The notes below the pieces were generated by a model. That model was given only the letters and a program-made list of their open reading frames with translations, made no database searches and was not told the origin of the DNA. Of a DNA stretch of 64,000 nucleotides, positions 1 to 64,000 are shown in pieces. Source of the DNA: Chitinophaga niabensis (GTDB lineage: Bacteria; Bacteroidota; Bacteroidia; Chitinophagales; Chitinophagaceae). Positions within the stretch are counted from its first letter, which is position 1. The number at the start of each line of letters is the position of its first letter. The stretch lies in contig JAFIGY010000020.1 of the NCBI GenBank assembly GCA_017849435.1, positions 307,425-371,424 on the forward strand, given 5' to 3'. The position numbers and the translations under genes were made by a program.

Positions 1-3000
1 ACGCCGTTCGGCAGACTGATGGTAAAGGCCCCGTTGGTAGCGGGTTCAGCGGCATCGGCAGCTTTCACCACGCTCAACACTTTGTTAGCGGGAATATTAT
101 CGTTGTCCGCGATCAGAACGACGGCGTTACCCTGGCTGCTGCTGGCAGCGAAGGTTCCGAGACCAGCTGCTGTACCATTGGTGATGGTAGTGGTGACGTT
201 CTCTGTTTCTTCTATGATCAGGTCGTCGATCACCACTGCCGGAACGGTTACGCTGTTTTGTCCCTGCGGGATAATGATAGTACCGGGGAGGGTCTGATAA
301 TCAGCCCCCGCAGTAGCGGTACCGCCTATGGTATAGTTTACGATCACCGGTGCGGAAGCAGTCAAACCTGCAGGCAGACTGAAGATGAAGGAACCGTTCG
401 TGGACGGCTCTGCAGCATCCCCGCCTTTGGTAACGCTTACCACACGGTTAGCGGTGGTATTGTCATCATCCAGGATGGTAACAACAGCCGTAGCGGCGGA
501 TGTGAATACGAACTTAACTGAAGTGCCACCGGTAAGGGTTGCGATCACAGTTTCATTCTCTTCAATGATTTTGTCATCCTTTACAATCACCGGCAGTTCC
601 ACGCTCGTCTGACCAGCCGGGATCACAACAGAACCATTAAGGGTAACGTAATCGACGCCGTTGGTAGCCGTTCCGGCAATCATATAACCGACAGTTACAT
701 CTTCCGCTACGGTGATACCGGCAGGCAGACTGATCACAAACCTGCCGTTCGTAGCCGGTTCCGCGGCATCAGCAAGGGTGGCGATGCTTAGTTGTTTATT
801 GGCCGCGATATCATCATCGTCTGCAATGATAACAGTTGCCACACTATTGGCAGCGTCGATAGTCAGGTTGCCAAAGCGGGCAGACTCGCCATTTTGCAGG
901 GTCATGATTACGGTTTCATCTCCTTCTATGATCTTATCGTCGATCACAGTCACAGGAACGTCCACGCTGTTCTGGCCGGCTGGTATGATAGCGGTGTCAT
1001 CTATCGTATAGTCTGTTCCGTTAATAGCCGTTCCGGTTACAGTGTAGTTCACGGTAATGTCGTCCGCAGCCGTTACACCAGCGGGCAGACTGATCGTGAA
1101 GGCTCCGTTGGTGGCCGGTTCGCCGGCATCGGCAGTTTTCACTACATGGAGTACTTTATTACCACTTACGTTATCGTCGTCGGTGATGGTAACGGTAGCG
1201 GTACCGGCCACGGCGTCAGCGGCATAGCTGAAACCGGCGGAAGTACCATTGGTGATATGGAGGATCACGGTTTCATCTCCTTCTATGATCTCGTCATTGA
1301 TCACGATTACAGGCACAGGCACGGAGTTTTGACCATGCACGAGCACTATAGTGCCGTTCAGGGTTTGATAGTCCGTACCATTGGTAGCAGTACCCGTAAT
1401 GGTGTAGTTGACTGTAATATCCTGCGCTGCAGTGACCCCGGCGGGCAGGCTGATCTCGAAGCTGCCGTTGGTGGACGGCTCGCCCGCATCCGCCATACGA
1501 ACTACTTTCAGTACCTGATTAGTGCTGGTATTGTCATCGTCGGCAATCAACACCGTGGCACTACCGGTGCCGCTGAAGGCTCCGAGGGAGTTCGTACTGC
1601 CGCCTGCCAGTGTCATGATCACAGTTTCATCTCCTTCTATGATCGTATCGTCCATCGTGATCACATCTACTTTCACACTGTTGCTGTTGGCCGGAAGGAT
1701 AACGGTTCCTGACAGATTCCGGTAGTCCGTTCCGTTGGTGGCGGTGCCGGTAATATTATACGTCACCAGTACATCCTCACTGGCAGTGAGGCCGTCAGGC
1801 AGGCTGATAACGAAGGCACCATTGGTACCGGGCTCTGCTGCATCGGTGAGTTTGCTTATCAACAATGCCCTGTTGGCGATGATATTATCATCATCCGCGA
1901 TATTAACAGTAGCGGTACCGGCTGCGGCATCCACCGTATAGTCGTTACTGTTATTGTCAATACCGGCTGCCAATTCCATGATCACGGTTTCAGTCGGCTC
2001 AATGATCTTGTCATCAATTACAGTCACTGGTATATCTACCCCATTGGACAATGCCGGCAGGGTGATGGTGTTGACAACATAATCTACATCGCTGGTAGCG
2101 GTACCCTTCAGGGTATATTGCAGAGTGATGTCGCGGGCAGCGCTGTAGCCAGCCGGCAGGGAAACGTGGAAATTCCCGTTGGTGGACGGTTCGGCCGCAT
2201 GTTTCGTCTGTTTCACCTGTAACACGCGGATCGCTGCTGTATTATCATCATCTGCGATCACCACCGTGGCAGTGCCGGTACCCGTGAAGGCCCCGAGAGA
2301 GGGAGTAGTACCGCCTGCAAGGGTGAGTATCACTGTTTCATCCCCTTCAATGATCTGATCATTCTTTACGATAACATCCACCAAAACACTGTTCTGGTTG
2401 GCTGGCAACACAACACTGCCGCTCAATGCCTCATAATCATCCCCATTATCAGCGGTGCCGGATATAATGTAGTTCACCGTGATTGCCTCGGAAGACGTAA
2501 TGTCCCTGGGCAGGCTGATCTCAAATTGGCCATTGGTGGCCGGTTCGCTGCCGTTCGTTACACGCCTGATAGTCAGTTGCCTGTTAACAGGTATGCCATC
2601 ATCATCGTCAATCTCAACTGTTGCGGAAGGGGCTGTTCCGGAGGCGATATAAGCATGGCCATGGCCATCCGTTCCGCCGGTCAGTGTCAATATCACCGTT
2701 TCTTTCGGTTCAATGATTTTATCATCGATCACAGTTACCGGTACGATCACAAAGTTGCGTCCTTTCGGGATCGTAATTGTTGCATTGATCTTGTAATCCA
2801 CGTCTTTGGTGGCAGTACCACCGATATTGTACTGTACAGTAACGTCAGTACTGGCGGTATAATCCTTGCGCAGGCTGATACGGAAGCTGCCATGGGTGGC
2901 GGGTTCTGCTGCATCGGATTCTTTTGCTACCGTCAATTCCAGGTTCACGCCCATATTATCATCATCTGCGATGGTAACCGTGGCTGTATTTACAACATCT

Positions 3001-6000
3001 GCCGGGAAGATATATGCGTTGCCGGCTCCATCTGTAGCACTACCGGAGATGATAGTAAATACCACGTTTTCAGGACCTTCGATGATCTTGTCATCAATCA
3101 CGGTCACATCTACGTCCACAGAAGGATTGTTGGCCGGGATCACCACATCATTGACGATAACATAGTCCTCCCCGTTATCGGCGGTACCGGATAAGGTATA
3201 GCCTACCGTTACCGGGAGAGCGGAGGTCCCCCCTACCAATGATACCCTGAATTTGCCATTGGTACCCGGTTCGGCAGCATCCGCCACTTTAGTAACGGTT
3301 ACCGGTATCCGGGTGGCCGCATTAGCATCAATGATGGTGACGGTAGCGTTGCTCTTGCCGGGAGCAATATTAAAGGTATAGCTGGTGGAACTGGCGTCCA
3401 AGAGCGACATGATCGCATGTTCCGGGCCTTCCACGATGCCATCATCGAAGGCCTCCACATCTATCAGCACAAAGTTGGCGCCTGGCTGTATCACAGCCAC
3501 ACCATTGAGCGTTGCATAATCGATCGTATTGGTGGCAGATCCGCCCATTGCATAATGGATAGTGATGGGTTCTGAGGCGGTAACACCTACAGGCAGGGAT
3601 ATCCTGAACTGCCCGTGAATACCCCCTTCGATGGCATCAGACACTTTAGTGACGAGTACAACGTTGCTGTTCGGCGCAAAGTCGTCGTCCGTAATGAAAA
3701 CAGTCGCGGTCAATGCGGCGGCGTTAGCCGTATAGGTGAATACTCCGTCATTCCCACCACTGATATTCATCACTACTTTTTCTACCGGTTCGATGATCTG
3801 ATCGTCTATCACTTCTACCGGTACCAGTACGCTGTTGCTGCCGGCCGGGATAATAATATCGCCCTTAATGGCCACGTAGTCCGCATCCGGTGTAGCGGTA
3901 CTGCTACCATCGATCTGGTAAGCCACCCTGATCGGTACAGCGGAAGTAACGCCCACTGGCAGACTGATACGGAAGCTGCCGTTGGTGGCAGGCTCAGCGG
4001 CGTCCGCTGTTTTCGTGATGCTTAGTGTTCTGTTAGTGGTGGTAGCGTCATCATCGAGGATATTCACAGTAGCAGATGTACCGTCAACACTGAAGCCGAA
4101 GCTGGTGGAATTAGCAGTATTCAGGGTCATTATCACGGTTTCGGTACCTTCGATGATCTTGTCGTCGATCACATTTACAGGTACCATTACTTCCGTCTGG
4201 TCGGCAGGCAGGGTAACAGTACCGTTCAGGGCAGTATAGTCAACATCGTTAGTGGCGGTACCACCAATGGAATAGCTGATCGTTACCGGTTCAGATACGG
4301 TGTATCCGTTGGGTAGGGAAATACTGAATTTACCGGGGGTAGCGGGTTCTGCCCCATCGGCGGTACTGGTGACGGTAAATACTTTATTCGCGGCAATATT
4401 ATCATCGTCCGCAATATTCACCGTAGCGGTATTTGCAGCAGCATTTGCGCTAAACGCACCGAAGGTGGCAGAGCTGGCAGCGCCGAGGGTAGCGATCACT
4501 GTTTCCGTGCCTTCGATGATCTTATCATCTGTTACCACTACATCCAGCGGCACGCTATTGCTGCCGGCCGGGATTTTCACCGTACCGCTCAGCGTTGTAT
4601 AGTCGGTACCATTAGTAGCCGTCCCGGTAATGGTATAGTTGACGGTCACGTTTTCCACTACGGTTACTCCTGCCGGGAAGCTGATCTTAAACGCACCATT
4701 GGTGGACGGTTCTGCAGCATTAGCAGTTTTCACAATACTAATTACCTTGTTGGCAGCGATATCGTCGTCATCAGCGATGTTCACCGTGGCAGTGCTATTG
4801 GCTGCATTCACGGTGAGCGGGCTGAAGCCGGCAGCCGTACCAGCCGTCAACGTAGCGATCACGGTTTCAGTACCTTCAATGATATCGTCATCCAGCACCT
4901 GTACCGTCACAGTCACGCTGTTCCGGCCGGCCGGGATCACTGCACTGCCGGTAAGGGTAGTATAGTCAGCGCCCGGAGTAGCGGTACCGCTGACTATATA
5001 GTTTACGGTAATATCTTTAGCATAGGTGATACCGGCAGGCAGGCTGATGGTAAACACGCCATTGGTAGAGGGTTCTGCCGCATCGGTTGTTTTTGCAATG
5101 CTCAGTTCTCCGCTGCCGGAAATATTATCATCATCCGCAATGATCACCGCAGCGCTGTTTGCTGTTGAGTCAACAGTAAAGGCAAAATGCGCGGAAACTC
5201 CATCCATCAGGGTGACGATCACGCTTTCATCGCCTTCCACAATACTGTCGTCTTTCACGATCACCGGCAGTTTCACGCTATTCTGGCCGGCCGGGATCAC
5301 GATAGTGCCATCCAGGGTTTCGTAGTCGACGCCATTGGTGGCGGTGCCGCTTACCTGGTAGTGAACGGTCACGTCTTCCGCTACCGTTACATCAGCCGGC
5401 AAGCCGATAGTAAACTCACCGTTGGTGGAGGGTTCTGCCGCATCAGCAGTTTTAGTGATATGGAGTGTTTTGTTCGCTGCGGTATTATCGTCATCCGCAA
5501 TATTCACAGTCGCTGGTCCGCCGGCAATGGAAAAACTGATATTAGGTGAAGCGGCCTGGGTCAAAGTCATTATTACCGTTTCGGTACCTTCAATGATCTT
5601 GTCGTCGATTATATCTACGAGAACATCCGTTTGGGTCTGCCCCACGGGAATAATAGCTGTACCGTTGAGGGTAATATAATCAACACCATTGGTGGCCGTA
5701 CCACTGATGGTATAGTTAACTGTTACCGGTTCAGAGGAAGTATATCCATTGAACAGGGAAATGCCAAACCGGCCAGAGGTGGCAGGTTCTCCCCCATGCC
5801 TCATTTTTAAAACAGTAACCCGTTTATTACCGGGCACATTATCGTCATCCGCAATGATCACGCTGGCAGTACCGGTTCCTGTAAAAGTGAAATGAGTGGA
5901 GGCTCCGCCGGTGAGGGTGGCGACTACCGTTTCATCAATCTCGATGATCTTGTCATCGATCACGGTAACGGGAATGGATACACCGGGTTCACCGGCAGGT

Positions 6001-9000
6001 ATTACAGCAGTGCCTTTCAGGGCTATATAGTCAGCATCCGGCGTAGCGGTACCGGTGACCGTATAGTGTACGATAATATCTTCTGAAGAAGTGATACCGG
6101 CGGGCAGATTGATAGAGAAACTACCGTTGGTGGACGGTTCCGCAGCGTCTGCCGTTTTAGCGATGGTCAGCGCGGTATTGGCAATGGTGTTATCGTCATC
6201 GGCGATGGTCACTGTAGCGCTGCCGTTGGTGCTGCTTGCCGTGAAAACACCGTAGCTGGCAGTAGTGCCACCGCTGATATTGACGATAACTGTTTCGTTG
6301 ACTTCTATGATCTTATCATCTTTCACTACTACCGGTAACAGCACGCTGTTCTGTCCCGCAGGGATCACCACGGTGCCATTCAGGATTTCGTAGTCGACAT
6401 CATTGGTGGCAGTACCGCCAACGGTATAGTTCACGGTTACTGGTTGGGAAAGCGTTACGCCAGCCGGAAGGCTGATCTTGAATTCTCCATTGGTACCGGG
6501 TTCCGCTGCATCAGCAGTTTTGGTGATGCTCAGTACTTTGTTACCGTCCACGTTATCATCGTCTTTGATGATGACAGTAGCAGGCGTAGCATCGGCGGTG
6601 AAGCTGCCGAACGTCGGGGCATTGCCGCCTGTAGCCGTGATGATCACGGTTTCATCCCCTTCGATAATATCGTCATCGATCACTTTCACGGCTACGTCCA
6701 CCCCGTTCGCACCGGCCGGTATCACAGCAGAACCGTTGAGGGTGACGTAATCGACGCCGTTGGTAGCCGTGCCGCTGATGGAGTACTGCACGCTAATAGC
6801 TTCCACAGCCGTCACATCGGTGGGCAGCTGGAGTCTGAAGGCGCCATTGGTGGAGGGTTCTGCTCCATCAGCCACCTTCACGGCACTGATCACTTTATTC
6901 TTAGCAACATTATCGTCATCGGCGATAGTCAGACTGGCAATTTTGCTGGTTCCGGCGGTGAGGGCAAAGCTGGCGGAAGCTCCGTTGCCGAGGGTAATGG
7001 TGACTACTTCATCCCCCTCTATGATCTTATCGTCTTTCACTACTACCGGCAAAGTCACGGCATTGCTGCCGGCAGGCAGTACGATCGGACTGGTAAGCTG
7101 CTGGTAGTCGATATCATTGGTAGCAGTGCCGGAGATGGTGTAATGAATAGTAATATCTTCCGAAGCGGTGTAGCCATCTGGCAGCGCAATGCTGAAAGCC
7201 CCATCCGTAGATGGTTCTGCCGCATCTGCCGTTTTGCTGATATTCAGTACCAGGTTAGTAGCGGTGTTGTCATCATCGGCGATGTTGACCGTAGCGGACT
7301 GGGCTGTTGCATCGATCGTAAAGGCGCCGAAAGCGGCAGCATTCCCACCGTTCAGGGTCGTAATCACGGTTTCGTTGCCTTCAATGATTTTGTCATCGAT
7401 CACAGTCACCGGTAATGGTATCGTGTTCTGACCAGCAGGAATGGTGATCGTACCGTTCAGAGGCTGGTAATCGGCACCATTGGAAGCCGTACCGGTGATG
7501 GTATAATTAACGGTGATCGGACCGGCAGCCGTCACATCGGTGGGTAGCCCTATTTCAAAGGCGCCATGGGTAGACGGTTCGGCAGCATCGGTCTTTGCGG
7601 AAATATGCAATACTTTGTTAGCAGCAATATTATCATCATCCACAATAGTAATGGTGGCTGCTTTCGCAGCTGCATCCACCGTAAAAGCTCCGAGAGTAGC
7701 CGTGTTGCCACCTGCAAGAGTAGCGATGGCGGTTTCATCGCCTTCGATGATCTTGTCATCCTCCACAACAAGGTCCAGCGGCACGTTGTTATCGCCTGGC
7801 TGCAGTACGATCGTACCAGTCATGGTAGTATAGTCGGCACCGTTAGTAGCGGTGCCGCTCATGGTGTAATTCACTGTAATAGCCTCCGCCGCCGTAATAC
7901 CGGCAGGCAGGCTTATTTTATATCTGCCATTGGTGTGAGGCTCAGCAGCATCTGCAACCCTGGTAATGCGTAATACTTTATTCAGAGCGATATTGTCATC
8001 GTCCGCGATGGTTACGGTGGCGCTGAAGTGAGTATTGTCAGGAGCAAAAGTGCCCAGTACCGGGGCGGTAGCGTCAGTGATGGTGGCTACTACAGTTTCA
8101 TCACCTTCGATGATCTCATCATTTTTCACAATCACATCCACCAGAACGCTGTTATGGCCGGCAGGGATGACGATAGCGCCGGCAAGGGGGGTATAGTCGG
8201 CGTCCGGCGTAGCGGTGCCGCCTACAGTATAATTAACGGTGATGGGCTGGGCCGCAGTATAACCGGCAGGCAGGCTTACCAGGAAGGAGCCATTGGTAGC
8301 CGGTTCGGCGGCATCGGCGTTACGGGTGATGCTCACCACCTGGTTGGCGGTGGTGTTATCATCGTCCGCAATGGTCATGGTTGCAGCGGCAGCAGTGGCA
8401 TCCACTACAAAGTTAAAGTTGGCGGAGGTACCACCGGCCAGTGTCAGCACCACCGTTTCAGGGCCTTCGATCAATTTGTCATCAAGCACCTGTACCGGCA
8501 GGTCTACGCTGGTCATTCCTTTCGGAATCACCAGGGTGCCGGTTAATTTCGTATAGTCTGTACCGTTTGTTGCCGTACCGGCAACGCTGTAGGTTACGGT
8601 AATATCTTCGCTGGATGTAACTGTTGCCGGGAGGGAAATACTGAACGTACCATTGGTGGACGGTTCGGCAGCATCCGCAATTTTCGTGACGCCGAGTACG
8701 GCTTTGTTCTGGTCATTGTCAGTTATAACGAGGGAAGCCTGGCGCCGGGTATTGCTAATGCTGTAGAGATTACCGGTAGCTGCGCCTGTAACGGTAGTCA
8801 GCTGAATCTGTACATCTTCCGTCAACTCGATCACGTTATCATCGATCACCAGTACCGGAAGCGGCACCTGGCTGGCACCGGACGGCAGGGTTATCTGACC
8901 GTTCAGGGTCTGATAGTCAGCTCCATTGGAAGCCGTACCACTAACAGTATATGTTACGATCAGATCTTCCGGTACAGTCACATTGAGAGGCAGCTCTATA

Positions 9001-9080
9001 CTAAACTGTCCGTCTGGTCCTCCTTCCGCCCCATCCTGTACCTTACGCACAGATACGACCTGGCTGGCCTTATACATACC
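1..9080 (-). repeat. Tandem array of about 26 Calx-beta-like repeats
   Basis: A unit of about 351-367 bp (roughly 120 residues) recurs throughout. On the plus strand the repeat marker lies near 38, 400, 750, 1110, 1470, 1825, 2180, 2535, 2890, 3260, 3615, 3980, 4335, 4695, 5060, 5420, 5775, 6130, 6490, 6850, 7205, 7565, 7925, 8290, 8650 and 9010. Each unit encodes an acidic IADDDN-type loop, a NADAAEPATNG-type turn, a SLPAGVTA-type strand, VSGTATNGxDY, and DDKIIEGDETV. This is the Calx-beta pattern, with Asp/Glu-rich calcium sites at the junctions. The copies are diverged but all in frame. The array continues beyond the window. Confidence 0.9.
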
Positions 9081-12000
9081 ACCAAATACATCGAACTGTT
9101 GTAAGCCTTCGAACTCTATATAGTCTACTCCATCAACAGAACCGGTGCTGGTTGGTACGATCTCTACTGCGTTCTCGAGAGATACCGGGGTGAGGTCATT
9201 TAATGTAGCAGTTACATCTCCGGCATGCCGGAACCAGCTCCATTGCCGGGTGGTAGCCACATTACGGGTACCGGACAGGTAAGTGCCGGCAGCGCCTTGT
9301 TCGGCAGGATTCCAGAAGTAACGCAGTTTCACACCGCCATTTATAGTGAGCGGAACGCCGGTGTATTTGATCTGCAACAGGCGGCGCATGAGCTGGGTGC
9401 CATAGTCAGTACCGCTGTTTTTGCCGAGGTTGTCCATGGATTGGCTTACATCTGCAAGAGCGGCATTGAAATCGGTCATATTTACCGTATTACCGTTCAG
9501 GTAAATAGCGGCGATGTATTTAGTCGCATCGGTTGGATCTTTGAAATAGATCCAGTCGTCTTCGCGGCAGATACTGGTCGCATTCTGTGCCTGGCCGTCT
9601 GCCACCAGTTTGGCGATACGCATGGGCTGGCTGGTGGTCAGGGTAAATACAGCGCCGGCGGGAATATTGCTCACACCTGTGAAGCTTACTACTTTTTTGG
9701 CAGCATCGTAGTTAACAGCTTTGTATTCCGTGATAGTTCCGGTAGCAAAGTTGCCATCCCCATCGTTATCTATTAATAGGGTAAAGTCCCTGGTATCAAC
9801 ACCGGAGTAGGTGATATTATTCAGATCGAAGTTAAAGGCCAGCTGTTTGGCAGCAGGATCAAAACTGGCATACTGCACTTTCCATTGCTGGGACAAGCGT
9901 TCGAGCACACATTTTCCTGTCGGGAGATTGCCGGTGATAGTAGCCATACTGTTGCTGTTACTGGCCCAGAACATATAGCTCCTGTCATTATCGAATGTGC
10001 CTGCATTATTCAGGTTGGTGGAGGCTATTGCGTTGAGGCCTATCGCTACGATAGAACCATCGTGGATACTGCGGGACTGTTTCTGTTCCAGCCCTTCCAC
10101 ATTATCCAGACCTATGCCGGCAATGTTCACTTTGTAAGCGCCGTTCGCCGCTGCATTCCAGATCACGCTTCCATTGGTGGCCAGGTAATTGCCGCCGGGT
10201 GAGGTCTGATCCAGCGTATAACCGTATTTAATGGCGAGGTAGGATTCCACTCTGCGCAGTTCTATGTTGTTTAACACGAACGGATATACGATCACGTCGC
10301 CGATGGAACCTCTCCAGTTCTCGATGGTATTATTGATAAACCGGCCCACACTGGCAATCTGGGCGCCTGTATTCCAGGATGCATGCGCTTCTGACAATAG
10401 CGCTTTTGTTTTGCTGTAGGTAGCTGCTATATTGCCCCCTGCAGGCCCGGTGAATGTACCGACAAAAACGTCCGGTGTATTCAATTTCCAAAAACCAGGA
10501 TTCTTTACATCATCGGTGATCCCTACATAATATCCGGCTCCACCGATATTAGCCAGGCCCTGTCCCCTGCTCTGCGAATTAGTACCCCAGCTTAAAATAT
10601 ATGCATTAGCTGCGAGACTGGTCGGCTTACCGAACCCGAATAAGGTTCTGGGACTGGTTCCCGTAGGTAGTTTGTTCGCATCGAGGTTCATATACCTGTT
10701 ACCCGGGAACATGATCTGCGGATTAAAGTTCACGTTGTCGGCAGGATTATTTGCATAAATGGGCTGAATGGCAGGATCCGCGGTGGCATTATTCAGATCC
10801 GCAGCATAGTCCGTCCAGGTACCAATAGCAGTACCGTCACTGACGGAAGATGTACCATAATCCGGGCGTAACCACAGAGAAGTTCCGGGAACACCACCGG
10901 GCGCTTTGATGTAAGCGCCGAAGGTGAAGTACTGACCGTTGGTCAGGTTCACTTTCGCTGCGTAGTGTTTTACCCCCTGAAGGGTAATTTCAGATAGTTT
11001 GATATATTGATCGGTACCATCAAAGATATTGTCGTTGCTGACAATGAGGTAGGTCTCCTTAGCATTCGGCAGCACATCAAACGGAATAGCCACCTGCACC
11101 TGTTCGGTCATAGCCGTTGTCTGTTGTGTTTTCCAGATACGTGCCATGCGGAAGTTAACAACAGGATGGCCGGTTACCACCGTGCGGAAGTTTACCGCCC
11201 CACTGTCATCCCCCCATACCAAATAAGCCTTATCAATGGCGAAGCTGGCGCTGTTATCAGCGTTCGTGGCAGCCAGATCACCTATACCAACAGCCACCTG
11301 CATACCAGCGTTCACGCTGCGGGACTGTTTCTGCCGCAGGTCCTGGGCATCGTCCCGGCCAATACCAGTGATGTTGTTCTTATAGGTTTTATTATTGGAA
11401 GCATTCCAGATCACCGCATTATCAGTGGCCACATAATTATAAGGAGTGCGTTGATCCATCGTCACACCGTACTTGATGGCCAGGTAAGAGTTGACTCTCG
11501 CCATTTCCACATCAGAGAGCTGGCGCTCATACACGATCACCTCCGGTATATTTCCGAACCAGGTAGAATTATCGTCACTACTGCCAACGAAGATTCCATT
11601 CCCGATCTCCGGTTGCTGAACCGCATCAAGGTTGGTATTTTCCTTGAACCCATCTACCCAGCAGGCAATATTATCTGCGCTTGCAGATGTGCCCTGGTTA
11701 AGACTTCCCATAGAGAATATCTGTGGCTGTACATTGCTATAAGCCGCGCCACTGCCTCCATTGTAAATGATCGCAGTGCTGTTATTCAATGCCGCCGGAG
11801 AAACAGCGGGCCCGGTAGATCCTGACCCCATAAAGGCTGACCAGCCATTAGTACCACCGTTTTTAAATAAATAGATCACAGGGTTGTTACCTCCTGGTCC
11901 TGATGCCAGCAGGCCACCGGCGGTACCTGTCCAGGTAGTACGGCGGTCCATGCCCACACCAATAAACTGGAATCCAAAAGTATTGGGAAACAGGCGGCCC

Positions 12001-14879
12001 GTATTTCTCAATACATACCTCGGATCTTCCGCACCTGTGTAAACCACAGACGGGTTAAAATTAATCAGTTGTGATACCGTTCTATTGTAGAAAACCGGTT
12101 GGCAGGCAACAGTGGTAGTGCTAACATCATAACCATTGTTGACCTGGTTTTTCCAGGCAGATACCTTTGTACCGTCGCCGGTTAATACGCCATCGTTAGC
12201 TTTCATCCAGAGGTCCAGGTTAGTGAAAACACCACCGGGAGCCGTAACCGCAGAACCGAAAGTGAAGTAGGCTCCATTCGGCAGGTCGCTGCTGGTCAAT
12301 GTGACCGTATTACCGGAGAGCTGGATCGCCCTCGTGATATTAGCAGATGCGAAAGCAGGGTCCGTATTACTGATCAGCAGATATTTCGTTGATCCGCTAA
12401 TGTTAGTTGCACGTAAGGTGATGGTCTGGTCTGCCCAGTTGGTCTTTTGTACTTTCCATACACGGGCCATCCTCCTGGTCACAGCCCCATTGAGCGGTGT
12501 GGAGGCGGCAATATCGTAGGATGCCGATGCCAGTCCGTTATCGGCTACTACGAGGAACGACCGGTCGTTGGTAATGCTATTTGTATTAGCAGCATTGGTA
12601 TTAGCCACCTGTGAGCCCAATACGAGGGTAATGATACCGGCATCCACATTCAGGGATTGTTTCTGCTCCAGTGCGGAAGCATCATCGCGACCGATACCAG
12701 TGATGCAGTTCTTGTAGGTAGCATTGCCCATCCACATTTTGGTACCATCGCTGGCGAGATAATCGGTGGGTATGGTTTGATTGAGCGTTATCCCGTATTT
12801 CAATGCGAGATAGGATTCGATCTTTTGCTGGTCGATAGCAGTAAGCGTTGAAATATCCTTATATACGATCAATTCGGGGATATTCCCGTTGTATACACCG
12901 GTGCCTGCAGACACTGCACCGATATTAAACGCATAATTGGCACCATTCCCCGTAAATGTATAGTTTCCCGGTTTGTTGATCAGCGCATTGCGATCGCGGG
13001 AAGCAGTGATCAGCGCAGGTGTTTTGGTAAACGACCAAACGGACATTCTTTTATATGTGCCGCCCCACGTAACGGATTGCCGGAAAGCATACGGAAGGTC
13101 AACATAGACGTTGCCATCTGACCAGGGCAGATGTGTTAATATTCTGTTGGAAGCCGCATCGGTTTCCTGGCAGAACAGTGTATTCGTTGCCGCAGCATTT
13201 GGCGCAGCAACAGCAAAAACGGCCAATTGTTGTACCTGCAAATTGCCAAATACAGAAGTGGCCGGGTCTACCACTGCTCCTTTTCCAAAAAAGCGGGTAC
13301 CGTCAAACAGCGGAGTGGGGTTAAAATTAGCTGTTCCCGGGTCGATGGCAGGCTGCAAGCCCGCTGTAGGTTGTGATATATTTATGTCCAGACCGCTGAA
13401 GTCGTTCCACTGTCCACCGCTCAATCCTTTATCACCACGGTACCAGGCGGCGATGCCTGCGTTTACGCCACCGGGGCCTTTGGCAGCCACGCCTATCGTA
13501 ACATAAGCAGTGGCCGGGAGGTCACTGCTGTTAAAAGTAATGGTGTTACCATTAAAGGGGATCACTTTGGTGATACTGGCCGACGGAAATGCCGGGTCAG
13601 TACTGATTAGCAGGTATTTGAAACCACCGGTGAAATTCGCTTTAAGTGTAATGGATTGATCGGCCCAGTTGGTTTTCTGCACCTTCCATACTCTCGGCAT
13701 CCTCGTGGAGATACCGGCATTCAGCGGCGTAGAAACGGCCGTACCAAAGTTATCCGTAGCCAATCCGTTGTCACCCATCACAAGGAAGGAAAGATCATTC
13801 GTAACACTGCCTGTATTAGCAGCATTGCTGGCGACAACCTGAGAACCGAGTGCCAGTGTGAAATAGCCGCTATCTACGCTAAGTGATTGTTTTTGTTCCA
13901 GAGAGGAAGCATCATCACGACCGATACCGGTGATGCGGTTTTTGAACGTTGCATCGCCGGTCCACATTTTGGATCCGTCGCTGGCGAGATAATCGGTGGG
14001 TATTGTCTGGTTCAGTGTGATGCCATATTTCAACGCCAGGTAAGATTCGATCTTTTGCTGGTCGGTTACTGAAAGTGTGGATATATCCTTATATACGATC
14101 ACTTCCGGAATGCTGCCTTTATAAAAAGCAGGGTGATTGTTATCCCAGAGACCGATGTTGGAAGCGTAATTAGCTCCCGGCCCTGTGAAGGTGTAGCTTC
14201 CATTGGTGCTCACCACTGTGTTACGATCCCGGAGGATCGTCATGTTACTGGTAGTTTTGGTAAATGACCATACATTGGGTTTGCCGATGGCACCGCCCCA
14301 TGAGGCGGTGGCCCTCGTAGGATAAGGCGCATCAAAAATAGCCGCGCCCGTCGTCCAGGCTGGTGTGGCCTCAATGCCACTATTTTGCCCGGAGTTCACC
14401 TGTTGGAAAAACACACCGCCGGTGGCACCTTCCGTAACGATCGCTACAGAAAAGATCGCCAGTTTCGTGGGCGCATCCGTACCAAAAACAGAAGAAGCGG
14501 GGTCAATGGCCATCCGCTTTCCGAAGTACTGATTGCCATTAAAAGTGGCTGCAGGATTAAAATTGACGCCCGCAGGGTTAACTCCCGGTTGCAAGCCCAC
14601 AGTTGGTTGCGGGATATGTATATCATTACCGCTAAAGTCATTCCATTGCGAGGAAGCCAGTCCTTTGTCTCCACGATACCAGCCACCCAATCCCTGGGTA
14701 ACCCCTCCGGGCCCTTTGGTTGCAATCCTTAAAGCTGCGTGCGGAGCGGCTTTCTGACCGACCATTATATTATTAATGGAATCTTTTGTTGTTCCCGCCT
14801 GTACAGGCACTTGCCATAAGGCAGAGAGGAAAAGGAACAGCCATTGCATGCGGCGGCCACGGGTGAGCTTGTTCATCAT
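1..14879 (-). CDS. Giant secreted LamG-like/Calx-beta repeat surface protein (3' end outside window)
   Basis: The frame is open from 14879 to the left edge, giving more than 4950 codons with no stop; the C-terminus is not visible. The preferred start gives a signal peptide (basic MMNKLTRGRR, then a hydrophobic stretch ending PVQA). An in-frame ATG at 14948, just after a TAA, would lengthen the N-terminus. Four modules of about 400 residues follow (about 14.73-13.50, 13.49-12.25, 12.24-10.92 and 10.91-9.65 kb). Each opens with a PGGV motif and a Trp-rich strand and contains a signature like YLALKYGITLNQT, as in laminin-G/concanavalin-like DUF8202 proteins. A linker (about 9.6-9.1 kb) leads to at least 26 Calx-beta-like repeats. 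Calx-beta domains bind calcium and stiffen long bacterial adhesins, so a cell-surface or secreted adhesin is inferred. A C-terminal sorting domain would lie off the window. Confidence 0.9.
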   Translation of the reverse strand, partial: MMNKLTRGRRMQWLFLFLSALWQVPVQAGTTKDSINNIMVGQKAAPHAALRIATKGPGGVTQGLGGWYRGDKGLASSQWNDFSGNDIHIPQPTVGLQPGVNPAGVNFNPAATFNGNQYFGKRMAIDPASSVFGTDAPTKLAIFSVAIVTEGATGGVFFQQVNSGQNSGIEATPAWTTGAAIFDAPYPTRATASWGGAIGKPNVWSFTKTTSNMTILRDRNTVVSTNGSYTFTGPGANYASNIGLWDNNHPAFYKGSIPEVIVYKDISTLSVTDQQKIESYLALKYGITLNQTIPTDYLASDGSKMWTGDATFKNRITGIGRDDASSLEQKQSLSVDSGYFTLALGSQVVASNAANTGSVTNDLSFLVMGDNGLATDNFGTAVSTPLNAGISTRMPRVWKVQKTNWADQSITLKANFTGGFKYLLISTDPAFPSASITKVIPFNGNTITFNSSDLPATAYVTIGVAAKGPGGVNAGIAAWYRGDKGLSGGQWNDFSGLDINISQPTAGLQPAIDPGTANFNPTPLFDGTRFFGKGAVVDPATSVFGNLQVQQLAVFAVAAPNAAATNTLFCQETDAASNRILTHLPWSDGNVYVDLPYAFRQSVTWGGTYKRMSVWSFTKTPALITASRDRNALINKPGNYTFTGNGANYAFNIGAVSAGTGVYNGNIPELIVYKDISTLTAIDQQKIESYLALKYGITLNQTIPTDYLASDGTKMWMGNATYKNCITGIGRDDASALEQKQSLNVDAGIITLVLGSQVANTNAANTNSITNDRSFLVVADNGLASASYDIAASTPLNGAVTRRMARVWKVQKTNWADQTITLRATNISGSTKYLLISNTDPAFASANITRAIQLSGNTVTLTSSDLPNGAYFTFGSAVTAPGGVFTNLDLWMKANDGVLTGDGTKVSAWKNQVNNGYDVSTTTVACQPVFYNRTVSQLINFNPSVVYTGAEDPRYVLRNTGRLFPNTFGFQFIGVGMDRRTTWTGTAGGLLASGPGGNNPVIYLFKNGGTNGWSAFMGSGSTGPAVSPAALNNSTAIIYNGGSGAAYSNVQPQIFSMGSLNQGTSASADNIACWVDGFKENTNLDAVQQPEIGNGIFVGSSDDNSTWFGNIPEVIVYERQLSDVEMARVNSYLAIKYGVTMDQRTPYNYVATDNAVIWNASNNKTYKNNITGIGRDDAQDLRQKQSRSVNAGMQVAVGIGDLAATNADNSASFAIDKAYLVWGDDSGAVNFRTVVTGHPVVNFRMARIWKTQQTTAMTEQVQVAIPFDVLPNAKETYLIVSNDNIFDGTDQYIKLSEITLQGVKHYAAKVNLTNGQYFTFGAYIKAPGGVPGTSLWLRPDYGTSSVSDGTAIGTWTDYAADLNNATADPAIQPIYANNPADNVNFNPQIMFPGNRYMNLDANKLPTGTSPRTLFGFGKPTSLAANAYILSWGTNSQSRGQGLANIGGAGYYVGITDDVKNPGFWKLNTPDVFVGTFTGPAGGNIAATYSKTKALLSEAHASWNTGAQIASVGRFINNTIENWRGSIGDVIVYPFVLNNIELRRVESYLAIKYGYTLDQTSPGGNYLATNGSVIWNAAANGAYKVNIAGIGLDNVEGLEQKQSRSIHDGSIVAIGLNAIASTNLNNAGTFDNDRSYMFWASNSNSMATITGNLPTGKCVLERLSQQWKVQYASFDPAAKQLAFNFDLNNITYSGVDTRDFTLLIDNDGDGNFATGTITEYKAVNYDAAKKVVSFTGVSNIPAGAVFTLTTSQPMRIAKLVADGQAQNATSICREDDWIYFKDPTDATKYIAAIYLNGNTVNMTDFNAALADVSQSMDNLGKNSGTDYGTQLMRRLLQIKYTGVPLTINGGVKLRYFWNPAEQGAAGTYLSGTRNVATTRQWSWFRHAGDVTATLNDLTPVSLENAVEIVPTSTGSVDGVDYIEFEGLQQFDVFGGMYKASQVVSVRKVQDGAEGGPDGQFSIELPLNVTVPEDLIVTYTVSGTASNGADYQTLNGQITLPSGASQVPLPVLVIDDNVIELTEDVQIQLTTVTGAATGNLYSISNTRRQASLVITDNDQNKAVLGVTKIADAAEPSTNGTFSISLPATVTSSEDITVTYSVAGTATNGTDYTKLTGTLVIPKGMTSVDLPVQVLDDKLIEGPETVVLTLAGGTSANFNFVVDATAAAATMTIADDDNTTANQVVSITRNADAAEPATNGSFLVSLPAGYTAAQPITVNYTVGGTATPDADYTPLAGAIVIPAGHNSVLVDVIVKNDEIIEGDETVVATITDATAPVLGTFAPDNTHFSATVTIADDDNIALNKVLRITRVADAAEPHTNGRYKISLPAGITAAEAITVNYTMSGTATNGADYTTMTGTIVLQPGDNNVPLDLVVEDDKIIEGDETAIATLAGGNTATLGAFTVDAAAKAATITIVDDDNIAANKVLHISAKTDAAEPSTHGAFEIGLPTDVTAAGPITVNYTITGTASNGADYQPLNGTITIPAGQNTIPLPVTVIDDKIIEGNETVITTLNGGNAAAFGAFTIDATAQSATVNIADDDNTATNLVLNISKTADAAEPSTDGAFSIALPDGYTASEDITIHYTISGTATNDIDYQQLTSPIVLPAGSNAVTLPVVVKDDKIIEGDEVVTITLGNGASASFALTAGTSKIASLTIADDDNVAKNKVISAVKVADGAEPSTNGAFRLQLPTDVTAVEAISVQYSISGTATNGVDYVTLNGSAVIPAGANGVDVAVKVIDDDIIEGDETVIITATGGNAPTFGSFTADATPATVIIKDDDNVDGNKVLSITKTADAAEPGTNGEFKISLPAGVTLSQPVTVNYTVGGTATNDVDYEILNGTVVIPAGQNSVLLPVVVKDDKIIEVNETVIVNISGGTTASYGVFTASSTNGSATVTIADDDNTIANTALTIAKTADAAEPSTNGSFSINLPAGITSSEDIIVHYTVTGTATPDADYIALKGTAVIPAGEPGVSIPVTVIDDKIIEIDETVVATLTGGASTHFTFTGTGTASVIIADDDNVPGNKRVTVLKMRHGGEPATSGRFGISLFNGYTSSEPVTVNYTISGTATNGVDYITLNGTAIIPVGQTQTDVLVDIIDDKIIEGTETVIMTLTQAASPNISFSIAGGPATVNIADDDNTAANKTLHITKTADAAEPSTNGEFTIGLPADVTVAEDVTVHYQVSGTATNGVDYETLDGTIVIPAGQNSVKLPVIVKDDSIVEGDESVIVTLMDGVSAHFAFTVDSTANSAAVIIADDDNISGSGELSIAKTTDAAEPSTNGVFTISLPAGITYAKDITVNYIVSGTATPGADYTTLTGSAVIPAGRNSVTVTVQVLDDDIIEGTETVIATLTAGTAAGFSPLTVNAANSTATVNIADDDDIAANKVISIVKTANAAEPSTNGAFKISFPAGVTVVENVTVNYTITGTATNGTDYTTLSGTVKIPAGSNSVPLDVVVTDDKIIEGTETVIATLGAASSATFGAFSANAAANTATVNIADDDNIAANKVFTVTSTADGAEPATPGKFSISLPNGYTVSEPVTISYSIGGTATNDVDYTALNGTVTLPADQTEVMVPVNVIDDKIIEGTETVIMTLNTANSTSFGFSVDGTSATVNILDDDATTTNRTLSITKTADAAEPATNGSFRISLPVGVTSAVPIRVAYQIDGSSTATPDADYVAIKGDIIIPAGSNSVLVPVEVIDDQIIEPVEKVVMNISGGNDGVFTYTANAAALTATVFITDDDFAPNSNVVLVTKVSDAIEGGIHGQFRISLPVGVTASEPITIHYAMGGSATNTIDYATLNGVAVIQPGANFVLIDVEAFDDGIVEGPEHAIMSLLDASSTSYTFNIAPGKSNATVTIIDANAATRIPVTVTKVADAAEPGTNGKFRVSLVGGTSALPVTVGYTLSGTADNGEDYVIVNDVVIPANNPSVDVDVTVIDDKIIEGPENVVFTIISGSATDGAGNAYIFPADVVNTATVTIADDDNMGVNLELTVAKESDAAEPATHGSFRISLRKDYTASTDVTVQYNIGGTATKDVDYKINATITIPKGRNFVIVPVTVIDDKIIEPKETVILTLTGGTDGHGHAYIASGTAPSATVEIDDDDGIPVNRQLTIRRVTNGSEPATNGQFEISLPRDITSSEAITVNYIISGTADNGDDYEALSGSVVLPANQNSVLVDVIVKNDQIIEGDETVILTLAGGTTPSLGAFTGTGTATVVIADDDNTAAIRVLQVKQTKHAAEPSTNGNFHVSLPAGYSAARDITLQYTLKGTATSDVDYVVNTITLPALSNGVDIPVTVIDDKIIEPTETVIMELAAGIDNNSNDYTVDAAAGTATVNIADDDNIIANRALLISKLTDAAEPGTNGAFVISLPDGLTASEDVLVTYNITGTATNGTDYRNLSGTVILPANSNSVKVDVITMDDTIIEGDETVIMTLAGGSTNSLGAFSGTGSATVLIADDDNTSTNQVLKVVRMADAGEPSTNGSFEISLPAGVTAAQDITVNYTITGTATNGTDYQTLNGTIVLVHGQNSVPVPVIVINDEIIEGDETVILHITNGTSAGFSYAADAVAGTATVTITDDDNVSGNKVLHVVKTADAGEPATNGAFTISLPAGVTAADDITVNYTVTGTAINGTDYTIDDTAIIPAGQNSVDVPVTVIDDKIIEGDETVIMTLQNGESARFGNLTIDAANSVATVIIADDDDIAANKQLSIATLADAAEPATNGRFVISLPAGITVAEDVTVGYMIAGTATNGVDYVTLNGSVVIPAGQTSVELPVIVKDDKIIEENETVIATLTGGTSVKFVFTSAATAVVTILDDDNTTANRVVSVTKGGDAAEPSTNGSFIFSLPAGLTASAPVIVNYTIGGTATAGADYQTLPGTIIIPQGQNSVTVPAVVIDDLIIEETENVTTTITNGTAAGLGTFAASSSQGNAVVLIADNDNIPANKVLSVVKAADAAEPATNGAFTISLPNG

Positions 14880-15414
14880 ATCAGTTGCAGGAAGAATAAA
14901 CCGGCAACGATGTTTCAACAGGGTAATCTGTGACATAATAATCATTTAGGAGCAAAAGCAACCAGACACATCCCACCGGTACGGCAGATGCATCTATGCA
15001 TAGAACCCGGATATGGCCTATACTAATCGGGAAGTATCCTGGTGTAATAGTAAATGGGAAAGCAACTACAAGTATGCAGTTCCCCGACGCGGTTCGATTT
15101 TAAGATTTTAAGATGCTGTCATCTTTTTGATCACATGATTGCACAGGGTTTTCGTAGAGATTTCCATAGATAATTGGTTTTTTATTGTCCTATAAGGTTC
15201 AAAACAACACATACTGCTTGGCGCGACAAAAAAACAATCTGATCAACAGATCATTTGTAGTAAATTCAGGAAGATGTTGTAGTTATATTTCTACAAACCT
15301 CTTTTCATACAACTCCGATTTCTTTTCAAGAGCAGTGCTGCAGATAATTTTAGACAAACATAACAGTGCCGTACAAACGAAAAATAGTTACTTTGCGCGT
15401 CTCAAAAACCGTCC
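14880..15414. other. Intergenic region upstream of giant adhesin
   Basis: A 535-bp AT-rich stretch between the adhesin start and the decayed SnoaL gene; it must hold the adhesin promoter. I see short direct repeats of ATTTTAAG around 15098-15112, but no clear TAnnTTTG element in the adhesin direction and no convincing gene. An 86-codon plus-strand frame at 15185-15445 has no recognisable features and overlaps the SnoaL remnant. Confidence 0.4.
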
Positions 15415-15649
15415 ATGCATACCAATCAAACGAACCTGCAAATAGTAAACCAGCTGTATGATGCCTTTTCAAGGAAAGATATTCAGGGAATGAGCAGTGG
15501 CGGTTATCGGCTATATGAAATGCAAGGCCACAAAGACCGGGAAGATCTATGAATCTGATTTTGTGCACCTGGCCGTGATCAAAGACAACAAGATCACAAA
15601 ATTCCAGGAGTTCTTTGATACTTACATTGCAGGAGAAGCATTCCGGTAA
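15415..15649 (+). pseudogene. SnoaL-like (NTF2 superfamily) gene with internal deletion and frameshift
   Basis: The ATG at 15415 opens a frame reading MHTNQTNLQIVNQLYDAFSR, a typical SnoaL-like N-terminus, but it shifts and stops at 15552. From about 15500 another frame reads VAVIGYMKC, then TGKIYESDFVHLAVI and FQEFFDTYIAGEAFR, a typical SnoaL C-terminus, ending at TAA 15647-15649. Intact family members have about 130 residues. Here the first 26 or so are joined out of frame to the last 45-50, so roughly 60 middle residues are missing. No single frame gives a working protein. SnoaL-like proteins are small cone-shaped isomerase/hydrolase folds of varied function; an apparently intact family member lies at 41341-41700. 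Confidence 0.8.
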
Positions 15650-15691
15650 ATAACTGAAGAAAAATCCCTAAGTTTAGGTGAATAAGAGAAT

Positions 15692-16492
15692 ATGTTGAAC
15701 CCTGCCCAAAAAGTGATCTGGATCACCGGCGCGTCTTCAGGCATTGGAGAAGCGCTGGCATATGCGCTTGCAAAAGAAAACGCCAGACTTATCCTGTCTG
15801 CACGAAGGATAGAAGAGCTGGAGCGGGTAAAAGCGCATTGTGGCCCGGAAGTCCGGCAAAACATTCAGCTGCTCCCTTTGGACCTTGCCAGCACCGATAC
15901 CCTGCAAACCGCCACAGAAAAAGCGATCCGCCTGTTCGGCTATATTGACATCCTGGTGAACAACGGAGGCATCAGCCAAAGAAGCCTGATCAAAGACACT
16001 TCCATAGAAGTAGATCGCAGGCTGATGGAGGTAAATTATTTTGGTGCTATTTCCCTGACGAAATATCTGCTTCCTCATTTCATCGAACGAAAGGCGGGTC
16101 ACTTTGTGAATGTGACAAGCCTGACCGGGAAATTCGGCACACCTTTCCGCTCCGGATACGCGGCTTCCAAACACGCTTTGCATGGTTTTTTCGATGCGTT
16201 GCGTGCAGAGCATTATGCTGATAATATAAAAGTCACCATGATATGCCCTGGCTTTATCCACACCCGGTTAACCTACTCCGCATTAACAGCAGATGGATCT
16301 CCTTTAAATAAAATGGATGCCGCCCAATACAAAGGCAAGCCGGCGGATTGGTGCGCGAAAAAAATAATCAGGGCGATCAAACGCGAAAAAGAAGAAGTGT
16401 ATATCGGAGGAAGGGAAGTATTGGGCGTTTATCTGAAACGGTTTGTGCCTGCTATTTTTTCGAAAGTGATACGCAACACACCTGTGAGGTGA
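15692..16492 (+). CDS. Short-chain dehydrogenase/reductase (SDR)
   Basis: A 266-residue classical SDR, cytosolic, NAD(P)-dependent. The Rossmann motif TGASSGIG covers residues 12-19, NNGG residues 90-93, and the catalytic tetrad is Asn115, Ser143, Tyr156 and Lys160 (GYAASK). The N-terminus ITGASSGIGEALAYALA and the extended C-terminal region resemble the DHRS7/YqjQ-like subgroup that acts on lipids, steroids or retinoid-like alcohols, but the substrate cannot be read from sequence. The gene is followed after 21 bp by a co-directional FAD dehydrogenase, so the two redox enzymes may be co-transcribed. Confidence 0.9.
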   Translation: MLNPAQKVIWITGASSGIGEALAYALAKENARLILSARRIEELERVKAHCGPEVRQNIQLLPLDLASTDTLQTATEKAIRLFGYIDILVNNGGISQRSLIKDTSIEVDRRLMEVNYFGAISLTKYLLPHFIERKAGHFVNVTSLTGKFGTPFRSGYAASKHALHGFFDALRAEHYADNIKVTMICPGFIHTRLTYSALTADGSPLNKMDAAQYKGKPADWCAKKIIRAIKREKEEVYIGGREVLGVYLKRFVPAIFSKVIRNTPVR

Positions 16493-16513
16493 TCTTCCCA
16501 AAAATCTTTCACC

Positions 16514-18175
16514 ATGATGGAGGAAACAGCAGATATCATTGTCATCGGTGCAGGCCTGGCGGGCCTGGTGGCGGCCACTGAAGCGGTGGCAGCGGGAAAG
16601 AAAGTGATGCTGATAGACCAGGAAGGAGAACAGAATATGGGTGGACAGGCTTACTGGTCCTTCGGCGGCCTGTTCTTTGTGAATTCACCCGAGCAGCGCC
16701 GTATGGGCATCCGCGATTCTTATGAACTGGCTTTGCAGGACTGGATGGGGAGTGCAGGGTTTGACAGGCCGGAGGATTATTGGCCGCGAAAGTGGGCGGA
16801 AGCTTATGTAGCTTTTGCCGCCGGCGAAAAGAGAACCTGGCTGCGGCAATGGGGCCTGCGTTTCTTTCCTGTCGTTGGCTGGGCAGAAAGAGGCGGCGCG
16901 CTCGCCACGGGTCACGGCAATTCCGTTCCCCGCTTTCACATTACCTGGGGCACCGGAACCGGTGTAGTGGCGCCGTTTGTAATCCGGCTAAAAGAAGCCG
17001 CCAAAGAAGGGAAGATCATTTTTAAATTCAGACATAAAGTAAAGGAGTTAACGCTCACGAACGGACAGGTAACAGGCATTAGTGGCGATGTGCTGGAACC
17101 CGGTGAAGAGCCGAGAGGGGTGAAAAGCTCCAGGAAAGCGATCGCCGCTTTTGCGTTTAAAGCGGGTGCAGTCATTGTTGCCTCGGGAGGCATTGGAGGC
17201 AATCATGAAATGGTCCGCAGAAACTGGCCGGCCAGATTGGGAAACCCTCCCGATAAAATGCTTTCAGGCGTACCCGATTATGTGGACGGCAGCATGATAG
17301 CGGTGGTGGAACAGGCTGGCGGACATATTATCAATGCGGACAGAATGTGGCATTATACTGAAGGCATTCATAACTGGGCGCCGATATGGCCCAATCACGG
17401 TATCCGTATTTTACCGGGACCTTCTTCTTTCTGGATAGACGCCCGTGGAAATCGCCTGCCTCCTCCTCTTTTCCCGGGATTTGATACACTGGGCACCTTG
17501 CGGCATATCATGCAAAGTGGTGACGGGTATTCCTGGTTCATTCTGAACCAGCGTATTATCCGGAAAGAATTTGCGCTTTCCGGATCTGAGCAGAACCCGG
17601 ACCTTACCGCCAAAAGCTGGCGGCAGGTATTGGGTCGCGCCATTGGTAAACATGCCACCCCTCCTGTTGAAGCTTTCAAGAAAAACGGGATCGACTTTAT
17701 AGTAAAAAACGGACTGGAAGAGTTGGTAGCCGGCATGAATGCGCTTACCGGAGATACGCGGATAGAACTCGCGCTGCTCAAAGAACAGATAAGGGCGAGG
17801 GATATGGAAATCACCAATCCGTTCTGTAAAGATGCGCAGATCACCGCCATACGCGGCGCGAGGAAATACCTCGGAGACAAGCTCATTCGTACAGCGCCGC
17901 CCCACCGGTTGCTGGACCCTCATGCCGGCCCTTTGATAGCGGTGAAGCTCAACATCCTCACCCGCAAAACCCTTGGAGGATTACAAACAGACCTGTCCGG
18001 GCGCGTTCTGCATAAGATCGATGAACAGCCTGTCAAAGGCTTGTACGCTGCAGGCGAAATAGCGGGATTCGGCGGAGGCGGCATGCATGGTTATAATGCG
18101 CTGGAAGGCTCTTTCCTCGGCGGCTGCCTTTTCTCCGGCCGCATCGCCGGCCAGTCGGCTGCCCGTGATATGTAA
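16514..18175 (+). CDS. FAD-binding dehydrogenase (fumarate reductase/ketosteroid-dehydrogenase flavoprotein family)
   Basis: A 553-residue flavoprotein. The N-terminal dinucleotide site is IVIGAGLAGLVAA (GxGxxG at 12-17) followed by an acidic end of strand 2 (LIDQEGE). Near the C-terminus is the second FAD motif, GLYAAGEIAGFGGGGMHGYNA, then LEGSFLGG. The pattern matches the 'putative FAD-binding dehydrogenase' group (about 550 residues) related to fumarate reductase flavoproteins and 3-ketosteroid dehydrogenases. There is no signal peptide, so it is probably cytosolic. Two ATGs (16514, 16517) are equally plausible. It lies 21 bp after the SDR gene and ends 4 bp from the convergent antiporter gene. 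The substrate is unknown; an SDR plus flavin dehydrogenase pair would fit oxidation of an alicyclic or steroid-like alcohol. Confidence 0.85.
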   Translation: MMEETADIIVIGAGLAGLVAATEAVAAGKKVMLIDQEGEQNMGGQAYWSFGGLFFVNSPEQRRMGIRDSYELALQDWMGSAGFDRPEDYWPRKWAEAYVAFAAGEKRTWLRQWGLRFFPVVGWAERGGALATGHGNSVPRFHITWGTGTGVVAPFVIRLKEAAKEGKIIFKFRHKVKELTLTNGQVTGISGDVLEPGEEPRGVKSSRKAIAAFAFKAGAVIVASGGIGGNHEMVRRNWPARLGNPPDKMLSGVPDYVDGSMIAVVEQAGGHIINADRMWHYTEGIHNWAPIWPNHGIRILPGPSSFWIDARGNRLPPPLFPGFDTLGTLRHIMQSGDGYSWFILNQRIIRKEFALSGSEQNPDLTAKSWRQVLGRAIGKHATPPVEAFKKNGIDFIVKNGLEELVAGMNALTGDTRIELALLKEQIRARDMEITNPFCKDAQITAIRGARKYLGDKLIRTAPPHRLLDPHAGPLIAVKLNILTRKTLGGLQTDLSGRVLHKIDEQPVKGLYAAGEIAGFGGGGMHGYNALEGSFLGGCLFSGRIAGQSAARDM

Positions 18176-18179
18176 ACGG

Positions 18180-19787
18180 TCAATGCTCCGCCCCTGCGAT
18201 CTTCAAATCATTCAGATCCAGCTGCAATTCCGCCTTCCTTATTTCTTCATCACTAAAAAATTTCTCTTTCCGCAACCGGAACAATTCCTTTCGTTGTAAA
18301 GCATAAACTTCCGACAAAACCTTATGATATAGTTCTATTTCCTGATGCTCCGTTTCATCACACTCCAGCGATGCCAGCCGCTGCTGCGTGGAAGAGATAT
18401 CATTCTCCAGGCTGGCTCTAAAGAAGCTTATCAACTCATTCTCTTTCGCCTCGGCAGCATAATGTTCATTGACATATTTCAGTGCCGCCGCATCCAGGCG
18501 GAGCTGAATACCTGCCTGCTGCTCATCTTCGGGAAGTATCTCATCTATTTCCTTCAACCGGATCAGTTTGATCACAAAGGGCAGAGTAAGTCCCTGGAAT
18601 ACAAGTGTTACAAATATCACAACGAAGGTGACAAAAATAATAATGTTGCGCTGAGGAAATGCGGATCCGTCTTTCATCAGCAATGGAATGGAGAGCGCGG
18701 TTGCAAGCGATACCACTCCCCGCATGCCCGCCCAGCTGATCACAAGTGGCCCCTTCCATCCGGGCGAAGGATCCTGCCGCGCTTTAGCGCTTAACCAGCG
18801 TGGTATATGTGCGGCGGGGAATACCCACAAAAAGCGTACGGCAATGGTGATGGCGCTGATCAATAACCCATATTTGATCCCATCTGCAATGGAATAATTC
18901 CCCAGACCCTCAATGATCTCGGGTAACTGCAGGCCGATCAATACGAACACGAGCGCGTTCAGTACGAATATCACCGTCGTCCAGACGCCCAGCATATTCA
19001 TTCTCGTGCTGCCATTCTGAAAAATTTCGTGCGAGCGGTACGATAGAAAAAGTCCTCCTGATACCACCGCCATCACACCTGAAAACTCAAACTGCTCTGC
19101 CGTCAGGAACAGGATATAAGGCGTCATGATCGTCAGCGCCGCATCAATAGCAGGTGTGGTAGGAAGGAAACGATGAATGACGTACATGATATGGGCGCCG
19201 GCAAGGCCGACTACGATTCCCATGCCGGCCACGAGAAAGAACTGTCCGGTTGCCTGCTGCATGGAGAAAACACCGGTCAGCACAGCAGCCAGTGCAAATT
19301 TGAAAACGATCAGAGAGGATGCATCGTTCACGAGGCTTTCCCCTTCAAGGATGGTCATCATTCTTTTCGGCACCTTCATCCCCCTCATCACCGTCGCCGC
19401 AGCCACTGCATCCGGCGGCGAAATGATCCCTCCCAGCAAAAAGCCCAATGCCAAATTGAAATCCGGTATGGTGGCGGTGGAGGTATAAGCTACGATGGTA
19501 GAAGTAAAGAAAACCAGACCGAACGCCAGTAAAACAATCGGACGCTTCCATTTCCAGAAGTCGTTCCACGACGTATACCAGGCTGCCTCGTATAACAAAG
19601 GCGGCATAAAGATCAGGAATACCAGATCAGGCTCAAGGTGCAATCTGGGCGTTCCGGGAATAAAGCTGATACATAAACCGGCTATCACCAAAAAGATGGG
19701 ATAGGCTATCCTGATCCGTTGCGCCAGCATAACCAGCATAAAAACAACAAACAACAGACCGAGTACGAGTAATAAAGTGTGGTGCAT
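18180..19787 (-). CDS. Na+/H+ antiporter, CPA1 family
   Basis: A 535-residue inner-membrane protein with about 12 hydrophobic segments in the first 400 residues and a charged, probably cytoplasmic tail of about 130 residues. CPA1 signatures are present: SPPDAVAAA with ion-binding Asp126, and LEGESLVNDASS with Asn154-Asp155. These define electroneutral Na+(K+)/H+ exchangers used in pH and sodium homeostasis. The tail is rich in Glu and Lys and predicted helical. The gene is convergent with the FAD dehydrogenase and has 144 bp upstream before the divergent VOC gene. Confidence 0.93.
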   Translation of the reverse strand: MHHTLLLVLGLLFVVFMLVMLAQRIRIAYPIFLVIAGLCISFIPGTPRLHLEPDLVFLIFMPPLLYEAAWYTSWNDFWKWKRPIVLLAFGLVFFTSTIVAYTSTATIPDFNLALGFLLGGIISPPDAVAAATVMRGMKVPKRMMTILEGESLVNDASSLIVFKFALAAVLTGVFSMQQATGQFFLVAGMGIVVGLAGAHIMYVIHRFLPTTPAIDAALTIMTPYILFLTAEQFEFSGVMAVVSGGLFLSYRSHEIFQNGSTRMNMLGVWTTVIFVLNALVFVLIGLQLPEIIEGLGNYSIADGIKYGLLISAITIAVRFLWVFPAAHIPRWLSAKARQDPSPGWKGPLVISWAGMRGVVSLATALSIPLLMKDGSAFPQRNIIIFVTFVVIFVTLVFQGLTLPFVIKLIRLKEIDEILPEDEQQAGIQLRLDAAALKYVNEHYAAEAKENELISFFRASLENDISSTQQRLASLECDETEHQEIELYHKVLSEVYALQRKELFRLRKEKFFSDEEIRKAELQLDLNDLKIAGAEH

Positions 19788-19931
19788 ACGATTGGTTGCG
19801 ACCGGTTGAAGGTACTTAAATTTCTGTTTTCACGACATTTTGCCGGATTGTGTAAGGTTTCATGCCAGCCGGATAACAGCGGCATTTTATCCTGTTGATC
19901 TTTTTATCTTTACGGAAAACATATTTAAACC

Positions 19932-20321
19932 ATGAAACTCCCCATCCGCATTGAGGGTATACAGGCTATCCTCTCCGTGAAAGATATGGCGGCCAGCAGG
20001 GCCTTCTATGTAGGCATCCTGGGATTTAAAGAAGAAGATTGGGGCGATGATGATTTTACAAGCATCCGTTATGAGGGCGCTCCCTGCTCGGCCATTTATC
20101 TATGTCGCGGTGCGCAGGGCCAGCCAGGCACCTGGTTATGGATCGGCTTCGACGGTGATATCTTTGACCTGCACGACCGGCTAAAGCGTAAAGGTGTGAC
20201 CATTCGTCAGCCTCCCGTCAATTATCCATTTGCGATGGAGTTGCGTATTGAAGACCCCGATGGGCATGTACTCCGATTTGGTACCGATCCGGACGAGAGC
20301 CAGCCTTTTGTTACACTATGA
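19932..20321 (+). CDS. VOC superfamily (glyoxalase/bleomycin-resistance-like) protein
   Basis: A 129-residue single VOC module: a first beta-alpha-beta-beta-beta unit (IQAILSVKDMAASRAFYVGIL), a second half containing VTIRQPPVNYPFAMELRIED, and the typical ending EDPDGHVLRFG. Such proteins dimerise to form a metal site used by glyoxalases, dioxygenases or antibiotic-binding proteins; the specific role is unknown. A near-consensus -7 element (TATCTTTA, 19905-19912) lies about 20 bp upstream of the ATG. The gene is divergent from the antiporter and convergent with the GH5 gene. Confidence 0.88.
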   Translation: MKLPIRIEGIQAILSVKDMAASRAFYVGILGFKEEDWGDDDFTSIRYEGAPCSAIYLCRGAQGQPGTWLWIGFDGDIFDLHDRLKRKGVTIRQPPVNYPFAMELRIEDPDGHVLRFGTDPDESQPFVTL

Positions 20322-20342
20322 ATAGCCTGCAATGATTGGCCT

Positions 20343-21479
20343 CTATCGTGATTTCCGGATGAGGTCCAGCAGTTTCCTGTCCAGCTTCTGCCCATACCAG
20401 TCTTCATACTCCACATCCGCTCTGCGGGAATTGAGGACACCGAAATCGCCGCTGAATTCCCAGAGTGAAAATCCTATCCCGTTGCTTCCGAGAATATCCA
20501 GCACATCACTGAACCATGCGAGAAAAACGGGATGTGGCGTTTTATTCCAGCTTCCACATTCTCCGCAATGCACGCCCACGCCTTGTTTCACGAGGTCGAT
20601 CCAGGGCTGGTAATATTTTTCCAGCATTTCGCGGCTCAGGTATTGATTTCCCACCTGGCCCGGCCACTTGGGTTCCGGAAGGTTGTCGATGTTTTTGTTG
20701 GCCCAGGGGGCTTTGTAGTGTGATATTTTTCCGGGATGATATCCGCGGCAGCTTTGCGCAATGCCCAGATCGATGATCTCCGGGATCACATTGTTACCCA
20801 CGTTATTACCGTCCGCAAGAATCAGGCGTTTGGGATTCTCTTTGCGGATAGCGTCCACCGCAACTTTCGCCACCTTCCTGTACACATCTCCCGGCACTGT
20901 GGAAGCGCTGGAATGCTGATCGTTCATATCTTCCCGCATAGCCGGCTCATTCACAAGGTCGAAACTGATCTTTGATGTGGATACAGACCTGAACCGCTTT
21001 GCCCAGAAATTCCAGTGAAAAGCGAATGCTTTCTGCGCCTCTTCATCCTTCCATAAATTGTACGGCTCGTGAAAACCGGCGTTGATGCAATAACCCGGTG
21101 CACGATGGAGGTTCAGGCTCACGTGCATGTTGTATTTGTGCGCCATCGCCACCAGTTTCTCCACATCTTCCACGCGACTTTCATCTATCTTATATACTTC
21201 CTCCGGCGTAATATTCCGGGAACGGTCAATAGCGAGGTAATAAGGATAGGCCATGGGAACGCGCACAAAATCGAACCCCCAGTCCCGCATCCAGCGGAAA
21301 TGATCCTCCGGCGTTTTTGCCCGTGGTTTGGCAGGATCCGGCGAAACGAAGTCAGGAAGATTGAAGCCTCTCCAGGCGGGTAGTTTGTTGCCTTTGGGAG
21401 AAAAAGACCATGCGGTATCTGCAACACTCAGGCCAGCAGCCAGCAGTCCCGCATTTTTAAGAAAAGAGCGGCGTTCCAT
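20343..21479 (-). CDS. Glycoside hydrolase family 5 (cellulase-like), twin-arginine signal
   Basis: A 378-residue secreted glycosidase. The N-terminus MERRSFLKNAGLLAAGLSVA has a twin-arginine motif (RRSFLK) and a hydrophobic core, indicating Tat export. The catalytic TIM barrel carries the GH5 pattern: His-containing strand LNLHRAPGY, acid/base Glu178 in DLVNEP, and nucleophile Glu307 in GVHCGECG, with Trp340 (GFSLWEFSG) after the last strand. GH5 enzymes retain configuration and cut beta-glucans or beta-mannans; the subfamily and substrate are not determined. The next gene on the same strand, 41 bp upstream, encodes a secreted thioredoxin; a joint transcript is possible. Confidence 0.9.
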   Translation of the reverse strand: MERRSFLKNAGLLAAGLSVADTAWSFSPKGNKLPAWRGFNLPDFVSPDPAKPRAKTPEDHFRWMRDWGFDFVRVPMAYPYYLAIDRSRNITPEEVYKIDESRVEDVEKLVAMAHKYNMHVSLNLHRAPGYCINAGFHEPYNLWKDEEAQKAFAFHWNFWAKRFRSVSTSKISFDLVNEPAMREDMNDQHSSASTVPGDVYRKVAKVAVDAIRKENPKRLILADGNNVGNNVIPEIIDLGIAQSCRGYHPGKISHYKAPWANKNIDNLPEPKWPGQVGNQYLSREMLEKYYQPWIDLVKQGVGVHCGECGSWNKTPHPVFLAWFSDVLDILGSNGIGFSLWEFSGDFGVLNSRRADVEYEDWYGQKLDRKLLDLIRKSR

Positions 21480-21519
21480 GACGGTAATGATTTAACGTGA
21501 AATTTTCGTCAAGATACAG

Positions 21520-22767
21520 TTACGGCACCATTTTTACAAGTCCCTGTAATTTACGGACAAGGTTCTCTAAATTGGGATTAGGCGTTACGATCCCTTTTGC
21601 CCGCTCCGCCCACTTCAACGCATCGGCCAGTGCGGCATCTCCCGGCTCCAGCGTTGATGCGAAAACGGTAGCCACTTCAAACAGGGATGTGCTGATCTTC
21701 CGCGAATATTGATTGATGAAATATTTTTTTTCTTCCTCAAAGCTGACAATCTTCGTGCTGTCCAGCGCACCGTTCCTGTAGGGCTGCATCACCTGGTCAT
21801 ATTGCCGTGCATCTTCTGCACGAAGTGAATCCTGCGATATATCCATCATCCGGCCTATCATGTGATAGCCGGTCTCCTTTAGTTTCGTCACATCTTTTAC
21901 CAGCCCAAAATACTGCAGCCGCCATCTGTACACACTGGCCTGCAGTTGTGCGGGAAGATCCGCCTCCAGTATTTCTGCATAAGCCAGGATCTGCCTGAGT
22001 TCCACCGGCCGGCCTTCCTTCCAGGCGGTGGCAGCAGCGCTATACAACGCTCTTGCATATAGCCGGTTGGCCAGTTGCTTTTTCTGCGAAGCGGATAATG
22101 CGGTATAATGCGCCATGAGAAAGACCAATGCATTGGAGCGTGCGTTGAAAATGTTCTCCCCAAGGAATAACAGCTCCCCGGAAGTTGCGAGCGTGCTGAC
22201 CGGAAGCACTTCCATGTATGCGTTCATCACGGTATTATTATCCAGGCCCAGCGCTGTCATCCGACGGATATAATTCCGGAGGAAAGCGGTATCCCGCCTG
22301 CCGCTTTTAAATTCCTTCTCCAGGAAGCCGATCGTATTTTCCCCGCCTTGGGAACCCAGGGCTTTGTCCGCCTGCGCTATCATGTCCGTTACCGGAAAGA
22401 AACCCACTGCACGATGCAGCAGAGAGCCGTCCGGATCCAGGTATAGATAAGTGGGATAAGCTTTCACTGCGTATTTTGCGGCAATCTCCACCCCTTCGCC
22501 CTTTTCCGCATTCAGCCGGTAGTTCAGGAAAAGCGGGTTGTATTTATCGCCTGTTTCTTTTGATGGGAATACTTCCTTATCCATTTGCCGGCAGGGAGGG
22601 CACCAATCTGTATATACATCCACGAAAATAGGTTTCCCTTCTTTCCTGGCTGTTTCCTGAAGCTGGGACCAGCTGCCTTTGAAGAACTGTACGCCCTGGG
22701 CCGAAGCAGTGCCGGTGATGGTGAGGCATATGAGGAGGAGGGATCGTATTCTATGTGAACGCTGCAT
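21520..22767 (-). CDS. Secreted thioredoxin-domain protein
   Basis: A 415-residue protein with a signal peptide (hydrophobic LLLICLTITGT, cleavage near ASA-QG) and an N-terminal thioredoxin fold: DVYTDWCPPCRQMDKEV with redox pair Cys56-Cys59, and cis-Pro in AYPTYLYLDPDG. The remaining 270 residues are helical and unlike any domain I recognise. Bacteroidota export many such CPPC proteins as periplasmic reductases or disulfide-handling factors. A TATCTTTA -7-like element lies about 25 bp before the start. The gene is divergent from the amidohydrolase gene with only 74 bp between them. Confidence 0.85.
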   Translation of the reverse strand: MQRSHRIRSLLLICLTITGTASAQGVQFFKGSWSQLQETARKEGKPIFVDVYTDWCPPCRQMDKEVFPSKETGDKYNPLFLNYRLNAEKGEGVEIAAKYAVKAYPTYLYLDPDGSLLHRAVGFFPVTDMIAQADKALGSQGGENTIGFLEKEFKSGRRDTAFLRNYIRRMTALGLDNNTVMNAYMEVLPVSTLATSGELLFLGENIFNARSNALVFLMAHYTALSASQKKQLANRLYARALYSAAATAWKEGRPVELRQILAYAEILEADLPAQLQASVYRWRLQYFGLVKDVTKLKETGYHMIGRMMDISQDSLRAEDARQYDQVMQPYRNGALDSTKIVSFEEEKKYFINQYSRKISTSLFEVATVFASTLEPGDAALADALKWAERAKGIVTPNPNLENLVRKLQGLVKMVP

Positions 22768-22830
22768 GATAACCTTAATGTTTCTTTAAAGATATCCTAT
22801 ACAGGATAAAAACCCAAGCGGATAATTGCT

Positions 22831-22838
22831 TAGATTTA
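22831..22838 (+). promoter_or_regulatory. -7-like element abutting amidohydrolase start
   Basis: TAGATTTA differs from TAnnTTTG only in the last base and is separated from the ATG at 22842 by just three bases, so a transcript starting 4-6 bp downstream would have no leader. No clear -33 TTTG was found. Confidence 0.35.
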
Positions 22839-22841
22839 AGG

Positions 22842-23924
22842 ATGCGGAAATTTCATTTATTAGCCAGCTCCCTTTTGCTCAGCGCAGGTCTTTCCCATGC
22901 ACAGGTCATGGATTTTGAAAAATATGACCCGCCTTCCACCCTTGTAGTACCGGAACATCATCTGACCCGGTCCAGGTTCCCTTTCATTGATGTGCATAAT
23001 CACCAGTGGAACCTTGGTTCCGGGGATCTGAAAGGTCTTGTAAAAGATATGGATGCGTTGAATATGAAAGTGATGGTGAACCTGAGCGGAGGAAACGGCC
23101 ATTCACTCAAACAGATGGCGGACAACGTACGGCAGAATGCACCCAAACGTTTCATCATCTTTGCCAATATAGATTTTACGGGGATCGGGGAACAAGGCTG
23201 GCCTGAAAAAGCCGCGCAGCAATTAGCTACGGATGTGAAGAACGGGGCTTCCGGCCTGAAAGTGTTCAAGAACCTGGGCCTCAGCGTAAAGGACAATACC
23301 GGCAAACGCGTGGCCATCGATGATCCGCGCCTGGACGCTATTTGGGCGAAATGTGCAGAACTGAAGATCCCGGTGCTGATACACGCCGCAGATCCTAAAC
23401 CGTTCTGGAGCCCGATGGACGGAAGCAATGAACGCTGGCTGGAACTCAAGACACACCCGGAGCGCAAGCGCAGTGACAACAGCCCCGCTCCCTGGGAACA
23501 GATCATAGCAGAAGAACACCGGATGTTCAAAAAACATCCCCACACCACTTTCATCAATGCGCATTTCGGATGGTATGCGAACGATCTCGCACACCTCGAT
23601 AAACTCATGCAGGAGATACCCAATATGTATGTGGAGTTCGGTGCGGTGATCGCTGAATTGGGCAGGCAGCCGCAGATGGCGCGGCAGTTTTTTGAGAAGT
23701 ACCAGGACAGGATTCTCTTCGGCAAGGATTCCTGGCAACCGGACGAATACACGACCTATTTCAGGGTGCTGGAAACGGCCGATGAATATTTCCCCTATCA
23801 CAAGAAATATCACGCCTTCTGGCGTATGTACGGCATGCATCTGCCGGATGATATCCTTAAAAAGATCTATTATAAAAATGCCCTGAAGATCATTCCGGGT
23901 ATCGACAAATCACTTTTTGAGTAA
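22842..23924 (+). CDS. Secreted amidohydrolase (TIM-barrel metal-dependent hydrolase)
   Basis: A 360-residue protein with a signal peptide (LLASSLLLSAGLSHA-QV) and the amidohydrolase-2 pattern. Metal ligands are likely the HxH of FIDVHNHQ, His in PVLIHAAD, His in TFINAHFG and Asp in LFGKDSW. Family members hydrolyse or decarboxylate aromatic or lactone substrates (2-pyrone-4,6-dicarboxylate hydrolase and ACMSD-like types). The exported form is common in Bacteroidota and its substrate is unknown. The gene is divergent from the thioredoxin gene and convergent with the acyl-CoA dehydrogenase gene, 7 bp apart. Confidence 0.88.
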   Translation: MRKFHLLASSLLLSAGLSHAQVMDFEKYDPPSTLVVPEHHLTRSRFPFIDVHNHQWNLGSGDLKGLVKDMDALNMKVMVNLSGGNGHSLKQMADNVRQNAPKRFIIFANIDFTGIGEQGWPEKAAQQLATDVKNGASGLKVFKNLGLSVKDNTGKRVAIDDPRLDAIWAKCAELKIPVLIHAADPKPFWSPMDGSNERWLELKTHPERKRSDNSPAPWEQIIAEEHRMFKKHPHTTFINAHFGWYANDLAHLDKLMQEIPNMYVEFGAVIAELGRQPQMARQFFEKYQDRILFGKDSWQPDEYTTYFRVLETADEYFPYHKKYHAFWRMYGMHLPDDILKKIYYKNALKIIPGIDKSLFE

Positions 23925-23931
23925 ATGAACA

Positions 23932-25569
23932 TCAGTAGCTGTACGTTCTGCTGATCACTTCATCCAATGCGGCTGCATGTTCCAGCGTTCCCCAGGTCAG
24001 ATGCCTGTCCGCCGAAAGCCTGGATGCGCAGAACAGCGCGGCTACCTTCGGCGGCGCTATGCGGATCAGCTCTGTCGCCTGTATGGCGAGCGCCATTTTT
24101 TCCACGATCACGCGTGCTTTAAATTCCTGTTCTTCGGGCTGGAACAACAGTTGCTGCAGGCCCGCGATGTGATGGTCCAGCAGCGTATCCAGACCTTTGG
24201 CCTTCCGGAAATAATTCATCATGGCTTCCATGCTTTCCGGTTCCTTGTGCATCGCCCGCAACACATCCAGCGCCTGAATGTTACCTGATCCCTCCCAGAT
24301 GGCGTTCACAGGTATATCTCTGTACAATCTCGGCAGGATGGACTCTTCCACATACCCATTCCCTCCGATGCATTCCAATACTTCTCCCAGCGCCAGCACG
24401 GCTCTTTTCGTATTCCAGAATTTTCCCACGGCGGTAGCGATCCTTATAAAATAGAGCGCCTCTTTATCAAAACTTGCATTATCAAAACCTTCCGCGAGGC
24501 GCATCGCTAACGTTACGGCTGCTTCAGACTCCAGGCAAAGATCCGCCAGCACATTCTTCATCAGCGGCTGCGCGCTCAGCTTCTTTCCGAAAGCCATCCT
24601 GTGATGGCAATGATGGACTGCTTCCGCTACCGCGCGTTGTAAGGTAGCTGCCGAACCGATTGCGCAATCCAGCCGCGTATGGCGAACCATTTCCATGATA
24701 TTGGCCACACCCCGGCCTTCCTCTCCGATGATCTTCCCCCATGCTTCATGGAACTCCACTTCCCCGGATGCGTTGGAGCGGTTACCCAGTTTATCTTTGA
24801 GCCGCTGAAAATAAAGTTTGTTCTTTTCTCCTTCCGGCGTGAAACGCGGCACCAGGAAGCAACTCAGGCCCTTGCCTGTTTGCGCCAGCACCAGGAAGGC
24901 ATCGCTCATCGGCGCGCTGCAGAACCATTTTCTGCCGGTGATCTTGTAGATCCCTTTGCCTGCAGGTATCGCAAAAGTGAGGTTTGCACGCACATCGCTG
25001 CCGCCCTGCGGTTCCGTCATGGCCATGCCGAATGTGCAGCCTTTCTTTTCGTAATATGGGATATGCCGCGGATCGTATTCATTTGAAAGCACCAATGGCA
25101 GCCATTCTTCCGCAATATCCGGCGCTATCTTCAGCGACGGCACTACGGCGAACGTCATGGTCAGCGGGCAGCTGCTGCCTTCGTCTATCTGTTGCTTGAG
25201 AAAAGACAGAACGCTATGGGCCAGGTATCCGCTTCCTGCCCCTGTTTCCCAGGCCACCGCATGCACACGATGCCGGATGGCCGTTTCCATCATCTGGTGA
25301 TAAGCAGGATGAAACTCCACCACATCCAGGCGGTTCCCGAAGCGGTCGTGCGTTCTGAGGACCGGCGGATATTTGTTGGCGAGGACGCCCGCTTCCTGCA
25401 TGGCATGACTGCCCATCATTTCCCCGAAAGTTTCCGCCTGCGCTGCAAAGCCTCCGCCACCATAGTGCTGTAGCGCATTTCGCAATACGGTATGTGTGGT
25501 GAATGTATTATAATCTTCGAGCGCCGGAACCTGGTTGATGGATTGATTGAAATCAAAACCGGGATGCAT
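23932..25569 (-). CDS. AidB-like acyl-CoA dehydrogenase family protein
   Basis: A 545-residue FAD protein, close in length to E. coli AidB (541) and longer than ordinary acyl-CoA dehydrogenases (about 380). It has the signatures MTEPQGGSDVRAN (flavin-binding strand), ITGRKWFCS, and the AidB-typical C-terminal block IWEGSGNIQALDVLRAM. AidB belongs to the E. coli Ada adaptive response and binds DNA, but related proteins are also plain dehydrogenases, so a repair role is not established. A TAAATTTA -7-like element lies about 25 bp upstream. The 21-bp box of the Ada cluster at 37-40 kb is not visible in front of this gene. Confidence 0.85.
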   Translation of the reverse strand: MHPGFDFNQSINQVPALEDYNTFTTHTVLRNALQHYGGGGFAAQAETFGEMMGSHAMQEAGVLANKYPPVLRTHDRFGNRLDVVEFHPAYHQMMETAIRHRVHAVAWETGAGSGYLAHSVLSFLKQQIDEGSSCPLTMTFAVVPSLKIAPDIAEEWLPLVLSNEYDPRHIPYYEKKGCTFGMAMTEPQGGSDVRANLTFAIPAGKGIYKITGRKWFCSAPMSDAFLVLAQTGKGLSCFLVPRFTPEGEKNKLYFQRLKDKLGNRSNASGEVEFHEAWGKIIGEEGRGVANIMEMVRHTRLDCAIGSAATLQRAVAEAVHHCHHRMAFGKKLSAQPLMKNVLADLCLESEAAVTLAMRLAEGFDNASFDKEALYFIRIATAVGKFWNTKRAVLALGEVLECIGGNGYVEESILPRLYRDIPVNAIWEGSGNIQALDVLRAMHKEPESMEAMMNYFRKAKGLDTLLDHHIAGLQQLLFQPEEQEFKARVIVEKMALAIQATELIRIAPPKVAALFCASRLSADRHLTWGTLEHAAALDEVISRTYSY

Positions 25570-25931
25570 ATTTGAGGTTTTAATGCCGTCTGGATAAATT
25601 TACAACGTTTTCAGGACATCCCCTTCATCAAAAAAATACAGGAAATAGTTAATTCAGTACTTACCTTAGTAATAACTTTACGATCGTCAGTATCTGTTTT
25701 CTTTTTTTGTTAATACTCAATAGCAAGGCATAACCAAAATCAGTACGTACACGGATAGCATTTATCATCAATTTAGTTATTAACGGCACACGTCAGCTCT
25801 GGCCATTGGCTCATCGCTTTTATTAGTACATACCCATCAGACCGGCTCTTCCCCAAACGGACCATCTTGTACGGAAACACGATACAGCGGATAGCTTTTA
25901 TCAATTCATACCAAATCTAAAATTTCGCAAC
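25570..25931. other. Intergenic region upstream of SusC/SusD pair
   Basis: A 362-bp AT-rich region between the divergent acyl-CoA dehydrogenase and susC-like genes. The sequence CGGATAGC followed by a T-rich stretch and TTTATCA occurs twice in the same orientation, at 25752-25768 and 25888-25902. These direct repeats could be regulator sites. A loose -7-like TAACTTTA lies near 25673. No sigma, FecR or HTCS regulator gene is adjacent. Confidence 0.4.
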
Positions 25932-28900
25932 ATGAGGAAATTTTTCTGCTTATTAGCGGCCATTTCATTCGTGGTGCTTTTGCTGCCTGTTACTTTGTCA
26001 GCACAGCAAAAGCCCGTTACAGGCACCGTATTATCCGACGAAGGAAGCCCTATGCCTGGCGTTACGATCAGGGTAAAAGGCACTACCCGCTTCGCACAAA
26101 CAGACGCCAAGGGACATTTCAGCATTCAGGCCAGTCCGGGTGAAACCCTGGAATTCACCTTTATCGGGTACGAGCGGCAGGAAGTTGTGGTAGGGACCAG
26201 TTCCACGCTTCAGATCGGCATGCGAACGTCGCAAAGCTCGCTGAACGAGATAGTGGTAACAGCCATGGGTATAAAGAAAGAGCGGAAAGCGTTGGGGTAT
26301 TCGGTGCAGGATATCAAATCCGTTGAACTACTGAAAAATAAAGACGCCAACCTGGTAAACTCACTGAACGGTAAGATAGCGGGATTGAACATCACCAATT
26401 CCGGCGGCGCACCCGGATCCTCCGCTTCTATCATCATTCGTGGCGGTACTTCACTGGAGCGGGACAACCAGCCGTTGTTCGTCATTGACGGTATGCCGAT
26501 GGACAACTCCACAGGGCAGGGAGATAACAGTGCTTTTGACGGCAGCGTGAACCTCTCCACCACCAACAGCAATCGCGCGATGGACATCAACCCGGAAGAC
26601 ATCGAATCCATCTCCATCCTGAAAGGTCCCGCTGCAGCGGCATTGTACGGTCTTCGTGCTGCCGCCGGCGCCGTTATTATCACTACTAAAAAAGGAACCG
26701 AAGGAAACGTCACCGCCGGCGTCAATACACGGTATACCACCAACTGGGTGAACCGGTTGCCGAAACAACAGGGCATTTACAAACAGGGCTCTTACTACAG
26801 CGGCTCCTTCACAGATCAGACCACGCTCTCCTGGGGAGATAAGTTTGCGCCGGGCGACAAGATATATAACAACCTGGGCGATTTTTTCGAGCGGGCGCAC
26901 GCATTCGATAACAGCTTCAACATATCCGGGGGCAGCAAAAACGGTAATTTCTATCTATCCGGTTCCAATCTCAACCAGACCGGCGTAGTGCCCACCACCA
27001 ATTACATCCGGAGCACCGTCCGTTTTAACGGTGAGCAGAAGATCGGAAGATTCACTTTCGGCGTGAATGCCTCCTATGCCAATAGCGAATCCCGCAAAAC
27101 ACTCACAGGCAGCGGCCTCTGGGGTTCCGGTGGTACGGGTTATATGGAGAGTATCATCGCCTGGCCACGGAACGACAATATGCAGAACTGGCTAAATCCT
27201 GATGGCTCCAAACGCAGGCTGCTCCCTAATCTGCCGTTGGAGAACGATGTGGACAATCCTTACTGGATCGTGAACAGGAATCCCCAGGGCGACAAGAACA
27301 ACCGTTTCATCGGTAATGCTTATATGTCCGTCAGGTTCACCGACTGGTTCGATGCCACTTACCGGCTCGGAATCGATAATTATCTCACGCAATACCGGAG
27401 CCTTATCTATCCCGGTTCCAGCGTGAAGATCGCGTGGCAGAACGGAATGCTGTCAGAAACAGACAGAAGCTACAGTTACGTGAACTCCAACCTGATGCTG
27501 AACTTTCACAAAACATTCCAAAAAGTATGGGATGCCAGCCTGTTGCTGGGGACCACATCGGAAGACACTTATTTTAAGTCCAATTCCATGCGGGCGGAGA
27601 ACTTCATCATTCCCGGTTTCTTCACGCTCAATAATGCCGCCAAGGAAAACCAGTACTACGCACAGGATATCAGCCGCCGCCGCATCGTAGGTGTATATGG
27701 TGATCTGCGTTTGTCTTACAAAAGCTTCATTTATCTGAGTGTGACCGGGCGCAACGATTTTGCATCCACACTGCCAGTGCAGAACCAGTCTTTCTTCTAT
27801 CCCGCTTTTAGCGGCAGCCTTGTGTTCACCGAACTGTTGCCCGAGAACAGGATCCTTTCCTTCGGGAAGATACGCGCTTCCTGGGCCGGCGTAGGTAAAG
27901 ATGCGCCCGTTTACCAGACTAAAACGTATCTGTTCGGACCGGAGCTGACCATCGGAGGAGGGTTCCGCAACAGCTGGACGCGTGGCAACCCGATCATGAA
28001 ACCGGAATACACGAAGTCCGCAGAGTTCGGCACCGAGCTTAAATTTCTCGACGGGAAAATAGGACTTGACTTTACATACTACATCAACAAGAGTGTGGAT
28101 CAGATCCTGCAGCCCCGTGTGAGTAACGCCACGGGCTACATCCTCAGTTATGTGAATACCGGGGAGATCGAGAACAGGGGTATTGAAGTATCCATCAATG
28201 CCAATCCCGTTAAACGCAAAGATTTCAACTGGGATGTAACGCTCAACTTCTCCCACAACAAAGGAAGGGTGAATGCACTGCCCGGAGCCTTACCCATCCT
28301 GTATGTAACGGATGTACAGGTAGGCAATGCCAAAGCAGCCTCCTTCAACGGTGGTTATTTCATGGGACTTAGCGGGCTTAAATGGCAGAGAGACGCCAAT
28401 GGGAACCTGCTTCTGGACTGGAATACCGGCTACCCGCTGACCAGCAACAACGCCACCTCCCTCGTAGGGAACCGCGAACCCAACCTCATCGGCGGCTTGA
28501 ACAACAGCTTTACTTATAAGAACTTCAACCTCTCTTTCCTGTTTGATTTTCGTTTAGGCGGCGACGTATATAACGGCACCGAATACCTGCTTACGGGCGA
28601 CGGGCTTAGCAAGCGAACGGAGAACCGGAATACCAACATTACGTTCACCGGTATGTCGCTGAACCCCGCCTCCGCAAAATATGAGCAGGTGACTAAAACC
28701 GTGGTGGCCAGTGAGAAGTTTTATCGCGATATCTATCTCGCCAATGCACCATTCTTCATTGAAAAAGTGAACTGGCTGCGGCTGCGTTCCGTTTCGCTGG
28801 CTTATTCATTACCCAAAAACACCCTGGGCCATATACGGTTTCTGAAAGATGCCACGCTTACACTTTCCGGCACCAATCTGCTCCTCTTCACCAACTATTC

Positions 28901-29024
28901 CGGTATGGATCCTGAAACAAGCGCTGCCGGCGCCGGCGTGATCGGCTCTGGTTCTGTGGGGATCGACTACTGTGGCGTTCCTGCAACGGCAGGACTGGCT
29001 GTTGGTTTAAATCTTAAATTCTAA
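25932..29024 (+). CDS. SusC/RagA-family TonB-linked outer membrane transporter
   Basis: A 1030-residue outer-membrane beta-barrel. Order: signal peptide (to about residue 24, TLSAQQ), carboxypeptidase-D-regulatory-like domain (about 30-100, VTGTVLSDEGSPMPGVTIRV), TonB box/plug (about 105-230, with the hallmarks IIIRGGTSL, PLFVIDGMP and SISILKGPAAAALYG), then a 22-strand barrel ending in an aromatic-rich C-terminus (VGLNLKF). It imports a large ligand, usually an oligosaccharide or peptide, with TonB energy. There is no N-terminal STN domain, so it should not signal through FecR. The susD-like gene begins 11 bp after the stop. No local glycosidase is co-directional, so the ligand is unknown. 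Confidence 0.95.
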   Translation: MRKFFCLLAAISFVVLLLPVTLSAQQKPVTGTVLSDEGSPMPGVTIRVKGTTRFAQTDAKGHFSIQASPGETLEFTFIGYERQEVVVGTSSTLQIGMRTSQSSLNEIVVTAMGIKKERKALGYSVQDIKSVELLKNKDANLVNSLNGKIAGLNITNSGGAPGSSASIIIRGGTSLERDNQPLFVIDGMPMDNSTGQGDNSAFDGSVNLSTTNSNRAMDINPEDIESISILKGPAAAALYGLRAAAGAVIITTKKGTEGNVTAGVNTRYTTNWVNRLPKQQGIYKQGSYYSGSFTDQTTLSWGDKFAPGDKIYNNLGDFFERAHAFDNSFNISGGSKNGNFYLSGSNLNQTGVVPTTNYIRSTVRFNGEQKIGRFTFGVNASYANSESRKTLTGSGLWGSGGTGYMESIIAWPRNDNMQNWLNPDGSKRRLLPNLPLENDVDNPYWIVNRNPQGDKNNRFIGNAYMSVRFTDWFDATYRLGIDNYLTQYRSLIYPGSSVKIAWQNGMLSETDRSYSYVNSNLMLNFHKTFQKVWDASLLLGTTSEDTYFKSNSMRAENFIIPGFFTLNNAAKENQYYAQDISRRRIVGVYGDLRLSYKSFIYLSVTGRNDFASTLPVQNQSFFYPAFSGSLVFTELLPENRILSFGKIRASWAGVGKDAPVYQTKTYLFGPELTIGGGFRNSWTRGNPIMKPEYTKSAEFGTELKFLDGKIGLDFTYYINKSVDQILQPRVSNATGYILSYVNTGEIENRGIEVSINANPVKRKDFNWDVTLNFSHNKGRVNALPGALPILYVTDVQVGNAKAASFNGGYFMGLSGLKWQRDANGNLLLDWNTGYPLTSNNATSLVGNREPNLIGGLNNSFTYKNFNLSFLFDFRLGGDVYNGTEYLLTGDGLSKRTENRNTNITFTGMSLNPASAKYEQVTKTVVASEKFYRDIYLANAPFFIEKVNWLRLRSVSLAYSLPKNTLGHIRFLKDATLTLSGTNLLLFTNYSGMDPETSAAGAGVIGSGSVGIDYCGVPATAGLAVGLNLKF

Positions 29025-29035
29025 AAATCACGGAA

Positions 29036-30673
29036 ATGAAAAAACTACTGTATATACTGAGCCTGGCTGTTGTGTTCGTCTCCTGTAAAAAATGGCTGGA
29101 TATCAACGACAACCCGAACACGCCTAATGAAGACGTTCCTACGCCCGACCTCCGGCTTCCGCCGCTGATTGCGCAATTCAGCGATTGCTATGAAAGTGCA
29201 GGTACGCGCGCGGCTTTTGTTGGCCAGCAGCTTGCGGTCACTTATGCCGTGAACAACAACTGGAACCTCACCCGCTGGTACTCCAACACTTCCAGTGCCA
29301 ACTGGCCCTGGCAATGCTGGTATGTGAATTCGGCATCGAACATTGCGCCACTGATCAAGTCCGCGCAAAAAGCAGGCGCCTATCACTACATTGGAGCGGC
29401 CAAGATCATGAAAGCATGGGGCTTTGGAACACTGGCGGATTTTTATGGCATGATGCCTTATGATCAGTTTGACGATCCTGGTACCATCACGCCTAAATTC
29501 GACGATGGTGCCCATGTGCAGGAACAGGTATTGCTGCTGTTGGACGATGCCATTAACGATCTGCAGAAAACGCAATTGCCCGGTGCACCGCCCCTTTCTA
29601 AAGGCGACATCCTCAACAAAGGGAATGTGGACAACTGGATCAGGCTGGCGTATGGTTTGAAGGCCAGATACCTCAACCACCTCAGCAAAAAAAGCACTTA
29701 CAACCCGCAGGCCGTACTGGACGCGACGTCTAAGGCAGCACAAACCACCGCGCAAAGCTCCGTTTTGCAATATGTGGATGAAGGCCCCGGTGTTCCTGAT
29801 GCCAGCAAGGAAGCCATTCAATATACGAACACTGGTCTCTCCTCAAGGATCACGCAACTCTATCTGAACTACCTCACCAATAACTACACCGGCGCACCTA
29901 GCGGCGCCAGTAATATGACGGATCCTCGCCTGGACCTTATCGTACCCAGTATGGCAGATAAGAATGGCGTGCTCATCCGTTCCCGTGGTGTGGACATGTC
30001 ATCAGACCTGCCCAAAACCGGGCCATCTTCCTACACTTACAATGCCGCCACCAATTCCTTTTCCAAACCGGACTCTGTGTATGTGATCCTGCGTAAAACC
30101 CCTTACGCACCGGCCCCCGGCGACCGCATACAATCCACCGGCTGCTGGTATACACGCCGTGGCGCCAAAGGCCTGCTGGTCACCAATGCGGAAATGCGTT
30201 TCATCGAAGCGGAAGTATTGTTCCGCCAGAACAAACTTACAGATGCGCTCACCGCATACAAAGCCGGTATTCGTGCGCATATGGCATTGATGGATATCCC
30301 TTCTGCCACCATCGAGAACTACCTCGCCAGCACTTCCGTTGTACAGAACGCGGCCGGCCTCACGATGAGCCACATCATGATACAGAAATACATCGCCATG
30401 TCTTTCTCTCCGGAACAATGGGTGGACCTGCGCCGTATGAACTTCTGTGCGGATGCGAACGGGAATTACAACGAGGCCACCGGGGTATACAAAGGATTTA
30501 AACGCCCGTCCCACTGCTTCACCGATGCCTATCCCAACGCCACCGACTGGCCGCGACGCTTTGCCGTACCCAGCTATGAGATTAACTACAATATCAAACA
30601 GGTATTAGCTGCCAATCCCAACGCGGATAAACCCATCTACCTGAATCAACCGGTATGGTGGGATCAGCCATGA
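29036..30673 (+). CDS. SusD/RagB-family nutrient-binding outer membrane lipoprotein
   Basis: A 545-residue lipoprotein: signal peptide with lipobox ending VFVSC (Cys17), then a SusD-like_2-type helical TPR core. Family-like stretches include YHYIGAAKIMKAWGFGTLADFYG near residue 120-140 and VDLRRMNFC near the C-terminal third. It caps the SusC barrel and captures the ligand at the cell surface. It lies 11 bp downstream of the transporter gene and the operon ends at a strong hairpin terminator 13 bp past the stop. Confidence 0.94.
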   Translation: MKKLLYILSLAVVFVSCKKWLDINDNPNTPNEDVPTPDLRLPPLIAQFSDCYESAGTRAAFVGQQLAVTYAVNNNWNLTRWYSNTSSANWPWQCWYVNSASNIAPLIKSAQKAGAYHYIGAAKIMKAWGFGTLADFYGMMPYDQFDDPGTITPKFDDGAHVQEQVLLLLDDAINDLQKTQLPGAPPLSKGDILNKGNVDNWIRLAYGLKARYLNHLSKKSTYNPQAVLDATSKAAQTTAQSSVLQYVDEGPGVPDASKEAIQYTNTGLSSRITQLYLNYLTNNYTGAPSGASNMTDPRLDLIVPSMADKNGVLIRSRGVDMSSDLPKTGPSSYTYNAATNSFSKPDSVYVILRKTPYAPAPGDRIQSTGCWYTRRGAKGLLVTNAEMRFIEAEVLFRQNKLTDALTAYKAGIRAHMALMDIPSATIENYLASTSVVQNAAGLTMSHIMIQKYIAMSFSPEQWVDLRRMNFCADANGNYNEATGVYKGFKRPSHCFTDAYPNATDWPRRFAVPSYEINYNIKQVLAANPNADKPIYLNQPVWWDQP

Positions 30674-30685
30674 TGATGAAATAAA

Positions 30686-30722
30686 AAGAAGCCGTCTCAG
30701 ATGTATCTGAGACGGCTTCTTC
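30686..30722 (+). terminator. Strong intrinsic terminator after susD-like gene
   Basis: Arms AAGAAGCCGTCTCAG and CTGAGACGGCTTCTT pair perfectly over 15 bp around a short ATGTAT loop. The stem is flanked by A- and T-rich bases, so it can serve both the SusCD operon and the convergent hydrolase gene. Confidence 0.9.
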
Positions 30723-30732
30723 CAAACATATC

Positions 30733-31536
30733 CTATATCGTTCCCCGGATCACGCGAAGTACGGCATCCGTTTCTTCCAGATGCGCGTAATGCGCGGAGT
30801 TTTCCATCTCCAGTATTTTCATATCGCTGAAATGCTCCGGCAATCCCGCTATCTCATCCGCTATACTGATAATGCTGTCGTGCTTCCCATACATTACGGT
30901 AGTAGGTACCGTGGCTACACCATGCAGATGGAACTGCGTTCCGCGGGTGCTGAAAAAGCTGTCGGCATCAATGTTATAGGCACCGGAATAATGCACCACA
31001 TAACGGTTCCGCTGATCCTGATTCTGCCAGTAATAATTGAACAACCGGGGGTTGACGGCGCACAGGCTCCAGCCGGCGATGGTATTCTCATCAAAGCTGC
31101 CGGAGAAATTCCGGATGATGATATCCATCTGCGTGGCTTCTTCGTGCATCTGGTGCGTCACAAAATCATGGTGCAGATGGCGGAATATATTGATGTCCGC
31201 CAGGTTTTCCAGGAAAGCAGGCGTGATGATGAAGAGATGCCGGATCTTATCCGGATGTTTGAGCGCGAGATACTTGGCCATGTTCGTGCCAAAGCAAAAC
31301 CCGATCACCGGTAATGGCGTACCCTCGTAATGTTTCAGGAGAAATGCCTCCGCACTGTCCAGCACATTCGCGAAAGCGTCCGTGCTGCGAAAAGGATAAC
31401 CTTCCGGCCGCAAAGGGGACGGCTCGTCCCAACAGTGCAGTGCGAAGCCTGCTTCAGCGAACGGCGTGGTAAGGAGTTGTCTTTCAGGATTACCATTCAG
31501 GCCGGGACCGCCGTGGTAAAAGAGTATAGGTTGCAT
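30733..31536 (-). CDS. Alpha/beta hydrolase with cysteine at the nucleophile elbow
   Basis: A 267-residue cytosolic alpha/beta-hydrolase. An oxyanion-type motif FYHGGPGLNGNPE near the N-terminus resembles proline iminopeptidases. The nucleophile elbow reads VIGFCFGTN, placing Cys81 where Ser is usual. Likely acid Asp220 lies in YGKHDSIIS and the His in NSAHYAH (His249 or His252). Cys nucleophiles occur in dienelactone hydrolases and some peptidase-like members; the substrate is unknown. The gene is divergent from the LysR gene, 76 bp apart, the classic arrangement of a LysR regulator and its target. Confidence 0.85.
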   Translation of the reverse strand: MQPILFYHGGPGLNGNPERQLLTTPFAEAGFALHCWDEPSPLRPEGYPFRSTDAFANVLDSAEAFLLKHYEGTPLPVIGFCFGTNMAKYLALKHPDKIRHLFIITPAFLENLADINIFRHLHHDFVTHQMHEEATQMDIIIRNFSGSFDENTIAGWSLCAVNPRLFNYYWQNQDQRNRYVVHYSGAYNIDADSFFSTRGTQFHLHGVATVPTTVMYGKHDSIISIADEIAGLPEHFSDMKILEMENSAHYAHLEETDAVLRVIRGTI

Positions 31537-31588
31537 GTTGCGGTGTTATATCGTGTCAATTTAATAAAATCCGCATACATTACATCCC

Positions 31589-31596
31589 TATCTTTG
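31589..31596 (+). promoter_or_regulatory. -7 element of LysR gene
   Basis: TATCTTTG matches the Bacteroidota consensus TAnnTTTG exactly and lies 16 bp upstream of the ATG at 31613. No perfect -33 TTTG is visible, only a TTTA-like stretch at 31559-31563. Confidence 0.6.
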
Positions 31597-31612
31597 TAAA
31601 AACCTAACCGGT

Positions 31613-32512
31613 ATGCTCTCTACCCATCACCTCGTTTTTATAGAAGTGGCTCAAGAGAACAGCTTTTCCAAGGCCAGCCAGGTATTATTCATTTCTCAGC
31701 CCGCCATCAGCAAGCATATCAAGTTCCTGGAAGAATACTATCAAACCAAATTGTTCGAGCGCAAAGGTATACAGATCGCGCTGACCGCCACGGGTAACCT
31801 CCTGCTCAAACGCCTGCTCTTCGTCAAGAACATACAAGCCGAAACAGAGTTCGAGATCGCTTCCATGAACGACCAGGCGCAGGCTAAGGGCGTCCTCAAA
31901 CTCGGTGCCAGTACTACTGTGGCGCTGTACATTCTGCCTAAAGTACTGTCCGTTTTCCAGCAGCAATATCCGCAGGTGGAGATCAATTTGCTGAACCGCA
32001 ATGCCGAAATTGTGCTGGAGGCGCTGCTGGACCAGGAGATCAATCTCGGGATCATTGAAGGGCGGGGCAAACTGACGAATGTAGTGTATCAACCCTTCAT
32101 CAACGACAAAGTGATTGCCGTTTGCAGCAAAAAGAGCCCTATCGCCCGCAAAAAAAGCTATCCCCTGAAAGACGTGCTGCAAATGCCGGTGGCGCTCCGC
32201 GAAAGAGGCAGTGGCACGTTGGAAGCCTTGAAAGACGCACTGGGCAAAAATCGCATCGGTATCAATGAACTGCAGGTGGCAGCCCGCCTCGGCGGTACGG
32301 AAGCGCTTAAAAACTTCCTGATAGAATCCAGTTGCCTCGGATTCCTCCCCCAGCGCTCCGTACTAAAAGAATTGAAGCACGGAGAACTTACCGAAATACA
32401 TTTCGAAGGACTGCACATCGAAAGAAGCTTCTACTTCATCCAGCGCAAAGGCGAAACCAGCGAACTCAACAAAAAATTCATCCGCTATGCCCGGGATATC
32501 TATAACAAATAG
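31613..32512 (+). CDS. LysR-family transcriptional regulator
   Basis: A 299-residue regulator. The N-terminal winged helix-turn-helix (residues 1-60) contains SFSKASQVLFISQPAISKHI, the LysR DNA-recognition helix, and the periplasmic-binding-like effector domain covers about 90-295. It probably acts as a tetramer. It is divergent from the alpha/beta hydrolase and 59 bp upstream of the threonine-synthase-like gene, so either or both may be targets. A small palindrome (32512-32526) lies between it and the latter gene. Confidence 0.93.
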   Translation: MLSTHHLVFIEVAQENSFSKASQVLFISQPAISKHIKFLEEYYQTKLFERKGIQIALTATGNLLLKRLLFVKNIQAETEFEIASMNDQAQAKGVLKLGASTTVALYILPKVLSVFQQQYPQVEINLLNRNAEIVLEALLDQEINLGIIEGRGKLTNVVYQPFINDKVIAVCSKKSPIARKKSYPLKDVLQMPVALRERGSGTLEALKDALGKNRIGINELQVAARLGGTEALKNFLIESSCLGFLPQRSVLKELKHGELTEIHFEGLHIERSFYFIQRKGETSELNKKFIRYARDIYNK

Positions 32513-32526
32513 TTATAGGTTATAAC
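32512..32526. promoter_or_regulatory. Palindromic GTTATA-N3-TATAAC site
   Basis: GTTATA and TATAAC form a 6-3-6 inverted repeat in the 59-bp gap before the threonine-synthase-like gene. It fits the short dyad (T-N11-A type) bound by LysR regulators. A related half-site, CGTTATAA, lies downstream at 32543-32550. Confidence 0.4.
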
Positions 32527-32559
32527 ATAACGGTATTCATTTCGTTATAATCCCTTCGT

Positions 32560-32567
32560 TAATTTTG
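32560..32567 (+). promoter_or_regulatory. -7 element abutting threonine-synthase-like start
   Basis: TAATTTTG fits TAnnTTTG exactly and is followed by only AGCC before the ATG at 32572, predicting a transcript with essentially no leader. The -33 region is weak, as would fit an activator-dependent promoter. Confidence 0.45.
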
Positions 32568-32571
32568 AGCC

Positions 32572-33726
32572 ATGGAAACGGTTCAAAGCGGCATCTCACT
32601 GGTTACTGCCCTGCAATGTCCCGTGTGTGGAAAGATATACGATATGCATGTACAGCAAACTTATGCAACCTGTTGCCAGCAGCCATTATTTGCACAGTAT
32701 ACCCCCCACCTCGACAAGCAACTGCTATCCGGCCGTACCCCTTCACTCTGGCGTTACCGGGAGTTGTTACCCGTACTGGACGCCCGGAACATCGTGTCTC
32801 TCGGAGAAGGATGGACGCCGTTACTGCCTTTGACCGCTGTGAGCCGGAGAACAGGTGTATCCGTTTCACTGAAAGATGAAAGCCGTAACCCGACTGGTTC
32901 CTTTAAGGCCCGGGGCATCAGCGTGGCGGTTTCAAAAGCGAAAGAACTGGGTATCAAACATTGCATCATGCCCAGCGCCGGAAACGCAGGCGGCGCATTG
33001 AGCGCTTATTGCGCCAGGGCAGGCATACGCGCTACGGTGATCATGCCGGAGCTGACGCCGAAAACCCTGCAGGAAGAATGCAGGATGTATGGCGCAACGC
33101 TGATACTGGTACCCGGACTGCTGGATGCCTGCGGCCTTCTCGCACGGCAGCTGGCAGAGCAGACAGGCGGGTTTGACATGTCCACACTGAAAGAACCTTA
33201 TCGCCTTGAAGGCAAAAAAACGATGGGGTATGAGATAGCCGAGCAGCGCAACTGGAAGCTGCCCGATGTGATTATCTACCCTACCGGCGGCGGAACCGGA
33301 CTTATCGGGATGTGGAAGGCATTCCGGGAAATGCAGCAGCTGGGCTGGATAGAAGGGCCGTTGCCGAGAATGGTGATCGTTCAAACAGAAAATTGCGCAC
33401 CCATGATACAATTATTTAAACTGGGCAAAATTGCGGAAGAATTCCGCGCTATCCGTACAAGAGCTTTTGGACTGGCGGTACCTAACCCGTTCGCAAAAGA
33501 CATGATGCAGGAAGTACTGCAGCAAAGTGACGGTACGGCCCTTACCGTTACGGAAGAAGAACTGGAAGCCGGCATGGAAGAGATTGCCACGGCGGAAGGA
33601 TTGCTGCTGTGTCCTGAAGGCAGCGCCACCTATATGGGGTTGAAGAAACTGATCGAAAAAGCCTGGGTGCATCCGGGTGAGGAGATCCTGCTGTTCAATA
33701 CCGGCAGCTGGTTCAAGTATTGCTGA
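32572..33726 (+). CDS. Threonine-synthase-like PLP enzyme
   Basis: A 384-residue fold-type II PLP enzyme. The N-terminus has a Cys-rich finger (LQCPVCGKIYD, then TCCQQ) typical of the longer threonine synthases. PLP Lys is in GSFKARG, and the phosphate-binding loop is probably YPTGGGTGLIG. Closest class: threonine synthase (O-phosphohomoserine to threonine), though diaminopropionate lyase- or cysteate-synthase-like activity cannot be excluded. No other threonine-pathway genes are adjacent and the likely local control is by the preceding LysR regulator. Confidence 0.85.
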   Translation: METVQSGISLVTALQCPVCGKIYDMHVQQTYATCCQQPLFAQYTPHLDKQLLSGRTPSLWRYRELLPVLDARNIVSLGEGWTPLLPLTAVSRRTGVSVSLKDESRNPTGSFKARGISVAVSKAKELGIKHCIMPSAGNAGGALSAYCARAGIRATVIMPELTPKTLQEECRMYGATLILVPGLLDACGLLARQLAEQTGGFDMSTLKEPYRLEGKKTMGYEIAEQRNWKLPDVIIYPTGGGTGLIGMWKAFREMQQLGWIEGPLPRMVIVQTENCAPMIQLFKLGKIAEEFRAIRTRAFGLAVPNPFAKDMMQEVLQQSDGTALTVTEEELEAGMEEIATAEGLLLCPEGSATYMGLKKLIEKAWVHPGEEILLFNTGSWFKYC

Positions 33727-33851
33727 AAGCGAACGAAGGGTGTATTGAAATCGAACAGTTTATTTATTTTTTTAATGCATAACCTAACTATTCACAAATG
33801 TACTGATGAATGGCATTGTATTGGTGTGCTACCGATACAAAACAACGGGGA

Positions 33852-36254
33852 ATGATTTCAAATTATATAAAAATCGCCTTCCGCAACCTTACCAGGAACA
33901 AAGCATATTCATTCATCAACATTACCGGCCTGGCCATAGGCATGATGGTAGTGATGTTCATCGGTTTCTGGATATGGGATGAACTTTCCTACGACAAGTA
34001 TCATGAAAACCACAGCAGCATCGCTATGGTACTACAAACGCAGACCGGTAACGGAAAAATGCGTACTGGTCAGGCTATCCCCTACCCAATGGGCAATGAA
34101 CTGCGGGAACACTATGCCGGCGATTTCAAACATATCGTAATGTCGTCCTGGACCTGGGATCATATCCTCACTTACAACGACAAAAAGATCACTCAGTCCG
34201 GCACTTACATGGAACAGGAAGGTCCCGAAATGCTCACGCTGAAAATGCTGAACGGCACCTGGAGCAGCCTGCGGGACCCTTCTTCCATCCTTCTTTCACA
34301 ATCCGTGGCCAGATCGCTTTTCGGAGATGCGGACCCGATGGGTAAGATCGTGAAGATCGATAACGCCTGGAATGTAAAGGTGACGGGGATATACGAAGAC
34401 CTGCCGCATAATACCACATTCCGGGGTATGAGATTCGTAGCCCCCTGGGCCCTCTATATCACTACTCAACCCTGGATCAAAAGCTCCGAAGACAATTGGG
34501 GGAACAGTAGCTTTCAACTCTTCGTACAACTGGCAGATCATGCGGATATTCAGAAAGTATCGGAAAAGATCCGGGATATCAAAATGAAAAAAATGAATGC
34601 GGATGAAGCCGCCAGATACAAGCCCGCAATGTCTCTTCAAAGTATGGACCGCTGGCATCTGTACAGCCGGTTCCAGTATGGTGTAAGTGTGGGCGGCGCT
34701 ATCCAGTATGTATGGATGCTCGGGATCATCGGGGCGTTTGTACTGTTGCTGGCATGTATCAACTTCATGAACCTGAGCACTGCCCGCAGTGAGAAGCGTG
34801 CAAGGGAAGTGGGCGTTCGTAAGGCAGTAGGCTCGCTGCGTGGTCAGCTGATCACACAGTTCTTCAGCGAATCGTTGCTGGTGGTGATGATCTCTTTCCT
34901 GCTTGCCCTGATACTGGTGAAGCTTCTGTTCCCTTTCTTCAATCAGCTCACGGGAAAAGAAATGACCATTTTATGGAGCAACCCTGTGTTCTGGTTGTTG
35001 AGCATCGGTTTCTGCCTGCTTACGGGGTTCATTGCCGGAAGCTATCCCGCCTTCTACCTGTCGTCCTTCCGGCCGGTTAAAATATTGAAAGGTACCTTCA
35101 AAGCAGGACGCACAGCGGCTATTCCCCGTAAGGTATTGATCGTATTCCAGTTCACCGTGTCTGTAGTACTGATCATAGGCACGATAGTAGTTTTCAAACA
35201 GGTGCAGCATGCCAGGAACAGGGAAACCGGCTATGACCGCACGGGCCTCGTTAGCATGATGTTATCCACGCGCGATCTTCACAGGAATTTCAGTGCTTTC
35301 AGAGAAGAAGCGCTGGCATCCGGTGCAGTGAAGGAGATCGCGGAATCCAGCAGTCCCACTACCGGCGTCAACTCCAACAGCAGCGGCTTCGAATGGCCGG
35401 GAAAAGATCCGGATTTTGCAGATGACTTTGCCACCATTGGTATCTCTCCGGGATATGGGAAAACAGTGGGCTGGCAGTTCAAAGCAGGACGCGATTTTTC
35501 CAGTGAGCAGTTGACAGATTCAGCGGCGGTTGTTCTGAATGAAGCGGCCGTGAAATATATGGGCCTGAAAGGAGAGCCTGTAGGGCAGATTATCCGCTGG
35601 ACCAGCAGGCAGCGGAACGGGGATATGAAAGTGATCGGGGTGATAAAAGATATGCTGATGCAATCTCCCTACGATCCCGTTAAGCAAACCATCTATTATA
35701 TCGATGACGGGCAGGGAGATTACCTCCATCTTAAACTTAATCCGCAGCTGGATACAAGAACAGCACTCGCCAAACTGGAGATCATCGTCAGAAAATATGC
35801 CCCTTCCATTCCTTTTGATTACAGTCTTGTGGATAATGATTATGCCGGCAAATTCTCCAGCGAAGTGCGGATCGGAAAGCTGGTCAGTATCTTTACCGTG
35901 CTCACGATCCTCATCAGCTGCCTGGGGCTCTTTGCCATGGCTTCCTTTATGGCGGAACAACGGGTGAAGGAGATCGGAGTAAGGAAAGTATTGGGCGCTT
36001 CCGTGTTCAGCCTTTGGCGGATGCTGTCAAAAGACTTCATGGTGCTGGTGCTGATCGCACTGGTCATTGCCACGCCGCTCGCATATTATTTCACACATCA
36101 ATGGCTCCTGAACTTCCATTACCATTCAGATATCACCTGGTGGATATTTGCGGTTACCGGTATCAGCGCAATGCTGATCACGATATTGACGATAAGCTTC
36201 CAGGCGTTGAAGGCCGCAAGAACCAATCCTGTTAAAAGTCTGCGTACAGAATAA
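33852..36254 (+). CDS. ABC transporter permease (MacB/FtsX type)
   Basis: An inner-membrane protein of 800 residues from the chosen ATG (33852, just after GGGGA); an ATG 42 bp upstream adds an unlikely N-terminus. Layout: TM1 (about 20-45, INITGLAIGMMVVMFIGFWI), a periplasmic MacB core domain (about 50-275), three TMs with the FtsX domain (about 285-425), a second periplasmic domain, and a second FtsX domain with three TMs near the C-terminus (RVKEIGVRKVLGAS). Two-FtsX permeases of this kind are very common in Bacteroidota and act with an ABC ATPase in lipoprotein, peptide or drug extrusion and stress signalling. No ATPase gene lies next to it, so its partner must be encoded elsewhere. Confidence 0.92.
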   Translation: MISNYIKIAFRNLTRNKAYSFINITGLAIGMMVVMFIGFWIWDELSYDKYHENHSSIAMVLQTQTGNGKMRTGQAIPYPMGNELREHYAGDFKHIVMSSWTWDHILTYNDKKITQSGTYMEQEGPEMLTLKMLNGTWSSLRDPSSILLSQSVARSLFGDADPMGKIVKIDNAWNVKVTGIYEDLPHNTTFRGMRFVAPWALYITTQPWIKSSEDNWGNSSFQLFVQLADHADIQKVSEKIRDIKMKKMNADEAARYKPAMSLQSMDRWHLYSRFQYGVSVGGAIQYVWMLGIIGAFVLLLACINFMNLSTARSEKRAREVGVRKAVGSLRGQLITQFFSESLLVVMISFLLALILVKLLFPFFNQLTGKEMTILWSNPVFWLLSIGFCLLTGFIAGSYPAFYLSSFRPVKILKGTFKAGRTAAIPRKVLIVFQFTVSVVLIIGTIVVFKQVQHARNRETGYDRTGLVSMMLSTRDLHRNFSAFREEALASGAVKEIAESSSPTTGVNSNSSGFEWPGKDPDFADDFATIGISPGYGKTVGWQFKAGRDFSSEQLTDSAAVVLNEAAVKYMGLKGEPVGQIIRWTSRQRNGDMKVIGVIKDMLMQSPYDPVKQTIYYIDDGQGDYLHLKLNPQLDTRTALAKLEIIVRKYAPSIPFDYSLVDNDYAGKFSSEVRIGKLVSIFTVLTILISCLGLFAMASFMAEQRVKEIGVRKVLGASVFSLWRMLSKDFMVLVLIALVIATPLAYYFTHQWLLNFHYHSDITWWIFAVTGISAMLITILTISFQALKAARTNPVKSLRTE

Positions 36255-36297
36255 AACTACTCCGTCCGCAAGCTTTTCACCGGGTTCATCCAACAAA

Positions 36298-36324
36298 AAA
36301 GGGCAGTCGTAACGACTGCCCTTT
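36298..36324 (-). terminator. Intrinsic terminator between convergent genes
   Basis: AAAGGGCAGTCGT pairs with ACGACTGCCCTTT (13 bp, minimal loop). On the minus strand the stem is followed by TTTTTTG, so it best serves the 36345-36872 gene; it may also stop the permease transcript. Confidence 0.85.
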
Positions 36325-36344
36325 CAATAAAAGATATTTCCCGA

Positions 36345-36872
36345 TCAATAGTCAGTGATATAAATATCTACATTTCCGCGGGGCAGATAGCCGATAGGCA
36401 TATACAAATTCCGGGGGTCTCCATTGTTGTAGTAAATATCTTGCTGGGCAAGTGATCCGTCTACATAAAATGCCACCTTCAGGGTTCCTCCTCCATATCC
36501 GCCAATGACCATTGGACTGTCATAGTAAGTGATCGTTTCCTGATGAGATTGACCAGGATATACTGTCGGGATCGACATAGGATCAAATCCAACAATGCCG
36601 GTTACAACGAAGCCATACGTGTTGTTGTAAACGGTCATTGTATAATCCGTGAACGCGGCCTTCCATGCGGCGGTATTGGTACGAAGACCGGCCTCGTTAC
36701 CAAATTTCATTTCCTGGGATACGCCATTCCACCAGGATGATTTGTGATACTTCACACCGGCGTTCACCGTGCTGCCTGCAACCGGCTCTGCTGCAGGATA
36801 ATTAAAAGCCATAGCGTTTTGGAGAAATGCCATCATAACAAGGCACAGCAACTTAAATCTGTGATTGAACAT
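36345..36872 (-). CDS. Secreted hypothetical protein
   Basis: A 175-residue protein with a clear signal peptide (KLLCLVMMAFLQNAMA-FN) and an otherwise beta-rich, Gly/Tyr-rich mature part with no cysteines. I do not recognise a family. Stretches such as YNNTYGFVVTGIVGFDP and NLYMPIGYLPRGNVDIYI suggest a small beta-sandwich. It has its own terminator and stands alone, so it is probably monocistronic. Confidence 0.7.
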   Translation of the reverse strand: MFNHRFKLLCLVMMAFLQNAMAFNYPAAEPVAGSTVNAGVKYHKSSWWNGVSQEMKFGNEAGLRTNTAAWKAAFTDYTMTVYNNTYGFVVTGIVGFDPMSIPTVYPGQSHQETITYYDSPMVIGGYGGGTLKVAFYVDGSLAQQDIYYNNGDPRNLYMPIGYLPRGNVDIYITDY

Positions 36873-36922
36873 AATTGAAACTATTTAGGTGATTAAAAAA
36901 ACTGACGACATAGCTTCTCCTG

Positions 36923-37258
36923 ATGCTTTCCAAATACCCGCGTCAACAGCGTGCTTTGAATAAACAGCAAGCATTCCCCCCGGCGAAATTCAACGCCGCA
37001 GGTAAGCATAGGAGCAATAAAATGGCAAATTTTTTACCGCATCAATTGTATTTGACTGATCATAACGTGTACTCTCCCCAATCCTCGGGGGAAGATGCAA
37101 TACTTATATATAAAAACGTGCTAAACTCACAGAAATCGGCTTCACAAGACAAGGTTCGCTCGCTGATAATTAGAAAGGGAAATGTTCTGATTGAGACCAA
37201 CACCGCAACGTGGAAAAACGCTCACAACAGATACAAACAAAAAGTCTTAAACCAGTAG
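36923..37258 (+). CDS. Doubtful small ORF in AT-rich intergenic region
   Basis: An open frame of 111 codons (an internal ATG at 37022 gives 78) in the 580-bp gap before the AraC-methyltransferase gene. It is more AT-rich than its neighbours, Lys/Asn-rich, with no recognised domain, signal peptide or ribosome site. It ends before an AT-rich stretch. It may be a species-specific gene, a remnant, or chance. Confidence 0.25.
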   Translation: MLSKYPRQQRALNKQQAFPPAKFNAAGKHRSNKMANFLPHQLYLTDHNVYSPQSSGEDAILIYKNVLNSQKSASQDKVRSLIIRKGNVLIETNTATWKNAHNRYKQKVLNQ

Positions 37259-37383
37259 TTGTTTTATTTCTCGTTTAAATATAGATCAAACTTTTTATTT
37301 CTCATAGCTTTATTTTTTTATTTGTGCGTAAGAGAACTTGCAATGCTCAGTGATCCGCATTATCTATCCGTAAAATGAGTTCC

Positions 37384-37404
37384 GCAAGAACCGGGTTCTC
37401 CGGC
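37384..37404 (+). promoter_or_regulatory. Candidate Ada-type operator, copy 1
   Basis: The 21-bp block starts GCAAGAA, then C, then CGGGTT, C, TCCGGC. It is identical at 19 of 21 bases to the block at 39443-39463, and both end exactly 14 bp before a -7-like element. It contains the dyad AGAACC-G-GGTTCT and covers the -33 position, as expected for an activator replacing a poor -33 element. The likely binder is the AraC-type regulator it precedes. Confidence 0.7.
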
Positions 37405-37418
37405 AAACTAATTCATCC

Positions 37419-37426
37419 TACTTTCG
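37419..37426 (+). promoter_or_regulatory. -7-like element of AraC-methyltransferase gene
   Basis: TACTTTCG differs from TAnnTTTG at one base. It lies 14 bp after the operator-like block and 26 bp before the ATG. The -33 position reads TTCT within the block, so the promoter seems activator-dependent. Confidence 0.5.
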
Positions 37427-37452
37427 TGTTGTAAGATCAAACATAAACGATC

Positions 37453-38319
37453 ATGGAAACGCAACAGGAGATCAATTATAACAGGATAGCGGCGGCGATC
37501 GATTTCTACCGGAACAATTTCAGGGAGCAGCCTTCCCTGGAAGACGCGGCGGAACATGTGCACCTGAGCCCTTTCCATTTCCAGCGGATGTTCAGGGAGT
37601 GGGCAGGCGTTACACCCAAGCAGTTCCTGCAGTACCTTAGCCTGGAACATGCCAAACATATCCTGAAAGGCGAACAGGTTACATTATCGGATGCTGCTTT
37701 TGAAACCGGGCTCTCCGGAACCGGCCGCCTGCACGACCTTTTCATTAAAGTGGAAGGAATGACGCCGGGCGAATACAAGAACGGCGGCGAACAATTGACG
37801 ATCAACTACAGCTTCGCGGAAAGTCCGTTCGGGCAGATCATTGTAGCATCTACACATAAGGGCATCTGCTATATGGCTTTTGCGGAAGATGATCACGAAG
37901 CTGCCTTCCGGGCTTTGGTACAACATTTCCCGAATGCTGCATTCCGGCAGCTGTCCGACCGGTTCCAGCAGGATGCCTTGTTCATTTTTACGCAGGACTG
38001 GAGCAGGCTTAGCGAGATCAAGCTGCATCTCAAGGGCACACCATTCCAGATCAAAGTATGGGAAACGCTGCTCAAAATACCGATGGGCGGCCTCAACACC
38101 TATGCCTCCATTGCCAGGAAGATCCGGCATCCGCAGGCATTCAGGGCGGTGGGTACCGCAGTAGGCCAAAACCCGGTAGCCTTTCTCATCCCCTGCCACC
38201 GGGTCATCAAAGCCAACGGGGAACTGGGGCATTATCATTGGGGAGATACGCGCAAATCAGCCATGATTGGCTGGGAAGCGGCTAAAATGTACCAAATAAC
38301 GGAGAAGCATGTACGATAA
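37453..38319 (+). CDS. AraC-type regulator fused to O6-alkylguanine-DNA methyltransferase (Ada without its N-domain)
   Basis: A 288-residue two-domain protein. Residues about 8-110 form an AraC-type double HTH (PSLEDAAEHVHLSPFHFQRM, then LSDAAFETGLSGTGRLHDLF). Residues about 115-285 form an O6-alkylguanine methyltransferase with acceptor Cys248 in FLIPCHRV. Compared with E. coli Ada (354 residues), the N-terminal zinc/methylphosphotriester domain is missing. A free-standing version of that domain is encoded at 40775-41017. It repairs O6-methylguanine by suicidal transfer and probably activates this cluster. It overlaps alkB by 11 bp, so the two are translated from one transcript, and has an operator-like block upstream. 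Confidence 0.92.
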   Translation: METQQEINYNRIAAAIDFYRNNFREQPSLEDAAEHVHLSPFHFQRMFREWAGVTPKQFLQYLSLEHAKHILKGEQVTLSDAAFETGLSGTGRLHDLFIKVEGMTPGEYKNGGEQLTINYSFAESPFGQIIVASTHKGICYMAFAEDDHEAAFRALVQHFPNAAFRQLSDRFQQDALFIFTQDWSRLSEIKLHLKGTPFQIKVWETLLKIPMGGLNTYASIARKIRHPQAFRAVGTAVGQNPVAFLIPCHRVIKANGELGHYHWGDTRKSAMIGWEAAKMYQITEKHVR

Positions 38320-38902
38320 TATATTGCCGGTGGACGGAGAGGCCCTCTTCTTCCCGGAGTTCTTCAGCGCAGCGGAAAGCGATCATTACCTCGAAACATT
38401 GACGGCGGATATCCAATGGAAGCAGGAACCCATCGTAATCGCAGGCCGGGAGATCATGCAGCCCAGGCTCACCGCCTGGTACGGCGACGCCGGGAAAGCA
38501 TATCGTTATTCCGGCGTCACGATGCATCCACATCCATGGACCTCACCACTCATCGCTATCAGGGAAAAGATCGAACCACTGGCGGAACAGGCTTTTACCA
38601 GCGCATTACTCAATTTATACCGGAATGGTCAGGACAGTATGGGCTTTCACAGAGATAATGAAAAAGAGCTGGGACCATTTCCCGTGATCGGTTCCGTCAG
38701 TTTTGGCGCCACCCGCACATTTCACTTTCGGCATTATCGTGATAAATCCCTCAAACGAACGATCCCGCTCACCCACGGCAGTTTCCTGCTCATGCGGGGC
38801 GCTACGCAACATCACTGGCTGCACGGCATTCCAAAAGAACCTGCTGTCACGGGAAGCCGTATCAACATCACCTTCCGCACAATTATTTTTCCGTATAGCT
38901 AG
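38309..38902 (+). CDS. alkB: AlkB-type alpha-ketoglutarate-dependent dioxygenase
   Basis: A 197-residue Fe(II)/2OG dioxygenase that oxidatively demethylates 1-methyladenine and 3-methylcytosine in DNA. Iron ligands: His114 and Asp116 in GFHRDNE, and His172 in HHWLHGIP. Arg184 and Arg190 in TGSRINITFR bind 2OG, the AlkB signature RxNxTFR. It has the ALKBH2/3-like short form. It starts 11 bp inside the preceding regulator gene, implying tight translational coupling, and its last 20 bp overlap the convergent thioredoxin gene. Confidence 0.93.
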   Translation: MYDNILPVDGEALFFPEFFSAAESDHYLETLTADIQWKQEPIVIAGREIMQPRLTAWYGDAGKAYRYSGVTMHPHPWTSPLIAIREKIEPLAEQAFTSALLNLYRNGQDSMGFHRDNEKELGPFPVIGSVSFGATRTFHFRHYRDKSLKRTIPLTHGSFLLMRGATQHHWLHGIPKEPAVTGSRINITFRTIIFPYS

Positions 38903-39383
38903 CCGGTGAAAGTGCCACCGGCGACCACTGCTTCAGCATATCCCTGATCTTCTTCTCGTCATAACTGTCCGCATCTTCCAGCAAACCGGTGTTCTGCGTA
39001 TGTAAACGGTTGCCCTTTCCATCGAGGATCACGAGTACAGGAAAACCAAAACGCTGCGGGAATCCCAGTTCTTTCAGGATATCCAGGTTCTTGTTCTCCT
39101 TGCTGTAATTCAGGTGATACACCACGTAATTCTTCTCTACATCCTGCTTTAACGCCGGATGATCTTCCACAAACTTGTACAGGCGTTTGCACCAGATGCA
39201 CCAGTTACCGCCTACCTGCACCATCAGGTGTTTGTTCTCTTTGGCGGCCCGTTGCAGTGCAGCCGTCATATCGGCTTTGGCATTGGCAGAGGGATTATAG
39301 ATATGTTCCAGGTCAGGCGCCTGCTGTGCCTTTGTACTGATGGTTCCTGCCATCACCAGCAGGAAAATAAAAAGTTGCTTCAT
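38883..39383 (-). CDS. Secreted thioredoxin-like protein (DUF255/thioredoxin_7 type)
   Basis: A 166-residue protein with a signal peptide (KQLFIFLLVMAGTISTKA-QQ) and the motif GGNWCIWCKRLYKF, redox pair Cys62-Cys65. The cis-Pro region is FGFPVLVILDGKGNRLHTQN. An upstream in-frame ATG (39413) would put ten extra residues before the signal peptide and is not preferred. It is on the opposite strand inside the alkylation-repair cluster, convergent with alkB and divergent from the second methyltransferase gene. It is probably periplasmic and probably unrelated to repair. Confidence 0.87.
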   Translation of the reverse strand: MKQLFIFLLVMAGTISTKAQQAPDLEHIYNPSANAKADMTAALQRAAKENKHLMVQVGGNWCIWCKRLYKFVEDHPALKQDVEKNYVVYHLNYSKENKNLDILKELGFPQRFGFPVLVILDGKGNRLHTQNTGLLEDADSYDEKKIRDMLKQWSPVALSPASYTEK

Positions 39384-39442
39384 GGTCGGTTCAGGTTTGA
39401 TTTGATAAAACAATTTACAACTATTTTCTTTCCATCAGGATA

Positions 39443-39463
39443 GCAAGAAGCGGGTTTTCCGGC
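39443..39463 (+). promoter_or_regulatory. Candidate Ada-type operator, copy 2
   Basis: The block starts GCAAGAA, then G, CGGGTT, T, TCCGGC: 19 of 21 bases match the copy at 37384-37404. It ends 14 bp before the -7 element TAACTTTG, the same spacing as copy 1, and its TTTT at 39455-39458 takes the -33 position. It sits in the 122-bp divergent gap, so it might also affect the thioredoxin gene. Confidence 0.7.
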
Positions 39464-39477
39464 GGATTGCATCGTGA

Positions 39478-39485
39478 TAACTTTG
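39478..39485 (+). promoter_or_regulatory. -7 element of second methyltransferase gene
   Basis: TAACTTTG is an exact TAnnTTTG, 20 bp upstream of the ATG at 39506. A transcript from here would begin about 39490, after the alternative TTG start at 39467, which is why the ATG was chosen. Confidence 0.7.
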
Positions 39486-39505
39486 TATCATTAAAACAGG
39501 ATCAT

Positions 39506-40063
39506 ATGCACACACACATTCAACTCGAAGAAATGACCGAAGCGGAATACCGCAATGGCGGAGCGCAGCTGGAGATCAGCTATGGTTTTGCCGAAAGTAT
39601 TTTCGGTCCGCTCATCGTAGCTGCCACCGCAAAGGGTGTATGCCACCTTGCATTCTATGATGGCACGCAGGAAGCAGCCCTGCAGACATTACAACAACGT
39701 TTTCCGAATGCCCGGTATCAGGCCCTGCTGGGCAGGATGCAGCAGCATGCCATCTTCCTGTTCACACAGGATTGGGAGCAGCCTGAACCGGTAACGCTAC
39801 ATGTAAAAGGCACGCCTTTTCAGCTGAAGGTCTGGGAAGCGCTGCTGCGTATCCCGAAAGGCCAGCTCTCCACTTACGGCACCATTGCCGGCATCCTGCA
39901 GCAACCCAACGCCTCCAGGGCCGTAGGTACGGCCATCGGCGACAATCCCGTGGCCTTCCTCATCCCCTGTCACCGTGTGATACGCGCCAGCGGCGAATTA
40001 GGAGGATATCACTGGGGACTTCACCGCAAAAAAGCCATGATTGCCTGGGAACTGGCACATTAA
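39506..40063 (+). CDS. ogt: Methylated-DNA-[protein]-cysteine S-methyltransferase
   Basis: A 185-residue O6-alkylguanine methyltransferase with acceptor Cys155 in FLIPCHRV and DNA-binding region ASRAVGTAIGDNP. It transfers alkyl groups from O6-methylguanine to itself. Its first 30 residues (EEMTEAEYRNGG, then ISYGFAES) align with the end of the AraC domain and the linker of the 37453-38319 fusion (EGMTPGEYKNGG, INYSFAES). It therefore looks like a shortened duplicate of that gene, keeping the promoter block. The start is set by the promoter at 39478. The next gene starts 13 bp downstream. Confidence 0.92.
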   Translation: MHTHIQLEEMTEAEYRNGGAQLEISYGFAESIFGPLIVAATAKGVCHLAFYDGTQEAALQTLQQRFPNARYQALLGRMQQHAIFLFTQDWEQPEPVTLHVKGTPFQLKVWEALLRIPKGQLSTYGTIAGILQQPNASRAVGTAIGDNPVAFLIPCHRVIRASGELGGYHWGLHRKKAMIAWELAH

Positions 40064-40076
40064 AACAGATGGTATC

Positions 40077-40778
40077 ATGAAAAGATTACAGGAAACAAAT
40101 TGGAACCGGGTAGCGGAAGATATGCACCGCCAGGGATACACCCTCATTCCGGATGTATTGCAGCCGCAGGAATGCGCATCACTGATCGCGGCCTATGATG
40201 CAGATCAGACCTACCGCAAAACGATCAGCATGGAGCGATACCGCTTCGGGCAGGGAACATATAAATACTTCGTGTACCCGTTGCCGGTATTGATCAACAC
40301 CATCCGGGAAACCGTATATCCTTACCTCGCACCCATCGCGAATCAATGGATGGAAGCATTGAACAACAATACCCGGTTCCCCGCCACACATGCGGAGCTC
40401 AAAGCCCTCTGCCAATCACATCATCAAATCCACCCTACCGTCCTCATCCTGAAATACGGCGCGGGTGGGTTCAATACTCTTCACCAGGATCTCTACGGAG
40501 ATATCTACTTTCCCATGCAGCTGGTGCTCTTCCTCAATGAACCGGGTGAAGATTATACCGGCGGAGAATTCGTGCTCACGGAACAGATACCCCGTGCCCA
40601 GTCCAAAGCCAACGTGCTGCAACCCCGGCGCGGAGATATGCTGCTGTTCACAACCAGCTTCCGCCCGGTGAAAGGCAGCCGGGGATATTACCGCGTGAAC
40701 ATGAAACATGGTGTAAGTCCCGTACACAGCGGGCAACGGCATACACTCGGCATTATCTTTCACGATGCATTATCATGA
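40077..40778 (+). CDS. 2OG-Fe(II) oxygenase (COG3826-like) in alkylation-repair cluster
   Basis: A 233-residue double-stranded beta-helix oxygenase. Candidate iron ligands are His136 and Asp138 in TLHQDLYGD, with His211 (NMKHGVSP) as third ligand and Arg221 (GQRHTLGIIFH) for 2OG. The family resembles COG3826, uncharacterised 2OG oxygenases seen next to ada and alkB genes; it is distinct from AlkB. The start at ATG 40077 leaves 13 bp after the methyltransferase stop, and the stop overlaps the next gene by ATGA. Placement suggests a role in reversing alkylation or a related oxidative repair, but this is inference. Confidence 0.8.
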   Translation: MKRLQETNWNRVAEDMHRQGYTLIPDVLQPQECASLIAAYDADQTYRKTISMERYRFGQGTYKYFVYPLPVLINTIRETVYPYLAPIANQWMEALNNNTRFPATHAELKALCQSHHQIHPTVLILKYGAGGFNTLHQDLYGDIYFPMQLVLFLNEPGEDYTGGEFVLTEQIPRAQSKANVLQPRRGDMLLFTTSFRPVKGSRGYYRVNMKHGVSPVHSGQRHTLGIIFHDALS

Positions 40779-41017
40779 TCCCGCATATCACAGTGAAGAC
40801 AAAAGATCTCCATGCGCTGATCAGGGCGGGCAGTATCCGCGTCGGCGGTAACCGCCGGCTGAAGATCTACGGCACTTTGCATTGCACTTCCGGTAAACGT
40901 ATGAAGCCGGAGAACCGGGTATTCTTCGAATCGGAAGAGGAGGCGGTGGGGCTGGGATACAGGCCCTGCGGACATTGCATGCGGGAGCAGTATAAAGTCT
41001 GGCGAAGCAGGAACTGA
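40775..41017 (+). CDS. Free-standing Ada-type zinc-binding domain protein
   Basis: An 80-residue protein made only of an Ada metal-binding domain. KIYGTLHCTSGKRM, then NRVFFESEEEA and GYRPCGHCM align with the Ada N-domain. Cys37, Cys65 and Cys68 correspond to E. coli Ada Cys42, Cys69 and Cys72. The position of Cys38, the methylphosphotriester acceptor, is Gly33, so zinc would need another ligand (His36 is next to Cys37) and methyl transfer in the Ada manner looks impossible. It overlaps the oxygenase gene by 4 bp and ends the second operon of the cluster. It may act as a DNA-binding helper of the AraC-methyltransferase, or have a different role. Confidence 0.85.
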   Translation: MIPHITVKTKDLHALIRAGSIRVGGNRRLKIYGTLHCTSGKRMKPENRVFFESEEEAVGLGYRPCGHCMREQYKVWRSRN

Positions 41018-41068
41018 TAAAAAGAAGGTTCCTGTTACGCAGACTAATACCGTTGACGCCGCTTACGT

Positions 41069-41275
41069 TTACGCCTTATCCACTCTGAACGCTACTTTGC
41101 AAATAGCGCCGTAAGTAGTGATCTTTCCGTCTTTCACATGCACCTTGAAGTCTTTCACATAAACGGAATCGATGTTGTGGATAGTGGCAGATACTTCTGT
41201 CACTGCGTTACGTACGGCTTCTTCAAAGCCTTTTTCGGAGGAGGCGATCACTTCGATCACTTTAACAATGGCCAT
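41069..41275 (-). CDS. Dodecin
   Basis: A 68-residue protein with the dodecin pattern: strand KVIEVIASSEKGFEEAVRNA, then the strands SVYVKDFKVHVKDGKI and YGAICKVAFRVD. Twelve copies form a hollow sphere that stores riboflavin or FMN and protects against light-driven damage. Its length is typical. It is the last of several minus-strand genes (SnoaL and DUF4199 upstream), 65 bp after the SnoaL gene start. Confidence 0.93.
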   Translation of the reverse strand: MAIVKVIEVIASSEKGFEEAVRNAVTEVSATIHNIDSVYVKDFKVHVKDGKITTYGAICKVAFRVDKA

Positions 41276-41340
41276 AATGTATATTTTTTTGGTGTACGTT
41301 TATCAGCCTCCACCGGATGATAGTGGAGGCTGGAGTAAGG

Positions 41341-41700
41341 TTACATCAGAAATTGCTCGGATATGATCTTTCCATCTTTTACCTGGTACACGCACAGCTC
41401 GTCAAACTTGCCGCGGTCCCTCCCCTTCATGGTCACATCCATGGTCATCGCTATGGAGAACGCATTACCGGCCACCATGGGGTCGGAAACGGTGATCCCG
41501 TGCATATGCTGCACCATGGACCCGAATTTTTCCCCTTTCTTCAGGATCGCTTTCAAACCATGCGTTTCCTTTTCAAAATCCGGAGTCGCATGCGCTTCAA
41601 TGCTCACTGCATTGTCTGCATACAATTCTTTTTGTGCTGCTTCAAACTTGCCTTCCCGGCACAATTTTACCAGTTGAGAAGCAATCTTTTGCACTGTCAT
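41341..41700 (-). CDS. SnoaL-like (NTF2 superfamily) protein
   Basis: A 119-residue single NTF2-like fold: an N-terminal helix KIASQLVKLCREGKFEAAQ, YADNAVSIE, and a terminal strand YQVKDGKIISEQFLM. No catalytic residues can be assigned. Related proteins are isomerases, hydrolases or ligand-binding domains. It lies 65 bp upstream of dodecin and 28 bp downstream of the DUF4199 gene on the same strand. Confidence 0.85.
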   Translation of the reverse strand: MTVQKIASQLVKLCREGKFEAAQKELYADNAVSIEAHATPDFEKETHGLKAILKKGEKFGSMVQHMHGITVSDPMVAGNAFSIAMTMDVTMKGRDRGKFDELCVYQVKDGKIISEQFLM

Positions 41701-41728
41701 AATTGTGAGGATTTAAGGTGAAAAAATA

Positions 41729-42256
41729 TCACCCGGCCGCCATTGCCCTCTTTCGGCGAAGGATCATCGTGGAAATAACTGTAATGATCATGCCGATCAT
41801 GAAGACGGTCAGGAACATTACAACAAACTGCATAAGGGGATTGTTGAACATTTCTTTCTCGGCGTTCACTTTTTCCAGCGCAGCGGCCAGTTTCTCCGGC
41901 GGCGTCTGCTGTTTGATCTTTTCAATGTAATGCTGGAAATACCGTTCGTTATGGCCGGGATCTAATACGGCCATATACAACCAGCTGAACAGGCCGAATG
42001 CGAAGGAAGGGAATAAGGTGATGAGGGTGCCGATGGCCATGCCCTTTCCAAACGTTAACACGCCATTGTTATACCGGTCCCGCCATTGACGAATGGCGAA
42101 ATACACGAACAGCAATGACGTCACTATACTCACATACCCGATCACTTCCTGCCGCTCGATGTTATTGGAATCCCCAAACAGGAAAAAAGTGATTAACAAC
42201 AATGCTACAATAACGATGAGCCCGTAACAGCCATATCGTAAAACGATCTTTTGCAT
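41729..42256 (-). CDS. DUF4199 membrane protein
   Basis: From the preferred ATG at 42256 (MQKIVLRYG) it has 175 residues; an upstream ATG (42283) adds nine hydrophilic residues. Four transmembrane segments are visible: GLIVIVALLLITFFLF, VIGYVSIVTSLLFVYFAI, TLITLFPSFAFGLFSWLYMA, and near the C-terminus FVVMFLTVFMIGMIITVIST. A charged helical loop precedes the last. DUF4199 proteins are Bacteroidota-typical inner-membrane proteins without known function. It sits 113 bp from a membrane-anchored LuxR-type regulator on the same strand. Confidence 0.85.
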   Translation of the reverse strand: MQKIVLRYGCYGLIVIVALLLITFFLFGDSNNIERQEVIGYVSIVTSLLFVYFAIRQWRDRYNNGVLTFGKGMAIGTLITLFPSFAFGLFSWLYMAVLDPGHNERYFQHYIEKIKQQTPPEKLAAALEKVNAEKEMFNNPLMQFVVMFLTVFMIGMIITVISTMILRRKRAMAAG

Positions 42257-42369
42257 AAAACTGTGATTTTTGGTCCGGTACAAAAGACGATATTAAAGCG
42301 ATGGGATGTATGGTACGAAAGTACCGTTCTTGTTTCAGGGGACGAAATTATCCGAAAGTATCCTGTTAT

Positions 42370-42801
42370 TCAGGCAATGATCCGGAGCTCGCGGGCCTTT
42401 TTGATGGCTTCTGTTCTTCTTTCCACATCCAGTTTAAGGAAGAGGCCGGATACATGTTTTTTGACCGTGCTTTCGGTCACAAAAAGCCGTTCGGCGATCT
42501 GCTGGTTGCTGTAACCTTCGTTAATGAGCCCGAGTATCTCGTATTCTCTCTTGCTCAGGCCCAGCTTCAGCAACTGTTTTTCGTTGATCTCCGTGGTGGC
42601 CGGCACTTCTGCCTTTATTTCCACTTCCTGCCGGAACATCCCGCGGCTGAGCAGGATGCCGATCACGAGAAAGAGCACACTGAATCCGGCTATCCATATC
42701 TCCATACGGATGTTCCCCTGCCAAAAGGAGAATTTGGCCAGCTGGAACAATACGGCCAGACAGGCGATCAGAATGCCGAAGCTGATAATGATTTGCTTCA
42801 T
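42370..42801 (-). CDS. Membrane-anchored LuxR-type HTH regulator
   Basis: A 143-residue protein. Two hydrophobic segments (about residues 4-22 and 32-51: IIISFGILIACLAVLFQLA and IWIAGFSVLFLVIGILL) precede a LuxR/GerE HTH (about 78-140) with LSKREYEILGLINEGYSN, then IAERLFVTESTVKKHVSGLF. It lacks a receiver domain, so it is not a classic response regulator. It may be held in the membrane and regulate from there or after release. Start chosen at the second ATG (KQIIIS); a longer form adds four residues. It is upstream of DUF4199, SnoaL and dodecin, so it may control them. Confidence 0.85.
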   Translation of the reverse strand: MKQIIISFGILIACLAVLFQLAKFSFWQGNIRMEIWIAGFSVLFLVIGILLSRGMFRQEVEIKAEVPATTEINEKQLLKLGLSKREYEILGLINEGYSNQQIAERLFVTESTVKKHVSGLFLKLDVERRTEAIKKARELRIIA

Positions 42802-42892
42802 CCGGATATGCAATTCAATAATACCAAGTTAACGATTTTACGTCCGTAATTTGCGGGACTTTTCCGAAATTAGCAGTAAACATGTAGGGAAA

Positions 42893-43669
42893 ATGTTCAG
42901 GGTTACTACTTTCAGGCCCGGCACTACCCTGCAGGCCTGTACAGCTTCCTACCGTATCGTGGAAGCGGACTTCCCGCCCGGAAGTTTCCGCGAAGCGATC
43001 CTTCTTCCGCATGTCATCCATTACCTCGTTTTCCATCTCGGCGCACCGGATACATTGTACGATATACATCTTCAACAGTTCACAGGCAGAGAAATATTGC
43101 TGGGCGCCAGTAAACATTATCAGCAGCTGCGTTGCTTCCCCGGCATGAAATTGCTGGTGGTGACGCTGGAACCGGACGGCTGGTATAAACTCTTCCACCG
43201 CCCGCTCCCTTCTGCCGGACTGCAAAACCTCGCCCCCTTCACCGAAGGTCTCTCCCGTCAACTCCAGACCTGCACCGGCACTCCGCAACTGGTTCGCCTG
43301 TTAGACGCGTTCCTGCAATATTGCGCGGACAATCATAAAACACCGGTCCGGGATATCTCTCCGGCTATCCGGCTCATTCATGATACCAACGGGAACATCT
43401 CCCTGCCCGAACTGCAGGCCCAAACCTTTACCACTAAAAGAACACTGGAAAGGCATTTTATGGAGCAGACCGGCCTGTTTCCTAAAATGTTCGCCCGCAT
43501 TGTGCGGTTCAGACATGCGCTGGAATTCATGCACCGGCATCAGGTCTGCGACCCGGCACAGCTGGCCGTTCAGTTCGGGTATTACGACCGGAAACATTTC
43601 CTCCGGGAATGCCGCGCGCTCACAGGCCAGCTGCCGGCCACCCTGCCCGAGCAGCTTTTCGGGCAATGA
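42893..43669 (+). CDS. AraC-family transcriptional regulator
   Basis: A 258-residue regulator from ATG 42893; the longer frame begins with TTG inside the promoter. The N-terminal half (about 1-120) is a DUF6597-like sensor with ILLPHVIHYLVFHLG. The C-terminal AraC HTH (about 150-255) reads ISLPELQAQTFTTKRTLERH, then AQLAVQFGYYDRKHFLREC. The ligand is unknown. It is divergent from the LuxR-type gene and 175 bp upstream of the DsrE-like/cytochrome operon, which it could control. Confidence 0.9.
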   Translation: MFRVTTFRPGTTLQACTASYRIVEADFPPGSFREAILLPHVIHYLVFHLGAPDTLYDIHLQQFTGREILLGASKHYQQLRCFPGMKLLVVTLEPDGWYKLFHRPLPSAGLQNLAPFTEGLSRQLQTCTGTPQLVRLLDAFLQYCADNHKTPVRDISPAIRLIHDTNGNISLPELQAQTFTTKRTLERHFMEQTGLFPKMFARIVRFRHALEFMHRHQVCDPAQLAVQFGYYDRKHFLRECRALTGQLPATLPEQLFGQ

Positions 43670-43844
43670 GATTGTCACTTTTTTCCGGCTTTCAATCACT
43701 GTCTGCCCTACATTTGCCTGTAAAGTTTTCGAGTCGACCTATTCCTTCAGGTATAACCCCGAACCCCCTCGTATATACCATCGAAAAACCACATTGGGTA
43801 ACAGTTGTGGAGTGATCTCTATTTTTAAAATAAACGTTGCATGT

Positions 43845-44537
43845 ATGTCAAATTCAACCAACCCACGCCGTGATTTCCTGGGTCAGCTGGCCACCGGTGC
43901 CGCCGCACTGGGCCTAGCCACGCTGGCATCACCTTTACAGCTGCAGGCTGATTTTCAGCCCGCGCTTCCTGCCGGGATAGAAGGCGCCGAAGCCTGGTTC
44001 AACAAGATCAGGGGCAAACACCGGATGGTGGTAGATGTTCCCCGTCCACATGAGATCTTTCCTTTCGCCTGGCCCCGAGTGTTCCTGTTGACCAATGAAG
44101 CGACGGGCACGCCTGCAAAAGACTGCTCTATCGTAGTGGTGTTACGGCACGAAGCGATTCCTTACGCCATGGAAGACAAACTATGGGAAAAGTACAAGTT
44201 CGGAGAAGTGTTTAAAGCCGATGATCCGAAAACGAAAGCGCCCTCCCTCCGTAATCCTTTCTGGAAGCCAAAGATGGGCGACTTCCAGGTGCCGGGTATC
44301 GGGAATGTGGATATCGGTATTGATCAGTTACAGGAAAGCGGTGTGATGTTCTGTGTATGCAATATGGCGCTCACCGTTTACAGCGCGGCAGTGGCAGGCG
44401 GTATGAGTATGGATCCTGCAGCCCTGAAAGCGGAATGGACAGCCGGCATTCTGCCGGGCATCCAGGTGGTACCTTCCGGCGTATGGGCTATCGGGCGCGC
44501 GCAGGAACGCAATTGTGCCTACTGTTTTGCAGGATGA
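43845..44537 (+). CDS. Tat-exported DsrE-like protein
   Basis: A 230-residue protein with a twin-arginine signal (NPRRDFLGQLATGAAALGLA, cleavage near LQLQA). The mature part is a DsrE-like Rossmann-type fold with VVVLRHEAIPYAM and QESGVMFCVCNMALTVYSAA, typical of the DsrE sulfur-relay Cys region. A C-terminal CAYC pair (Cys224, Cys227) is present. DsrE-like proteins carry persulfide or bind thiols. It overlaps the cytochrome gene by ATGA, and a third gene encodes another periplasmic DsrE, so the three likely act together in extracytoplasmic sulfur compound oxidation. An in-frame ATG far upstream (43380) would run through the AraC gene and is rejected. Confidence 0.8.
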   Translation: MSNSTNPRRDFLGQLATGAAALGLATLASPLQLQADFQPALPAGIEGAEAWFNKIRGKHRMVVDVPRPHEIFPFAWPRVFLLTNEATGTPAKDCSIVVVLRHEAIPYAMEDKLWEKYKFGEVFKADDPKTKAPSLRNPFWKPKMGDFQVPGIGNVDIGIDQLQESGVMFCVCNMALTVYSAAVAGGMSMDPAALKAEWTAGILPGIQVVPSGVWAIGRAQERNCAYCFAG

Positions 44538-45442
44538 AACACCGTTTCACCGGTTTAATCTGCGCTGCTACGTTCATCAGTTGCAGCAGCGGAAGGGAAA
44601 AGGTATGGACTGCGCCGGACACCACCGCCATCCCGCGTACCGAAGAAGGTTCGCTGATCAGGTACGGACGGGACCTGTTGAGCAATACCGCCTTTTACCT
44701 CGGGCCGGAAGGTACTGTTGCGCATATCTCCAATGGCATGAGCTGCCAGAACTGCCACCTGGCCGCAGGAACCGTTCCCTGGGGCAACAACTACAGCGCC
44801 GCTGCATCCACCTATCCGAAGTTCCGCGAAAGGAGCGGTACAGTGGAATCGCTTGAGAAAAAGATCAACGACTGCCTGGAACGCAGCCTGAACGGCTCCC
44901 CGCTGGATACCGCCAGTCGCGAGATGCACGCTATGATCGCTTACATGCGGTGGCTGGGTAAAAAAGTGGCCATCAACGTCAAACCCAAAGGCAGCGGCAT
45001 CCTTCGCCTTCCGTTACTGGACCGGGCCGCAGATACCGTCAGGGGAGCGATGGTTTACATGCAACGCTGTAAACAATGCCATGGCAGCAATGGAGAAGGG
45101 CAATGGATGGCGCAACGGCATGCTTTCCTTTATCCGCCGCTGTGGGGGACCGGCAGTTACAATACCGGCGCCGGTATCTACCGGCTTTCCAAACTGGCCG
45201 GTTATGTGAAAGGGAATATGCCGCAGGGCACTACTTATCTGAAAGCAGTGCTTACAGATGAAGAGGCCTGGGATGTTGCGGCTTACATCAATTCAAGGGA
45301 GCGGCCGGTGAGGGACTTCAATAAGGATTGGCCGGACGTCCGCACCAAGCCACCCGATGATCCCTTTGGCCCCTATGCGGATACATTCTCCGAGAACCGG
45401 CATAAATATGGTCCCTGGCAAATAATGCAACTCAAAAACTAA
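44534..45442 (+). CDS. Dihaem cytochrome c, TsdA (thiosulfate dehydrogenase)-like lipoprotein
   Basis: A 302-residue protein, lipobox ending TFISC (Cys17), with two haem c sites: CQNCH (71-75) and CKQCH (179-183). The first half matches TsdA-type cytochromes: GRDLLSNTAFYLGPEG, SNGMSCQNCHLAAG, NDCLERSLNG. Cys114 lies 43 residues after the first haem motif, where TsdA uses a Cys as axial ligand, suggesting high-potential thiosulfate/tetrathionate chemistry or a related sulfur oxidation. It overlaps the preceding DsrE-like gene by 4 bp and is 10 bp before the next DsrE gene. It probably feeds electrons to the respiratory chain from the periplasm. Confidence 0.85.
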   Translation: MKHRFTGLICAATFISCSSGREKVWTAPDTTAIPRTEEGSLIRYGRDLLSNTAFYLGPEGTVAHISNGMSCQNCHLAAGTVPWGNNYSAAASTYPKFRERSGTVESLEKKINDCLERSLNGSPLDTASREMHAMIAYMRWLGKKVAINVKPKGSGILRLPLLDRAADTVRGAMVYMQRCKQCHGSNGEGQWMAQRHAFLYPPLWGTGSYNTGAGIYRLSKLAGYVKGNMPQGTTYLKAVLTDEEAWDVAAYINSRERPVRDFNKDWPDVRTKPPDDPFGPYADTFSENRHKYGPWQIMQLKN

Positions 45443-45452
45443 ACGCTGACAT

Positions 45453-45863
45453 ATGAAAAAGCTGACAATGCTGTTCCTGCTGCTGTGCAGCCTCTCCTCC
45501 TTCGCGCAGCGCAATGATTACAAGGTCATATTCGACGTCACCAGCAAAGATCCGCACAGCCACCAGACCGTGATCCGGGAGATCAACGGGATTAAGGAAC
45601 TGCGGCCGGACGCCAATCTGGAAGTGGCCATTTACAGCGATGCGCTGGATATGGTACTGAAAGACAAATCCAATGTAAGATCGGAACTGGAAGACCTGAT
45701 CAGGAACAAAAAGGCCACGGTCAAGGTTTGCGCCTTCACCATGAAACGAAATCATGTAGAGGCCGACCAGTTGATACCCGGTGTAAAAATGGTGCCGGAT
45801 GCAATCTACGAGATCATCACCCGGCAGAAAGAAGGATGGGGCTACATCAAGGTAGCGCAATAA
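45453..45863 (+). CDS. Periplasmic DsrE-family protein
   Basis: A 136-residue protein with a signal peptide (KKLTMLFLLLCSLSSFA-QR) and a DsrE/DsrF-like fold: YKVIFDVTSKDP, LEVAIYSDALDMVLKD, then TVKVCAFTMKR with a candidate sulfur-carrying Cys, and PGVKMVPDAIYEIITRQ. It closes the Tat-DsrE/cytochrome operon, 10 bp downstream of the cytochrome gene and convergent with fabF 6 bp later. Its role as a sulfur carrier or sensor is inferred from family and context. Confidence 0.85.
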   Translation: MKKLTMLFLLLCSLSSFAQRNDYKVIFDVTSKDPHSHQTVIREINGIKELRPDANLEVAIYSDALDMVLKDKSNVRSELEDLIRNKKATVKVCAFTMKRNHVEADQLIPGVKMVPDAIYEIITRQKEGWGYIKVAQ

Positions 45864-45869
45864 AGAAAG

Positions 45870-47111
45870 TTATATCGCCCTGAACACCACGATGCCGTTA
45901 TGGCCTCCGAATCCGAATGTGTTGCTCATGGCCACCTTCACTTTTTTCTCCATCGCTGTGGATAGTACGATCTGCAGGCGGGAAGGAATTGCCGGATCCA
46001 CTTTTGTGGTGTTGATCGTAGGAGGAATAATACCATGCTTTACACTCATCACGCTGGCGATGGCTTCAATAGCACCGGCCGCACCCAACAGGTGACCGGT
46101 CATGGACTTGGTGGCGCTGATGTGCAGATGATCCGCCTGATCCCCAAAGAGCCGGTGAATGGCGGTGGTCTCGCTCAGATCACCCACCGGTGTTGAAGTG
46201 GCATGTGCATTCAGATAGGATACCTCCTCCCGGTTCAACCCCGCATCCTCCAAAGCCAGTTGCATGGCGCGCAGCGCTCCCGCTCCTTCCGGATGGGTAG
46301 CGGTCATATGATAAGCATCCGCCGTCATGGCTGCTCCGGCCACTTCCGCATAGATCTTCGCTCCACGCGCTTTGGCATGCTCATATTCTTCCAGCACCAG
46401 TACCCCGGCTCCTTCGCCCATCACAAACCCGTCCCGCTCCACATCAAACGGCCGGGAAGCGAGAGCCGGCGCATCGTTGCGGGTAGACATCGCCTTCATG
46501 GCGCAAAAGCCGCCAACGGATGCCGGCGTCACCGGCGCTTCCGATCCACCCGTGATCATCACCTTCGCCTTACCCAAACGGATATACGTTAATGCATCCA
46601 TGATAGCCGTATTCGAAGTAGCACAAGCGGACACTGTAGTATAGTTGATGCCCATCAGCCCGTATTTCATGGAAATCAGGCCCGGAGCCATATTGCTGAT
46701 CAGTTTGGGTACGAAGTAAGGACTGAAACGCGGATGATATCCGTTGTTCACATATTCCGTTACCTGCTCTTCAAAGGTTTGCATACCGCCCTGGCCGGAT
46801 CCCCAGATCACGCCCGTGTCGAAGGGGTCCATCTTACTGAAATCCAGTCCCGCGTCCTGCACCGCCTGTTCTGCGGTTACGAGGGCGTATTGGGTGAAGG
46901 GGTCTGTTTTGCGCACATCCGCCTTATCCAGCAGGGCATTCGCATCAAAGCCTTTCAGCTCGCAGGCGAAGCGTGTTCTGAATTCAGCGGCTTTAAAGCG
47001 GGTAATATCCGCTGCGCCGCTTTTACCGGCAACAAGGTTTTCCCAGAAAGAAGGTACATCATTGCCAATCGGTGTCAACGCCCCGAGGCCGGTTACGACA
47101 ACTCTTTTCAT
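45870..47111 (-). CDS. fabF: Beta-ketoacyl-ACP synthase II
   Basis: A 413-residue cytosolic thiolase-fold enzyme that condenses malonyl-ACP with acyl-ACP in fatty-acid elongation. Catalytic Cys163 is in TVSACATSN, with the two His in NAHATSTPVGD and SMTGHLLGAAGA. Length and motifs match FabF. It starts 14 bp after the TetR gene, so both are in one operon. A FabF paired with its own TetR regulator, rather than in the acpP-fabF operon, suggests a conditional or secondary copy. Confidence 0.94.
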   Translation of the reverse strand: MKRVVVTGLGALTPIGNDVPSFWENLVAGKSGAADITRFKAAEFRTRFACELKGFDANALLDKADVRKTDPFTQYALVTAEQAVQDAGLDFSKMDPFDTGVIWGSGQGGMQTFEEQVTEYVNNGYHPRFSPYFVPKLISNMAPGLISMKYGLMGINYTTVSACATSNTAIMDALTYIRLGKAKVMITGGSEAPVTPASVGGFCAMKAMSTRNDAPALASRPFDVERDGFVMGEGAGVLVLEEYEHAKARGAKIYAEVAGAAMTADAYHMTATHPEGAGALRAMQLALEDAGLNREEVSYLNAHATSTPVGDLSETTAIHRLFGDQADHLHISATKSMTGHLLGAAGAIEAIASVMSVKHGIIPPTINTTKVDPAIPSRLQIVLSTAMEKKVKVAMSNTFGFGGHNGIVVFRAI

Positions 47112-47125
47112 ATGGTTCGGATCAT

Positions 47126-47677
47126 TTATTTCAAATCTTTTAATACTCTTTCACTGATGCGGTTGAATACGGATGGTCCCAATACCCGCGATAAAAGCAG
47201 GGAAGACTGCAGATTGGTCATGATCAGCAGCGCCCTGTCGTAAGCATGCCCTTCAAAACGCAGCAGCTTCTTCCGCCTTCCTTTCTCCAGTTTTTCCGCG
47301 AGCCAGTCCAGCATTTCATTCCCCATCTGTTGCAGCTTCTTTTGCATCGGCGCGGAAAGGGTTTCGAAATCCGGCGCAAGGGAACCCATCAGGCATACCA
47401 TCCCGTTCTTGTTGTGCTTTTGAAAAACCTCCACCAGCTTCATGATCTGTTTATCCTCCGGCAAACCTTTCCATTTCTCCACGTTCTCTGCAAATTTTTC
47501 CAGCTCACATCCGATCACTTCCGTTCCCAGGTCTGATTTCGCGGGGAAGTGATAATGTACCGCCGCATTCCGTATCTCCAGGGGATCGGAAATATCTTTA
47601 TAACTAAAGGCATTGAAGCCTTTCTTTCTCACGAGCTGACCGGCCAGGGCTACGATCTTTTCTTTTGTTTCAGACAT
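47126..47677 (-). CDS. TetR/AcrR-family regulator
   Basis: A 183-residue regulator. The N-terminal HTH (1-50) reads KIVALAGQLVRKKGFNAFSY, then IRNAAVHYHFPAKSDL, typical of TetR. The C-terminal domain (about 75-180) is a TetR_C-like ligand domain. It is upstream of and 14 bp from fabF. Its start is only 14 bp from a palindrome and a -7 element, so it likely represses its own operon, with a fatty-acyl or lipid-like ligand as a guess. Confidence 0.92.
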   Translation of the reverse strand: MSETKEKIVALAGQLVRKKGFNAFSYKDISDPLEIRNAAVHYHFPAKSDLGTEVIGCELEKFAENVEKWKGLPEDKQIMKLVEVFQKHNKNGMVCLMGSLAPDFETLSAPMQKKLQQMGNEMLDWLAEKLEKGRRKKLLRFEGHAYDRALLIMTNLQSSLLLSRVLGPSVFNRISERVLKDLK

Positions 47678-47684
47678 GACATTG

Positions 47685-47692
47685 CAAATATA
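47685..47692 (-). promoter_or_regulatory. -7 element of tetR-fabF operon
   Basis: TATATTTG (minus strand) matches TAnnTTTG exactly and overlaps the edge of the operator palindrome by two bases. Only seven bases separate it from the ATG, so the transcript leader would be a few bases at most. Confidence 0.6.
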
Positions 47693-47714
47693 CTTACTTA
47701 TAGATAAGTAAGTA
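47691..47714. promoter_or_regulatory. TetR operator palindrome
   Basis: TACTTACTTA-TAGA-TAAGTAAGTA has 10-bp arms in perfect inverted repeat, plus two more matching bases. It overlaps the -7 element and fills the promoter spacer upstream of tetR, where bound repressor would block polymerase. Confidence 0.8.
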
Positions 47715-47814
47715 ATATTTTTTATCTTCCTGATCCTGCAATCAAACGACCGTTCTACTTTTGTGATGCGGAGACATCAATACCTCGTCCACACATGGCC
47801 CCGGATCCCGCGGG

Positions 47815-49146
47815 CTATTTCCGCTTCGCGCCTCTCGTTTTCGGCTTCCCGTATTTCAGCCGCATTTTGTCAGCATGACTGATCTTCACATTCACCTTCC
47901 GGTTCCTGGCTGATTTCTCATGGAATGCAGCGCCCGCGCCTTCGCGCTTCGGGGTCTTCAACACAATGTTGGGCACAACAAATTTGGGGTCCTCTTCTTC
48001 CGTCAATTTATCGGAGATCACGAGGTCGTGAGGGAGCGGGGTTACAGGAACGATATAATTCATCAGGCTTTCTGTTTTATCAAAGAAAGCCTGTTCTTTT
48101 TCTGTTATAAAGCTGATGGCAATACCCGGCCGGTCCTGGCGTCCGGTGCGTCCGATGCGGTGAATATAAGCTTCCGGCGTTTCAGGCATATCGAAATTGA
48201 TCACATGCGTAACTTCGGCGATATCCAGTCCGCGGGCCAGAATGTCCGTGGCAATAATGAAATGATAAACACCTTCCTGGAACTTGCGCACCGTATCAAA
48301 ACGGCGGTTCTGTTCCTTGTTCGAGTGGATCACACCGATCTTTCCCGGCATATCTTTTTCAAGCTGCTCAAACAATTGATCCGCCAGCTGTTTGGTGGAT
48401 ACGAATATCAGCACTTTCGTCATTTCTGCTTCCCGGTTGATCAGCAGCTCAAGGAGATTCACCTTGGTGTAGAAATTCGGGACCTTGTATACGGATTGCC
48501 GGATATTGGTCAGGGGCGTGCCTGTGGGTGCGGCTTCTATTATGGCAGGATCATTGAAGTAAGTGCTCATCAAAGCTTCCACATCAGGCGTGATGGTGGC
48601 AGAGAACATCAGGTTCTGGCGCTTTTGCGGCAGCAGGTCCAGGATATTGCGGAGCTGCGTGCGGAATCCGAGGTTCAGCATTTCATCCATTTCATCGATC
48701 ACCAGTTTTTTGACGGCTTTCAGCTTGAGGGCGCCACTCATGACGATATCTACCAGCCTTCCCGGTGTGGCTACCACTACATCCAGTTTGCCGGATGCCA
48801 CTTCCATCTGCGGGTTCATATTCACACCGCCGTAAAAGCCTGCCACTGCAAGGCTCATGTAAGTGCCCAGCTGCTGCACCGCTTCCACCACCTGCGTTAC
48901 CAGTTCCCGCGTAGGTACAAGGATCAGTATCTGCGGGTTCCGGTCTTTCGTAAAGGTCCATTGCCGCAGGCAGGGCAAAAGGTATGCAAAGGTTTTACCC
49001 GTACCGGTTTGCGCAATACCGCATACATCCCGGCCTGACATGATCACAGAGAAGGCCTTCTGCTGGATGGTGGTAGGCGTGGTGAAGTTCAGGTCCTTCA
49101 ATGCAGCCATCAAAGGTTTGTTCAGGTTGAGTTCCTCAAAAGTCAT
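47815..49146 (-). CDS. DEAD-box RNA helicase
   Basis: A 443-residue RhlE/DbpA-like helicase. Q motif TPTTIQQKAF, motif I AQTGTGKT, motif Ia PTRELV, motif II VIDEMDEML, motif III SATI, motif V ARGLDI, motif VI HRIGRTGR. Motif II is DEMD rather than DEAD. A basic C-terminal tail ends KPKTRGAKRK, typical of RNA-binding helicase tails. The ATG at 49146 gives the family N-terminus MTFEELNLNKPL; the longer upstream frame is not needed. It unwinds structured RNA in ribosome assembly or mRNA decay. Confidence 0.92.
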   Translation of the reverse strand: MTFEELNLNKPLMAALKDLNFTTPTTIQQKAFSVIMSGRDVCGIAQTGTGKTFAYLLPCLRQWTFTKDRNPQILILVPTRELVTQVVEAVQQLGTYMSLAVAGFYGGVNMNPQMEVASGKLDVVVATPGRLVDIVMSGALKLKAVKKLVIDEMDEMLNLGFRTQLRNILDLLPQKRQNLMFSATITPDVEALMSTYFNDPAIIEAAPTGTPLTNIRQSVYKVPNFYTKVNLLELLINREAEMTKVLIFVSTKQLADQLFEQLEKDMPGKIGVIHSNKEQNRRFDTVRKFQEGVYHFIIATDILARGLDIAEVTHVINFDMPETPEAYIHRIGRTGRQDRPGIAISFITEKEQAFFDKTESLMNYIVPVTPLPHDLVISDKLTEEEDPKFVVPNIVLKTPKREGAGAAFHEKSARNRKVNVKISHADKMRLKYGKPKTRGAKRK

Positions 49147-49149
49147 ATG

Positions 49150-49157
49150 CAAAAGTA
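49150..49157 (-). promoter_or_regulatory. -7 element abutting helicase start
   Basis: TACTTTTG (minus strand) is an exact TAnnTTTG and is separated from the ATG at 49146 by only CAT, so the predicted transcript is leaderless. The -33 region shows no TTTG. Confidence 0.5.
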
Positions 49158-49252
49158 GGCTATTCCTGCAACTTCCTTTTCCCGCCCCGCTACAGGGAAT
49201 GATAAAAAAGATGTAAATTGATCGTTCGATCATCCCTAAACCAATTTATGCC

Positions 49253-50065
49253 ATGTTTAAACATTGTTTTCTTCTCCTTTTTAGCATCAGCGCTTTCATA
49301 GCCTGTAAAAAATCCAAAACTCCCACTCCTGCAGACCTTCCCCCTACACTGGACAGTGCGAGGGTGTATTATATGGTCACAGATGCGCGGCTCTCCAACA
49401 CATCGATCATGGGGATCACCGGTGATGCTCATTTCACGTATGAGAACGGCAGGATCATCCGGCGGACCGGCGGACATCTTCCCCTCCCCCCTGCCGGTGT
49501 GGTGCCCGGCCCCTACACGAAAGAGATATATGATGTTGTACAATATCAGCCTGATAAGATATTTATGGAAACCAAAACGGAACTGGCAGGCTATAACATC
49601 GCCAGCAAACGGGAGCTCCTCCTTGAAAACGGACGGCTGAAGAAAAAGATATATACGGACAATCGGGATAACAGAAAAGATACGGTGATGTATCTCTATG
49701 ATAACAACAACCGCATCCAGCGAAGGGAAATGCGCAATGCCTATGAAACCTTCATACAGGTATTCTCCTTTGACGGTAACGGCAACCTGCAATCCGTGCG
49801 GTCTACTTCCACCCCCGCCGGTGCCGGCGATCCCTCCGTCATCATAGAGGAAACTTTCCAGAACTATGATAACCGGCCTAACCCGCTGAAAGGATACTGG
49901 ATGTGGGATGATATGTACTACCGGAGCCTGTCTGTCAATAATTTCGCCAAATACAACATGCGGAAAACAATCGCGAACGGCACTCTGGGCGGGAATTCGG
50001 AGGCGAGAGAAACGGTGTGGCAGCTCAGGCTGGATGCGAAAGGGAATGTGGACTTTTCAAATTAA
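49253..50065 (+). CDS. Hypothetical lipoprotein
   Basis: A 270-residue protein with a lipoprotein signal peptide (FLLLFSISAFIAC, Cys18, followed by KKSKTPTP). The mature part is beta-rich and contains repeats of the type found in RHS-like or beta-propeller lipoproteins of Bacteroidota: FTYENGRIIRR, ELLLENGRLKKKIY, YLYDNNNRIQRREM and FSFDGNGNLQSVR. These D-x-N-G-N/R turns suggest a beta-rich fold such as DUF4595-like. Function unknown; monocistronic with its own terminator. Confidence 0.75.
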   Translation: MFKHCFLLLFSISAFIACKKSKTPTPADLPPTLDSARVYYMVTDARLSNTSIMGITGDAHFTYENGRIIRRTGGHLPLPPAGVVPGPYTKEIYDVVQYQPDKIFMETKTELAGYNIASKRELLLENGRLKKKIYTDNRDNRKDTVMYLYDNNNRIQRREMRNAYETFIQVFSFDGNGNLQSVRSTSTPAGAGDPSVIIEETFQNYDNRPNPLKGYWMWDDMYYRSLSVNNFAKYNMRKTIANGTLGGNSEARETVWQLRLDAKGNVDFSN

Positions 50066-50071
50066 AAGACG

Positions 50072-50104
50072 GAGGGTGTATCCTTCGTTATAGGATACAC
50101 CCTC
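50072..50104 (+). terminator. Intrinsic terminator
   Basis: GAGGGTGTATCCT pairs with AGGATACACCCTC (13 bp, 7-base loop), followed by TTTC. It lies between convergent genes and may stop both. Confidence 0.85.
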
Positions 50105-50122
50105 TTTCTATACAAATATTTT

Positions 50123-51319
50123 TTACTTCAGATCCACCGGAATGAACACCAGCGGCGTTGGCAGGCAGGATGCGCCCGGCGGTGAATACGTCAGGCGGAT
50201 CGTTTGTTCCTCTCCGTTAGCTGCCGGCTCAAACACCTGCACCAGTATTGCCTCAGGTGCTTTCTTCGTGATCAGGCGATCGCTGGGCAGCTGAATGATC
50301 CCTTCCTTGAATTTTCCTTTGCTCACCACCATGGTATTGGCCATGCCGCCACACCACTGGCCATTGTCGCTGCGGGAATTCCAGGTAACCAGTGCCAGCC
50401 CTTTCCCGTCCGTGCTTTTCCACTTCATCTCGATCTGGTACATCACGCCGTAGTTACCGGCCAGCTTCGCCACGTCCGGGAAATTCTTTTCTTTTCCAAG
50501 TACCCATGGGTCGAGGTCGCCATCCGCTACAATAATCTCCTTCACCCCTTCTTTCGTATCCAGCACCCCATCCGTGATTACACGGTAATTGCTGACACCG
50601 AATACACCGCGACCAGCGCCACTATGGCCTTTCGGCGGCAATATGGTCTTAATCCTTTGCAGTGCCTTCGGCCCGGAGACAGCCGGATCCGTTTGGAGCA
50701 CACTGATCTCACCCGGCTGGTCAATCGTGAATTCATAAAAACCATGCACCAGTTCATCATACTTCACCACATATTTTTCCAGTTGTTCATCAATGGAAAT
50801 CACCTGACCGGGTTTCACCGTTCTGATCACATTGGAGGGCACAGAAGCGAAATAATCTGCCAGCCCCTGTTTTCCGATCTGATAATAATTGGTACTGGGT
50901 TTTTGAGAAGCATATTTCAACATGCGGATGTGCATGTCTCCCGTACCGGTATTCCGGATCACGGCCGTGATCTTGCGATCTATTTTCGCAGGTTCCTTTA
51001 CTCCATTCACATTATAAACATACAACCTCACAGATCCCGGCTGTACAGGCTCCTGCAGGGCAATTGCCTCCGGCACGCGGATGTATTCCGGATCATCGGA
51101 GATGATATGCTGCGGTCCCGGCAGCACAATCTTCCGGTAGCCGATGTTCGGGATCCCTTTTTCGGAAAGAAAATCCGGCAGCTCTACAATACTGCCCTGC
51201 TTCGTTTTCAGAATAGCGCTGTTCAGTTCAGGCTTTAGCGTTACCTGCCCCTGTGCGCCTGCGCAGAAGGCCGCAAGCGTACCCGTGAGCAGTAACAGTT
51301 TCCAGTTTGGTTGCTTCAT
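50123..51319 (-). CDS. Secreted hypothetical protein
   Basis: A 398-residue protein with a signal peptide (LLLLTGTLAAFCAGAQG-QV). I do not recognise the family. It has several beta-rich segments (VRLYVYNVNGVKEPAKIDRK, YVVKYDELVHGFYEFTI, YGVMYQIEMKWKSTDGKG) and two Cys (GQWCGG and ASCLP). Both the length and order are compatible with two beta-sandwich domains, possibly polysaccharide-related given the neighbouring glycosidases. The upstream gene on the same strand (GH71/99-like) ends 108 bp away. Confidence 0.65.
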   Translation of the reverse strand: MKQPNWKLLLLTGTLAAFCAGAQGQVTLKPELNSAILKTKQGSIVELPDFLSEKGIPNIGYRKIVLPGPQHIISDDPEYIRVPEAIALQEPVQPGSVRLYVYNVNGVKEPAKIDRKITAVIRNTGTGDMHIRMLKYASQKPSTNYYQIGKQGLADYFASVPSNVIRTVKPGQVISIDEQLEKYVVKYDELVHGFYEFTIDQPGEISVLQTDPAVSGPKALQRIKTILPPKGHSGAGRGVFGVSNYRVITDGVLDTKEGVKEIIVADGDLDPWVLGKEKNFPDVAKLAGNYGVMYQIEMKWKSTDGKGLALVTWNSRSDNGQWCGGMANTMVVSKGKFKEGIIQLPSDRLITKKAPEAILVQVFEPAANGEEQTIRLTYSPPGASCLPTPLVFIPVDLK

Positions 51320-51426
51320 AAATTATTCAAGTTTGGCTGTTTAACGTGGTAAGTGCAAATATTTAAAATATCATCCAAACTTAATAATTTATTTTATTAA
51401 CTATAGTATGTTTTTAAAAATTATAT

Positions 51427-53139
51427 TTAATCTGATAAGATGGCAATATCGTCAATATAGGCGGCGATATCACCCGTATCTTTAGCGGAACCGCTACTGA
51501 TCACGATCTGGCGGATTGTTTTACCGGCCATCCATTGCCCGATATCACAAACGGTTTCCCGCCAGGTATTCACCGTTCCCCGGGCGGTTCCCGGCTGCAT
51601 ACGCTTTCCTTCCCGGTCTTTTGCGCCGGATCGATGGAGCGTACTGCCATCCGTTGCCACAAGATCCACGGACACATAACGGGAACGCTCATTCGCTGGA
51701 TAGGCCCAGAAGCTGAGGCGGGTGGTAGCTACAACAGGAATATGCACTTCAAACGCCCGGAAACTACCGGTGCCGGTTATACGAATAGCTGCGCGTCCTG
51801 TTTTGCTCACTTCTCCGGTCACAACGCGGCAATGCGAACTATCTGTAAAAGCGGGCAGCGCATCGTACCCGGCTTCCAGACTGCTGCGGAACCATACGGG
51901 CCCTGCCGAATAAGGGATCGTTACATGTGGGGTCAGGGGCGCTTCGCCTTTCAACACCCTCGTAGCCAGGCCCGCCAGTCGCAGGTAAAAATCAGCAGAG
52001 AGATAAGTACCATCCGCACTGCTGGTAAGGAAATACTGATCCCGCGGCACGGCCAGATAACTATCCGCCATTTTCAAAATGTTCGTGCCTTCATCGAATT
52101 CATCGAACATCGCGATATAAGCAGTATTTAATCCAAGCTGTTTTACATTGTACAATTGCCGCCAGAAGAACGCACCTTTATTGCGCGGGATGTGATTGGC
52201 CTTCCCGCCGTTCCAGTTACTCCACGCGAAGCCGGAAAACAATACCGGCTGGTAATCGATATGATGTTCCTTGCAGTAAGCCAGGTCAGGAACGAGCGAT
52301 CGTTCTTTAAAACGATCCGCTCCCGTGCTGTCTCCAAAACGCCCTACAGACCAGGGTGACAGCATATCGAATGCATCATATACCTTCCCGTAATCCGCAT
52401 AGGAATCAACTGTTCCGGTGCGCCAGTTGGTGGGCACGCCACCGATAATATAATAGCCCTTATTTTTTAACCACCGGATCATGGCAAAACTTTCCGATGG
52501 CGTATCCGGCCGGTGATTGAACCCGAACCCCCAGATGCAGATCACGGGTTTGCCCTGCTGATGCGCATAGTAAGGCGATTGCAATACCTGCAGGTCGTTC
52601 TCGATATGCAGCCAGTCGTTCATGAAAAGAGCGGTATCGTTCCCACTCATATCGTACATGATATAAAAGCTGCGCTGATATTTTTCGGCAGCACGGCGGA
52701 TGCGGCAGGTGATACTGTCGCGATTGGCTTTGAGCGCAGGGTTGCGGGTTTCACCAAGAAAACGTTGCAGTGCCACACCATCGATCCCATATTGCTGCAT
52801 CCATTTGAAATGCAGATCGATCGTGGCTTCAGGCCAGGAAGAAAACAAGCGTGCCGGTGCCCCGTTGTTCAGATCTCCTAACGCTGTCTGATGCAATACG
52901 GTTTCGGGATATTCGCTTACATCGGGATATACTTCAAAAGTGATGCGGCCGGGGGCGGGGTTTCGCCCCGACCAGTGCTTCCAGCCTGCCACAGGCGAGC
53001 CGTCCTCTGCGCAGTTGAACCATCCCTGATAACCGCAGATCACTTTCCCCGTAACAGACCGGGCTGCCGGCGCCACCTGGGCCGTCAGCATCCGGTAACT
53101 GCACAGCGTCACACACAGCAATGCCAGTTTCTTTTTCAT
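51427..53139 (-). CDS. Glycoside hydrolase family 71/99-like protein
   Basis: A 570-residue secreted protein from ATG 53139 (signal peptide KLALLCVTLCSYRMLTA-QV; the longer frame adds 24 unlikely residues). The N-terminal domain (about 25-400) has VTGKVICGYQGWFNC, YGIDGVALQRFLGE, SFYIMYDMSG, PVICIWGFGF and MFDEFDEGTN, the TIM-barrel pattern of GH71/99-like enzymes (alpha-1,3-glucanase or endo-alpha-mannosidase types). The C-terminal part (about 430-570) is a jelly-roll, probably carbohydrate-binding. The gene starts 10 bp after GH92, so they form an operon acting on alpha-mannan or alpha-glucan, such as fungal or glycoprotein material. Confidence 0.85.
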   Translation of the reverse strand: MKKKLALLCVTLCSYRMLTAQVAPAARSVTGKVICGYQGWFNCAEDGSPVAGWKHWSGRNPAPGRITFEVYPDVSEYPETVLHQTALGDLNNGAPARLFSSWPEATIDLHFKWMQQYGIDGVALQRFLGETRNPALKANRDSITCRIRRAAEKYQRSFYIMYDMSGNDTALFMNDWLHIENDLQVLQSPYYAHQQGKPVICIWGFGFNHRPDTPSESFAMIRWLKNKGYYIIGGVPTNWRTGTVDSYADYGKVYDAFDMLSPWSVGRFGDSTGADRFKERSLVPDLAYCKEHHIDYQPVLFSGFAWSNWNGGKANHIPRNKGAFFWRQLYNVKQLGLNTAYIAMFDEFDEGTNILKMADSYLAVPRDQYFLTSSADGTYLSADFYLRLAGLATRVLKGEAPLTPHVTIPYSAGPVWFRSSLEAGYDALPAFTDSSHCRVVTGEVSKTGRAAIRITGTGSFRAFEVHIPVVATTRLSFWAYPANERSRYVSVDLVATDGSTLHRSGAKDREGKRMQPGTARGTVNTWRETVCDIGQWMAGKTIRQIVISSGSAKDTGDIAAYIDDIAILSD

Positions 53140-53149
53140 GCCATTGATT

Positions 53150-55315
53150 TTAAAGCGTACCCCATTGTTTATTCGGCTTCGGCCCCATCTCCAGCTCCAG
53201 TGTACCGCCATTCATCAGCTGTTCGTGCGTGAATTCAGGTTTGTTCAGGGGCTTGCCATTGATACTGGCGCGCTGGATGTATTTATTGATCGTTGAGCAG
53301 TTTTTTGCAAGTACCGTGAATTGCCTGTTGCCGGGCAAAGCGATCGTTACTTTTTCAAACAACGGACTGCCGATCGTGTATACCGGCACGCCCGGAGTGA
53401 TCGGATAAAAGCCCATGGACGAGAACACCACAAAGGCGCTCATGCCGCCGCCATCTTCATCTCCCGGGATCCCGAACACATTGTCTCTGAACCAGACGTC
53501 CAGCAGAAAGCGGATGCGTTTCTGCGTTTTCCAGGGGCTGCCTGTATAGTTGTAGAGATAAGGAATGTGGAAGCTGGGTTCATTGCCCATGGAATACTGT
53601 CCCGTTAAACCGGTAGCATCCGGGAACACTGCCCAGAATTCATACTTACTGCGTCCCAATCCCTCGCGGAAAAGCTTATCCAGTGCGGTTTCCATGTCCT
53701 TCGCCCCGCCGAATAACGCCCTCAGCCCCGGGATATCATGTTGCACCTGCCATTGGTAGGTATACCCGTTATTCTCATCGTAATAGTCCCGTCCGCCCAT
53801 TCCACCATCGATCTTCGGGTCGATCGGTATCCATTCGCCTTTGTCGTCTTTCGGCATGAACATTTTCGCCTGTGGCTGCCAGAGATTTTTGTAATTCAGT
53901 GCGCGCGCGGCAAACATCTGCTGATCATCTTTCTTTCCGAGCGAAGCCGCCAGCTGACCCGTTGCCCAGTCGTCATAACTCCCCGCCAGCGTCACGGCTA
54001 CCGCCTGGCGTTTCTCAAAAGAATGCACCATCGGGTCTGTTTCCTTTTCCCCTTTGTGCAGCGCAGGGAAATATCCTTTGTTGTAGTAGAAATCGTCCAG
54101 CGCTCCTTTGGGGCCGTTCTTCCAGGGCAGCATCGTGGCTTCGGTTGCGTTCTTCCTTGCGCCCTCATAGGCTTTTGCAAGGTCGAAGTTCTTTAATCCC
54201 TTTCGGTGCGCATCAAGGAAAGTAATGGTGGAATGAAAACCGTTCATGCAGGGCGTATCACCGAAAAGCACCGGGAAAGTAGGCATCCAGCCGCTTTGCT
54301 CGTACATCTGCACATAGGAGTTCAGCATATCCTCCTCCTGTTGCGGATGCAGAATGGTACGAAGGGGATGATGCGCCAGGTAAGTATCCCAGCTCCAGTC
54401 ATCCACATAGAACGGCCGCCGGCTCTGATGTACTTTTTTATCATAACCGCTGTAGTACGATCCGTCTTCCAGGATATTCACCATCCTTTCATGACAGCGA
54501 TACAGCGCGGTGTAAAAGCTCCTGCGCTGCGCTTCCGTGCCGCCGCTTACTTTCACCTGGTTGATCACCGTGGCCCAGGCCGCTTTGCCTTTCTTCTCCA
54601 GTGTTTCGAATGTAGCCCCGGCGGCGAGCTCCGACTGGTAATTCTTTTTTGCCTGTTCCGGACTGATGAACGAAACGGCATAGCGGAGTTCGATGGTGGA
54701 GGGGGCGCCGTCCCCGAACATAACAGCGTCCGCAGCCGCTTTAGCCGGTGTGTTGAAGGTGCCGTAGAGATATACTTTTACTTGTCCGGCCCAGGTTTCC
54801 ACTGCCGTAAGCTCCCGGTCAGAAGCCAGCTGCCATTCCAGGGCGCCGCGGTTATATGCATGGAGCAACAGGCTTTTGGATACCCCGGAGGGGAAGCTGA
54901 AACGATAGATCGCTGCTTTCTCTCCCGGTACATAGCGTACGGTGATATCATCTTCCACAAGGTATGTTTCGTATAGCCATGGACGTGTAACTTCCAGATC
55001 GTGATCATATGGCAGCGACCGTTTCCAGCTGTCGGCCGTAATGGCACCCGCATGCGGTTTCACGGCAAACACTTCTCCCATGCGGTGAGATACCACCAGC
55101 AATGGAAAGCTCCTGATCTGGTCGTCCATGTAATCTTCCCGCACGGGATACATGCGCATCATCTGGTTAGGGAGCTGCACGGTGGGACGGGTAGGTTGCA
55201 GCAGGTGGCCGACATTACCGATCTTTGGGTCTACATACGATAAAAAATCCTGACCCAGACAAGTCTGCATAACAACCAACAGCAAACCCGTCCATCCGAT
55301 CCTGTTTCTAAGCAT
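53150..55315 (-). CDS. GH92 family alpha-mannosidase
   Basis: A 721-residue secreted enzyme with a signal peptide (GWTGLLLVVMQTCLG-QD). GH92 marks: DPKIGNVG near the N-terminus, SWDTYLAHHPL, then ENNGYTYQWQVQHDIPGL (probable acid Glu), GNEPSFHIPYLYNY, and GDEDGGGMSAFVVFSSMGFYP with the Asp-rich calcium/base region. GH92 enzymes are inverting, Ca2+-dependent exo-alpha-mannosidases (1,2-, 1,3-, 1,4- or 1,6-linked). It heads an operon with the GH71/99-like gene (10 bp gap) and possibly the 50123-51319 gene. No SusC/D pair is next to it. Confidence 0.92.
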   Translation of the reverse strand: MLRNRIGWTGLLLVVMQTCLGQDFLSYVDPKIGNVGHLLQPTRPTVQLPNQMMRMYPVREDYMDDQIRSFPLLVVSHRMGEVFAVKPHAGAITADSWKRSLPYDHDLEVTRPWLYETYLVEDDITVRYVPGEKAAIYRFSFPSGVSKSLLLHAYNRGALEWQLASDRELTAVETWAGQVKVYLYGTFNTPAKAAADAVMFGDGAPSTIELRYAVSFISPEQAKKNYQSELAAGATFETLEKKGKAAWATVINQVKVSGGTEAQRRSFYTALYRCHERMVNILEDGSYYSGYDKKVHQSRRPFYVDDWSWDTYLAHHPLRTILHPQQEEDMLNSYVQMYEQSGWMPTFPVLFGDTPCMNGFHSTITFLDAHRKGLKNFDLAKAYEGARKNATEATMLPWKNGPKGALDDFYYNKGYFPALHKGEKETDPMVHSFEKRQAVAVTLAGSYDDWATGQLAASLGKKDDQQMFAARALNYKNLWQPQAKMFMPKDDKGEWIPIDPKIDGGMGGRDYYDENNGYTYQWQVQHDIPGLRALFGGAKDMETALDKLFREGLGRSKYEFWAVFPDATGLTGQYSMGNEPSFHIPYLYNYTGSPWKTQKRIRFLLDVWFRDNVFGIPGDEDGGGMSAFVVFSSMGFYPITPGVPVYTIGSPLFEKVTIALPGNRQFTVLAKNCSTINKYIQRASINGKPLNKPEFTHEQLMNGGTLELEMGPKPNKQWGTL

Positions 55316-55451
55316 ATAAAGTATTTTTTCCGGTGGTGGTACGTGAAAAATAAAGCGTAGAAAGGTAATTGTTTTTTTAATAATGCCATAGCGGCCGGAA
55401 ACAAATATTATTAATTATCTTCATGCAATAATTTCGTGTGAAACCTATCCT

Positions 55452-55877
55452 ATGAGGCCTCTTGCTTTGGCTGCCCTGGTGGCTGTTATGGTGTTGCTTG
55501 TTCTGCCGGCAAGCAGCCAGCAGCCACTTCCCGTGAAAAAGCAGGAGCCGGAAAATACATATCTCATGAAAAGCGGCGCCTATCTGGGTTTCCGGCAGGT
55601 GAACCTGAGCATGGGCGAGATCGGGTTCAGGATTGCAGTGTCGTGTAACATTAAAAGCAAGTCCAGACCCCGGCTGGAGTTCAGGATAGATAAACCCAAA
55701 GGCAAAAAGATAGGCAGCCTGGAAATCCCTCACACTGCGGACACTACATTTCACCTGCAACTCACCGGCCAGCTGCGTCATGCCTGGGGCGTGCATGACC
55801 TTTACCTCGTTGCAAAAGGGATCGGAGAGTTCAATATTTCAGGATTCTCTTTTATTCATAATTACTGGAAGGACTAA
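55452..55877 (+). CDS. Secreted single-domain CBM6-like protein
   Basis: A 141-residue protein with a signal peptide (ALAALVAVMVLLVLPASSQ-QP) and one beta-sandwich that looks like a family 6 carbohydrate-binding module: RLEFRIDKPKGKKIGSLEIP, TTFHLQLTGQLRH, GVHDLYLVAKGIGEFNISGF. CBM6 normally occurs fused to a glycosidase; here it stands alone with no catalytic domain. It may bind glycans outside the cell or be an accessory to the neighbouring secreted hydrolases. A TAATTTCG -7-like element lies about 25 bp upstream. It is divergent from GH92. Confidence 0.7.
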   Translation: MRPLALAALVAVMVLLVLPASSQQPLPVKKQEPENTYLMKSGAYLGFRQVNLSMGEIGFRIAVSCNIKSKSRPRLEFRIDKPKGKKIGSLEIPHTADTTFHLQLTGQLRHAWGVHDLYLVAKGIGEFNISGFSFIHNYWKD

Positions 55878-55892
55878 ACGACATTGGAGAGG

Positions 55893-57407
55893 CTACTGCG
55901 ACACTACAGATCGTATCTGCCGGATCGTTTCTTCGCCCTCACTTGGAAATTTAGCATTAGGATGTACGATCTTTCCATCCCGGTTAACCAACACGAATGT
56001 AGGATACCGGTCTGTATTTCCTCCTGCGGCGCGTATCTCATCCCATAAAGGGCGTATCTGATCGGAAGTGAGCCGGTAGTGTTCGCCTTCAATGCCCTTG
56101 ATGCGCACCATCTGCTTCCAGGTATCTTCCTTACTGTCGGGGTCCATAGCCACGTAAACAAACACGGGTCCTCCCGCCGGGAACGCCTTCTTCAGGTTAC
56201 CCGCATAGCCTAGTTCAATACGGCATGGTCCGCACCAGGTACCCCAGATGTCGAGATAAACAGGTTTTCCTTTATACCGCGCCAGCAAATCCCGGAGAGA
56301 CGCCGGTTTCACCGTGTCGTGAAAAACAATGTGACGATTGTGTATCGCATCTTCGTATGTTTTGTTCTGCTGATCAATTGCTTCCATGGCTTCCGATGTA
56401 TAAGCACCATGCGGGAAGTAGGTCAGCAGCGTATCCCGCAGGTACCTGGCAGCATTCAGGTCGGAAGCATCGCAGGCCCCGATGATCCTGTTGAACAACA
56501 CTTTACCCTGGATGTCCGGTGATAAATACTGTTTCCCATACAACCAGTCCAGCACATATCTTTCTCCATACCTGCCCACTAATTGCGTGATATCATCAAA
56601 AGGAACTTTCAATGATGATCCAATCCTTGCCTTCGCTACTTCAGCATTCTGATTAAAATCCTTTCCCATCTGGTTCACGGCATAGCGGATCTGTTCATAC
56701 AGTACCATGTTGGCGTAAAATCCACTGACCAGCGCAGCACTATCCGGTACAGGCAGCCATTCCATCACCTGTTGCGTGATAATCTCCCTGTCAGGATTCC
56801 TTGCATCGTGCAACGGTCCGTAAGCAAGATCGTACAGGTTAGACTGTGCATAATACCCCGCTTCACGCTGCAATAATCTTTTAATAGCGGCCGGAACGGC
56901 GGAACGGGCTATTTGCGCCTGTTTCTTATCAAGGATCGTTTTTACCGGCTGCACCACAGCCAGTTGAAATGAATCTGTGGACAATTTAGCGTATGGGTTG
57001 ATCTTTTCGTGGTCGCGCATGAAAAAGGCCAGCTGCTCCAGTTCGAGTTCCTGTAACAGTTGATTTTCTGCCGCCCCTTTGCCGGAGAAGCTTATCGGCA
57101 CACCGGCTCCCGGATCAAGCAGGATATGAACATTCCTGCCGGGACTCAGTAGCAGCCTGTATCGCACGTTATTGCAGGTCAGAAAGGCGAATAAAGGCCT
57201 CCTGAGTGAAACCGTTTGGGTAAATGCACCATTTGCAGCAATGGAGAACGTTTGGTTTTGGAACTGGTAATGCCCGTCTGCATTCAGGAGGCGCAGGGTT
57301 ACCTCCGGACTGGTCGTTCCTTTTACCTGCCCGGAAATAATGCAATGCTGTCCAAGGGCGGTGTGAGCAATCAATACGAGTGCCCAGATGGCTGTGAGTC
57401 TTTTCAT
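55893..57407 (-). CDS. TlpA-type thioredoxin-domain protein
   Basis: A 504-residue secreted protein (signal peptide TAIWALVLIAHTALG-QH). The N-terminal part (about 20-110) is a beta-rich DUF4369-like domain; the middle (about 120-370) is helical; the C-terminal thioredoxin fold has IWGTWCGPCRIELGY with Cys392-Cys395 and cis-Pro in DRYPTFVLV. Such three-part proteins are abundant in Bacteroidota, where the thioredoxin part reduces exported substrates. It is convergent with the CBM6-like gene and divergent from GH43, 147 bp away; a short hairpin GGCGC-GAA-GCGCC lies in that gap near 57468-57480. Confidence 0.88.
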   Translation of the reverse strand: MKRLTAIWALVLIAHTALGQHCIISGQVKGTTSPEVTLRLLNADGHYQFQNQTFSIAANGAFTQTVSLRRPLFAFLTCNNVRYRLLLSPGRNVHILLDPGAGVPISFSGKGAAENQLLQELELEQLAFFMRDHEKINPYAKLSTDSFQLAVVQPVKTILDKKQAQIARSAVPAAIKRLLQREAGYYAQSNLYDLAYGPLHDARNPDREIITQQVMEWLPVPDSAALVSGFYANMVLYEQIRYAVNQMGKDFNQNAEVAKARIGSSLKVPFDDITQLVGRYGERYVLDWLYGKQYLSPDIQGKVLFNRIIGACDASDLNAARYLRDTLLTYFPHGAYTSEAMEAIDQQNKTYEDAIHNRHIVFHDTVKPASLRDLLARYKGKPVYLDIWGTWCGPCRIELGYAGNLKKAFPAGGPVFVYVAMDPDSKEDTWKQMVRIKGIEGEHYRLTSDQIRPLWDEIRAAGGNTDRYPTFVLVNRDGKIVHPNAKFPSEGEETIRQIRSVVSQ

Positions 57408-57554
57408 ACAATCAAATTCTAAGCGTGTGGCCGGTTGTTATAATTTTCAGTGTAATGATAATGCGCGTGGCGCGAAGCGCCGGCGAAATGTGACGAACAT
57501 GGATAAGTGTGTGATAGAATCGTCCGAGTCCGGCTTTTTTATTATTTTTTCGGA

Positions 57555-58526
57555 ATGAAGCGAACATTCATGCTCTGCCTGCTGATCTTTTGCGGCCTGC
57601 AGACATTCTCCCAGCAACAAAAATCCGGCAATCCCGTATTCCCCGGATGGTATGCAGATCCTGAAGGGATCATCTTCGATGGACAATACTGGATCTATCC
57701 TACTTATTCCGCGCCTTACAACAAGCAGGTATTCTTCGATGCTTTCTCCTCTCCTGATCTCGTTACGTGGACGAAGCACAGCCGCATCCTCGATACCAGC
57801 AGTATCAAATGGGCCAAACGCGCCATGTGGGCCCCGTCAATTATCAGGAAAAATAAAAAGTACTATTTCTTCTTTGGCGCCAACGATATACAGAACGATA
57901 CGCAAACAGGCGGCATTGGTGTGGCGGTGGCGGACAAACCCGAAGGGCCGTACAGGGACCATCTCGGCAAACCGCTGATCGACAGGTTCCATAACAAAGC
58001 CCAGCCCATCGATCAGTTTGTATTCCATGATGAAAAAAGCGGACAATACTATCTTATTTATGGCGGATGGCGGCATTGCAATATTGCCAGGCTGAACGGA
58101 GATTTCACCGGCTTCGTGCCGTTCGGGGACGGCACCGTTTTCCGGGAGATCACGCCGGAGAAATATGTGGAAGGTCCTTTTATGTTCGTACGTAACGGGA
58201 AGTATTACTTTATGTGGTCTGAAGGCGGATGGACCGGTCCGGATTACAGTGTAGCCTACGCCGTATCCGATTCTCCGCTTGGGCCGTTCAAAAGGGTTGG
58301 AAAGATATTACAGCAGGATTCTTCTATTGCCAGGGGCGCTGGGCATCATTCAGTGATCCACGGGCCGGGGGATCAGTGGTATATTGTCTACCACCGTCGA
58401 CCTCTGACGGAAACCGATGCCAATTCACGGGAAGTTTGTATCGACCGGATGTATTTTGATGAGGCGGGCCTGATAAAACCGGTGGTGATCACGGTAGAGG
58501 GGGTAGACAGGGTGTCCGGTCACTGA
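57555..58526 (+). CDS. GH43-family glycoside hydrolase
   Basis: A 323-residue secreted five-bladed beta-propeller enzyme (signal peptide TFMLCLLIFCGLQTFS-QQ). GH43 marks: FPGWYADPEGI with base Asp, MWAPSIIRKNKKYYFFF, GIGVAVADKPEGPYRD, and YVEGPFMFVRNGKYYFMWS with probable acid Glu. GH43 includes arabinofuranosidases, xylosidases, arabinanases and galactanases; the subfamily is not determined. An ATG 16 codons downstream of the first ATG gives the signal peptide. The start lies 4 bp after TATTTTTT, a weak -7-like element. Confidence 0.9.
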   Translation: MKRTFMLCLLIFCGLQTFSQQQKSGNPVFPGWYADPEGIIFDGQYWIYPTYSAPYNKQVFFDAFSSPDLVTWTKHSRILDTSSIKWAKRAMWAPSIIRKNKKYYFFFGANDIQNDTQTGGIGVAVADKPEGPYRDHLGKPLIDRFHNKAQPIDQFVFHDEKSGQYYLIYGGWRHCNIARLNGDFTGFVPFGDGTVFREITPEKYVEGPFMFVRNGKYYFMWSEGGWTGPDYSVAYAVSDSPLGPFKRVGKILQQDSSIARGAGHHSVIHGPGDQWYIVYHRRPLTETDANSREVCIDRMYFDEAGLIKPVVITVEGVDRVSGH

Positions 58527-58562
58527 CCTTTTCCATGGAGGTAAATTCTTTCGGTTGGGGGT

Positions 58563-59702
58563 TTAGGATATGCTGCAATGCAGTACATGATCTTTCCAGT
58601 AAAGTTTTATCACGCCAAGATCATTCAGCTCGTCGATGAATTTCTGGAGCGGTTGGTGACGTTGCAGTTTTCCCCTGAAATGTTGAATATTAGCGGCAGG
58701 TTCATCCAGAACGATCGTAACATCATAATAGCGTTTGATCACTTCCGTGATCTCCAGCATACTGGCGTCCCGGAAATAATGCAGTCCCTGCCGCCAGCCC
58801 AGCGAAACCTCCGGATCCAGGTTTTCCAGCTTCATCCCGGTTCCCTCGATCACCAGCTCCTTGCCGGGTTTGAGCTCCACTCTTTTCTGCTGATGGATCA
58901 CCGCTATTTTCCCTTCTACCAGTGAGGTAACAAGTTTTCCTTTCGTATATCCGTTGATGTTAAAGCTGGTTCCCAGTACCTGGATGACGGATTCGCCGGA
59001 ATGTACTGTAAAGGGTTTGGAGACATCCCTTGCCACTTCCAGGTAGGCCTCCCCTTCTATATACACTTCCCTTGTTTCCCCAAAGGCAAAGGGGAAGCGC
59101 AGGGAGGAGGAACTGTTGAGCCATATCTTCGTACCATCGGAGAGTTCTACCTGGTAATCCAGTTTCGCGGGCACTATCAATGTGTTCCAGCTGTAGGTAG
59201 CAGCTCTGCCGGCGGTAAAATGAAGTACCCTGTCATTATTCATGATCTGCGTTTCGCCGAGCGTCACGTGCTGCTGACCGGCTTCTTTCAGGGCAACGAT
59301 CTCCCCGTTTCCGAGCTTGATGGCGGGGCCGGATACAGCGCCGGTGCCGGCCAGCGGGGGAACCATCATGTGCCTGTCGGCCTCGGGCACCGGCCAGATC
59401 AGGTAAGAGACGACCAATATCCCTGTTACCAAAGCGGCCACGCTGATCGTGCGTATGCGGTGGCGGCGCTGTGCGCTGCGTGTAGCATAGTACTTTTCCT
59501 GGATGCGTCCCCATCCTGCTTTCATGTCTACCCTGTTCATAAGGTCCAGGGCCTCCCCTTTGGGGCGGGCCTGCACCTCCCTTTGCATCATGCGTGCCTC
59601 CTGGTCTGAAGCGAGTATCTTTTCCAATTGGATACGCTCTTCCTCCGTAATAAGGCCGTAATGCTCTTTGATCAACAAATCCAGTATTTCCGTTTTATCC
59701 AT
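58563..59702 (-). CDS. FecR-type anti-sigma factor
   Basis: A 379-residue inner-membrane protein. Residues 1-84 are the cytoplasmic sigma-binding part, 85-104 the transmembrane helix (ISVAALVTGILVVSYLIW), about 165-270 the periplasmic FecR domain (LPFAFGETREVYIEGEAYLEV, then FTVHSGESVIQVLGTSFNI), and about 305-379 a DUF4974-type C-terminal domain. It holds an ECF sigma factor inactive until a SusC-type transporter with an STN domain signals. Unusually, it lies on the strand opposite to the ECF sigma gene (60109) and the STN-type SusC gene (61989), with a 405-bp divergent gap. Confidence 0.92.
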   Translation of the reverse strand: MDKTEILDLLIKEHYGLITEEERIQLEKILASDQEARMMQREVQARPKGEALDLMNRVDMKAGWGRIQEKYYATRSAQRRHRIRTISVAALVTGILVVSYLIWPVPEADRHMMVPPLAGTGAVSGPAIKLGNGEIVALKEAGQQHVTLGETQIMNNDRVLHFTAGRAATYSWNTLIVPAKLDYQVELSDGTKIWLNSSSSLRFPFAFGETREVYIEGEAYLEVARDVSKPFTVHSGESVIQVLGTSFNINGYTKGKLVTSLVEGKIAVIHQQKRVELKPGKELVIEGTGMKLENLDPEVSLGWRQGLHYFRDASMLEITEVIKRYYDVTIVLDEPAANIQHFRGKLQRHQPLQKFIDELNDLGVIKLYWKDHVLHCSIS

Positions 59703-60108
59703 ATAACCAGGATTCTAACCTACTAAGATCGATAATCGCGAATGAGGGGTGAAAGTTTTTTATAAAATTTCGGGAAATATCTCATTATTAACAATTTTCT
59801 CCCTTCCGAGATTTTTTTGTTAATGGAGAAAAATTGTGAAAAAGCCGATCCAGTAAATGTTTAAAGCATTATTAAAAAACAAACGGTTGATACTTTTTCT
59901 CTCAATTAACGATCGTTTAACAAAAATCTTGCAGAATTTTCGCAGATTTACGATGATGGAAGCAACTATGTTTATCGAGTAGCATTCTTTTTATTACCGC
60001 ATCATATCCTGTTTTTTCTCCCGGTTCAGCTTAGCGCAATATCCACTACACCGCATTATTGGAGTAATCTGTATTGCTAAAATTACCGTGTTTGAAATTG
60101 AATGCACC
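59703..60108. other. AT-rich divergent intergenic region, fecR and ECF sigma
   Basis: Contains an inverted repeat at 59792-59836, several T-rich tracts and no ORF. No clean TAnnTTTG pair was found in either direction, consistent with promoters that need an alternative sigma factor. This region should hold the controls of fecR and the sigma operon. Confidence 0.4.
59792..59836. repeat. Inverted repeat CAATTTTCTCC / GGAGAAAAATTG
   Basis: Arms of 11 and 12 bases with one extra A in the right arm, separated by 22 bases, 90 bp upstream of fecR and about 270 bp upstream of the sigma gene. It could be a regulator site or a weak hairpin. Confidence 0.45.
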
Positions 60109-60666
60109 ATGGATGACATCTCGATCGTAAGGGAACTACACCAACAAAACAGGGACGCCTACTCCTGGATGTACGAAAAGTACTACAAGGTACTGCTGGC
60201 CCATGCCGATTTCCTGCTGAAAGATGAAACAGAGGCCGAGGAGGCTGTTCAGGACGTATTCTGCAAACTGCTCCAGTTAAAGAACTGGGATCATATTCAA
60301 AATCTTCGCCCTTATCTCTACAAGGTACTACATAATTATTGTCTTGCCCGGATCTCCGACACCAAAAAGGCAGCGGAAAAAAAGTACCTGTTCCTGCGTC
60401 AGATGGAACCGGATATCACGGATATCCCTGATTTGCAGGAAGCCAGGCAAACGGAAATGAAGTTAGGGCAACTGTTATCGCATTTAAGTCCCCAGCGCCT
60501 GCGGGCATTCCACCTCGTTTACCAGGAAGGGTTGAGCTACGAGGAAGCTGCGGCCAGTCTTGGTATCAGCAAAAACAGTATCAAAACGCATATCAAACTC
60601 GGGCTGCGGGTATTGAGGAATTACGGGTTCGTCCTTGCCTGCGGGTTCATGATGTCTTTTTTCTAG
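60109..60666 (+). CDS. ECF-family RNA polymerase sigma factor
   Basis: A 185-residue sigma-70-type factor: region 2 (about 12-60) has AYSWMYEKYYKVLLAHADFL and EEAVQDVFCKLL; region 4 (about 125-170) has LSYEEAAASLGISKNSIKTH. A GTG (60088) would add seven residues; the ATG was chosen. It ends in a hydrophobic tail (VLACGFMMSFF). It likely works with the divergent FecR (58563-59702) and the STN-type SusC (61989). A redoxin gene lies 46 bp downstream, so the sigma factor, the redoxin and the transporter form one plus-strand unit. Confidence 0.92.
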   Translation: MDDISIVRELHQQNRDAYSWMYEKYYKVLLAHADFLLKDETEAEEAVQDVFCKLLQLKNWDHIQNLRPYLYKVLHNYCLARISDTKKAAEKKYLFLRQMEPDITDIPDLQEARQTEMKLGQLLSHLSPQRLRAFHLVYQEGLSYEEAAASLGISKNSIKTHIKLGLRVLRNYGFVLACGFMMSFF

Positions 60667-60712
60667 TTCTTTCACCCTCGCAACCCGATTTTCACCTCTT
60701 AATAAAAAAAGT

Positions 60713-61981
60713 ATGCCGGCAAGCAAACTCCCTGTCAGCTGCCTGGTCATCGTAATAATGCTCATTACGCTGGTGGTAAAACGTGTGCCGGCGCAGGACA
60801 TTCAACCGGGTGACGCCGTGCCGGACATGACATTCCGGATGATCAACTTCAAACGGCCGACGGTGAGGCTGTCGGATTACAGAGGCAGGCTTGTAATCCT
60901 GGATTTCTGGGCCACCTGGTGCGGCAGTTGTATCGAGCAATTCCCTTTGCTGCAAAAAATGCAGCGTAGCTTCGGGAAGCGGTTCCAGGTGTTGCTCGTC
61001 AACAGTACGCATACCAATGATACGGAACTAAAAATAGCGGAAGCGTTGAAGGATTACCCTGCATTGCCGTCGGCCATCGATGATACAGTGGCCGGCAGGG
61101 TGTTTGGCCACAAGGGGGTTCCTCATTATGTATGGATCTCCCCGGCGGGGAAAGTGCTTGCCATCACCTCTTCCCATGCGGTGAATGAAGAAAACATCCG
61201 GCTGACGCTGAAAGGCACGCCACTGCATCTGCCGGTCAAAAGGGATTTCGATCCTTCCCTTCCATTAGTCTGGGGAGATGAAGTGCAGATATCGGATACT
61301 ACCAGTTACTCTTTCTTTTACAAAGGCTCCCTTCCCGGCCTCAGCACCATGAGCCGGAACAGATGGATCAACGGCATATGGCGGGGAGTGGCTGTCAGGA
61401 ACACTTCCATGCTGAACCTCTACAGGATCGCTGCCGCCAGCTTCAAAAAAGAATTCAATTACCAAAAAAGGATCGTATTGGAAACAACCGGCGCGGCATT
61501 GTTCAGCGAAGCGCCATCCTTCACTTATGATCTGGTGGTAGCCAGTAAAAATACAGACAGCATTCCCGCAAGGATGCTGGAAGATCTGAACAACCAGGCC
61601 GGTTATTTCGGAAGGTTTGAATACCGGCTCACAGACTGCCTTGTGCTGATCACCAAAGACAGCCCTGATAAGATACGATCGAAGGGAGGGAAATGTGAGA
61701 ATTCCCTTTATGTGATCAACAATCCGTATCTTACCAATGCCCCTGTTACCATTCTTGCAAGATGGCTGGACGGCCTCAGGCCACTTCCACTGCCGGTACT
61801 GGATGAAACGAATTTTTCGGGGAACATAGACATCCGGCTGAACATCGAAGCAAAGAACGCAGACTACGAGACTATACGGAAATCCCTCCAGACCTATGGA
61901 CTGGACCTTATTAAAGCAAAGCGGGAGCTGGAAGTATTTGTGCTGTCAGACCAGGTGCTCCGGCATAATCAACCAAACTAG
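60713..61981 (+). CDS. Redoxin-DUF3738 fusion protein
   Basis: A 422-residue exported protein (N-terminal hydrophobic LVIVIMLITLVV). Residues about 30-170 form an AhpC/TSA-thioredoxin domain with LDFWATWCGSCIEQFPLL (Cys70-Cys73). The C-terminal part (about 250-415) looks like DUF3738 (TIGR03435-like), with SFTYDLVVASKNTD and FSGNIDIRLNIEAKN. It lies between the ECF sigma gene and the STN-type SusC gene with only 7 bp before the latter, so it is probably an accessory in the same import system. Its substrate is unknown. Confidence 0.85.
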   Translation: MPASKLPVSCLVIVIMLITLVVKRVPAQDIQPGDAVPDMTFRMINFKRPTVRLSDYRGRLVILDFWATWCGSCIEQFPLLQKMQRSFGKRFQVLLVNSTHTNDTELKIAEALKDYPALPSAIDDTVAGRVFGHKGVPHYVWISPAGKVLAITSSHAVNEENIRLTLKGTPLHLPVKRDFDPSLPLVWGDEVQISDTTSYSFFYKGSLPGLSTMSRNRWINGIWRGVAVRNTSMLNLYRIAAASFKKEFNYQKRIVLETTGAALFSEAPSFTYDLVVASKNTDSIPARMLEDLNNQAGYFGRFEYRLTDCLVLITKDSPDKIRSKGGKCENSLYVINNPYLTNAPVTILARWLDGLRPLPLPVLDETNFSGNIDIRLNIEAKNADYETIRKSLQTYGLDLIKAKRELEVFVLSDQVLRHNQPN

Positions 61982-61988
61982 GAAAAAC

Positions 61989-64000
61989 ATGGGGCTTTTC
62001 ACCAACGCGTCCAGATATCTTCTCAATGTATTGTTCATCCTCACCATGCTGCCGGCACTGGCGCAGACTGCCAATACCGGTCAGGGTTCCAGGCGTTTTA
62101 CCTTTTCCGCGAATGCACATACCATTGCCGATATCTTTCAGAGCATCACCCGGCAGACCGGGTTGAAGTTCGACTATAAGGAAAGCGACGTCCGGTTACA
62201 GGAAAAACTCTCCGTCAACTTTACAGACATCACAGTGGACCAGGCCCTGCAATATATTTTCGCCGGCCGCAACATTGCCTGGAAGTACCGGGATAACATG
62301 GTGTTGATCGAGCGGAGCAACAAAGAGAACGGATGGGCCATACTCCCGCTTCGCAAGCCACCGCAGACGGCTTCCGGCATAGATATTTCCGGGGAAGTAT
62401 ATGATATCTCCGGTAATCCTTTACCCGGAGCGACTGTCAAAATAAAAGGTGCGGAATATGGTACTATCGCCGATGAAAAAGGACGATTCGCCATGAAGCA
62501 TGTTCATCCTGATACCGCACTTGTTATCAGTTCACTGGGATTTGCACCAAGGGAAGTGAGCGTGCAGGGAAAACGATCGTTCACCGTGCAACTGGAGCTG
62601 AATGTAAAGGAAATGGCACAGGTGGAAGTTGTATCCAGCGGTTATCAGGATATACCAAAGGAAAGAGCTACCGGTTCATTCGTCAGGATCGGAAGCCCGG
62701 TATTGCAGCAGCAGGTGGGAATCAACATCCTGAAGCGGCTCGACGGGGTGGCCAGCGGCGTGCTCTTCAATATCAACAGAAGTAATTCCAATCCGCAAAA
62801 CCAAACCGGCATCTCGATCCGCGGATTAAGTACCATCAACGGTCCGCTGGATCCGCTGATCGTGCTGGACAATTTCATCTACGAAGGAAGCTACGATAAT
62901 ATCAATCCGAATGACGTAGAAAGCATCACTATTCTGAAAGATGCGGCAGCAGCCTCCATCTGGGGCGCCAGAGCAGGGAATGGTGTGATCGTTATCACCA
63001 CCAAGAAAGGCCTCTTCAACCAGAAAACCAAACTGGAATTCAACACTACCCTGATCTCCACTGCAAAACCCAACCTGTTCTACCATCAGGATATGCGGGC
63101 CGGGGATTACATTGCTGTGGAAGAATTCCTTTTCAACAAAGGGTACTTCAACGCGCAGATCAACGCTTCCGATTTTCCCGCGTTGATCCCATCTGTAGAG
63201 ATCTTCCTGAAGCGGAAAAAGGGACTGATCACCAGTCAGGATTCCGCAAACCAGATCAACGCGCTGAAACAGATCGATACAAGGGAAGAATATAACAGGA
63301 GTTTCACAGGGAATGATCTTACACAGCAATATGCTTTACTGGTACGTGGCGGCACTGAAAAAACGGCCTACCTGTTATCAGCGAATCACGACAGGAATAA
63401 AAACTATCTTGGTGCGCGTTATGAAAAGTTCAATTTCCGGATAGAGAACACACTCAGGCCGCTCAAAAAACTACAGGCAAACTTTTCCATCTATTATACC
63501 AATAGCAGGGGCACCAGCGGAGCCCCGGAACTATCCCGGATCCGGCAGATATCGGGCAGAAACGTGTCTTATCTCCGGTACCAGGATGATGCGGGGAACG
63601 CATTACCGCTACCTGTTGTATCCGGCGGCCTGAGCGATGCTTACACAGATACTGCCGGCGCAGGGAAGCTGCTGAACTGGAAATACTATCCGCTGGAAGA
63701 TTACAAACATGAGCGCGCAATCACTAAACTCGATGAGCTCATCGGGAATGCAGGCTTGAGTTATGAGATCATACAACCGCTTAGCGTAACCCTACGGTAC
63801 CAGTTTGAAAAGCAAACGATCCACAACGAAAGCTTTTACGACCCCGAAAGCTATAGCGCCCGGAACTACGTTAATCTTTTCAGTCAATTGGACAGGACCA
63901 CCGGAAAAGTGACGTATATCGTGCCGCCCGGCGGCATCATGAATACGGTGAATACAGAACTGAAAGCGCATAATGTACGTGGGCAGCTCAACTTTAACAA
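61989..64000 (+). CDS. SusC/RagA-family TonB-linked transporter with STN domain (3' end outside window)
   Basis: About 670 codons visible and the frame stays open to the edge. Order: signal peptide (LLNVLFILTMLPALA-QT), STN domain (about 30-105, IADIFQSITRQTGLKFDY then SVNFTDITVDQALQYIFAG), carboxypeptidase-D-regulatory-like domain (about 125-210, SGEVYDISGNPLPGATVKI), plug (ISIRGLSTINGPLDPLIVLD, SITILKDAAAASIWGARAG), then the start of the barrel. The STN domain passes substrate status to FecR, which controls the ECF sigma factor. It is 7 bp after the redoxin gene. A SusD-like partner is expected further right. Confidence 0.93.
   Translation, partial: MGLFTNASRYLLNVLFILTMLPALAQTANTGQGSRRFTFSANAHTIADIFQSITRQTGLKFDYKESDVRLQEKLSVNFTDITVDQALQYIFAGRNIAWKYRDNMVLIERSNKENGWAILPLRKPPQTASGIDISGEVYDISGNPLPGATVKIKGAEYGTIADEKGRFAMKHVHPDTALVISSLGFAPREVSVQGKRSFTVQLELNVKEMAQVEVVSSGYQDIPKERATGSFVRIGSPVLQQQVGINILKRLDGVASGVLFNINRSNSNPQNQTGISIRGLSTINGPLDPLIVLDNFIYEGSYDNINPNDVESITILKDAAAASIWGARAGNGVIVITTKKGLFNQKTKLEFNTTLISTAKPNLFYHQDMRAGDYIAVEEFLFNKGYFNAQINASDFPALIPSVEIFLKRKKGLITSQDSANQINALKQIDTREEYNRSFTGNDLTQQYALLVRGGTEKTAYLLSANHDRNKNYLGARYEKFNFRIENTLRPLKKLQANFSIYYTNSRGTSGAPELSRIRQISGRNVSYLRYQDDAGNALPLPVVSGGLSDAYTDTAGAGKLLNWKYYPLEDYKHERAITKLDELIGNAGLSYEIIQPLSVTLRYQFEKQTIHNESFYDPESYSARNYVNLFSQLDRTTGKVTYIVPPGGIMNTVNTELKAHNVRGQLNFN

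Follow-up and report, generated by a model that had tools for sequence, protein, structure and literature searches.

The window, the whole stretch of 64,000 nucleotides of Chitinophaga niabensis DNA that was analyzed, contains two repair operons on the plus strand, adaC-alkB and MGMT2-OxyNA-AdaZn, each led by a 21-bp promoter block (Table 1). An earlier note on this DNA had assigned the five genes to these operons and families, and the assignment is confirmed by Pfam. The methyltransferase domain of AdaC (PF01035, E 9.1e-29) carries a PCHR motif, and cysteine occupies the E. coli C321 position in 59/59 sequences. AdaC has no PF02805 match and all 59 sequences have gaps at E. coli C38, C42, C69 and C72, so the E. 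coli-type union of zinc, AraC and methyltransferase domains in one regulator is not found in AdaC. Two loci (L107 and L117), for which the start-codon script gave no protein, are missing from the AdaC residue counts. A structure model of AdaC, which averaged a pLDDT of 65.2 and fell below 50 over residues 238-288, was not used in the argument. MGMT2 is similar to AdaC from AdaC residue 97 on, with 60% identity, and a recent duplication of AdaC is one possible origin for it; in the tree it sits on a long branch, nearest by path to Dysgonomonas, and falls in no starred set.

Table 1. Genes and promoter features of the two operons, in window coordinates.
Feature	Position	Strand	Description
Block 1 (21 bp)	37384-37404	+	GCAAGAACCGGGTTCTCCGGC; holds operator core 1
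Operator core 1 (predicted)	37384..37397	+	GCAAGAACCGGGTT; B box GCAA(G) + extended X box CGGGTT
-7 element of adaC-alkB promoter	37419..37426	+	TACTTTCG; A 22 bp after core 1
AdaC	37453..38319	+	288 aa; AraC-type HTH + O6-methylguanine-DNA methyltransferase; Pfam PF12833, PF01035, PF02870; Cada2-like regulator
AlkB-like 2OG-Fe(II) dioxygenase	38309..38902	+	197 aa; Pfam PF13532; start overlaps AdaC end
Block 2 (21 bp)	39443-39463	+	GCAAGAAGCGGGTTTTCCGGC; holds operator core 2
Operator core 2 (predicted)	39443..39456	+	GCAAGAAGCGGGTT
-7 element of second operon promoter	39478..39485	+	TAACTTTG; A 22 bp after core 2
MGMT2	39506..40063	+	185 aa; methyltransferase alone, no HTH; Pfam PF01035
OxyNA	40077..40778	+	233 aa; PF09859 2OG oxygenase, damaged-DNA type; E 1.5e-78
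AdaZn	40775..41017	+	80 aa; stand-alone Ada zinc-domain relative; PF02805 E 6.8e-8; three cysteines, Gly at Cys38 position

Direct comparison within the window bears out the earlier description of the blocks: they are identical at 19/21 positions, and each ends exactly 14 bp before its -7 element, for which the consensus TAnnTTTG is given in the available text of two sources (PMC9723704, PMC2483708). The bases before GCAA are ATGAGTTCC at block 1 and TCAGGATA at block 2. With up to three mismatches, the 21-mer occurs three times in the 5.0-Mb genome, two of these being the window blocks, and the reversed-pattern control gives 0. The 14-bp core alone finds just the two window sites; its reversed control also finds 2, and on its own the core is therefore not a rare sequence in this genome. 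Combining the core with the -7 element (up to two mismatches) again returns only the two window sites, with 1 for the control. The block is considered to lie beyond chance because it is conserved in relatives at a fixed spacing.

What is conserved is a core of 14 bp, GCAAGWWNCGGGTT, separated by 22 bp from the A of the -7 element downstream. The 21-bp block had been proposed as the unit; its core is kept in relatives, and its right third (CTCCGGC / TTCCGGC) shows no conservation across their promoters. In a first set, scored as positive when at least 8 of 11 fixed positions agree, the core is present at 60/62 promoters, namely 58/60 AdaC relatives and both window promoters, with all 11 positions matched in 34; one locus (L109) has a weak box with 7/11. 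The A..TT of the -7 element stands at gap 22 in 59/60 box-bearing promoters of this set, from which three of the 64 AdaC genomes (G075, G124 and G130), with partial or weak AdaC, were left out. The second set of named AdaC loci, which partly overlaps the first (at least 2 of its 80 loci are first-set records), has the box at 77/80, 72 of them with gap 22; at the three misses (L336, L337, L341) OxyNA lies directly upstream of AdaC. These searches show conservation at the repair promoters of relatives, which the earlier note had named as a test of its reading. Since the core recurs at the 58/60 fetched relatives while neighboring columns do not, promoter duplication was rejected as a full explanation for the block.

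Across 147 genomes of the family, the core plus -7 pattern matches at 51 sites, compared with 2 for its reversed control. AdaC follows directly at 27 of the 51 and another repair or regulon candidate at 19; three box sites (G114, G079, G003), all with off-type spacing, were not fetched. The phylum sample of 395 genomes includes 67 with AdaC, and the strict pattern occurs in 39 genomes, 35 of which have AdaC. It is missing from 32/67 AdaC genomes, and four box genomes are without AdaC at the cut-off used. A position weight matrix was trained on the same promoters that it finds, hence its 58/60 is circular and only its controls are informative: shuffles, redrawn at each threshold, gave 2, 7, 1 and 1 of 1200 at scores 8, 10, 12 and 14.

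The E. coli Ada box is AAT(N6)GCAA, in which GCAA is the B box. Promoters of E. coli ada, alkA and aidB were fetched and only that of ada was used in the argument; GCAAGATT occurs in it and in many of the boxes described here. Neither window block has an A box (AAT) six bases ahead of its GCAA, and AAT(N6) is not conserved in relatives. AdaC resembles E. coli Ada in its AraC-type HTH with B-box readers, its methyltransferase, its putative autoregulation and an alkB gene in the same operon, but it has neither the N-terminal zinc sensor nor the A-box readers, and its second half-site is downstream (CGGGTT) whereas that of E. coli is upstream (AAT). According to the accessible part of PMC3788762, the B-box readers of E. 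coli Ada are F114, H115 and R118 and its A-box readers R45 and R71. Among the 59 AdaC sequences, the F114 position has F in 40 and Y in 9, the H115 position H in all, and the R118 position R in 55 and K in 4. Window AdaC contains an SPFHFQR helix and, in its second HTH, an RLHD motif whose residues are kept in 59, 56, 55 and 55 of the 59 sequences.

When AdaC residues are compared with box bases, those sequences in which Ala or Ser occupies residue 41 (E. coli F114) show a base other than A at position 4 of the box in 6/8 cases versus 0/126 of the others, an association that is not significant because the tree holds just 4 and 2 changes, too few independent pairs. The association of residue 91 with box base 12 follows the tree. 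Against an expected 38%, HTH residues account for 9 of the 20 strongest covarying pairs, 13 of the strongest 50 and 28 of the strongest 100, with no enrichment beyond the first 20.

Every Cada2 sequence feature tested is present in AdaC: a zinc-domain-less HTH and methyltransferase, SPFHFQR, RLHD, the PCHR cysteine and GCAA + CGG in its own promoter. As far as the available text of PMC10957082 goes, the GCAA + CGG operator of Caulobacter Cada2 was found by ChIP-seq, the protein needs RLHD and its B-box arginines, it is switched on by methylation of the PCHR Cys267 in the methyltransferase domain, and Bacteroidetes are counted among the phyla with Cada2-like proteins. In the same source the regulon comprises an alkB-like oxygenase together with methyltransferases, as here, and there is a methyltransferase-only Cada3, which MGMT2 resembles in being without HTH or zinc domain and under the same operator (PMC10957082). 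The AdaC promoter reads GCAA-GAAC-CGG at 37384, a spacer of 4 bp compared with the AT-rich 3 bp stated for Caulobacter (PMC10957082), the two being equal if the box is taken as GCAAG. Other differences from Caulobacter are an X box extended to CGGGTT(K), a constant distance of 22 bp to a TAnnTTTG -7 element, and a regulon that adds a PF09859 oxygenase, a flavin-reductase-like protein, a hydrolase, DUF1203 and a zinc protein that lacks Cys38. The earlier note had recognized neither GCAA as an Ada B box nor the regulator class as already described.

The window loci very probably encode an adaptive response of the Cada2 type, directed at DNA methylation, with AdaC as its methylation-switched activator. 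The box, its conservation and spacing, the genes and the conserved reading residues are what the sequences show directly. The core GCAAGWWNCGGGTT is very probably the operator of AdaC, and the sequence evidence makes the AraC-methyltransferase, proposed earlier as the binder of the block, the most likely candidate. By analogy with Caulobacter, binding, activation and a Cys248 methylation switch would operate as follows. AdaC would repair O6-methylguanine by taking the methyl group onto Cys248, the cysteine of its PCHR motif, and the methylated protein would bind, or act from, the box, with HTH1 (SPFHFQR) reading GCAA and HTH2 (RLHD) reading CGG(GTT). The box spans about -47 to -34, upstream of the -7 element, a position from which AdaC would work as an activator of class II-like type and replace a good -33 element. 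It would turn on both its own operon and the second one, so that direct-reversal and oxidative-demethylation enzymes would rise together.

The earlier note had read the locus as a split Ada, and the zinc domain is indeed encoded apart from the regulator. For AdaZn to be the sensor half, it would have to be methylated by phosphotriesters and activate AdaC in trans. Its place in the second box-led operon is consistent with this, as are its presence within 3 kb of AdaC at 44/80 named loci, the company of AdaC in 29/29 AdaZn genomes and its model (pLDDT 91.5), whose best Foldseek hits point to an N-Ada fold (1u8b, E 1.5e-3, probability 1.00; 1zgw, 0.99; 1wpk, 0.93), none of them at E <= 0.001. AdaZn passes the PF02805 cut-off but differs from N-Ada in standing alone at 80 aa, in its N-terminal helix and in having Gly for the acceptor Cys38, as do 28/28 readable homologues (L204, which gave no AdaZn sequence, is outside this count). 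Its G33 is invariant in the 26/26 sequences of alignment A3, and the A-box reader R71 is replaced by His in the window copy. Because of this Gly, and because a PF02805 match is missing in 33/64 AdaC genomes (30/61 without the three partial or weak matches), AdaZn is an unlikely sensor of the AdaC response. Caulobacter Cada1, an A-box domain fused to a methyltransferase that has no counterpart in the window, is described in the available text as dispensable for the response, which is switched via the PCHR cysteine of Cada2 (PMC10957082). With Cys38 missing and half of the genomes lacking the zinc protein, a split-Ada sensor was rejected as the main reading and is now very improbable.

It is less improbable, though still unlikely, that AdaC uses the box as its operator as a constitutive activator, or as a repressor displaced when the methyltransferase engages lesions. 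The box reaches into the -33 region, from which a repressor could work as well, and Cada2 is reported to occupy its own promoter modestly even when there is no damage (PMC10957082, accessible part). Against this, AdaC shows sequence-level identity with Cada2, a Cys-methylation-switched activator, and a Myxococcus relative with 44% identity works in Caulobacter (PMC10957082, same part). Binding of the box by another regulator, such as the 347-aa full-length zinc Ada encoded elsewhere in the same genome (L207), is hardly credible. E. coli Ada reads GCAA too (PMC3788762, as far as available), but the C. niabensis protein has G, R and R at E. coli positions 114, 115 and 118, full-length Ada is absent in 57/64 AdaC genomes, and among the zinc-bearing Ada loci of full length in the family, none of 11 promoters carries the box or reaches a box score of 10. 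That the full-length Ada of C. niabensis could take part in the response counts against the Cada2-type reading.

Under the preferred Cada2-type reading, the shared box extends the response to several new candidate members. The core also lies upstream of PF09859 oxygenase, AlkB, AlkA-like, flavin-reductase-like and hydrolase genes, and in the flavin-reductase-like family 9/9 close homologues either have the box or belong to the AdaC operon. Work on the adaptive response to methylating agents has reportedly centered on E. coli, joined from 2024 by Caulobacter. The regulator class is known, and what is added here is the promoter geometry in Bacteroidota, the regulon content and the degenerate zinc partner. 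With its constant spacing from the -7 element, the 14-bp operator is a readable marker that makes membership of the response predictable genome by genome in Bacteroidota. It offers testable functions for PF09859 oxygenases, for the flavin-reductase-like family and for a zinc protein with an Ada fold minus the reactive cysteine, and it corrects the notion that a zinc-less Ada has to borrow a zinc sensor. More tentatively, and with considerable doubt, the loci could represent a distinct Bacteroidota version of the response, in which Cada2 and the fixed 22-bp geometry are joined by a dedicated N-Ada-fold partner without the methyl-accepting cysteine and by an arm against alkylating agents, made up of the flavin-reductase-like protein and an alpha/beta hydrolase. 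In that case the zinc partner may serve AdaC or OxyNA as an adaptor that binds lesions or scavenges methyl groups.

The earlier note was right about the genes and the blocks: the window sequence and Pfam bear out two operons with five genes, each operon behind one block. Operon 1 consists of AdaC (AraC HTH plus methyltransferase, lacking the zinc domain) and an alkB gene that overlaps it. Operon 2 consists of MGMT2 (methyltransferase alone), the PF09859 2OG oxygenase OxyNA and AdaZn (an 80-aa stand-alone relative of the Ada zinc domain, PF02805), the last two overlapping by 4 bp. Block 2 lies inside a divergent promoter region because a thioredoxin-like gene starts close to it.

Features of the window and of the genome's own full-length Ada locus
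Feature	Sequence	Coordinates	Strand	Remark
Block 1	window	37384-37404		
Thioredoxin-like gene	window	38883-39413	minus	between both operons, upstream side toward block 2
Block 2	window	39443-39463		
Full-length Ada	L207	661-1704		347 aa; zinc, HTH and methyltransferase

The candidate operator is a 14-bp core, a GCAA B box and CGGGTT; a promoter's score is simply the number of 11 fixed core positions that match, counted no farther than 130 bp from the start. AdaC was found in 64 of 147 family genomes, the window's among them; three of these matches (G075, G124, G130) are partial or weak. The first promoter set, 60 fetched loci, gave 62 scored promoters with both window promoters counted in, and 60 reached a score of at least 8 (11 in 34, 10 in 11, 9 in 12 and 8 in 3). 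Below the cut-off are L109, with a score of 7, and L064, where OxyNA, with a box of its own, opens the operon. The -7 element A..TT, which was no part of the search, follows the core with a 22-bp gap in 59 of the 60 box promoters, and the columns separating it from the core carry almost no information. The second set, 80 named loci drawn from Chitinophaga, Niastella, Mucilaginibacter, Pedobacter, Flavobacterium, Aquimarina, Dysgonomonas and others and sharing at least two records (L341, L359) with the first, has the box at 77 loci, with gap 22 in 72; OxyNA lies immediately upstream in all three box-less loci.

Among 1200 shuffled upstreams, a weight matrix trained on 58 of the first-set promoters picked out 7 at the most with the score cut-off at 8 or higher. 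At 12 or more it matched 9 of 350 other upstreams of the same loci, which appear to belong, in a by-eye reading with Pfam run on relatives of some, to two OxyNA, three hydrolases and one AlkA-like, AlkB-like, DUF1203-like and short-chain dehydrogenase gene each. The core-plus-spacer pattern (core, 20-24 bp, ANNTTTG) occurs at 51 sites in the 147 genomes, 44 with gap 22, versus 2 for the reversed control. Of 395 genomes sampled across the phylum, 67 have an AdaC match, some of these partial, and 39 a strict pattern; 35 of the 39 have AdaC, and the strict pattern is missing in 32 of the 67. The case for the predicted AdaC box as an operator is strong.

AdaC lies directly downstream of 27 of the 51 sites in the family. 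The other 24 precede a flavin-reductase-like protein (PF01613; 7), OxyNA (5), an alpha/beta hydrolase (3), the window MGMT2 operon (1) and, once each, AlkB, an HhH-GPD/AlkA_N glycosylase, DUF1203, a SnoaL-like protein and a PLP decarboxylase; three were not fetched. OxyNA, present in 25 genomes, has the box directly upstream in 10 and follows AdaC within 200 bp in 12; the others are one 0.8 kb behind AdaC, the window copy, and L225 with neither ahead. The flavin-reductase-like protein, present in nine genomes, has its own box in eight of eight and sits behind AdaC in the ninth. Those eight (L233-L240) are close members of their family, each with an Ada-type box at its own promoter; two distant paralogues (38-41%) have no box. 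All 29 AdaZn, 24 of the 25 OxyNA and all 9 flavin proteins fall in AdaC genomes, which make up 64 of the 147 as a whole; the tail probabilities, not corrected for kinship, are 3e-13, 2e-9 and 4e-4. In four Aquimarina loci (L352, L387, L390, L397) the gene right behind AdaC is DUF1203-like, and L170 has a box ahead of a DUF1203 gene.

The box has the classical B box as its left half, since GCAAGATT stands in the E. coli ada promoter after AAT(N6). The residues reading it in E. coli Ada, as given in PMC3788762, are kept among 59 AdaC sequences (H115 in 59; R118 as R in 55 and K in 4; F114 as F in 40 and Y in 9); the second recognition helix has R-L-H-D in AdaC and S-Y-Y-R in E. coli Ada. Eleven of the 147 genomes have a full-length Ada, which joins zinc domain, HTH and methyltransferase; seven of these genomes also have AdaC, and none of the 11 full-length Ada promoters reaches box score 10. 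The genome's own copy, far from the window cluster, is boxless, and two of its three B-box readers differ.

The published account of Cada2, the Caulobacter adaptive-response regulator, describes an operator in which an AT-rich spacer separates GCAA from CGG, promoter binding that requires RLHD and the B-box arginines, a switch by the methylated PCHR cysteine, contact with RpoA, and similar proteins in four phyla, Bacteroidetes included (PMC10957082). AdaC has the same architecture and all the Cada2 sequence features; it is very probably a Bacteroidota Cada2. Literature searches covering few subscription journals brought up no publication that treats this operator in Bacteroidota, and among the matches listed only PMC10957082 concerns the Cada2 regulator, by title and abstract start.

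The earlier note had also read the cluster as a split Ada with the zinc part encoded apart, in which AdaZn would be the sensor. AdaZn does pass the PF02805 cut-off, and its confident structure model is nearest to N-Ada. Every one of the 28 readable sequences has Gly at the acceptor Cys38 position, and 22 of them contain only three cysteines in total; a PF02805 match is absent in 33 of the 64 AdaC genomes, or in 30 of 61 once the partial or weak AdaC matches are set aside. On these grounds the split-Ada sensor is probably wrong, and AdaZn cannot be the general sensor. Zinc-bearing Ada may have an operator of another kind: at four of the 11 full-length Ada loci (L247, L249, L250, L253) a recurrent upstream block resembling CAANTTTCCGGTTGT was seen by eye at -56 to -66, near a -7 element, and is possibly its predicted site.
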